DNA of 29,976 nucleotides, from the IMG/VR virus record IMGVR_UViG_3300005471_000042, positions 1 to 29,976 of that record; one strand, written 5' to 3'. The position numbers and the translations under genes are program-made. Shown piece after piece: positions 1-29,976 of this stretch (its first letter is position 1; each line of letters opens with the position of its first letter). The notes under the pieces were generated by a model. That model was not told the DNA's origin. It was given only the letters and a program-made list of their open reading frames with translations, and ran no database searches. This DNA comes from a virus.

Positions 1-1386
1 TGGTATGTGTGGGACGGAAAACGTTGGGCGGCCGACGAGGGGGACGTGTATCGCTACGCCTGCCGGCTCTCGGACATCGTGCGCACCGAGTCCAAGGAGT
101 GGGCGGCGAAGGCCGCCCGGGCCGATGCAGACGGCGACGGTGCCAAGGCAAAAGAGCTCGGAGCGATCGCCAAGGCGCTCGGTGGTTGGGCGCTCAAGTG
201 CGAGATGAAAGGCGCCATCGAGGCCGCCGTGGGGCTCTTGCGCAAGATGCTCACGATCGAGGAGGGTGCTCTCGACCGCGACCCGTGGCTGCTCAATGTC
301 GAGAACGGGGTGGTGGACCTACGGACGGGGGTCTTGCATCGGCACGATCCCGCGCTGTACATCACCAAGCTCGTGCCGCTCGAGTATCGGGCGGATGCGC
401 GTGCGGACGAGTGGGCGCGAGCGCTCGCACAGATCACGCGCGAAGAAGAGGAGACGAGCGCGGACGGCGGTGTCGGGGGCGAGATCGCCTCGTTCCTGCA
501 ACGCTGGGCCGGGTATTGCCTGACAGGCTCCATGCGCGAGCAGGCGCTCGTGGTGCACTGGGGGCCGGGCTCGAACGGCAAGAGCGTGATTCTCGAGATG
601 CTGGCCGAGACGATGGGAGACTACGCCGGCACCGCGGCGCCGGGCCTCCTGCTGGCGTCACGTGGAGAGCGCCACCCCACCGAGATCGCGGATCTGATGG
701 GCCGGCGTATGGTGACGGCGCACGAGAGCGGCGAGGGGATGGTGCTGCGTGAAGACTTCATCAAGCAGGCCACGGGGGGCGATCGGCTGACGGCGCGCTT
801 CATGCGGGGCGACTTCTTCGAGTTCGAGCCGACGCACAAGCTGCAGCTCGTGACGAACCACAAACCCCAGGTGAAGGGGCAGGATCTCGGGATCTGGCGG
901 CGCATGCTCTTGCTTGAGTACGGGGCACTCTTCGGCACCGCGGCGCAAGTCGAGGCAGGGACGCACACACATGTGCGGGATGACGACCTATTGGCGCGAC
1001 TGCGGGGCGAGCTCGAAGGGGTCTTGGCGTGGCGCGTGCGCGGGGCCGTCGAGTGGTTCGCTCGGGGGCTGGCGCCGCCGGCCCGGGTGCTCGCGGCCAC
1101 GGCGGGTTACAGAAGCCAGCAGGACCGGGTGGGGCAATTTGTCGAGGAGTGCTGCGAGGTCGGGCGCGACTTCGAGGAGGCGCTAGCCGAGGGGATGGGA
1201 GGCGGCCTCTACCCGGCCTACGTCGATTGGTGCAAGGAGGGCGGCGTGATGCCGCTGTCTAAAGTGCGGTTCAAGGATGACGTGTTGCGGGTAGTGCCGC
1301 GGGCGGTCGTGACGCCTCGGAAGTCAGCAGCAACGAAGCGCAAGCAGGTACTGATGGTGCACGGCGTCAAACTGATGCCCGAGTAA
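1..1386 (+). CDS. Phage P4/D5-type primase-helicase (SF3), 5' truncated
   Basis: Replicative primase-helicase that would unwind, and possibly prime, phage DNA. The gene runs off the left edge; the frame is open from base 1 and the W..WDGKRW segment typical of the D5_N region is already present, so the real start lies upstream. The Walker A motif GPGSNGKS is encoded at 562-585. A Walker B-like segment (MVTAHESGEG) lies near 709-738 and the sensor/motif C segment LVTNHKP near 850. The QDLGIWRR stretch fits an arginine finger. The C-terminal part (YPAYVDWCKEGG, near 1210) looks like the winged-helix tail common in this family. Any N-terminal primase domain is outside the window. Family assignment is firm; polarity of translocation and primase activity are not visible. 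Confidence 0.9.
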   Translation, partial: WYVWDGKRWAADEGDVYRYACRLSDIVRTESKEWAAKAARADADGDGAKAKELGAIAKALGGWALKCEMKGAIEAAVGLLRKMLTIEEGALDRDPWLLNVENGVVDLRTGVLHRHDPALYITKLVPLEYRADARADEWARALAQITREEEETSADGGVGGEIASFLQRWAGYCLTGSMREQALVVHWGPGSNGKSVILEMLAETMGDYAGTAAPGLLLASRGERHPTEIADLMGRRMVTAHESGEGMVLREDFIKQATGGDRLTARFMRGDFFEFEPTHKLQLVTNHKPQVKGQDLGIWRRMLLLEYGALFGTAAQVEAGTHTHVRDDDLLARLRGELEGVLAWRVRGAVEWFARGLAPPARVLAATAGYRSQQDRVGQFVEECCEVGRDFEEALAEGMGGGLYPAYVDWCKEGGVMPLSKVRFKDDVLRVVPRAVVTPRKSAATKRKQVLMVHGVKLMPE

Positions 1387-1403
1387 ACCCGAAGAGGGTT
1401 TTT
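1385..1403 (+). terminator. Weak hairpin terminator candidate after primase-helicase
   Basis: AAACCC (1385-1390) can pair with GGGTTT (1396-1401) across the loop GAAGA, ending in a short run of T. The stem overlaps the stop codon. It is short and A/T-closed, so termination would be weak. Confidence 0.4.
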
Positions 1404-1433
1404 CCCAGTAACACATTTCACATTATGCCGATT

Positions 1434-1545
1434 GTCCACTCAGTCCACTAAGTGGACCCTTTTTACCCTTACCGTCCCTACGCGAGAGATACTACTGAGT
1501 AAGTGCTAATAGGAAAAAGGGGTGCAAGTAGTGGACTGAGTGGAC
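1434..1545. repeat. Nested inverted repeats with five GTCCACT heptamers (iteron or operator candidate)
   Basis: A perfect 16-bp inverted repeat places GTCCACTCAGTCCACT at 1434-1449 and its reverse complement at 1530-1545. Inside it CCCTTTTT (1457-1464) is mirrored by AAAAAGGG (1514-1521). The left arm also belongs to a local palindrome, GTCCACT-A-AGTGGAC (1443-1457). In total the heptamer occurs five times: 1434 and 1443 in one orientation, 1451, 1530 and 1539 in the other, with 9-bp phasing inside each arm. CACATTATG occurs as a direct repeat at 1419-1427 and 1551-1559. The cluster sits between convergent genes just after the primase-helicase gene. It could bind a replication initiator or repressor, or form a long hairpin. 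Confidence 0.6.
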
Positions 1546-1554
1546 TTTTCCACA
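1546..1554 (+). promoter_or_regulatory. DnaA-box-like site
   Basis: TTTTCCACA fits the relaxed DnaA-box pattern TTWTNCACA and directly abuts the right arm of the inverted-repeat cluster. A single 9-mer can occur by chance, so it supports an origin only together with the neighbouring repeats. Confidence 0.35.
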
Positions 1555-1571
1555 TTATGAGAATGCCGCTC

Positions 1572-1754
1572 TCAAAGCCACGCGAGAGCGACCGTGGCGA
1601 CGAGGAGCGCGATCGAGGCGATCCAGCAGAGCACATCGGCGAGCTGCGCGCGGCGGCGATGGCGGACGATGGCGGCGCCAACCTCGGCCCGGTCCCAGAC
1701 ACGCGAGTGCGTGCGGGCGGCGAGCATCTGGCGGTCAGGCGGGAGGGTTTGCAT
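1572..1754 (-). CDS. Small membrane protein, 60 aa
   Basis: The N-terminal half is basic and the C-terminal half is one hydrophobic segment (about residues 39-60, LADVLCWIASIALLVATVAL), consistent with a single transmembrane helix ending at the C terminus. GGAG lies 7 nt upstream of the ATG at 1754. It overlaps the preceding 49-aa gene by 20 nt and is the last gene of a leftward chain of very small genes. The hydrophobic stretch and the ribosome binding site support it as real. The function is unknown; nothing identifies it as a holin. Confidence 0.55.
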   Translation of the reverse strand: MQTLPPDRQMLAARTHSRVWDRAEVGAAIVRHRRRAQLADVLCWIASIALLVATVALAWL

Positions 1755-1884
1755 GGTCGAACTCCAGGGTGACGGGGCAGCCGCGCGAGCGCAGGCCGCA
1801 GAACATGCCCCAGGCGCGGGCGAAGCTGTAGGTCCAGGCCAGGAGTTCGCCCGTGCTCTCGGCGCAGAGGCGGTAGCGGGTCAT
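1735..1884 (-). CDS. Hypothetical small protein, 49 aa
   Basis: Begins MTRYRLCAESTGELLAWTYS. An excellent Shine-Dalgarno sequence (AAGGAGG) lies 5 nt before the ATG at 1884. The ATG overlaps the stop of the upstream 70-aa gene as ATGA, and the gene's 3' end contains the start of the 60-aa membrane gene. The protein is short, with several aromatic and two cysteine residues. No family is recognised. The tight coupling at both ends is the main evidence that it is translated. Confidence 0.55.
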   Translation of the reverse strand: MTRYRLCAESTGELLAWTYSFARAWGMFCGLRSRGCPVTLEFDHANPPA

Positions 1885-2093
1885 GCGGCCTCCTTGCGGT
1901 ACAGGGCGTATGCCGCAGGGGCGCTCGGGTTCGCGTAGCCGGGGGTGCTGACGCCGATCACGGCGTGGGTGTTGAGGTCGATCCAGATGCTGTGTTCACG
2001 CTCAGCGCGCGGATGCACGTTGCGCGGCCCGACAAAGGCGAAAAACTGGTCTTTGGTGACCGGAACCAGCTCCGGCGTGTGCTGCGCGTTCAT
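1881..2093 (-). CDS. Hypothetical protein, 70 aa
   Basis: Starts MNAQHTPELVPVTKDQFFAF and contains a compact mixed alpha/beta-like segment (IWIDLNTHAVIGVSTPGY). The ATG at 2093 is chosen over an in-frame GTG at 2102 because it forms an ATGA overlap with the stop of the 43-aa gene upstream, implying reinitiation. No strong Shine-Dalgarno sequence precedes it, which also fits coupling. It overlaps the next gene by ATGA as well. The family is not identified. Confidence 0.6.
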   Translation of the reverse strand: MNAQHTPELVPVTKDQFFAFVGPRNVHPRAEREHSIWIDLNTHAVIGVSTPGYANPSAPAAYALYRKEAA

Positions 2094-2221
2094 GCGAACC
2101 ACCGCAGCCAGAGACGACGGACGAGACCAGGGCGGCGATGACCGCGGCCGGGAAGGGCCCAGGATGACGTTTTGGGCGCGTTTTCGAGGGCGGTGTGGGC
2201 GTTGATGTCGGAGTGATGCAT
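2090..2221 (-). CDS. Hypothetical small protein, 43 aa
   Basis: Starts MHHSDINAHTALENAP and ends in an Arg/Trp-rich tail (RRLWLRWFA). GGAG lies 6 nt before the ATG at 2221, just downstream of a strong hairpin that follows the DUF932 gene. The stop overlaps the ATG of the 70-aa gene as ATGA. The basic, tryptophan-rich C terminus could be membrane- or nucleic-acid-active, but nothing shows a function. Coding status rests on the ribosome binding site and the overlap. Confidence 0.45.
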   Translation of the reverse strand: MHHSDINAHTALENAPKTSSWALPGRGHRRPGLVRRLWLRWFA

Positions 2222-2239
2222 ATCGGGCTCCAGAGAGGT

Positions 2240-2260
2240 GCCCCGGGCCCTGCCCGGGGC
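2240..2260. terminator. Strong GC hairpin between DUF932 gene and downstream small genes
   Basis: GCCCCGGGC (2240-2248) and GCCCGGGGC (2252-2260) form a perfect 9-bp stem with a 3-nt loop. It lies about 10 nt past the leftward DUF932 stop. No T-tract follows on the minus strand, so it may attenuate or protect the transcript rather than terminate it fully. Confidence 0.45.
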
Positions 2261-2270
2261 GGGTTGAGGG

Positions 2271-3260
2271 TCAGAGGGCGAAGGCGAGATCCAGCGCGCG
2301 GGTCTTGAGGTCGTCGCCGGAGCCGAACAGGGCGGAGTCGAGCCGGTGGTCGGCGGTCTTGCCTTGCTTGACGTGGTCGACGTAGGCGGTCACCGCGTTC
2401 ACGATGCCCCAGGCCGTGCCGCGCACCCCCGGAAGGCCTTGACCCAGCGCGGAGCCGGCGAACAAGGCGAGGATGTCGGACTCACCCTTGGGTGCGCGCT
2501 GGCCCTCTTCGATCACGGTCGGCTGCGGGATGCCGCCGACGATCTTGGTCGGACGCAACAGCTCGCGGACAAAGGCCTCGGCGGCCGCGGTCGTGATGCG
2601 CTTCTCGCTCAGTTGGCGCGCGTCCTCCATGAAGCGGGCGAAGTGTTCGGAGTTCTGCTCGAGGCGGGCCTTGATCGCCATGGCGTCGAAGACTTGACGA
2701 TGACTCACGCGGGCATCGGCCTTGGCGTAGCGGGCCATGCTCAACGTGTTGTTGCACACGACGCGCACGCTCGTCTCGCGGGCCTCGGTGGCGCTGCCGC
2801 CGTCGCAACTCGTGGACAGCAGCAGGTAGGAGCCGACCTCGTCCAGAGCGGTGACGCAGGCACTGGCGACCTTGGCGAGAGCCCAGAACTTGCGGCCACC
2901 GAAGAGGGTGCCGGCGGTCTCGAGCTGGTACCCGTTGCCCTCGATCAGGTCACGGAAGAACTCGAGGACGGTCTTGGGCTGGACGACCTTGTAGGACGGG
3001 CTGACGATGCCGAGCGGGGCCTTTGTGTCGCTGCGGAACAGCACGATCTGATCGGGGAATTCGCGCTGGTCGGTGCCTTGCGCGTCGCAGAAGTAGCGGG
3101 CCTTGGACTTCTGGATCCTCCAGTCCATGCCGGCGGCGACTTGCCAAGTCTCGATGTCGGCGCCGACAGCCAGCTTCTGGCCGAGGCCGTGCCAGGGCCG
3201 TTCGCCGACGTAGGCCATTTCGGCGGTGCTGTTGGCGCGGATGGTGAGTTCGTGGGCCAT
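2271..3260 (-). CDS. DUF932 phage/plasmid-like protein, 329 aa
   Basis: A DUF932 family protein (the phage/plasmid-like TIGR03299 type), common in phages and plasmids and of unknown biochemical function. Seen here: the N-terminal motif RPWHGLGQKL (residues 21-30), SPSYKVVQP (87-95), FWALAK (125-130), SYLLLSTSCDGG (144-155) and RVVCNNTL (166-173), in the order usual for the family. The length is typical. The start at 3260 is chosen because AAGGAA precedes it at good spacing and MAHEL begins the conserved region; an in-frame extension to 3332 would overlap the neighbouring gene without a better signal. It is the largest gene of the leftward operon, which suggests an early accessory role. No catalytic motif is recognised. 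Confidence 0.85.
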   Translation of the reverse strand: MAHELTIRANSTAEMAYVGERPWHGLGQKLAVGADIETWQVAAGMDWRIQKSKARYFCDAQGTDQREFPDQIVLFRSDTKAPLGIVSPSYKVVQPKTVLEFFRDLIEGNGYQLETAGTLFGGRKFWALAKVASACVTALDEVGSYLLLSTSCDGGSATEARETSVRVVCNNTLSMARYAKADARVSHRQVFDAMAIKARLEQNSEHFARFMEDARQLSEKRITTAAAEAFVRELLRPTKIVGGIPQPTVIEEGQRAPKGESDILALFAGSALGQGLPGVRGTAWGIVNAVTAYVDHVKQGKTADHRLDSALFGSGDDLKTRALDLAFAL

Positions 3261-3288
3261 GATGGTTTTCCTTTGGCGGGGTTGGGGT

Positions 3289-3510
3289 TCAGGCAGCAGC
3301 TTTGAGGTATTGCGAACCGATATGGACAACAACGTTCGGATCGGCGCGGTACGGCGTGATTACGAGCTTTCGACCGTTCGGCGTGTCGACCTCGCGGAGG
3401 GAGATAAGGCAACCGGCTTTGAGACCGGACGAGAAGACTTCAACGATGGTTTCGCCGTCCATTGCGTAGTGGCTGGCGGGCCCGCGTTTGATCGTGGGTT
3501 TGCGGGGCAT
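3289..3510 (-). CDS. Hypothetical protein, 73 aa
   Basis: Starts MPRKPTIKRGPASHYAMDGE and has a beta-rich central part (GCLISLREVDTPNGRKLVITPY), suggesting a small beta-barrel or adaptor fold. The leader GAAAGGCCCGCCAAATG is identical to that of the 80-aa gene just upstream, so the two genes may be expressed in the same way. It lies between the 80-aa gene and the DUF932 gene in the leftward operon. No family is recognised. Confidence 0.65.
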   Translation of the reverse strand: MPRKPTIKRGPASHYAMDGETIVEVFSSGLKAGCLISLREVDTPNGRKLVITPYRADPNVVVHIGSQYLKAAA

Positions 3511-3524
3511 TTGGCGGGCCTTTC
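3508..3524 (-). repeat. Duplicated 17-bp translation-start leader, copy 1
   Basis: On the minus strand GAAAGGCCCGCCAAATG spans the ribosome-binding region and start codon of the 73-aa gene. The identical sequence occurs at 3763-3779 before the 80-aa gene. The AAGG core is 9 nt from the ATG. Confidence 0.7.
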
Positions 3525-3765
3525 AGGTTTGCTCGGCGACGATGCCGAAGGGGAGGTTCAAGCGCTGCGCGATGAGGTCACCCATCTGGCCGATCCAGAC
3601 GTAGGCCACGCCGTTGGTGATCTTGACGCCGTCAGCGCGAACCATGCGCGGCGAGCATTCCCGGACGCCTTCGGCAGTCACGTGGTGCATGACGTAGGCG
3701 TACAGGTGACCGTCGATCTCGCGGCGCAGTGCAGCCGCGGGGGTGGAAGCGAAATAGTCGATCAT
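3523..3765 (-). CDS. Hypothetical protein, 80 aa
   Basis: First gene of the leftward set. Starts MIDYFASTPAAALRREIDGH and contains VAYVWIGQMGDLIAQRLNLP, so a small mixed alpha/beta domain is likely. The ATG at 3765 carries the same 17-bp leader as the next gene. The upstream intergenic region (3780-3922) has palindromes that probably control it. No family is recognised. Confidence 0.65.
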   Translation of the reverse strand: MIDYFASTPAAALRREIDGHLYAYVMHHVTAEGVRECSPRMVRADGVKITNGVAYVWIGQMGDLIAQRLNLPFGIVAEQT

Positions 3766-3779
3766 TTGGCGGGCCTTTC
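3763..3779 (-). repeat. Duplicated 17-bp translation-start leader, copy 2
   Basis: Identical on the minus strand to the leader at 3508-3524, again ending on the ATG of a small gene. Confidence 0.7.
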
Positions 3780-3922
3780 GTGTTGCGAGGTAGCATTTGC
3801 TATCTCTGAGACGGATCTTAGGCTAAGACTCAGATGGAGCGCAAGAACTTTCGATAGATAGAAAGGAAATGAGAAATAACGTTCTTAGGCTTTTTGGGCA
3901 CTTTTTGCTATCCTGACGCCCC
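3780..3922. promoter_or_regulatory. Divergent intergenic control region with operator-like palindromes
   Basis: Clearly lower GC than its flanks, and lies between the leftward accessory operon and the rightward virion operon. TCTTAG-G-CTAAGA (3816-3828) is a perfect 6+6 palindrome, with outer CTGAG (3806-3810) and CTCAG (3829-3833). TCTTAGGCT recurs at 3883-3891. TTTGCTATC occurs at 3796-3804 and 3904-3912. An extended -10-like TGCTATCCT ends 8 nt before the ATG at 3923 but lacks a convincing -35. On the minus strand TTGCGC and TAAGAT are spaced 18 nt apart, a weak match. The repeats suggest a repressor or activator site; exact promoters cannot be assigned. Confidence 0.5.
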
Positions 3923-4246
3923 ATGACGCGACTTTGGAGAGCTCAAGCGCACGACTCAGACCCGACGATCGGGGGCGTGATCGTGCAATGGCCCAGCGGA
4001 CACACGAGTGCAGCCTCGTGGCGCAGTGGTGCGCCCATTGCGGACACGTTGAGCGCAGCAAAGGAGTACGCGACTGCGCTCGTACAGCAGGCCATCGACC
4101 AGAAGCGCATCGACGACGTGGAGAGGACGAACATTCCCTCTCTCGTAGCGGCGATCCAGAAGCACATCGCCGATTGGAACGAGACGTTGAAAGCGGCCGT
4201 CTACGCAAGAGGACCGCAGCCCGGTGATGCCACGCCTATCCAATGA
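3923..4246 (+). CDS. Hypothetical protein preceding terS, 107 aa
   Basis: First rightward gene of the virion operon. The N-terminal part is beta-rich with GGVIVQWPSGHTS. The C-terminal half is helical (about residues 38-95, with SAAKEYATALVQQAIDQKR). No Shine-Dalgarno sequence is obvious, and a -10-like element lies just upstream, so a very short leader is possible. Its 3' end overlaps the terS start by 20 nt, suggesting coupled translation. A role in packaging or its control is possible from position only. Confidence 0.65.
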   Translation: MTRLWRAQAHDSDPTIGGVIVQWPSGHTSAASWRSGAPIADTLSAAKEYATALVQQAIDQKRIDDVERTNIPSLVAAIQKHIADWNETLKAAVYARGPQPGDATPIQ

Positions 4247-4862
4247 TCGCCATGAGCTGCTCTGCCGACGCTACGCGGAACACGGGAACAAAGCGCTTGC
4301 GTGTGAGCAGGTTGGATACCACCCGGCGAACTCCAACGTCCTGTTCGGGAAACCGCACATAGCGGCGAGGGTCGAAGAGTTGACCTCCGCTCTGCTCAAA
4401 GCCTCCGACATCACGGCGAAGCGCGTGATGCTCGAGCTCGGCCGCGTGGCGTTCTCCGACGTGCGCAAGCTGTACCGGCCTGACGGTGCGATGGTGCCGA
4501 TCCACGAGCTGGACGACGACACCGCGGCCGCGATCGCAGGCCTCGAGTTCGAGGAGCGCATGGAGAAGGAGACGCGCGAGGAGGTCGATCTCGTGACCGG
4601 CGAAGTGACCCAGGTCAAGGACTGGAAACCGGTGCGCACGGTCAAGGTCAAGCGGTTCGGCAAGGACGCTGCACTGACGACGCTCGCGAAACACTTCAAG
4701 ATCATCGGCGACGAGGCCGACGGCGTGAACGCACTCGCGAACGCGCTGGCCGGCCGACTGCAGGGCGCACGGTCACGCGTGCCGCTGGTCGACGAGGTGC
4801 CGGCGGACGAGCAGCACCAGCGCGTAGGGGTAAACCCGCATGAAGCGAATAGAGGCCCGTAG
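4227..4862 (+). CDS. terS: Terminase small subunit, 211 aa
   Basis: DNA-recognition subunit of the packaging motor, Terminase_2-like. Residues about 9-52 match the family's N-terminal helix-turn-helix region (RRYAEHGNKALACEQVGYHP, then an HIAARVEEL helix). This is followed by SDITAKRVMLELGRVAFSDVRKL, a common block in these proteins, a charged beta-hairpin-like stretch (EVDLVTGEVTQVKDWKPVRTV), and FGKDAALTTLAKHFKIIGD. ATG 4227 is used; a GTG at 4224 is the immediate alternative. The last 23 nt overlap a small gene that starts at 4840. Four small genes separate it from terL. Confidence 0.85.
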   Translation: MPRLSNDRHELLCRRYAEHGNKALACEQVGYHPANSNVLFGKPHIAARVEELTSALLKASDITAKRVMLELGRVAFSDVRKLYRPDGAMVPIHELDDDTAAAIAGLEFEERMEKETREEVDLVTGEVTQVKDWKPVRTVKVKRFGKDAALTTLAKHFKIIGDEADGVNALANALAGRLQGARSRVPLVDEVPADEQHQRVGVNPHEANRGP

Positions 4863-4974
4863 AGGCGCGATCAGGGTCTGGGGCTATCCGACTACCTCCG
4901 AGCCCTCAAACGCGCCACGGCGGCCCCATTCCTGCGAAACTGACGCCATTCCTCAACCGGAGATCACCCGATGA
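4840..4974 (+). CDS. Hypothetical small protein overlapping terS end, 44 aa
   Basis: Starts MKRIEARRGAIRVWGYPTTS; AGGGG lies 9 nt upstream of the ATG. It overlaps the 3' end of terS in a different frame, and its TGA overlaps the next ATG (4971) as ATGA. The protein is basic and proline-rich with no recognisable domain. Its reality rests on the ribosome binding site and the exact stop-start overlap. Confidence 0.45.
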   Translation: MKRIEARRGAIRVWGYPTTSEPSNAPRRPHSCETDAIPQPEITR

Positions 4975-5282
4975 AAGCCGATCCGACCACAACCCGACCC
5001 CTCAGCTTCTCGGACGACGCCAACGCGCAGCGCTACCGCAACCAAGCGACGGGCATCGGGCAAGCCCGCAGCGCCGCGGAGATGACTGGCGCCTGCAGGT
5101 CTCAGTGCGTGATCGACGCGGCGCCGCCCGCGCAGCTCAAGCTCGCTGACCGCAGCTATCCCTCGCCCGGGCCGAAGATGGTTGACGGCGTGCTCTGCGA
5201 TGCCATCACGGGACTGCCGTGGAAGCCGGCCCTCGGCGGGCCGAATCCGATGACGGCGCAGCAGGGCGTGTACCGGCGATGA
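4971..5282 (+). CDS. Hypothetical protein between terS and terL, 103 aa
   Basis: Starts MKADPTTTRPLSFSDDANAQ; GGAG is 9 nt upstream. Largely polar, with few predicted secondary-structure elements. The C-terminal part (about residues 68-103) contains PKMVDGVLCDAITGLPWKPA. Its stop overlaps the next start as ATGA. No family is recognised. Position suggests expression with the terminase, not a proven packaging role. Confidence 0.6.
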   Translation: MKADPTTTRPLSFSDDANAQRYRNQATGIGQARSAAEMTGACRSQCVIDAAPPAQLKLADRSYPSPGPKMVDGVLCDAITGLPWKPALGGPNPMTAQQGVYRR

Positions 5283-5437
5283 ACCGAGGCAAGGCGAAGC
5301 GCGAGCGCAAGCTTGCCGCGTGGCTCGAGCGCAAGCTCGACTGGCGCAGCGCCGAGCAGCGGCGCATCCGCACACGGCCGATCGTGCTGCATCCCGAACA
5401 GGTCGTGGATTTGCTCGGCCGGGCGTACCCGCGATGA
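5279..5437 (+). CDS. Hypothetical basic protein, 52 aa
   Basis: Starts MNRGKAKRERKLAAWLERKL and is strongly basic and helical in its first 33 residues. The rest has a short PIVLHPEQVVDLLGRAYP segment. Both ends are ATGA overlaps with the neighbouring genes. The basic helix could bind nucleic acid or act as a coiled coil; no family is recognised. Confidence 0.55.
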   Translation: MNRGKAKRERKLAAWLERKLDWRSAEQRRIRTRPIVLHPEQVVDLLGRAYPR

Positions 5438-5658
5438 GTCGCTCGCTCTGGCTCGGCCGAGTCGCAATCAGCGCGGGCGTGCAGTCCCGCGGCTGGAACG
5501 GGGCAAACCCGACATGGCTCGGCTTCGCCTACGGCGCATGGCTCCCCCGAATTCGACGTAGCGGGTTCTCCGGGATGTTCGCCTACTGGCTGTGCTTCCA
5601 CGCCTCGGTTGACGTGTGGCCCCGCTCCTGCGGTATCCGCGGCATCGGGCTGCGCTGA
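5434..5658 (+). CDS. Hypothetical Trp/Arg-rich protein, 74 aa
   Basis: Starts MSRSLWLGRVAISAGVQSRG and is rich in Trp, Gly and Arg, with an aromatic stretch (GMFAYWLCFHASVDVW, about residues 48-63). The ATG at 5434 is chosen for its ATGA overlap with the upstream gene rather than an earlier in-frame ATG. Its stop is directly followed by the terL start (TGAATG). The aromatic segment is not long enough to call a membrane helix with confidence. Function is unknown. Confidence 0.5.
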   Translation: MSRSLWLGRVAISAGVQSRGWNGANPTWLGFAYGAWLPRIRRSGFSGMFAYWLCFHASVDVWPRSCGIRGIGLR

Positions 5659-7290
5659 ATGCCGCACCAGACGCTGCCCTCGGTCGTGCGCTCGCCCACC
5701 GGGCAGCGTCACCGGATCGGCGCGGTCCCGGTCAAGCTGTCCGAGATCACGAACGAGGCGATCAAGGGCACGCCGCTGGACGAGCTGTTCGACGGTCTCG
5801 CGCGCTTCGCGTACGACCCGTACGGCTTCGTCATGTGGGCATTCCCCTGGGGCGAGGTCGGCACGCCGCTGGAGCACGAGAGCGGGCCGGAGCCGTGGCA
5901 ACGCGAGCACCTCGAGCGCGTCGGCGATGCCCTCCTCGCCGGAGCGCCGCTGCCGGTCGAGGAGGACACGGCATCGGGCCACGGCGTGGGCAAGTCCTCG
6001 GCCGTGGCCTGGGTCATCCTGTGGGCTATCTCGACGCACGAGGACACGCGCGGCGTGGTCACGGCCAACACCGACACGCAGCTCCGCACGAAGACGTGGG
6101 CCGAGCTCGCCAAGTGGTACCAGCTCTTCATCGGCAAGAGCCTCTTCACGCTCACGGCGACGGCCATCTTCATCGCCAACGATCCGGTACGCGAGAAGGC
6201 GTGGCGTATCGACGCTGTTCCCTGGTCGGAGAACAACACCGAGGCATTCGCCGGCCTGCACAACAAAGGCAAGCGCATCCTCGTGCTGTTCGACGAGGCG
6301 TCGACGATCGCTGACCTCGTGTGGGAGGTGACGCGCGGCGCCCTGACTGACGCGGACACACAGATCATCTGGTGCCGCTACGGCAACCCGACGCGCACCA
6401 GCGGGGAGTTCCACCGCGCCTGCACCCGACCGAACCACAACCCGTACCACCACTTCACCGAGGTCGACGCGCGTCAGGTCCGCTTCACGAACAAGATCCA
6501 GATTGCGGCCTGGATCAAGGAATACGGCGAGGACAGCGACTTTGTGCGGGTGCGTGTGCTCGGCAAGTTCCCGCGCGCCGGCTCGGCGAACTTCATCTCC
6601 CCGGGGTTGGTGACCGAGGCACGGCGCCGCCGGCTGCCGATGAACTCGTACATCGCGTCCCCCAAGATCCTCGCTTGCGACCCGGCCCGCTTCGGCGACG
6701 ATGCGACCGTGATCACGCTGCGCCAGGGCAACATCGTGCACTGGCAGGAGAAGATGTCGGGCTACGACGGTCACCAAGTCGCGGGCCGGCTGTTCGAGAT
6801 GCTCACGGGCGATATCAACAAGCCACGCCACGAGCGGCGCGACGCGCAGGGCTCGATCTGCATTGCCTACGATGCGAACGGCAACGGCGCGGACCTCGAT
6901 ACCGCGCTGCGCAACATGTCCAAGGCCGGCAGGCTCACCGTCCCGCTCGTGCCGGTCATGTGGGGCGTGCCGGCGAAGGACGACCGCCAGTACTTCAACC
7001 AGCGCTCCGAGGCCTGGGGCAAGATGCGCGACTTCCTCGAGCACGGCCAGATCCCGGACGACGACCAGCTCGCCGAGGAGCTCTCCTCGCTGGAGTACGG
7101 CTACGATGCCCTATTCCGTATCCAACTCGAAAGCAAGAAGGACGCGAAGAAGCGCGGGGTTTCCTCCCCGGACTGCGCCGACTCCATCGCGATCTCGTTC
7201 GTCCCGGAGCTGATCGACCGCAAGGTGGTCACGGCCCGCGTGCGCCCGGTCACGCAGCGTAAAGTCGTGTGGACCGGAGTGCGCGCGTGA
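5659..7290 (+). CDS. terL: Terminase large subunit, 543 aa
   Basis: ATPase-nuclease that pumps DNA into the procapsid through the portal and cuts the concatemer. Walker A SGHGVGKS is at residues 106-113 and Walker B ILVLFDEAS at 207-215, the Glu of DE being the likely catalytic base. TANTDTQ (135-141) and WCRYGNP (238-244, the coupling-type region) follow. The C-terminal RNase H-like nuclease has DPARFGDD (341-348), IAYDANGNGAD (402-412) and SPDCADS (503-509), whose aspartates fit the metal site. The length is typical. The ATG follows directly on the stop of the upstream small gene. No intein or truncation is seen. Confidence 0.95.
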   Translation: MPHQTLPSVVRSPTGQRHRIGAVPVKLSEITNEAIKGTPLDELFDGLARFAYDPYGFVMWAFPWGEVGTPLEHESGPEPWQREHLERVGDALLAGAPLPVEEDTASGHGVGKSSAVAWVILWAISTHEDTRGVVTANTDTQLRTKTWAELAKWYQLFIGKSLFTLTATAIFIANDPVREKAWRIDAVPWSENNTEAFAGLHNKGKRILVLFDEASTIADLVWEVTRGALTDADTQIIWCRYGNPTRTSGEFHRACTRPNHNPYHHFTEVDARQVRFTNKIQIAAWIKEYGEDSDFVRVRVLGKFPRAGSANFISPGLVTEARRRRLPMNSYIASPKILACDPARFGDDATVITLRQGNIVHWQEKMSGYDGHQVAGRLFEMLTGDINKPRHERRDAQGSICIAYDANGNGADLDTALRNMSKAGRLTVPLVPVMWGVPAKDDRQYFNQRSEAWGKMRDFLEHGQIPDDDQLAEELSSLEYGYDALFRIQLESKKDAKKRGVSSPDCADSIAISFVPELIDRKVVTARVRPVTQRKVVWTGVRA

Positions 7291-7457
7291 CCGCATAATC
7301 CGCCCGTCATCTCGCGGACGAAGGCGGACCCGTACCCGCCGAAGGACACGGATAGCCCATCACGGGCGATGCTGGCGAGGGTTTCACTGCCACGCGGCGA
7401 GGTGACGACTTCCGAGCGCGCGGCACGGACCACGCTCGCCACCGAGGACAACCCCGT
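7291..7457. other. Gap between terL and portal with no clear gene
   Basis: Two small hairpins are possible: GGCGG/CCGCC (7323-7327 with 7336-7340) and GCCC/GGGC (7355-7358 with 7364-7367). No convincing promoter or ribosome-bound ORF is seen. The minus strand is open through here, but it is also open through much of the flanking genes, so this is not taken as a gene. Confidence 0.4.
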
Positions 7458-9827
7458 ATGGCGACATCCCTGCCCGCAGCCCAGCAGCAATCCGTGCAGC
7501 CCCAACCCCAACAGGGCCGCGGCACCAACCCCCTCGTCCGCGTCACCGGACTGCAGCAGCTCCTGCAGCGCGAGGCCGAGACGGCACCCAGCGCCACGTC
7601 GATCGACGCGTCCGGCCCGCTGTCCGCGCTGGCCGGCCATGTGCGCCACGCCTGGGGCAACAACAAGCTGGCGAAGCAGAAGGTCGAGCTCAAGCTGCTG
7701 ATGTGCCTGCGCGAGCGCCGTGGCGTCTACTCGCCCGCGCAGATCGCATCCATGCAGGCCAGCCGCGGGGGCCTGAACCTCGTGAAGGCCGACCTCACCG
7801 AAACCAAATGCCGCGCGGCCTCGGCGTGGGTCCGCGAGATCGTGCTGCCGGTGGGCGAGCAGCCGTGGGGCGTGGACCCGACGCCCGTGCCCGACCTCCC
7901 GGACGCGGTCAAGAAGGGGCTCGTGCAGAAGGCGATCCAGCAGGCCAACGACGCGATGAACCAGATCGCGAAGCAGGGCGGGGGCACGCTCTCGGCTGAC
8001 GAATACCGCGCGCTGATCACCCAGATCGGCACCAAGCTGCGCGACGACGCCGAGACCGCGCTCGTGCACGCCGCCGAGCAGCGCGCGAAGCGCATGGAGA
8101 AGCAGATTGCCGACCGGCTGGATGAGGGCGGCTACGCGACGGCGATGGACCAGTTTGTGGAGGACTTCGTCACCTACCCGGCGGCGATCCTCAAAGGCCC
8201 CATCTACCGGCGCCACAAGCAGCTCGAGTGGGCCACCGGCTGGAAGCCCAAAGTGTCGGACAACCCGCACCAGACGTGGGAGCGCGTCTCGCCGTTCGAC
8301 GCCTACCCGGCCCCGTCCGCGCGCGACTGTCAGGTGGGCGACTTCATCGAGCGCATTCGCTTCCGGCGCGAGGAGCTTCACGGCCTCAAGGGGCTGCCCG
8401 ACTACAAGGACGAGCAGATCGACAAGGCTCTCCTCGACTACTCGTCCGGGCATCTCGAGGGTTGGCTCTGGACCGAGGCCGAGCGCATCCGGCTCGAGCA
8501 GGAGTCGATGTATATGTGGCTCTCGCCGCCGGGCGTGATCGACGCGCTGAACTACTGGGGCTCGATCCCGGGGTGGAAACTGATGTCGTGGGGTGTGACC
8601 GATCGCGACGGCCTGATCCTCGAGGAGACGCGCGACTACGAGTGCAACGTGCTGCTGTGCGGCTCCTACATCCTCTACGCCGCGGTGAACCCCGACCCGC
8701 TCGACCAGCGGCCGTACCACCGGGCGTGTTACGACGAGATCCCGGGCGCGTTCTGGGGCCGCTCGATCCCCGACCTGTGCTCGACGTCCCAGCAGATGTG
8801 CGACGGCATCGCGTGCGCGCTGGCCGACAACCTCTCGCAGGCCTCCGGGCCTATGGTCTGGGTGCACGCCGACCGGTTCGCGGACGGCGAGCAGACCCTC
8901 GACATCTTCCCGTGGAAGGTGTGGCAGCTCAAGAGCGACCCAACGCAGGGCGTGAATCCCGGCATCGGCTTCTGGCAGGCCGACGACCGCTCCGAGCATC
9001 TCATGGGGGTGTACGAGAAGTGGGAGCTACGCGCCGACGACGCCTCCGGCATCCCACGCTACACCTACGGCAACGAGCGGGCCGGAGGCAGCGCCGACAC
9101 CGCGACGGGCCTGTCCATGCTGATGAACAACGCGGCCAAGGGGCTGCGCCGTGCGATCTCGAACATCGACATCAACGTGACGTCGCGCACGATCGGGATG
9201 TGCTTCGTCAACGAGATGCTCTACAACCCGGACCCGAGCATCAAGGGCGACTGCGTGCCGGTGCCGCGCGGCGCCGCGGCGATCCTCATCAAGGAGAGCG
9301 CGCAGCAGCGGCGCACCACGTTCCTGACGATGGTCGCGGGCAACCCGCTGCTAGCCCAGCTCATCGGGCCGAAGTACCTCATCAACCTCGTGCGCGAGGT
9401 GGCGACGTCGATGGAGCTCCCGGTGGACGAGGTCGTGCCGAGCGAGGACGAGGTCGACCAGCAGCAGGCGCAGCAGGCCCAGGCCGCGCAGGCCCAGGCC
9501 CAGGCGCAGGCTGCGCTCGAGCAGCAGTCGCAGGCGGCGCAGGGCGAGCGCGAGCGGCAGAACATCAACGCACAGACCGTCGCCGACATCATCAAGGAGG
9601 CCGTGGCGCATGCCCTGCAGACGGGGGCCGTGCTGCCGCCGATGGCACAGGCCGCGATCGCGGCGCCGCAGATCCCGGGCGCTCCTGCGCCTGCGGCCGC
9701 CGGCCAGCAGCAACCCGCACCCGGGGAGCAACCCGCACCCGAGGAACAGCCCGCCGAGGAACAGCCCGAGCAGGGCGGGGAACAAGCCGTACCTCCGGGC
9801 GCGTCACAACCGGAAGTTATGGGTTGA
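7458..9827 (+). CDS. Portal protein, 789 aa
   Basis: Dodecameric portal through which DNA enters and leaves the head; assigned from position directly after terL and before scaffold and capsid, from size, and from conserved-looking blocks. These include WGNNKLAKQKVELKLLMCLR (about residues 66-85), the ECNVLLCGSYILYA strand region near residue 400, and RTTFLTMVAGNPL followed by LIGPKYLINLVREVATSMEL near residues 620-650. The C-terminal 100 residues are unusual: a Gln/Ala-rich coiled-coil-like stretch (about 675-705) and a Pro/Glu/Gln tail with repeated EQPAPEEQPAEEQP. The long C-terminal helix resembles barrel-forming portals of P22-like phages. GAGG lies 10 nt before the ATG. Confidence 0.8.
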   Translation: MATSLPAAQQQSVQPQPQQGRGTNPLVRVTGLQQLLQREAETAPSATSIDASGPLSALAGHVRHAWGNNKLAKQKVELKLLMCLRERRGVYSPAQIASMQASRGGLNLVKADLTETKCRAASAWVREIVLPVGEQPWGVDPTPVPDLPDAVKKGLVQKAIQQANDAMNQIAKQGGGTLSADEYRALITQIGTKLRDDAETALVHAAEQRAKRMEKQIADRLDEGGYATAMDQFVEDFVTYPAAILKGPIYRRHKQLEWATGWKPKVSDNPHQTWERVSPFDAYPAPSARDCQVGDFIERIRFRREELHGLKGLPDYKDEQIDKALLDYSSGHLEGWLWTEAERIRLEQESMYMWLSPPGVIDALNYWGSIPGWKLMSWGVTDRDGLILEETRDYECNVLLCGSYILYAAVNPDPLDQRPYHRACYDEIPGAFWGRSIPDLCSTSQQMCDGIACALADNLSQASGPMVWVHADRFADGEQTLDIFPWKVWQLKSDPTQGVNPGIGFWQADDRSEHLMGVYEKWELRADDASGIPRYTYGNERAGGSADTATGLSMLMNNAAKGLRRAISNIDINVTSRTIGMCFVNEMLYNPDPSIKGDCVPVPRGAAAILIKESAQQRRTTFLTMVAGNPLLAQLIGPKYLINLVREVATSMELPVDEVVPSEDEVDQQQAQQAQAAQAQAQAQAALEQQSQAAQGERERQNINAQTVADIIKEAVAHALQTGAVLPPMAQAAIAAPQIPGAPAPAAAGQQQPAPGEQPAPEEQPAEEQPEQGGEQAVPPGASQPEVMG

Positions 9828-9853
9828 CGCCGGCTTAGAACGCCCTGCACAAT
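9824..9853 (+). promoter_or_regulatory. Possible sigma70-type promoter after portal
   Basis: TTGACG (9824-9829) and CACAAT (9848-9853) are separated by 18 nt. The -35 matches 5 of 6 consensus bases and the -10 matches 4 of 6. The predicted start lies only a few bases before the ATG at 9864, implying a nearly leaderless mRNA. It overlaps the portal stop codon. Confidence 0.3.
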
Positions 9854-9863
9854 CCGCGCCAAC

Positions 9864-10145
9864 ATGATCCGCTTGAACACCGAGCAACTACGCGTTCTGG
9901 AGGCGATAGGCAAAGCCCCGGGCAACGCTCAGTTCAGGCAGATCCTCGACGAGGCGATCGCGGACGCCAACGCGAACCTGCGGAAGCTGACCGGGGAGGC
10001 CCTCCTGCGCGAGCAGGGCAAGGCGCTTTTTCTGGACGAGCTCGCAGGCAAGCTCTGGCCCCCGATCGCCCGTCGTCCTGTGACCGAATCAAGGCCCGCC
10101 GTCCACTGGATGGAAGCCACAGGCCTCACGAACGGCTCACCTTGA
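9864..10145 (+). CDS. Hypothetical protein between portal and scaffold, 93 aa
   Basis: Starts MIRLNTEQLRVLEAIGKAPG. Mostly helical: NTEQLRVLEAI, then FRQILDEAIADANANLRKLTGEALLREQGKA (split over residues 24-55). Such small helical proteins often sit between portal and scaffold in podovirus-like operons. No Shine-Dalgarno sequence is obvious. The function is not known; an assembly or head-related role is inferred only from location. Confidence 0.7.
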   Translation: MIRLNTEQLRVLEAIGKAPGNAQFRQILDEAIADANANLRKLTGEALLREQGKALFLDELAGKLWPPIARRPVTESRPAVHWMEATGLTNGSP

Positions 10146-10146
10146 C

Positions 10147-10168
10147 AGGGATCCGCGCACGCATCCCT
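10147..10168. repeat. Hairpin upstream of scaffold gene
   Basis: AGGGAT (10147-10152) and ATCCCT (10163-10168) form a 6-bp stem over a GC-rich 10-nt loop. No T-tract follows, so it is unlikely to be a terminator. Confidence 0.3.
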
Positions 10169-10205
10169 CGCGACCCCCGGCAACTGACCGGATCGTGGAG
10201 TTTCC

Positions 10206-11201
10206 ATGCAGCCGAATACGGCCCGATCTGATACCCAACTTCCCCGGGCGGTGCGCCGCCAGATGGTTCGCGTGAACGCTCGGATGGACGAGCGCGCCGC
10301 GGCCAACAATCCGGCCCCAACCGATCCCGTGGAAGATCCTCCCGCAGACCCGACGCCCCAGGCGCCATCTGCCCCCGGCGCATCGCCGGCCGACGTCGAC
10401 CCTCGACACAGCGACCCCAGCTACTGGCGGTCGCGCTTCGACAACACCGCGGGCGTGCTCGCGGCCGTGCGTCGGGAGCATGTGACCGAGGCGGTGCGGC
10501 TGAATGCCCGGATTGCCGAGCTGGAGCAAACCAAGGCGACCCTCGAAACCGCGCTTGCCGCAGCCCCTGCCGCACCGGACCCCGATCCGCAGTTCGACGT
10601 GAAGGAGTACTTCTCGCCGACCGAGATCGACCAGTATGGCGAGGAGCAGTGCAAGGTCATGATCCGATCCGCCATCAAGGCGTCTCTGCGCGCAACGCGT
10701 CAGAGCCAGCCGCCGGCCGCGCAACCCGCGCCGCCCGCACCGGCTGCTGCTCCGACCACGCCCCAGACGCCGCCGGCCGACCCCGCGAAGACCGCGCGGG
10801 CCGAGCTGATGGGCAAGCTCGACGAGCTGCTGCCCGAGTGGCGCGACTGGGATCTGGACCCGAGACTGCATGCGTGGCTGGCGGAAGAGGAGAACGGCGT
10901 GCCGCGGCAAGCGGTGCTCAACGTTCACATCGCCAACGCGGACGCGAAGAAGATCGCCGCGCTGTACGAGCGCTGGGACCGTCAGGCCACCGTGGCTGCA
11001 CCGCAGCCCCCGGTGCAGCCCAGCGGCTCCGGTGCCAACAGCGGCGGCGATCCGCCTCCTGCTCCGAGCCGCAAGGCCATGACCGCGCCGTCTTCGGCGG
11101 AGGTCAAGGACTACTACAAGCGGCTCGCGCTCGGCAAGGTCAAGGACGAGGAACGGGCTCAGTTCGAGGAGCGTTTGAAGCTGCGCCACCCCGGCGGTTG
11201 A
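10206..11201 (+). CDS. Head scaffolding protein, 331 aa
   Basis: Probable internal scaffold guiding capsid assembly, inferred from its place directly before the major capsid gene and from composition. The N terminus (to about residue 65) is Pro/Ala-rich and disordered. A helical, coiled-coil-like section (about 75-122, with NARIAELEQTKATLETALA) follows, then a Pro/Ala linker (about 165-195), a second acidic/helical block, and a highly charged C-terminal helix pair (about 293-328, EVKDYYKRLALGKVKDEERA). A basic C-terminal helix-turn-helix that docks on the coat protein is the pattern known in P22 scaffold. GGAG lies 7 nt before the ATG. No protease motif is seen. Confidence 0.75.
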   Translation: MQPNTARSDTQLPRAVRRQMVRVNARMDERAAANNPAPTDPVEDPPADPTPQAPSAPGASPADVDPRHSDPSYWRSRFDNTAGVLAAVRREHVTEAVRLNARIAELEQTKATLETALAAAPAAPDPDPQFDVKEYFSPTEIDQYGEEQCKVMIRSAIKASLRATRQSQPPAAQPAPPAPAAAPTTPQTPPADPAKTARAELMGKLDELLPEWRDWDLDPRLHAWLAEEENGVPRQAVLNVHIANADAKKIAALYERWDRQATVAAPQPPVQPSGSGANSGGDPPPAPSRKAMTAPSSAEVKDYYKRLALGKVKDEERAQFEERLKLRHPGG

Positions 11202-11216
11202 GCCTCGCTCGCCGCC

Positions 11217-11230
11217 TTGGGGTGCCCCAA
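11217..11230. repeat. Short perfect hairpin before capsid gene
   Basis: TTGGGG-TG-CCCCAA is a perfect palindromic hairpin located 11 nt upstream of the capsid Shine-Dalgarno region. It may stabilise the capsid mRNA 5' end after processing; no T-tract is present. Confidence 0.35.
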
Positions 11231-11254
11231 CGCGCAACCTCAAGGAGAGCTACC

Positions 11255-12307
11255 GTGAAGAAGTTCCAGTTCACTGCCATCAGTGCAGCCCTCGGTGCGT
11301 TCGTACGCGACGCATTCACCCGCGCGCACGACGCGTTCATGGCCGGCCCGGCGCATCGCCTGGGCCTCGTGGCCTATGCCGGCGTGCCGCGCGCCTCCGG
11401 CGTGCCCGACTACGGGCCGGCAGGCACGATCAACTTCGACCCCGAGGTCTACTCGGGCAAGCTGGTCGAGAAGTTCTACAAGGCCACCGTGTTCGGCGAG
11501 ATCGCCTCGACCGACTACGAGGGCGACATCGCGGGCTTCGGCGCCCAGGTGAAGATCCGCACGATCCCGGACGTGACGGTCTCGGACTACGTGATCGGCG
11601 CAGGCCTGACCGCGCAGTACCCGACGAACCCCTCGGTCACCCTGGCGATCGACCAAGCCAAGTCATTCAACGTGGCTCTGTCCACGGTCGACAGCCGGCA
11701 GTCGGACCTCGACCTCGCGGACGTGTTCGCGAACGACGGCTCGATCCAGCTCAAGATCGCGGCCGACGCCGACATGCTCGAGACGATTCCCGCCGAGGTG
11801 TCCGCCGACAACAGCGGCACGACGGCCGGCGCCGACTCGCAGAACATCAACCTGGGCGACTCGACCACGCCGGTCGCGGTGGACAAGACCACCGTGGTCG
11901 ACTTCATGGTCGCGTGCGGTCAGGTGCTGGACGAGCAGAACGTCAGCGACGAAGGCCGCTGGTTCGTGGCCTCGCCCGCGTTCATCGCGGCGATCAAGAA
12001 GTCGGACTTGCGCATCGCGTCGCTGGCCGGTGACGGCGTGTCGATCGCCCGCAACGGCAAGGTGGGCGAGATCGACCGGTTCACGGTCTACCAGTCGCGC
12101 AATCTGCTGCGGCAGACCTCGCCGGGCCCGGCTGAGTACATCATGTTCGGCCACAGTGCCGGCCTGACGTTCGCGAGCCAGATCGTGGAATGTCAAATGA
12201 TAGATAATCCAAATGACTTTGGCTATATCATCCGCGGTTTGATGGTTTTCGGCTACCAAGTCATCGGAGCCAACTACGTCGGCACCGCAGTGGTCAAAGT
12301 GACCTGA
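11255..12307 (+). CDS. Major capsid protein, 350 aa
   Basis: HK97-fold coat protein that builds the icosahedral head. Recognised from position after the scaffold and from family-like blocks: KLVEKFYKATVFGEIASTDY (about residues 68-87), GAQVKIRTIPDVTVSDY, DQAKSFNVALSTVDSRQSDL, GRWFVASPAFIAAIKKSD and the C-terminal MVFGYQVIGANYVGTAVVK. It starts with GTG at 11255, preceded by AAGGAGA at ideal spacing; this start gives MKKFQF and a normal length. Near codons 312-330 the DNA becomes locally AT-rich with rare codons such as ATA, AAT and TTT, unlike the rest of the gene. A hairpin follows the stop. Confidence 0.85.
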   Translation: MKKFQFTAISAALGAFVRDAFTRAHDAFMAGPAHRLGLVAYAGVPRASGVPDYGPAGTINFDPEVYSGKLVEKFYKATVFGEIASTDYEGDIAGFGAQVKIRTIPDVTVSDYVIGAGLTAQYPTNPSVTLAIDQAKSFNVALSTVDSRQSDLDLADVFANDGSIQLKIAADADMLETIPAEVSADNSGTTAGADSQNINLGDSTTPVAVDKTTVVDFMVACGQVLDEQNVSDEGRWFVASPAFIAAIKKSDLRIASLAGDGVSIARNGKVGEIDRFTVYQSRNLLRQTSPGPAEYIMFGHSAGLTFASQIVECQMIDNPNDFGYIIRGLMVFGYQVIGANYVGTAVVKVT

Positions 12308-12314
12308 TCCCGAT

Positions 12315-12345
12315 AGGATGGGGCCTTCACAGGCCCCTGTCCTTT
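12315..12345 (+). terminator. Terminator-like hairpin after capsid gene
   Basis: GGGGCC (12320-12325) pairs with GGCCCC (12332-12337), and AGGA/TCCT (12315-12318 with 12340-12343) extend the stem beyond small bulges. Only a short T run follows (TTTG). It could partly terminate or stabilise the 3' end of the abundant capsid mRNA. Confidence 0.5.
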
Positions 12346-12372
12346 GATTGCGTTTCACAGGAGCAAAACCCC

Positions 12373-12573
12373 ATGAAGACCAGCAACCCCTACGGGATGT
12401 CGATCCCGGTCAAGGTTCCGCCCGAGACGATCCAGAAGGAGATGTCTCAGGCATCGGGCAAGGCCAAGGCCCGCTATCCCGACACCCCGATTCCCGCCAA
12501 GCAAGACAACCCCGCGCAAGGCAAGATGGGCAGGCGGGCGTATACCCCCGGCACCACGCCGAGCGGTTCCTAA
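12373..12573 (+). CDS. Small head-region protein, 66 aa
   Basis: Starts MKTSNPYGMSIPVKVPPETI. It is Pro/Lys-rich, with a short helix (ETIQKEMSQASGKAKARY) and an otherwise extended sequence. AGGAG is 9 nt upstream. It is bracketed by the post-capsid hairpin and a strong terminator, forming a separate small transcription segment. A decoration or stabilising role is possible, but no family is recognised. Confidence 0.7.
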   Translation: MKTSNPYGMSIPVKVPPETIQKEMSQASGKAKARYPDTPIPAKQDNPAQGKMGRRAYTPGTTPSGS

Positions 12574-12594
12574 TTTCCCTGCAGAAACCATTTT

Positions 12595-12621
12595 CCGGCG
12601 CCCTCGCGGCGCCGGTTTTCT
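12595..12621 (+). terminator. Rho-independent terminator
   Basis: CCGGCGCC (12595-12602), loop CTCGC, GGCGCCGG (12608-12615), then TTTTCT. The perfect 8-bp GC stem with a T-tract is the clearest terminator of the window. It lies between the 66-aa gene and the HNH gene. Confidence 0.8.
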
Positions 12622-12634
12622 ACGAGGGGAAAGC

Positions 12635-13135
12635 ATGCGTGCGGTCAACGGTCCTTTGACGCAAAAGCGCCTCAAAGAGCTTCTGCATTACGACCCGGAG
12701 ACGGGCGTACTGACGTGGCTCGAAGATCGCGGCGGGCGCGCGAAAGAAGGCACAACGGCCGGGGCCTTGAGTACCGGGTATCGGCGCCCGATGGTGGATG
12801 GTCGGCGGTATCTGGCGCAGCGCCTGATCTGGCTGTACATGACCGGCGAGTGGCCGGTATCGCAAGTCGACCACGAAGATCGCGATCGTTCAAACAACCG
12901 TTGGAAGAACCTACGCCCCGCCACCAAGAAGCAGAACGGTGAGAACCGCGGCTTGAACCGCAATTCGACGAGTGGTGTTCGCGGCGTGTCTTGGGATGAG
13001 CGGCTGCAAGGCTTCCGCGCTCGGATCTTCCACAACGGCGAGTCGGTTTTTCTCGGCATCCACAGCACGATCATCGACGCCGCCGCGGCGCGCATCAGCG
13101 CCGAGCGTCAAATGTTCACCCACGCACTCCACTAG
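12635..13135 (+). CDS. HNH-AP2 homing endonuclease, free-standing, 166 aa
   Basis: Selfish endonuclease of the HNH_3 plus AP2-type family. It opens with LTQKRLKELLHYDPETGVLTW (within residues 8-28). The HNH core is VSQVDHEDRDRSNNRWKNLR (75-94), with D79/H80, N87/N88 and N92. The C-terminal DNA-binding AP2-like part is about 112-160 (STSGVRGVSW, then GFRARIFHNGESVFLG). The position before the HNH core that is usually His in AHRLIW is Gln here (AQRLIW, Q62). GAGGGG lies 5-6 nt before the ATG. It interrupts the head gene block just after a terminator. A second copy of the family is fused to a virion gene near 24.1 kb. Confidence 0.9.
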   Translation: MRAVNGPLTQKRLKELLHYDPETGVLTWLEDRGGRAKEGTTAGALSTGYRRPMVDGRRYLAQRLIWLYMTGEWPVSQVDHEDRDRSNNRWKNLRPATKKQNGENRGLNRNSTSGVRGVSWDERLQGFRARIFHNGESVFLGIHSTIIDAAAARISAERQMFTHALH

Positions 13136-13144
13136 GAGCCCGCT

Positions 13145-13327
13145 ATGGCGAAGATGCCGATGAAGATGCCGATGAAACCCCCGATGAAGATGTCGATGAA
13201 AACCTTCGAGCGCTCGAAGTTCGACAAGGAGGCCAAGGGCGAACCCGAGGGCTCCAAGGCCGACAAGGCGCGCGACAAGAAGCAGCTCGCCGCGATCAAC
13301 AAGAAGCGCGCGAAGACCAAGCACTGA
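13145..13327 (+). CDS. Small Lys/Met-repeat protein, 60 aa
   Basis: Starts MAKMPMKMPMKPPMKMSMKT, a four-fold KMPM-type repeat, followed by a charged Lys/Glu/Asp-rich segment and a very basic C terminus (NKKRAKTKH). AGGAG lies 7 nt before the ATG. Highly charged and probably disordered; it could bind DNA or capsid surfaces. Its place among head genes is the only functional hint. The DNA repeat could change length by slippage. Confidence 0.7.
   Translation: MAKMPMKMPMKPPMKMSMKTFERSKFDKEAKGEPEGSKADKARDKKQLAAINKKRAKTKH
13151..13198 (+). repeat. Four tandem 12-bp units in coding sequence
   Basis: AAGATGCCGATG at 13151 and 13163, then AAACCCCCGATG at 13175 and AAGATGTCGATG at 13187. Each unit encodes K-(M/P)-(P/S)-M, so copy-number change keeps the frame. 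Confidence 0.8.
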
Positions 13328-13355
13328 CCCAACCCGTTCACCCGGAGCACTGCCC

Positions 13356-13793
13356 ATGAACAACGCCCAAGAGTCGAACCTCTCGCAAGCCCTGCGCAAT
13401 CGGAAGAAGCAAGACAAGCGCTACCCACACATCGTCAACGTCGACAACGGCCGGTTGCTGCCGAACACGGAGAAGCTGCGCGCGCACCCGAAGTACCGCG
13501 TGTACGCCGGCCCAACCGGTCCCGAGGTGACGAACGAGCAGCGGCTCGCCTGGGTGCAGGGCCTCATGGAGCGCAACCCGATCAAGGTCGTCAACACGAC
13601 GCCCGAGGTGTTCGACATCGCCAAGGCGTCGAGCGAGGATCTCGTCGCATTCGCGCTCGACCAGTACGGCGCCGCGCTGGACGCGACCAAGCCCGCGGCC
13701 GCGCTGCGCCGCGAGGTCGCGGCGCTCGCCGGCCTGCCGGCGCAGGAGATGCCGACCGTGAACGGCACCGGCCTGCTCGAACCGCTGGTCTGA
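13356..13793 (+). CDS. Head accessory or completion protein candidate, 145 aa
   Basis: Starts MNNAQESNLSQALRNRKKQD. The N-terminal half is polar and extended (YPHIVNVDNGRLLPNTEK). The C-terminal part has a short helix-extended-helix pattern: SSEDLVAFALDQYGAALDAT, then ALRREVAALAG (about residues 91-125). This resembles the HeH/LEM-like domain often seen at the ends of phage head proteins; that match is inference from pattern. GGAG is 9 nt upstream. Location between head and adaptor genes fits a head-tail joining or decoration role. Confidence 0.65.
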   Translation: MNNAQESNLSQALRNRKKQDKRYPHIVNVDNGRLLPNTEKLRAHPKYRVYAGPTGPEVTNEQRLAWVQGLMERNPIKVVNTTPEVFDIAKASSEDLVAFALDQYGAALDATKPAAALRREVAALAGLPAQEMPTVNGTGLLEPLV

Positions 13794-13805
13794 TCGGCAC
13801 CCGTC

Positions 13806-14453
13806 GTGCTCGCCTCCGACATCCTCGACGAAGCGGCGACCCTGCTGCTCGACACCGCGCACCGCACGTGGAGCGCGGACGAGCTGCTCGGCTACTTAAA
13901 CGAGGCGATGCGCGCGACGGCGGGCGCGAAGGCGGACTTCTACACGGTGCAGAACGAGAGCTTCGCGCTCGCCGCCGGGCTCCTGCAGACACTGCCCGCG
14001 GATGGCATCGTCCTCATGAACGTGATGCGCAACAGCGACGCCACGGGCGGGCGCATCATCTCCCAGGTGGACTCGTCGCTGCTCGACGAGTCGGCGCGGT
14101 TCTGGCCGGCGTCCACGCAGGAGATCCAAGTCGAGCATTTCACGGCTGATCCGCGCAACCCGCGGCGCTTCAAGGTGTTCCCGCCAGCCGCGCTCGGCGC
14201 GACCGTCGAGGTCCTCTACAGCGCGGTGCCGCCGCAGATCATGTACGCCGCCGAGGAAATGTCGGTGTCGGACGCATATCAGGCGCCGCTGCTCGAGTTC
14301 GTGCTCGGGCGCGCGTACGCGAAGAACTCGAAGCGGCAGGATCTCGCAAAGGCCAGCGGATTCATGGCCTCGTGGGGCCAGCGGCTCGGCCTCAAGGCCA
14401 GCGCACAAGCTGCCGTGGCGCCGAAGGTTGCCGTCTCACCGGGAGTCGCGTGA
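13806..14453 (+). CDS. Head-tail adaptor protein, DUF6682-like, 215 aa
   Basis: Probable adaptor ring under the portal. The start (LASDILDEAATLLLDTAHRT, then WSADELLGYLNEAMRATAGAKADFYT) matches the helical opening of DUF6682-type adaptors. FKVFPPAALGATVEVLYSAVPP and the helical end (APLLEFVLGRAYAKNSKRQD) also fit. It starts with GTG at 13806 with no strong Shine-Dalgarno sequence, 12 nt after the previous stop. Its stop overlaps the next ATG (TGATG). The family name is recalled from pattern and would need a profile search. Confidence 0.65.
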   Translation: MLASDILDEAATLLLDTAHRTWSADELLGYLNEAMRATAGAKADFYTVQNESFALAAGLLQTLPADGIVLMNVMRNSDATGGRIISQVDSSLLDESARFWPASTQEIQVEHFTADPRNPRRFKVFPPAALGATVEVLYSAVPPQIMYAAEEMSVSDAYQAPLLEFVLGRAYAKNSKRQDLAKASGFMASWGQRLGLKASAQAAVAPKVAVSPGVA

Positions 14454-15130
14454 TGGAGTTCGTCGACGTCTTCAACCAGCTCGAGAACGTCGCGCAGATC
14501 GTGCGTCGCTGCCCGACCAATACGCTGCGCCGCGCCTACGTGCGCGCACTGCGTGAGTGGTGCTCCGAGACGCTGTGGTTGCGCGAGAACCTCACCGGGC
14601 AGACCGAGGCCAACGTGCAGGCGTACGCGCTTGGCGACGACCCGTACATGGAGATCGTCAACATCGTGGCGATGCAGGGCGTGCTGACGACCGGCGTGCC
14701 CGCGCCGCAGTACTGGCCGATCGGCCCGAGCGACAGCGAGGGCTGGGATCCGAACGTGCCGGCGAGCACTCCGGGGACGTATCAGTACCTGCCGCAGGCG
14801 CAGTTCGCGCTGTTCCCGATCCCGAATCAGGTCTACGGCCTGACGATCACGATCGCGCTGCAGCCCAAGGAGGGCGCGCAGCAGATCCCGGCGCCACCGC
14901 TGGTCAAGTGGAGCAACGACATCGAGGCCGGCGCGCTCGCCTACCTGCTGTCGATCCCGGGCCAGCCGTGGAGCAACCCGCAAGAGGCTGCACGCAACAA
15001 CGCGGTGTTCCGTGCGGCCATCGCCAACGGCAAGGCCGACGTGCAGCGCGGGTTCAACGTCGGTTCGCAGCGCGCTCGCCCGCGTCCTTTCGTTCAATCC
15101 AGGGGGTTCGGCTGGAGCCTTCGTTGGTGA
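14453..15130 (+). CDS. Neck or head-closure virion protein, 225 aa
   Basis: Starts MEFVDVFNQLENVAQIVRRC, followed by RRAYVRALREWCSETLWLRE, so the N terminus is helical. The middle is beta-rich (TYQYLPQAQFALFPIPNQ, LTITIALQPKEG). The C-terminal helices contain DIEAGALAYLLSIPGQPWSN. The start overlaps the adaptor stop by one base (TGATG). The order adaptor then this gene fits a neck component. No named family is recognised. Confidence 0.6.
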   Translation: MEFVDVFNQLENVAQIVRRCPTNTLRRAYVRALREWCSETLWLRENLTGQTEANVQAYALGDDPYMEIVNIVAMQGVLTTGVPAPQYWPIGPSDSEGWDPNVPASTPGTYQYLPQAQFALFPIPNQVYGLTITIALQPKEGAQQIPAPPLVKWSNDIEAGALAYLLSIPGQPWSNPQEAARNNAVFRAAIANGKADVQRGFNVGSQRARPRPFVQSRGFGWSLRW

Positions 15131-15138
15131 GGTGACCC

Positions 15139-15954
15139 ATGCCTTTCGGTATCACGCCGCTCGCCGGCTTCGCGCAACAAGCTCCGACCGAGTTCCCCCG
15201 GTTCCTGCAGTTCCAGAACCTAGGCATCGATCTCGGCGGTCCAGACGCAGAAACGCTCGACTTCGAGGGCTCACTCGTCGCCACGCGCGGTACGGGTGAA
15301 AACTCAGGCAAGGTCACGGTCACTGTCGCCGGCTTGGCTGGCGGCACAGTGACCTCGGTCAACATGTCCGTGCCAGCCGAGTTCGCGATAGCGGGCAACC
15401 CGATCACTGGCGCGGGCACGCTCGCCGTCTCCAAGGTCGTGCAGAACGCAAACGAGGTGTGGGCGGGACCCGCATCGGGGCTCGACGCACAGCCGGCGTT
15501 CCGCACGCTCGTCAACGCGGACATGCCTGCGGCGGTTGCTAATGTCGCGTTCAACAACCAAGCCAAAAATCTCGTCTACGCCGGCCCTCCATCCGGAGGT
15601 GTTGCGCCTCCTTCATTCCGCGCTCTCGTCACCGCGGATCTGCCGTTCGCGTGGAACACGCCGGGGCCGGGAAATTACACCCTCGTGCTCGCGGACTTAG
15701 GCAACGGCGTCGTGATGAACGGGGGAACGCTGACGATCCCCCCAAACAGCAGCGTAGCTTTTCCTGATGGCGCAAGCATCGTGGTGCTCGATAAAGGCTA
15801 TATGGATCCGTACGCAATCGCAGGGGATGTTGGGGTCACGCTGGAACATCGCGTAGCGTTTTTGCCGGCTTCTGCGGGGCAGTTCGGCACGGTGACGCTC
15901 ATTCAACAGGGCATCGACAACTGGATTCTTTGCGGTGACTTGGAGGCCGTGTGA
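15139..15954 (+). CDS. Virion tail or fibre protein with repeated AGP.SG motif, 271 aa
   Basis: GAGGTGA lies 5 nt before the ATG. The central part carries two copies of a fibre-type repeat: NANEVWAGPASGLDAQPAFR then LVNADMP (about 101-133), and QAKNLVYAGPPSGGVAPPSF then ALVTADLP (about 141-171). Such repeats are common in phage tail-fibre shafts. The C-terminal part is beta-rich (SIVVLDKGYMDPYAIAGD). It ends in GTGA overlap with the next gene. A receptor-binding or spike role is inferred. Confidence 0.65.
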   Translation: MPFGITPLAGFAQQAPTEFPRFLQFQNLGIDLGGPDAETLDFEGSLVATRGTGENSGKVTVTVAGLAGGTVTSVNMSVPAEFAIAGNPITGAGTLAVSKVVQNANEVWAGPASGLDAQPAFRTLVNADMPAAVANVAFNNQAKNLVYAGPPSGGVAPPSFRALVTADLPFAWNTPGPGNYTLVLADLGNGVVMNGGTLTIPPNSSVAFPDGASIVVLDKGYMDPYAIAGDVGVTLEHRVAFLPASAGQFGTVTLIQQGIDNWILCGDLEAV

Positions 15955-16619
15955 ACATCGCGTCGCTAGTCGGCGCCCGTATGCCGCACCTGCCGGCTAA
16001 TGATCCGTATTTTGCGCAAACCATCCTGCTGTCGAACGCACAGTCGTTCGACGATCTGTCGCCGTTGGCGCACGGGCACGCATCGACGAACGTATCGCTG
16101 TCGTCAGCACAAAGCGTCTTCGGGGGTACGTCCTTTTTTAGCGATGGCACCCTCGGCAATATCCTGACCTACGCAGCAAGCGTTACCTTCGGCACAGGCA
16201 CGTTCACGCTGGAGTTTTGGGCGTACAACACGGGAACCGGGGGAACCACGCGGTACCTTATGGCGTGGAGCGCCGCCAACTACACGGCTCGGAACAACAC
16301 GACCGGGGTCTACACTTTCAGCGGGTTAACCACGGTAGCCGATTCGCCTGCAGCATCTGCAAATGCTTGGCACCATATCGTCATACAACGCAACGCAGAC
16401 GGAAAAATACGAGCGGCCACGGACGGTGTGTTCTCTGTCTTAGCGAGTGAGGTTACCGCGGTGGGCGTCTCCGGGGCTTTCGGCATCGTGAACGTGCCGG
16501 CGCGCACGGACTTGCCTCCGTTCCAGGGGTATATCGGACCTTTCCGACTTACCAACGGCGTGGCTCGGTACAACATCGCCGGGTTCACTCCTCCTGTCGC
16601 CCCATTTCCGATCTCTTGA
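15951..16619 (+). CDS. Concanavalin A-like (LamG-type) virion lectin, 222 aa
   Basis: Beta-sandwich pattern typical of LamG/ConA-like domains: SVFGGTSFFSDGTLGN, then FGTGTFTLEFWAYN, ANAWHHIVIQRNADGKIRAA, and the ending GYIGPFRLTNGVARY. The domain fills residues about 40-215. These modules bind sugars or help fibre assembly. It starts with GTG overlapping the previous stop (GTGA). Codon use is less GC-rich than in the head genes, suggesting an exchangeable cassette. Substrate cannot be read from sequence. Confidence 0.75.
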   Translation: MNIASLVGARMPHLPANDPYFAQTILLSNAQSFDDLSPLAHGHASTNVSLSSAQSVFGGTSFFSDGTLGNILTYAASVTFGTGTFTLEFWAYNTGTGGTTRYLMAWSAANYTARNNTTGVYTFSGLTTVADSPAASANAWHHIVIQRNADGKIRAATDGVFSVLASEVTAVGVSGAFGIVNVPARTDLPPFQGYIGPFRLTNGVARYNIAGFTPPVAPFPIS

Positions 16620-16624
16620 TCATC

Positions 16625-18994
16625 ATGGTTGCACGAATCGTCAACGCATTCCGCGGCGAAGTACCGCTCTTGCCGCCGCGTGCGCTCCCCGACGGCGCAG
16701 CGCAGGAGGCTGTCAACGCACGGCTCTATACGGGCGACCTCACCGCGTTCAAGCAGTTCTCGACAACGCACGGCCTCGCCAACCCCGGCACGGTACGCAC
16801 GATCGCGCTGCTCAAGGACTGGTGGATGTCGTGGGAGACTGACGTCGACGTAGCGCGCGGCATCGTGCCCGGCGACACGACCTACCGCACGTACTTGACG
16901 GGTCTGGATAAGCCGCGCTTCACGAACCTCGACCTCGCGACGGGCGTGCCCAACGGCAGCGCGTCGGAGCCGTATCCGAGCGAGACAAGGCTGCTCGGCG
17001 TGCCGCCACCGGACTCGCCGCCGACCACGGTAACGGGCGTCGACTCGAACCCCACGACGTTCTCGGTCGATGTGACTGATGACTGCTCGGCGCTATCACC
17101 CAACTGGGTCACGTCGTCGAATGCCGGGCAGGATAACTACGAGTCGACGATCCAAGTCGATGCAACCTTCGGCGATCCGGCGCCGAGCTTTCGCACGCGC
17201 GTGGAGAACAACGCCGGCACGCCGGCCTACGCGATCCGGGACTTCGGCGTCGCCGGGACGACGGTCCTCAAGACGACGTTCAACGTGTCGTTCAATGAGA
17301 TCGACGACGATCACATCCACGCCGGCATGCTAGTCGGCTGCACGGCGAGTGGCGGCGGGGCGCTGGTGCAGCTTGGCGGCGACATCGGCACGCCGATCAT
17401 CGTGATCTGGCGGCAATCGGACTTCGTCAACGGCTCACAGGTGCAGCAAGCCAGCCTGCCGGCGCTCACCGAGAACGCGTGGTACACGGTCGAGATCACG
17501 CGCACGCTCAACAGCGACAACAGCGTGACGATCGCGGTGCGGTTCCTCGACGCGACCGCGACGACGCTGCTCGCCGAGGTGCAGGCGACAAACTTCTTCG
17601 ACGCGGGCGACTACTGCGGCCCACGCGCCGCGACGGATGACGTGCCGAAGATCGCGCACTACGACAACATCCACGTGCAGGGCAGCGGCTCGACGAGCTA
17701 CAACCCGACCAACATCGCGACGAACTACGTCTACACGTTCGTCAACGATTTCAGCGAAGAGAGCGCGCCGTCGCTTCCGTCGCCCACGATCCTACGGCCC
17801 GATGGCGTGAGCGTGACCATCACGACGCCGACAGGCGAGCCGACCGGCATCGATGGCGACTACCACATCACGACCAAGCGCATCTATCGCGCGGCCACCG
17901 GTAGCACCGGCACCGCGTACCGCTTCGTGGCCGAGATCCCGCTTTCCCAGGCCGACTACGTCGACACGCTGACCGACGCCGAGCTCGGCGGGGCGCTCTC
18001 GTCGGACAACTGGGCGCTGCCGCCGGATGACCTCGAAGGCATCCTCGCGCTGCCCAACGGCGTGATGGCGGGCTTCCGGCGCAACCAACTCTGTTTCAGC
18101 GTGCAGAACCGGCCGCACGCGTGGCCGGTCGAGTACCGGCTCAACACCGACACGGACATCGTCGGCATCGGCAACATCGACACGACGGTGGTGATCGGTA
18201 CCAAGAGCTTTCTCTACACCGCGAGCGGCAACGACCCGGCGGCGTACAGCATGAGCAAGTTCGAGGTGCCCTACGCCGCGTCGAGCAAGCGCAGCTTCGC
18301 CTACGTGACAGGGCTCGGTGTCGTGTTCAGCGGGCCGGACGGCTTGATGGCATCGGCCGGGCCGGGGCAACCGCGCAACCTCACACAGTCGGTGTTCACG
18401 CGCCGGCAGTGGCAGGCGCTCGACCCGACCAGTATCCGCAGCGTCTCGCACAACGACATCTATTTCATGTTCTGGGAGAGCGCGAGCTCGCGTGGCTGCT
18501 ACGCGGTCGACTTGCGCAGCGAAGGTTCCGGGATCGTGCAGATGGCGTTCCACGCGAGCGCAGCCTACGTCGACCCGATCGAGGACAAGATGTACCTCGT
18601 GCTCGACTACGACAACGAGCCGGATGACGAGACGCTGCCCGAACCGGCATCGCCGCCGCCCTACATCGACGGGCGCACGATCTACGAGTTCGAGGGCTCG
18701 CCTACCACGTACATGAACTATCGGTGGCGCTCCAAGATGTACCTGATGGAATACCCCGGGTTCTACCCGATCGCTCAGGTACGTCGCGCGAGTGATGTGG
18801 CTGGCACGCAAGGCAACCTCGTCGCGCGCTTCTACGGGGACGGTGTGCTGCTCGACGAGATCGTAATCGACGGAGACGTCGAGTTCACACTCACCCCGCC
18901 GGATGCGGCCTACAGCAAGTTCTTCATGGAGCTCACGGGCACCGACCCGATCAACGTGCTCCAAGCCGCCGATGACGTGACGGAGCTCAACTGA
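16625..18994 (+). CDS. Tail nozzle/tubular-B-like protein with inserted lectin-like domain, 789 aa
   Basis: Large beta-rich tail protein that likely closes the short tail below the adaptor. The N-terminal block FRGEVPLLPPRALPDGAAQE and NARLYTGDLTAFKQF, and the later blocks YVYTFVNDFSEESAPSLPSP, LALPNGVMAGFRRNQLCFS, and VVIGTKSFLYTASGNDP, fit the nozzle-type proteins of podoviruses. Between about residues 140 and 360 lies an extra beta-sandwich-like domain (CSALSPNWVTSSNAG, then NAWYTVEITRTL, then AHYDNIHVQGSGS) that looks ConA-like. ATG 16625 is used; a TTG at 16616 overlapping the previous stop is possible. The stop overlaps the next start (TGATG). Confidence 0.7.
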   Translation: MVARIVNAFRGEVPLLPPRALPDGAAQEAVNARLYTGDLTAFKQFSTTHGLANPGTVRTIALLKDWWMSWETDVDVARGIVPGDTTYRTYLTGLDKPRFTNLDLATGVPNGSASEPYPSETRLLGVPPPDSPPTTVTGVDSNPTTFSVDVTDDCSALSPNWVTSSNAGQDNYESTIQVDATFGDPAPSFRTRVENNAGTPAYAIRDFGVAGTTVLKTTFNVSFNEIDDDHIHAGMLVGCTASGGGALVQLGGDIGTPIIVIWRQSDFVNGSQVQQASLPALTENAWYTVEITRTLNSDNSVTIAVRFLDATATTLLAEVQATNFFDAGDYCGPRAATDDVPKIAHYDNIHVQGSGSTSYNPTNIATNYVYTFVNDFSEESAPSLPSPTILRPDGVSVTITTPTGEPTGIDGDYHITTKRIYRAATGSTGTAYRFVAEIPLSQADYVDTLTDAELGGALSSDNWALPPDDLEGILALPNGVMAGFRRNQLCFSVQNRPHAWPVEYRLNTDTDIVGIGNIDTTVVIGTKSFLYTASGNDPAAYSMSKFEVPYAASSKRSFAYVTGLGVVFSGPDGLMASAGPGQPRNLTQSVFTRRQWQALDPTSIRSVSHNDIYFMFWESASSRGCYAVDLRSEGSGIVQMAFHASAAYVDPIEDKMYLVLDYDNEPDDETLPEPASPPPYIDGRTIYEFEGSPTTYMNYRWRSKMYLMEYPGFYPIAQVRRASDVAGTQGNLVARFYGDGVLLDEIVIDGDVEFTLTPPDAAYSKFFMELTGTDPINVLQAADDVTELN

Positions 18995-20922
18995 TGGCGC
19001 TCGGTCGGCCAGCGATCAGCGAGGGCTCGGCCCGCGATCTGCGCTCGACGATCGCGGTGCTCGGCGCCATCCGTGCGCGCATCCAGGCGATCGAGAGCTC
19101 GGTCGGCACGGTCAGCGACACGGCGGCCGCGTCGTCGAGCTCGAATAGCACGCAACTCAACGCGCTGCGGCAACAGCTCCAGTCACTGCAATCCCAGGTC
19201 GATGCGCTCGCGACTCAGATCGGGAACGACGACGTCGTCTACGCTGCCGCGGAGACGATCGCGACCGCGCAAGGCGTCATCGCGCTCTCGCAGACGACGG
19301 TCGGAGCGGCCGATCCGAGCGACCCGCTGCGCATCTTCGGCCTGATCGGCATCGCGCTTGCGGGGGCCTCACCAGGGCAGTCGGTCACGGTGCGTCGTCG
19401 CGGGATCTACAACGTCATCGGCGCGTCGTTCGTACCGAACCGCGCGGTGTACGCGAGCGCCGCAGGCCTGACGCAGACGCCGGACTACGAGGTAACGGCA
19501 CTGCCGGTGGGTGCGGCCCTCACGACGACGCAGCTCTACGTCGAGCCGGACTGGCCGGCGCTGCAGACGCCGATCTTCTCGTCCTCTGGCACGGAGGAGG
19601 TCTACGAGCGCTACATGCCGGTCACCTACCGGCTGCTGCAGGACTTCGACATCGACGCCTCCCACGTCATCGTCAACCACCTGTCGGACTCGGTGTGGCG
19701 CACGCAGGAGGACTTCAACAACGTCATGCTGTCGCCGGGCATCATCACGGGCGGCACGCTCTCGGACGCGGGCGGCGGCAACATCGACGTGGCGGCGGGC
19801 ACCGCGATCCTGCGCATCGCCGATGACAACGTGTCGAACCTTGTGTTCGTCAACTTCCCGACGACTACGCTCGCGGTGCCGAACGATTCGACGATTCGGT
19901 TCGTCGGGCTGGAGTACAACGCCGGCAACCCGCAAGTGGTTCTGCGTCCCGCGCAAGACTGGGACAACGACACCGAGATTGCGATGGGCAGCACGGCCCA
20001 GAACCTCGGAACGATCTTCGTATTCAATAACCCGTTCTTGGTCGGTGATCCGATCACCAACATCATCCAGCGGTTCGACTCGTTCGCCGCCGCGAATCGC
20101 GACGTCGAGGTCGGCGGGCTAACCATCGGCGAGACCGGTACCCGCAACATCACGATGACCGCCGGCCGCGTCTGGGCCAGGCTTAACGATTACCCTGCCG
20201 CTGCACTGAATACCAGCGTGAGCGGGTCGGTGATCTCGGCCTACTACAACGGCACCAACTGGGTGTTCACGCCGGGCGTGACGCAGTGGCCGAACACGCA
20301 GTACAACGACATCACGTCAGGCCTCGTCGCGATGACGGTCGGCAGATACGTAAACCTGTGGTTCTACCTGACCATCGAAACCGGGGTGATGGCGTTCCAA
20401 TATGGGCAGGCGCAATACACGTCGTTGGCCTTGGCTGCGGCGGAGAGCGAGCCCACATTCAGGCCCCCGAACGCCGGAAAGATTTCTCTGCTGCTGGGCC
20501 GGTTTATTTTCAAAAAGAACGACGCGACTACCGCGCAGATAGATCAAGCGTACAACACCACGTTTTCGCTCACCGCGGTCTCGGACCACAACAATCTCGG
20601 CGGGTTGCAGGGCGGTGCAGCCGCCGAGTATTTCCACCTGACCAGCGCCCAACATGCGGCCCTAGGGGACCTCGGTACGCTTATCGAAGCGCTGCCCTAC
20701 TCCAGCGGCGTGCCGAGCGGCAGCGTTGTACCTGTCGAAGTTGGAGGCGTCGCTTATAGGGTATCCGCCACGGACATCGGGGGCTCGCAAAGTGGTACCT
20801 TCACTCAAGCATCGAGTGCGCCGGCTCCCGTAGCCTATGGGCATCGTTGGTTTGACCTGAGTACCGGAACCGAGTACACGTGGATGAATGATGGCAACTC
20901 AGACCAGTGGGTGGAGATGTGA
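18994..20922 (+). CDS. Tail fibre protein, 642 aa
   Basis: Probable trimeric receptor-binding fibre. Residues about 20-78 form a coiled coil (VLGAIRARIQAIESSVGTVS, then LNALRQQLQSLQSQVDALAT). A long beta-rich body follows. Near 529-550 is SDHNNLGGLQGGAAAEYFHL, a hallmark of phage fibres. The end has HRWFDLSTGTEYTWMNDGNS, the Trp/Gly-rich closing motif found in many fibre proteins. From about 20340 onward the codons become clearly less GC-rich, suggesting a recombined C terminus. The start overlaps the previous stop, and the end overlaps a mini-ORF through GTGA. Confidence 0.8.
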   Translation: MALGRPAISEGSARDLRSTIAVLGAIRARIQAIESSVGTVSDTAAASSSSNSTQLNALRQQLQSLQSQVDALATQIGNDDVVYAAAETIATAQGVIALSQTTVGAADPSDPLRIFGLIGIALAGASPGQSVTVRRRGIYNVIGASFVPNRAVYASAAGLTQTPDYEVTALPVGAALTTTQLYVEPDWPALQTPIFSSSGTEEVYERYMPVTYRLLQDFDIDASHVIVNHLSDSVWRTQEDFNNVMLSPGIITGGTLSDAGGGNIDVAAGTAILRIADDNVSNLVFVNFPTTTLAVPNDSTIRFVGLEYNAGNPQVVLRPAQDWDNDTEIAMGSTAQNLGTIFVFNNPFLVGDPITNIIQRFDSFAAANRDVEVGGLTIGETGTRNITMTAGRVWARLNDYPAAALNTSVSGSVISAYYNGTNWVFTPGVTQWPNTQYNDITSGLVAMTVGRYVNLWFYLTIETGVMAFQYGQAQYTSLALAAAESEPTFRPPNAGKISLLLGRFIFKKNDATTAQIDQAYNTTFSLTAVSDHNNLGGLQGGAAAEYFHLTSAQHAALGDLGTLIEALPYSSGVPSGSVVPVEVGGVAYRVSATDIGGSQSGTFTQASSAPAPVAYGHRWFDLSTGTEYTWMNDGNSDQWVEM

Positions 20923-21017
20923 TTGACTTTCCAACTTCGCCGGTTGTCGGGCAGCAATACACGTACCTCGGCCGCACGTGGCAATGGGGTGGTAGCGGCT
21001 GGACGCGCGTAGCATGA
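20919..21017 (+). CDS. Mini fibre-tip protein, 32 aa, duplicate copy 1
   Basis: GTG start overlapping the fibre stop (GTGA). Sequence begins MIDFPTSPVVGQQYTYLGRT and ends in a Trp-rich turn (WQWGGSGW). This is the compact motif seen in many phage fibre ends, here as its own ORF. It ends in ATGA overlap with a second copy. Whether it is translated separately or is a remnant of a longer fibre is unknown. Confidence 0.5.
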   Translation: MIDFPTSPVVGQQYTYLGRTWQWGGSGWTRVA

Positions 21018-21108
21018 TTGACTTCCCGACATCGCCGGTCACAGGGCAGCAGTACACCTATCTCGGCCGCATTTGGCAGTGGAGTGGTGTGGGGTGGGCG
21101 CAGGTCAT
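20919..21108 (+). repeat. Tandem 95-bp duplication
   Basis: The segment from 20919 recurs from 21014, exactly 95 bp later. The proteins match at 25 of 31 positions (MIDFPTSPV.GQQYTYLGR). Since 95 is not a multiple of three, the second copy lies in another frame and needs its own start. Confidence 0.8.
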
Positions 21109-21223
21109 CAATCAAAGTCAGATCGTCTCAGTGTTCGTGCCTTTGTTTCCGATCAACTTACACGCGGCTGATGCCCTTCCTCTCCTGATCACCGTTACGT
21201 GGACGCAACTCAATTATGTCTAG
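21014..21223 (+). CDS. Small fibre-tip protein, 69 aa, duplicate copy 2
   Basis: Begins MIDFPTSPVTGQQYTYLGRI, nearly the same as the 32-aa protein upstream, then WQWSGVGWAQVINQ. It continues into a hydrophobic/beta extension (VSVFVPLFPINLHAADALPL). The ATG overlaps the previous stop as ATGA; the stop overlaps the next gene by 8 nt. It probably forms part of the adsorption apparatus. The extension has no recognised family. Confidence 0.6.
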   Translation: MIDFPTSPVTGQQYTYLGRIWQWSGVGWAQVINQSQIVSVFVPLFPINLHAADALPLLITVTWTQLNYV

Positions 21224-22193
21224 CACCATCTCATGGGCCAGCAGCGGCAACGGCACGAAAACAGGCACCGCAGCCGCCAACTTCTTCGACGACCTTGATA
21301 CGCTAATCACATCGAAGGCAGGCGACGCGACGTTCAAGTGGCAGAAGGCAGGCAAGAACTCCGCGGCCACGCCGTTCTGGCTCTTATTGAGCCGTAAGGA
21401 TGCCAGCAACGGGCGTCTCTTAATCGTGTGCTGGACGAGCGCACCGGCCGGTAACAACGCCGCGATCTTGGATACCGCGCCGAGCACCAATAATATTTTC
21501 ATTGCTTGGTTCCCGGCCGGCACCGCCAATACGGCGAGCAACCTGACGGCGTCGAGCGGCACGATCGCAGGCGACGACACCGGGGCTGTCAAATGCGCGC
21601 CTTTCAGCACGATTGCAAACGCCTACGGTGCGAACTTCGTACCTTTCTATTTCGATTCGACAGAAGGCGTGGTGTTCGGCACCGCAAACCCTGCCGCGGG
21701 AGCAACGTCCTACGTAATGGGCGCCGGATCGCTGCTGGTCGATGCGAGCGATAACGCTTATGACTGTACTTTCGGCTTCAGTTCCAACTTAGGTCCGAGT
21801 TTCGGGTCCACTACATCCCCGATACCGTGGGCCGCTGCGACTCCGAGCGCGGGGTCCACGACTGCAACTGTCAGAACGAATTACGGATCGACGAATCGAG
21901 CCTATTTTCTTGCTTGGGCTCCTTCTGCGGTGTGGGCGAACCAAGCGGTTGGTTCCGCGGACATCCTCACGGATACCTCGGTGAGCCGCGCATGGTTTGT
22001 GCCGGCTCAACTGCTCGGGCAAACGAAAGGTGAAGGCTTTGTGCTGAAGCTGCGGCAGATCGGGCTAGGCCCGGGTACGGTAGGCGCTTTTTCGGTCTAC
22101 AACACGACAGGTCCTGTCGTTGCGGCTCGCCAGTTTTGCAACGCCACGGCGGGCGTCAACGGCGCTCCTTGGCTCACAAACTTCAAAATTTAA
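21216..22193 (+). CDS. Virion tail protein, beta-rich, 325 aa
   Basis: Starts MSSTISWASSGNGTKTGTAA. Composed mostly of Gly/Ala/Ser/Thr-rich beta segments with many aromatic residues (NIFIAWFPAGTANTASNLTA, FVPFYFDSTEGVVFGTANPA, AYFLAWAPSAVWANQAVGSA). This is the usual look of a phage tail or receptor-contact protein. It overlaps the preceding small gene by 8 nt. Its codon use is less GC-rich than in the head and ejection genes. No enzyme motif is seen. Confidence 0.6.
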   Translation: MSSTISWASSGNGTKTGTAAANFFDDLDTLITSKAGDATFKWQKAGKNSAATPFWLLLSRKDASNGRLLIVCWTSAPAGNNAAILDTAPSTNNIFIAWFPAGTANTASNLTASSGTIAGDDTGAVKCAPFSTIANAYGANFVPFYFDSTEGVVFGTANPAAGATSYVMGAGSLLVDASDNAYDCTFGFSSNLGPSFGSTTSPIPWAAATPSAGSTTATVRTNYGSTNRAYFLAWAPSAVWANQAVGSADILTDTSVSRAWFVPAQLLGQTKGEGFVLKLRQIGLGPGTVGAFSVYNTTGPVVAARQFCNATAGVNGAPWLTNFKI

Positions 22194-22197
22194 GGCT

Positions 22198-22605
22198 ATG
22201 GTCAGCGGCACGCCATTCCAACTCGCGGACATCGAGGCCGAGTGGCCCCGAATTCGTCCGCTGGTCAGCGGCGTTGACCCCGACGATAATGACGGGGAGG
22301 TACTGCGCCGGGAATGTCGTGAAAACCGGGCGTTGTGCCTGATCTCCGGTGACGGGGTGCTGGTCGTGAACCTGCAGCCCGACAACTACGGACGCGGCGA
22401 GCTCGAACTCTTTGTGTGGCTGGCGGCCTCATGGAGTGCGCAGGGAGCCATCCAGCGAAACGAGGCGCATCTTGACGCCATCGCGAAAGAGCTGGGAGCC
22501 GTCCGCATCGTCTTCCAGAGCGTTCGCCCCGGCATGCGCAAGGTGCTCGGCCCGCAGTGGGCCGTGCGGCACACCACGTACGAACGAGCGGTGAATCATG
22601 GGTAG
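22198..22605 (+). CDS. Possible GNAT-fold phage protein, 135 aa
   Basis: Starts MVSGTPFQLADIEAEWPRIR. The pattern of a strand LCLISGDGVLVVNLQPD, a strand ELELFVWLAAS, the helix NEAHLDAIAKELGA and the end strand VRIVFQSVRPGMRKVLGPQW resembles the GNAT-like proteins found before internal virion genes in some podoviruses. The acetyl-CoA loop (Q/R-x-x-G-x-G/A) is not convincing, so catalytic activity is doubtful. Its stop region overlaps the next gene by 8 nt. Role in virion assembly or entry is inferred. Confidence 0.6.
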   Translation: MVSGTPFQLADIEAEWPRIRPLVSGVDPDDNDGEVLRRECRENRALCLISGDGVLVVNLQPDNYGRGELELFVWLAASWSAQGAIQRNEAHLDAIAKELGAVRIVFQSVRPGMRKVLGPQWAVRHTTYERAVNHG

Positions 22606-23281
22606 CAAGAACTCGGGCAAGGTGCAAGAGACCGCTGCGCAGCGGGCGCAGGCCGAGCACGCCATGAATCAGTTGAACGACTACAAGCAACGCTGGCTGC
22701 CCGTTCAGCAGAAGCTCGCCTCGACGATCCTTGAGCAGGGTGAGAAGGGCTCGGAAGCCCGCAGGTTGGCCGCCGGCAAGGCGTCGACCGACACCGCGAT
22801 GAGCTTCGACAAGGCGAACTCGGCGCTCGAGAAGGGGCTGACGAACGCAGGCGCCGCGCCGGGCAGCGCCAAGGCCAACCTCGCGATGACGGGGCTCGGC
22901 GCCGATGAGGCGGCAGCCGGCGGGCTCGGCCATCTGATGAGCGAGCAGCAGATGGACGACGCCTACACGCAGAACCTCGGCGCGCTGATGTCGCTGGGCC
23001 GCGGCGAGCGGGCGACGGTCGGCACGTCGATGACGAACATGGCGCGCGCCAGTGCCGAGCAAGCCTCGGCCGATGCGCAGGCCGCGCTCCTGCAGCGCTC
23101 GGGCAACGCGCAGCTTGCGGGGCAGGTTGTCGGCTTCGGCATTCAGCAGGGCGCGAGCAAGCAAGGCTCCGACAAGATCCAGGCGATGTTCTCGCAGACC
23201 GGCGTCGGCGGCTCCGGTTTCGGCACGGGGCTCGCCTACGGCAATCAAGACTTGGCCTCGGCCTCCGGGATGGTGCCCTGA
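22598..23281 (+). CDS. Internal virion (ejection) protein, 227 aa
   Basis: Ala/Gly/Gln-rich and largely helical. It has a charged N-terminal helical part (AQRAQAEHAMNQLNDYKQRW), long Ala-rich helices (about 100-165, GADEAAAGGLGHLMSEQQMD), and a Gly-rich end (GFGIQQGASKQGSDK). This resembles the small internal proteins of T7-like phages that form part of the ejection channel. It overlaps the upstream gene by 8 nt. Assignment is from composition and position next to other internal proteins. Confidence 0.6.
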   Translation: MGSKNSGKVQETAAQRAQAEHAMNQLNDYKQRWLPVQQKLASTILEQGEKGSEARRLAAGKASTDTAMSFDKANSALEKGLTNAGAAPGSAKANLAMTGLGADEAAAGGLGHLMSEQQMDDAYTQNLGALMSLGRGERATVGTSMTNMARASAEQASADAQAALLQRSGNAQLAGQVVGFGIQQGASKQGSDKIQAMFSQTGVGGSGFGTGLAYGNQDLASASGMVP

Positions 23282-23282
23282 C

Positions 23283-23714
23283 ATGCCTACTTCTTGGAAC
23301 CCCGCCACGAACCCGATCACGAACCCCTACGGTATCAACCGGGGTTCCGACACGTTCGCCGCAGACACGCTCGCGCAAGTCACGCGCGACCAGTGGAACA
23401 ACTACGTGCAGAACTTCGTTCCGATCGAAAATCGGTTGATCCAATACGCTACTGATCCGAACGTCGTCAGCGATGCGATGGCCGACGCAAGTACCGGCAT
23501 CCACCAAGCCTTCGCCGCGCAACAGGGTACGACGGATCGGCGCCTCAAGTCCCTCGGCGTGCAGCTCTCGCCGGAGGAGCAGGCGGCGCAGACCCGCGCC
23601 TCCGGCCTGCAGGAGGGGCTCGCGGACGTGCAGTCGCAGAACACGGCGCGCGACCTGACGATGCAGCGGCAGCAGAGCATCCTCGGTTCTCCCGCTCCCA
23701 CCGGAGCATCTTGA
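23283..23714 (+). CDS. Small internal virion protein, 143 aa
   Basis: Starts MPTSWNPATNPITNPYGINR. A helical core follows (QVTRDQWNNYVQNFVPIENR, then ATDPNVVSDAMADASTGIHQ), and a Gln-rich helical C terminus (SPEEQAAQTRASGLQEGLAD). This pattern, including the DQW..Y...F.P.E motif, is common in small virion proteins found between ejection genes of podoviruses. It begins 1 nt after the previous stop and the next gene starts 1 nt after its own. Confidence 0.6.
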   Translation: MPTSWNPATNPITNPYGINRGSDTFAADTLAQVTRDQWNNYVQNFVPIENRLIQYATDPNVVSDAMADASTGIHQAFAAQQGTTDRRLKSLGVQLSPEEQAAQTRASGLQEGLADVQSQNTARDLTMQRQQSILGSPAPTGAS

Positions 23715-23715
23715 T

Positions 23716-24603
23716 ATGGCGTCTTTCGGCATCGGCGCAAACCTCTCGACCTACGGTGGTCGAGGGCGCTCCAGCGCGCTTTCGTCCTACGGGCAGGACG
23801 TCGAGCAGGAGGCAACCGCGGAGCTGCGCGAGGCCGCCGCGCAAGAGTCCCAGCGCAACGCGAAGAACACCCAGATCGAAGCGCAGAACAAGCAGGGCAA
23901 TCAGCAACTCGGCGCCACGATCGGTGGGCTTGCCGGCGGCGCAATCGCGGGCGCGCAATGGGGCTCTGCGGCGGGCCCGTGGGGTACTTTGATCGGCGGC
24001 GTGGTCGGGGCAATCGCAGGCGGTTTGTTCGCTTTTTTAGGGGCGGTAGCCTTGGTGGTATCCTTAGCGCTTCCATCAACCGCGGAAGCTGCTATGACGA
24101 TCGCTGATTCGGTGCCCATTTCTCAGGTAGAGCTGCATCAAATCTTGGTTTACGACCCCGAAACCGGGGTTTTCACGTGGCTTGCACCCAATCGCAATAC
24201 GCGGGTTGAAGCTGGAGATCGCGCCGGGTTCTTGCGCCCTCAGGGGTACCGGGTCATCAAAATCAGCCGTAAGGCTTACGCGGAGCATCGTCTTGCGTGG
24301 CTGTACATGCACGGTTCTTGGCCCTCAGACGAGATCGACCACATCAACCGCAAGAGAGATGACAACCGCTTTGCAAATCTCCGCCTAGCAACACGAAAGC
24401 AAAACTCTGAGAACCGGGATGCTCGCGCCGGTTCTGCGTCCGGGTTCCGTGGTGTTTCGTGGAGCGGGGGTAAATGGTGTGCCGTCATCATGCATTTCGG
24501 GCAGCAAAAAATGTTGGGCTCCTTTGATGACATAGAGCAGGCAAAGGCTGCGAGGCTCAAAGCTGAGCAGGAGCTTTTTACCCACTCAACGCGGGTTACC
24601 TAA
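23716..24603 (+). CDS. Small ejection protein fused in frame to HNH-AP2 endonuclease, 295 aa
   Basis: Two unrelated parts share one open frame. Residues 1-108 look like a membrane-active internal virion protein: a polar Gln/Glu helix (about 25-65), then a glycine-zipper segment (GGLAGGAIAGAQWGSAAG, 70-87; TLIGGVVGAIAGGLFAF, 91-107). Residues about 127-295 form a complete HNH_3-AP2 homing endonuclease (EIDHINRKRDDNRFANLR, 206-223; SGFRGVSW, 242-249). The join is a hydrophobic stretch (108-125). The frame crosses T TTT TTA at 24033-24039 with the 0 frame reading TTT TTA. The endonuclease half has visibly lower GC. Either a fusion, a frameshift pair, or two genes, the second starting at 24094. 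Confidence 0.7.
   Translation: MASFGIGANLSTYGGRGRSSALSSYGQDVEQEATAELREAAAQESQRNAKNTQIEAQNKQGNQQLGATIGGLAGGAIAGAQWGSAAGPWGTLIGGVVGAIAGGLFAFLGAVALVVSLALPSTAEAAMTIADSVPISQVELHQILVYDPETGVFTWLAPNRNTRVEAGDRAGFLRPQGYRVIKISRKAYAEHRLAWLYMHGSWPSDEIDHINRKRDDNRFANLRLATRKQNSENRDARAGSASGFRGVSWSGGKWCAVIMHFGQQKMLGSFDDIEQAKAARLKAEQELFTHSTRVT
24033..24039 (+). promoter_or_regulatory. Slippery heptamer T TTT TTA, possible -1 frameshift site
   Basis: TTTTTTA lies in the X XXY YYZ register with respect to the upstream gene. A -1 slip would read 22 more codons, starting RGGSLGGILSAS, and stop at TGA 24105-24107, giving 130 residues. A +1 shift would stop at once at TAG 24038-24040. UUUUUUA is a well known slippery sequence in retroviruses. 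Confidence 0.45.
24066..24093 (+). promoter_or_regulatory. Hairpin masking the putative HNH ribosome binding site
   Basis: AGCGCTTCC (24066-24074) pairs with GGAAGC-T-GCT (24084-24093), 9 pairs with one bulged T, directly before ATG 24094. GGAAG (24084-24088), the only Shine-Dalgarno-like element for that ATG, lies inside the stem. Restricted translation of homing endonucleases by mRNA hairpins is known in T4-type phages. Confidence 0.4.
24094..24603 (+). CDS. HNH-AP2 endonuclease from internal start, 169 aa (alternative product)
   Basis: If translated from ATG 24094, this portion is a normal free-standing HNH-AP2 enzyme beginning MTIADSVPISQVELHQILVY. Its N terminus then aligns well with the other endonuclease in this window (12635-13135), which has only a few residues before the equivalent DPETG block. 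The HNH core has EHRLAWLYMHG, then EIDHINRKRDDNRF, so it keeps the His that is Gln in the other copy. Only GGAAG precedes the ATG, within a hairpin. This reading competes with the full-length fusion; both share the same stop. Confidence 0.6.
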   Translation: MTIADSVPISQVELHQILVYDPETGVFTWLAPNRNTRVEAGDRAGFLRPQGYRVIKISRKAYAEHRLAWLYMHGSWPSDEIDHINRKRDDNRFANLRLATRKQNSENRDARAGSASGFRGVSWSGGKWCAVIMHFGQQKMLGSFDDIEQAKAARLKAEQELFTHSTRVT

Positions 24604-26931
24604 ATGGCACTCGGTATCGGCGGAGCAGCGGCGGCCGGCCTGGAGTCCGGCTTCAACATGGGTCTGCGCGCCGACGAGGCGGCGGAGACCCGGCGGCGCA
24701 ACGCTGCGACCGAGGCGCGGCAGTCGCGGCTCGACCAGCAGCAATCCGAACAGCTCGCGCGGCAGACCTCGCAGCAGGACGAGGACCGCGCACTGGCCGC
24801 CACGAATCAGGAGATGAGCGACCAAGCGGTCTACGGTGCTGGCCTCGCGGCGCAGTACGGCGGCCCGGACAAGATCCCGGGCGAGCTCGGCCGTGCCTAC
24901 GCGACCAAGGCCGGAGAGATCAGCACGCGCCGCGCGGCGCTGCTGCGCAAGCGCTACCAGCCGATGGTCGACAGTGAGCAGCAGTGGGCCAAGGACACGG
25001 CATCGCGCATCCAGACGGGCCAGATCAGCATGGACGACCTGAGCCCGGCTGACACGGTGCGCCTGATCCAGGCGACCTCGCGCCGCCCCGTGGCCGACTT
25101 CATCGCACCGCAGGACGGCAAGTCGCGCGTGCGCCAGTCGGTCGACGACGCCACGGCGGGCCTGGAGACGAAAAACCCCGGCCTGATGCTGCAGGGTGCC
25201 GGCAGCCTGATGGCGCCCGAGCTGCAGACCGGCCTCGGCCACGTCACGAGCGACGGCAGCCAGATCGTCAAGAAGGACCTCTACGCCCTGCTGCCGGCGC
25301 CCGCGCAGCAGGGCGGCATCCGGCCGGCACCTGTGCAGGGCCTCGCCGCGGCGCTCGACGCCGCCACGGCGCCCTCGGTGAACGGCCGCCCGCAACCCCA
25401 GCCGTTGCAGCCCGGCACCGACCCGGACAAGGTCATGCCGGTGCTCCAAGTGACCGCGCAGCATCCGGACGGCACCGAGGTGACCTACCACGCCCCGGTG
25501 ACGCTGGGCCGCGGCACGGGCGCGGACGACAACGTCGCGCCGCCGCTGTCCATCAAGGACATGATGAACCGCATGGGGCAGCTCGGCACGCTGGAGCAGT
25601 GGGCGAACACACCCAAGGCGCGCGCCAAGATCGAGCAGGGCCTCAAGGATCTCGGCGGCGATGCAAACTCGTTCCTGGGCGCGTACTACGCGATGCACGG
25701 TGACGCCAAGGCGCTCTTGCCGCCGGGCAGCGAGGACCCGACGTCCAAGCAGATCAGTGCGATCAAGAAGCTTGCGATTGACCTGAACGTCGACTTCGCG
25801 ACGGCGGCCGCGGCGCTCAAGGGTAAAGGCACCGCGGCCGGCGGCATCGGGGGCGCAATCGGGCAGAAGCTCAAAGCGATCGAGGACGACCCGGATCTGA
25901 CGCCAGAGCAGAAGTCTCAGGCGAAGCGCGTCGCCTACGGTATCGAGAAAATCGCCACACCGAAACTCGGCGGCGGTGTCGACATGTCGCCCGAGGCAAT
26001 TGACCAGACGGCGCAAGCCGCACTGAAAGACCGCACGGCGTTGGTCGGCATCGGGCGCGACCCGAACAAGGTGACCGCGGTCCTCAACCGCATGGCCGAG
26101 ATGTCCCCCGGCGGCGACATCGCCGGCAGCCGCGCGTTGTTCGGCGCGGACAAGAAGTCGCTCGACAAGATGATCCCGCAGTACGACGCGGTGACCTCGT
26201 TCGAGAACAACACGTTGCAGCAGGGCAAGGTGCTGGTCGGACTCGCGAAGAAGGTCGACGCGACCGGCGTGCCGGTGATCGAGCGCTGGATTCGCGCCGG
26301 CCGGCAGTCCATCGCGGGCGACGCCGACGTGGCCGAGTTCAACGCGCAACTCCAGCTTTTCAGCAACGAGGCGGCGAAGATCCTCACGAATCCGAACCTC
26401 ACGGGCGTGTTGAGCGACTCGGCCCGCCACGAGGTGGCTGGCTTCCTGCCGAGCAGCGCGAGTGGCGCGCAGATCGAGCGCGTCGTCGGCCGTCTGGAGA
26501 ACGACTTCGAGATCCGGCGCAAGTCGATCGAGGATCAGGTCAGCACGATCACGAAGCGCATGGCCGAGCGACAGCCGGCCAAGGGCAGCGCGAGCGGCCT
26601 GACGGGCGGCGGTGGAGGCGGCGGAGGTGGCGGAGGCGACGTGACCTCCGTGACAGGCCGAGGCGCAACGGAGGACACGTTGAGTCTCCTGCGACAGGAG
26701 CTCGGCGACGCGCAGCAGAGGCTCGCCAAAGGCGACGCGCGGGCGCAAGGCGACATGGACGCGCTCAACCGCGAGATCGCCAAGGTCAGCAAAGCACCCG
26801 CCCCGACGCGCGCAGCAGCCGCGGCGCCGGCTGGCGCCCCGAAGCGCATCGCCACGGACGCCGACTACAACGCGCTGCCGTCTGGGGCCACGTTCGTCGG
26901 TCCTGACGGCAAGACCCGGCGGAAGCCCTGA
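24604..26931 (+). CDS. Large internal virion protein, 775 aa
   Basis: Likely ejected protein of the core or channel. The N terminus is helical and Gln/Arg-rich (about 20-65, ADEAAETRRRNAATEARQSR). A helical body follows, with MMNRMGQLGTLEQWANTPKA near 320 and repeated long helices up to about 665. A polyglycine linker (about 673-683) leads to a coiled segment. The end (IATDADYNALPSGATFVGPD, then GKTRRKP) is a motif found at the C termini of many phage internal virion proteins. The ATG follows the stop of the HNH fusion directly (TAAATG), with no clear Shine-Dalgarno sequence; the HNH insertion may have displaced the original one. No lytic transglycosylase motif is seen. Confidence 0.7.
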   Translation: MALGIGGAAAAGLESGFNMGLRADEAAETRRRNAATEARQSRLDQQQSEQLARQTSQQDEDRALAATNQEMSDQAVYGAGLAAQYGGPDKIPGELGRAYATKAGEISTRRAALLRKRYQPMVDSEQQWAKDTASRIQTGQISMDDLSPADTVRLIQATSRRPVADFIAPQDGKSRVRQSVDDATAGLETKNPGLMLQGAGSLMAPELQTGLGHVTSDGSQIVKKDLYALLPAPAQQGGIRPAPVQGLAAALDAATAPSVNGRPQPQPLQPGTDPDKVMPVLQVTAQHPDGTEVTYHAPVTLGRGTGADDNVAPPLSIKDMMNRMGQLGTLEQWANTPKARAKIEQGLKDLGGDANSFLGAYYAMHGDAKALLPPGSEDPTSKQISAIKKLAIDLNVDFATAAAALKGKGTAAGGIGGAIGQKLKAIEDDPDLTPEQKSQAKRVAYGIEKIATPKLGGGVDMSPEAIDQTAQAALKDRTALVGIGRDPNKVTAVLNRMAEMSPGGDIAGSRALFGADKKSLDKMIPQYDAVTSFENNTLQQGKVLVGLAKKVDATGVPVIERWIRAGRQSIAGDADVAEFNAQLQLFSNEAAKILTNPNLTGVLSDSARHEVAGFLPSSASGAQIERVVGRLENDFEIRRKSIEDQVSTITKRMAERQPAKGSASGLTGGGGGGGGGGGDVTSVTGRGATEDTLSLLRQELGDAQQRLAKGDARAQGDMDALNREIAKVSKAPAPTRAAAAAPAGAPKRIATDADYNALPSGATFVGPDGKTRRKP

Positions 26932-26933
26932 CC

Positions 26934-29900
26934 ATGGGCTGGCAGGACGCCCCCGTCGTTGAGGACACCCCGCCGGCTGCCAAGCGCCCGGCGTGGATGG
27001 ACGCGCCCGAGGTGAGCAGCGCCTCCGGCTTGAACGAGCCGCAGGACACGGGCGCCGACCTGATCCCCGTCAACGCGTCAGGCGAGACCGCTGGGCAGGC
27101 GCGGCGTCGCGTGGCCGCCGCTGCACCGCCCCCGCCGCCTCCGCCCACGTTCGGCGACAAGGTCACCAGCGCGATCGACGCGGGGCTCAACCTCGTGCGC
27201 CAGATGTCCCCGGTCAACGTCGTCCGGGGCGTCGTGAGCGGCAAGATGACGCCGTCAGAAGAGGTGGTGGCGCACACTGGAACCGCGCTCACGACCGGCG
27301 CGCTCGGCATGGCCGGCGGCTTCCTAGGCGGCACGGCGGGCAACATCAGCGAGGCCATACGCACGCGCGGCCGCTCGCCGGCCCCGGGCGCCGACGTCGG
27401 CGTCGAGCAGGCGGTGACCGAGGGCGGCGAGAAGCTGACCTACGCGCCGCGCAGCCCGGAGGCCCAGCGCACAGTCGAGGAGTACGTGACGCCGGTCATG
27501 CAGGCCGCGGCGCCACTGATGGGCCACATGGCAGAGGTGGGCGCCATCCACACGATGACGGGCGCCGCGAAAGCCAAGGCCGGCGGCACGGTGCCGATGC
27601 TGCGCGACACGGCGGCCGAGATCGTGCCCGGCGTGCGCGACACCGCCCAGGTGGCGGCCGACTTGGCGCGCGAGCGCAAGCTCGCGGCGCCCGAGAACCA
27701 GGGCATCGTCAACGCGATCGACGCCGGTTACAAGGTCACCCAGAAAGCGGGCCGCGGCGCGAAACCGGCGCAGATCGTCGAGACGATGGCGGGCCGCGCT
27801 CGGACGGCGCAGGAGATGGCGGCGCACAACGCCGAGAACACCGCCAAGCTCGCGCGGCAAGACATCGGCGTGCCCGATGACACGGCGCTGACGCCCGAGG
27901 TCACGGAGAACGTGCGCAAGGAGGCCGGCGCGGCGTACAACGTGCTCGACCAAGTCGGGCGCGTCGACCTTGACGATCAGTTCCGCGCCGACGTGCAGCG
28001 CGTGGCCGAGCCGTTCGTCGAGGGCGGCAAGGACTTCGAACAGCTTGCGAAGAACCCGATCATCAAGGCCTCGCAGGATCTGGCGGTCGACGCGGCCGAC
28101 ACGCGCTCGATGATCGAGGTCGTCAAGGATCTGCGCAACAAGGCGAGCATCGCGTTCCGGGCCGGCGACAAGCAACTCGGCAACGGCTACCGCGCGTTGG
28201 CCGAGGCGACCGACAACGCGATGAGCCGCGCACTCGATCGCGTGGAGCAGACCGACCCGAGCACGATCCCGCCGGGCGCGATGGACGCGTATCGCGCGGC
28301 GCGCGTACGCATCGCCAAGAGCTACCTGCTCGACGACGCGATGAACGGCAAGCCGGGCGAGGTCGACGCCAAGGTCTACGGCCGCGCGATCGCGAAGGGC
28401 TCGCCTCTGAGCGGACCGGGGCGCCAGATCGGCGAATTCGCAAACCAGTTCGGCGAGGAGGGTCTCGCCAAGAAGAAAGGCCGTTCCGGCGAGATCGGCC
28501 CGACGTACCACGACATCCTGCTGGCCGGGCTGCACGCAGCGCGCGGCGGGCTTGAAGCGGTGGCGACGGCCGGCGCACGCCCGGCGGCCCGCGCGATCCT
28601 CGGCAGCGAGCTCGTGCAGCGCCGCCTGCGCGCCCGTGCCGCAGGCGAGCTGCCGGCACGTGAGCCCGCGGCACCGCCCGCCGTGCCGCCCGAGCCGACC
28701 ACGTCGCCCGGCGCCGCGCCAGAGCCACCCGAGGGTGGCGGGGGCGGGGGCGGCACGCCGCCGAGTCCGCTGGGCGACCTGACGCCCGACTGGGAGACAA
28801 CCCCCGGCGCAGCGCCACCCGCGCCGCCGGCTGTCGAGCCGACCGGGCTGGTGCGCCCGCTCGACGAGGCGCCGCCCACGACAGGCAACCGCCGCGCGCC
28901 GCTGGAGATCCCGGCCGTGCCGGGCCGGCCCGACCTGCCCGACACGATGGTGGTCGGGCGGCCGGGAGAGGTGGCGGCGAGCGAGGCGGCCAACGCGGCG
29001 ATGGGCGAGCCGGGCGCCGTCGCAGCGCGGCGCGCGCAGGAGGCGCCGCCGGCCAACCCGAAGCTCGCCGAGGTCGAGCGGCTCAAGGCGTCGACGCAGT
29101 CGCCCGCGGTGCGCAAGGCGCTCGACGAGCACGCCGCGGCGCTCAAGGCCGAGGACGCCCAGCGCGAGGCCGCGCGGCAGCGCGTGGCCGACGCGGCCGA
29201 GCTCGACCGCACCGCGAGCAACACGCTGGACCCCGAGCTGCGCAAGCGGCTGCGCGCGCAGGCCGACAAGCTGCGCGGCGAGAAGCCCGAGGCCGGCGGC
29301 AAGGCGACCGAGGGCCAGCCCGAGATCAAGACCGAGAAGCCCGGCAAGATCCCGGTCGGCAAGGCCACCGAGCTGGCGGTCGAGCGGATCGAGCCGGAGG
29401 GCGACTTGCCGGTGGGCGAGGCGACCGAGCTGCCGGTGGAGTACGTCGAGCCCAAGGGCTGGCGCGAGTCGTTCAAGCTCGGCGAGGGCGACGCGCAGCG
29501 CGCGCACCGCGTCGCGGCCGCGCTCGCCAAGGATGCCGACGCGGTCGAGGCCGCGGCCCGCCAGCACGAGAGCAGCCCGCGCGCCTTCGACCGCGCGATC
29601 GACCGGATTCTGGAGAAGACCGATGAGAATGCGAGCGAGCGCGCTGCTCAAGGCGGCGAAGGCGCTGGTGCCGGGCGGCCCGGCGCAGAAGCAGGCGCCG
29701 AACACCAGCGCGGTGCAGCAGCTCCAACCGCTGGCGAACAACCCAGGGCCGAGCGCGCTGCAGCGGCCGGAGCCGAACGCGGTGCAGCCGAGCCTGCCGG
29801 CGGACAAGCGACAGGTGTCGAGAAAGTCAATGCTGGGGTAGAGATCCGCGAGGTGTCCGGCGGCTTCGACGCCTACAAGGACGGCAAGAAGGTCGGCTAC

Positions 29901-29976
29901 CTGCGCGACAACCTCGAGCGCGGGCAGGCCGAGCAGCTCGGCGAGAACGCGAGCGTCGACATCGTCAAGGTCGACA
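26934..29976 (+). CDS. Giant multidomain (polyvalent-type) virion protein, 3' truncated
   Basis: One frame is open from ATG 26934 to the right edge, at least 1014 codons. GGAAG lies 9 nt upstream. Seen in order: short DAP-type repeats (MGWQDAP, then PAWMDAPE); a polyproline stretch; a Gly/Ala-rich, possibly membrane-interacting segment (TTGALGMAGGFLGGTAGNI, about 120-140); long helices (about 160-540, including DIGVPDDTALTPEVTENVRK); Pro/Gly-rich linkers; Lys/Glu helices with PVGKATEL/PVGEATEL repeats; and GGFDAYKDGKKVGYLRDN near the edge. This mosaic of linkers and helices fits injected polyvalent proteins of podoviruses. No catalytic domain is visible in the part present. Confidence 0.75.
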   Translation, partial: MGWQDAPVVEDTPPAAKRPAWMDAPEVSSASGLNEPQDTGADLIPVNASGETAGQARRRVAAAAPPPPPPPTFGDKVTSAIDAGLNLVRQMSPVNVVRGVVSGKMTPSEEVVAHTGTALTTGALGMAGGFLGGTAGNISEAIRTRGRSPAPGADVGVEQAVTEGGEKLTYAPRSPEAQRTVEEYVTPVMQAAAPLMGHMAEVGAIHTMTGAAKAKAGGTVPMLRDTAAEIVPGVRDTAQVAADLARERKLAAPENQGIVNAIDAGYKVTQKAGRGAKPAQIVETMAGRARTAQEMAAHNAENTAKLARQDIGVPDDTALTPEVTENVRKEAGAAYNVLDQVGRVDLDDQFRADVQRVAEPFVEGGKDFEQLAKNPIIKASQDLAVDAADTRSMIEVVKDLRNKASIAFRAGDKQLGNGYRALAEATDNAMSRALDRVEQTDPSTIPPGAMDAYRAARVRIAKSYLLDDAMNGKPGEVDAKVYGRAIAKGSPLSGPGRQIGEFANQFGEEGLAKKKGRSGEIGPTYHDILLAGLHAARGGLEAVATAGARPAARAILGSELVQRRLRARAAGELPAREPAAPPAVPPEPTTSPGAAPEPPEGGGGGGGTPPSPLGDLTPDWETTPGAAPPAPPAVEPTGLVRPLDEAPPTTGNRRAPLEIPAVPGRPDLPDTMVVGRPGEVAASEAANAAMGEPGAVAARRAQEAPPANPKLAEVERLKASTQSPAVRKALDEHAAALKAEDAQREAARQRVADAAELDRTASNTLDPELRKRLRAQADKLRGEKPEAGGKATEGQPEIKTEKPGKIPVGKATELAVERIEPEGDLPVGEATELPVEYVEPKGWRESFKLGEGDAQRAHRVAAALAKDADAVEAAARQHESSPRAFDRAIDRILEKTDENASERAAQGGEGAGAGRPGAEAGAEHQRGAAAPTAGEQPRAERAAAAGAERGAAEPAGGQATGVEKVNAGVEIREVSGGFDAYKDGKKVGYLRDNLERGQAEQLGENASVDIVKVD
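29623..29841 (+). CDS. Nested small ORF with own ribosome binding site, 72 aa
   Basis: Lies wholly inside the giant gene in the +1 frame. GGAG is 7 nt before the ATG. The protein starts MRMRASALLKAAKALVPGGP, is Gln/Pro-rich in the middle, and ends SRKSMLG. By my count 65 of its 72 codons end in G or C, the pattern of real genes here, while over the same bases the long frame has only 38 of 73, with an Ala/Gly/Glu-rich low-complexity product. Before and after this stretch the long frame again has the high-GC third position. So this ORF is likely a true gene or an inserted one. Function unknown. Confidence 0.6.
   Translation: MRMRASALLKAAKALVPGGPAQKQAPNTSAVQQLQPLANNPGPSALQRPEPNAVQPSLPADKRQVSRKSMLG

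What the first reader, a model, noticed from the sequence alone, without database searches (positions are those of the whole stretch)
29623..29841. Coding frame swap: nested ORF inside the giant gene
For 219 bases the high-GC third position leaves the long frame (38 of 73 codons end in G or C) and appears in the +1 frame (65 of 72), which has its own GGAG and ATG and a natural-looking protein ending KSMLG. The long frame stays open but reads low-complexity Ala/Gly/Glu. After 29841 the bias returns to the long frame. Possible meanings: a genuine overlapping gene, a small virion gene captured inside a larger gene without breaking it, or two genes fused through a former overlap.
Basis: partly seen in the sequence, partly recalled or inferred. 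Interest (0 to 1): 0.7.

Follow-up and report, generated by a model that had tools for sequence, protein, structure and literature searches.

The report
Small genes nested in phage ejection-protein linkers
A short, conserved phage gene is hidden in a shifted reading frame inside the gene for a giant protein thought to be injected into the host, exactly where the giant protein has only a floppy linker, and relatives show at least two more small genes hidden the same way, suggesting that phages join big proteins together by reading straight through small genes.

Summary
In detail: at 29623-29841 the G/C third-position bias leaves the giant frame (38/73 codons) and appears in the +1 frame (65/72). 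The nested ORF is very probably a genuine overlapping gene. Twelve IMG/VR contigs carry it, always in the +1 frame of the same giant gene, with start (ATG/GTG), Shine-Dalgarno and stop kept. Its codon usage is the phage's, and substitutions fall on its own third positions. In the overlap the long frame shows no amino-acid constraint but stays open, reading as a low-complexity linker. A second small gene, in the contig that continues the window, is nested the same way, and one relative nests a third (phrog_2423), free-standing in hundreds of phages and directly after the giant gene in another relative. The giant gene encodes a DNA-ejection protein with swappable effector domains (polyvalent protein). 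Between two relatives the domains flanking nested gene 2 are swapped while only its coding sequence is conserved. Best explanation: small operon genes became linkers when the ejection gene was extended through them in a stop-poor frame, while still translated from internal starts. HBV polymerase/S is the closest precedent. Expression and function are untested.

The parts
29623..29841 (+). Nested gene 1: 72-aa ORF (MRMRASALLKAAKALVPGG...KSMLG, TAG stop) in the +1 frame of the giant gene
   Evidence: GC3 0.90 against 0.52 for the long frame; orthologues in 11 other contigs, always +1 and nested; codon usage, SD and substitution pattern
29612..29615 (+). GGAG Shine-Dalgarno of nested gene 1, 7 nt before the ATG
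   Evidence: SD of 4 or more nt at 18 of 18 nested starts against 22% of other +1-frame ATG/GTG codons in the giants
26934..29976 (+). Giant gene (open at the window's 3' end; 1014 aa here; continues in contig IMGVR_UViG_3300005471_000059 = L005 to a stop at L005 about 1217): DNA-ejection / polyvalent protein with N-terminal core, proline- and glycine-rich repeats, helical segment, linker over nested gene 1, GNAT-like domain, linker over nested gene 2, HELGEH segment
   Evidence: tblastn to internal protein C of Xanthomonas phage PBR31; relatives L025 and L031 match phrog_26400 'DNA ejection protein'; L005 joins by an exact 120-nt overlap with window 29857-29976
29472..29609 (+). Conserved 46-aa segment of the giant protein (…AVEAAARQHESSPRAFDRAIDRI) that ends just before the SD of nested gene 1
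   Evidence: alignment of 6-9 relatives; every locus found with it that is not cut by a contig end has nested gene 1
29838..29976 (+). Start of the GNAT-like domain of the giant protein (VEIREVSGGFDAYKDGKKVGYL...); its first residues overlap the stop codon of nested gene 1
   Evidence: weak Pfam match Acetyltransf_7, 20 bits against a cut-off of 27; weak Foldseek match to the GNAT RibT 5xxr
24604..26931 (+). Neighbouring 775-aa gene directly upstream of the giant gene, by position the second ejection protein (gp15-like); no family match
   Evidence: position in the same order as internal proteins A, B, C of PBR31

Best explanation
29623-29841 is a real small protein-coding gene nested in the +1 frame of the gene for a giant ejected (polyvalent) phage protein. 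Ribosomes start on it at its own SD and ATG and stop at its own TAG. Ribosomes on the giant frame pass through the same DNA one base out of register and make an Ala/Gly/Glu/Pro-rich disordered linker between the helical segment and the GNAT-like domain. The +1 offset puts the G/C-rich third positions of the small gene at the first positions of the giant codons, where a T is needed for a stop, so a read-through tends to stay open. The arrangement most likely arose when the ejection-protein gene lost its stop and was extended through small genes downstream of it, capturing effector-domain genes beyond (or when such genes were recombined into the linker). Shown here by sequence comparison: a conserved nested coding frame, constraint on the nested frame, an open but otherwise unconstrained long frame, nested genes filling the linkers, and domains swapped around them. 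Inferred: translation of both products, the direction of origin, and a virion or ejection role for the small proteins.
For: (1) 12 contigs each have exactly one copy, always nested at offset +1. (2) The start is kept as ATG or GTG, the SD is present in all (18/18 over three gene families, p about 1e-11 against other +1-frame starts, ignoring relatedness), and the gene ends in TAG in all. (3) Codon usage of the nested frame exceeds that of the long frame in 20 of 20 overlaps. (4) Changes synonymous for the nested gene but not for the long frame run at 0.52 per site, against 0.33 and 0.29 for changes that alter the nested protein; long-frame ratio about 1.1. The most variable position switches from long position 3 in the flanks to long position 1 in the overlap (for example L003-L021 p=2e-6). 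(5) The long frame would be open by chance in only 24-51% of cases each, yet is open in every one. (6) A second small gene is nested the same way in 7 contigs, including L005, the window's continuation; in L031 both lie side by side with no GNAT domain between. (7) In L050 a phrog_2423 gene is nested (1.3e-17), while in L025 it stands free 12 nt after the giant's stop and matches are found in 352 phage records. (8) blastn of the giants L021 and L033 is broken by unrelated domains, and homology returns only over 170 nt that equal the coding sequence of nested gene 2. (9) The predicted structure of the giant C-terminus is disordered at residues 131-178, where nested gene 2 (129-182) lies.
Against: No expression data. 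Nested protein 1 evolves fast and has no family match and low-confidence structure (pLDDT 64, one helix 5-14). For the window against L021 and L033 alone the third-position test is not significant. No free-standing homologue of nested genes 1 or 2 was found, so the captured-gene origin rests on phrog_2423 and on codon usage. Only 12 mostly fragmentary metagenomic contigs are known, and they are related. L003's giant frame is broken near 9750.
Confidence: 0.85

Rival explanations
1. Sequencing or assembly error: a +1 and a -1 indel near 29620 and 29840 make one continuous gene look like two frames.
For: The swap starts and ends sharply, as a pair of compensating indels would make it.
Against: Twelve contigs, most of them independent, have the same arrangement with in-frame start and stop codons at corresponding places, and a second nested gene shows the same pattern.
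Confidence: 0.01
2. Programmed frameshifting: the giant protein itself contains the nested sequence through a shift into +1 and back again.
For: The nested frame is the constrained one, and the giant frame resumes after it.
Against: It would need two shifts per nested gene. The nested genes keep ATG/GTG starts with SDs and stop codons, which a frameshifted insert does not need; the long frame is kept open. No conserved slippery sequence is apparent at the junctions (inspection).
Confidence: 0.04
3. The long frame is the old one and the nested gene arose de novo inside a pre-existing linker (classical overprinting).
For: Linkers are tolerant of overprinting; no free-standing homologue of nested genes 1 and 2 is known.
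Against: The nested frame has genome-like codon usage and the long frame does not (20/20), which by Pavesi's criterion (PMC8227390) marks the long frame as the newer. phrog_2423 is a widespread free-standing gene and cannot have been born in L050's linker.
Confidence: 0.2
4. Compositional accident: an Ala/Gly/Pro-rich linker that happens to look coding in another frame, with no gene there.
For: The nested frame is often open by chance in such sequence (44-96%).
Against: Nested proteins are more alike than the long-frame products in all 21 pairs compared over the two gene families; start, SD and stop are conserved; blastn homology over a 170-nt island equals nested gene 2.
Confidence: 0.03

Closest known systems
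Hepatitis B virus polymerase spacer / surface gene overlap (Pavesi 2021, PMC8227390, section 8)
   Same: A de novo frame inside a small gene is proposed to act as a linker and to have joined flanking genes into one multidomain protein; the linker frame is the newer by codon usage.
   Different: Here in dsDNA tailed phages with two or three unrelated small genes in one gene, and with relatives that show free-standing, nested and tandem states and swapped neighbouring domains.
Lambda-type embedded spanins Rz/Rz1 (PMC6139136)
   Same: A small phage gene nested in another frame, with its own start, inside a larger gene; extension of a gene past its lost stop was considered as a route.
   Different: Nested products here have no cysteine (so no lipobox) and partners are not lysis genes; the review found no spanin family with both embedded and other states, whereas phrog_2423 is nested in L050 and free in L025 and elsewhere.
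Polyvalent proteins of phages (Iyer et al. 2017, PMC5512222)
   Same: The giant protein is a modular protein with GNAT-like, ParB-like, ART-PolyVal and HExxH segments in a DNA-ejection protein.
   Different: Nested genes in the linkers are not discussed there: the word 'overlapping' does not occur in that paper.
Podovirus ejection proteins gp14/gp15/gp16 (PMC8954989)
   Same: Third and largest gene of an internal-protein cluster; mosaic domains and variable size.
   Different: C-terminal extension with effector-type domains and nested genes; the review has no word of nested or overlapping genes.
phrog_2423 small proteins (for example Pbunavirus Ab28 gp35, annotated 'virion protein')
   Same: Homologous to the small gene nested in L050 and free in L025.
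   Different: Free-standing beside terminase, portal or head genes in the records inspected; not homologous to nested genes 1 or 2.

Membership tests
Overlapping (nested) protein-coding genes | A second frame with own start, SD and stop inside another gene | tested here: met
Overlapping (nested) protein-coding genes | Frame and signals conserved in diverged relatives | tested here: met
   12 contigs, offset +1 in all; SD 18/18
Overlapping (nested) protein-coding genes | Purifying selection on the nested frame | tested here: met
   significant for several pairs, not for the window's own pairs alone
Overlapping (nested) protein-coding genes | Both products are made | not testable with these tools
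   needs ribosome profiling or mass spectrometry
Phage polyvalent protein | Several effector domains in one phage polypeptide | tested here: met
   ART-PolyVal 1.6e-20 in relative L033; ParB_N and GNAT matches below curated cut-offs; HELGEH motif invariant
Phage polyvalent protein | Zincin-like metallopeptidase fold | tested here: inconclusive
   HExxH motif present, but no Pfam, PDB-sequence or fold match; weak phrog_873 match
DNA ejection (internal virion) protein | Sequence match and place in the ejection cluster | tested here: met
   phrog_26400 in L025 and L031; PBR31 internal protein C homology and gene order. The window's own protein has no direct family match.
Embedded spanin (Rz1-like) | Lipobox cysteine near the N-terminus | tested here: not met
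   no cysteine in nested proteins 1 or 2 (sequences)
phrog_2423 | Profile match | tested here: not met
   no match for nested genes 1 and 2; met only for the extra nested gene of L050

The most novel reading that the evidence does not exclude
A general route to giant injected phage proteins: small genes of the virion operon serve both as genes and, read in the stop-poor +1 frame, as linkers; their conserved sequence also provides homology joints at which effector domains on either side are exchanged. Polyvalent proteins would thus be fused operons in which the former intergenic genes survive inside the linkers.
Probability: 0.35. Interest if true: 0.8.

Novelty: new variant of a known kind. 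Interest (0 to 1): 0.62.

Why it matters
Gene callers report one giant gene and are likely to miss the small genes within it. The family gives closely comparable states (free-standing, tandem-nested, nested between swapped domains) that make the proposed birth of multidomain proteins by reading through small genes testable in phages, a step that in HBV has been inferred from codon usage. If the small proteins are virion or ejection components, components of the infection machinery have been overlooked. The nested genes also mark domain borders and may act as exchange points in the domain shuffling of injected effectors.

Tried and rejected
Family searches of the nested proteins: nothing in PHROGs or Pfam. 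tblastn of nested gene 1 in phages and plasmids: none; nested gene 2 in phages: one insignificant match. Two scans of genome contigs: no relative. AlphaFold of nested protein 1: low confidence. Foldseek with the giant's C-terminus: only a weak GNAT match, no zincin. Other frame swaps suggested by a coarse GC scan at 9610-9867 and 21751-21975 were examined and did not stand up to a codon-usage score or a look at the translations; the apparent swap at 10649-11200 is an over-extended ORF start. Rejected: embedded spanin, compensating indels, double frameshift (reasons under rivals). A systematic scan of all loci for nested ORFs re-found nested genes in the window, L021 and L033 but missed several in lower-GC contigs, so its negatives mean little. 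Paper searches for nested genes in phage ejection proteins gave none.

Full report
Observation. The window is a 29,976-base IMG/VR phage record. In the giant ORF that begins at 26934 and runs off the end, the G/C-rich third position is lost over 29623-29841 (38 of 73 codons) and found in the +1 frame (65 of 72), with GGAG at 29612-29615, ATG at 29623 and TAG at 29839-29841. No comparable stretch exists elsewhere in the main genes of the window, and a codon-usage scan singles it out.

Relatives. Scans of IMG/VR with the giant protein, its C-terminal part, the nested protein and the neighbouring 46-aa segment gave, with the window, twelve contigs with the nested gene: window, L003, L021, L022, L024, L025, L031, L033, L037, L045, L046, L050. 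Each has one copy and each copy lies inside the giant ORF at offset +1. L005 is the continuation of the window (exact 120-nt overlap); it shows a second nested ORF (L005 373-534, MAQVNDNAVSPVMYGKAVKPKK...), also at +1, with orthologues in L020, L003, L021, L022, L031 and L033. Both genes are proline- or lysine-rich small proteins: gene 1 has a conserved N-terminal helix-like MRxKPSKLLAAAKA and a motif NPGPTALQRPEP, gene 2 has MALTPNLxxSPVxYGKK.

Is it a gene? An open frame is not evidence here. What counts: all nested starts are ATG or GTG behind an SD of at least 4 nt, 18 of 18 against 22% of other +1 ATG/GTG codons in the same genes (the orthologues are not independent); synonymous codon choice is closer to the phage's own in the nested than in the long frame in 20 of 20 overlaps; changes that are silent in the nested frame are the frequent ones, and the long frame shows no amino-acid constraint in the overlap; the variable codon position switches at the borders. 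For the window compared with L021 or L033 only, the last test is not significant, so the window's own case leans on codon bias, signals and homology.

Is the long frame used? Given the nested proteins and the phage's codon usage, a long frame at offset +1 stays open in 24-51% of resamplings, so an open long frame in every contig is not expected by luck alone, although the contigs are related; at the other offset it would stay open in 0-36% and often never. The long-frame sequence in the overlap is low-complexity. For nested gene 2 the predicted structure of the giant C-terminus of L022 is disordered at residues 131-178, and nested gene 2 covers residues 129-182. The nested genes therefore fill the linkers.

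What the giant is. Its core matches internal protein C of Xanthomonas phage PBR31 (557 aa there), and relatives match phrog_26400, DNA ejection protein. Its C-terminal extension carries a GNAT-like domain (weak matches) and an HELGEH segment; relatives add a ParB-like domain (L020, L021) or an ADP-ribosyltransferase of polyvalent proteins (L033, Pfam ART-PolyVal 1.6e-20). This is the architecture of polyvalent proteins (PMC5512222) on an ejection protein (PMC8954989).

Clues to origin. (a) In L031 the GNAT domain is missing and the two nested genes lie in tandem, nine bases apart. (b) In L021 and L033, contigs of one sample, the giants align over the core and nested gene 1, then only over 170 nt equal to the coding sequence of nested gene 2, then over the last domain; the DNA between is unrelated because the domains differ. 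(c) L050 nests one more small gene, a phrog_2423 member (1.3e-17), which in L025 stands free 12 nt behind the stop of the giant and gives matches in 352 phage records, annotated as a virion protein in Pbunavirus Ab28. So genes from the phage small-gene pool do get into the linkers. The simplest account is loss of the stop of the ejection gene and extension through small genes in the stop-poor frame, as proposed for the HBV polymerase spacer (PMC8227390); insertion of small genes into existing linkers is the alternative, and de novo birth in the linker is less likely given the codon usage.

Function. Unknown. From the operon position and the phrog_2423 case, a small virion or ejection accessory is the most likely role (inference). 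A spanin role is excluded by the lack of cysteine.

Novelty. Nested genes in phages are known, as is the linker-by-overprinting idea. New here, as far as the searched papers show, are several small genes in the linkers of one injected multidomain phage protein, with relatives that show free, tandem and nested states. New variant of a known kind.

Noticed in passing
L005 373-534 (about 30229-30390 in window coordinates if the contigs join): Second nested gene, MAQVNDNAVSPVMYGKAVKPKKGRS..., in the +1 frame of the same giant gene; conserved in seven contigs.
   Followed up: yes
L050 5590-5751: A phrog_2423 small gene, free-standing in many phages, nested in the +1 frame of the giant gene upstream of nested gene 1.
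   Followed up: yes
L021 and L020, L033, directly after nested gene 2: ParB-like (L020, L021) or ART-PolyVal (L033) domains inserted in the giant protein at the same place; absent in L003, L005 and L022.
   Followed up: partly
window 12635-13135 and 23716-24603: Two HNH endonuclease genes of the same family (phrog_99), one near the capsid gene and one ahead of the ejection-protein genes.
   Followed up: no
window 10206-11201 against 10649-12307: The ORF that holds the major capsid match is over-extended at its 5' end; coding signal at 10206-11201 belongs to another frame and a capsid start near 11250 is likely.
   Followed up: partly
L003 about 9750: The giant gene of L003 is broken in frame (7803-9755, then 9490-11424): a frameshift, an error or a real split.
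   Followed up: no
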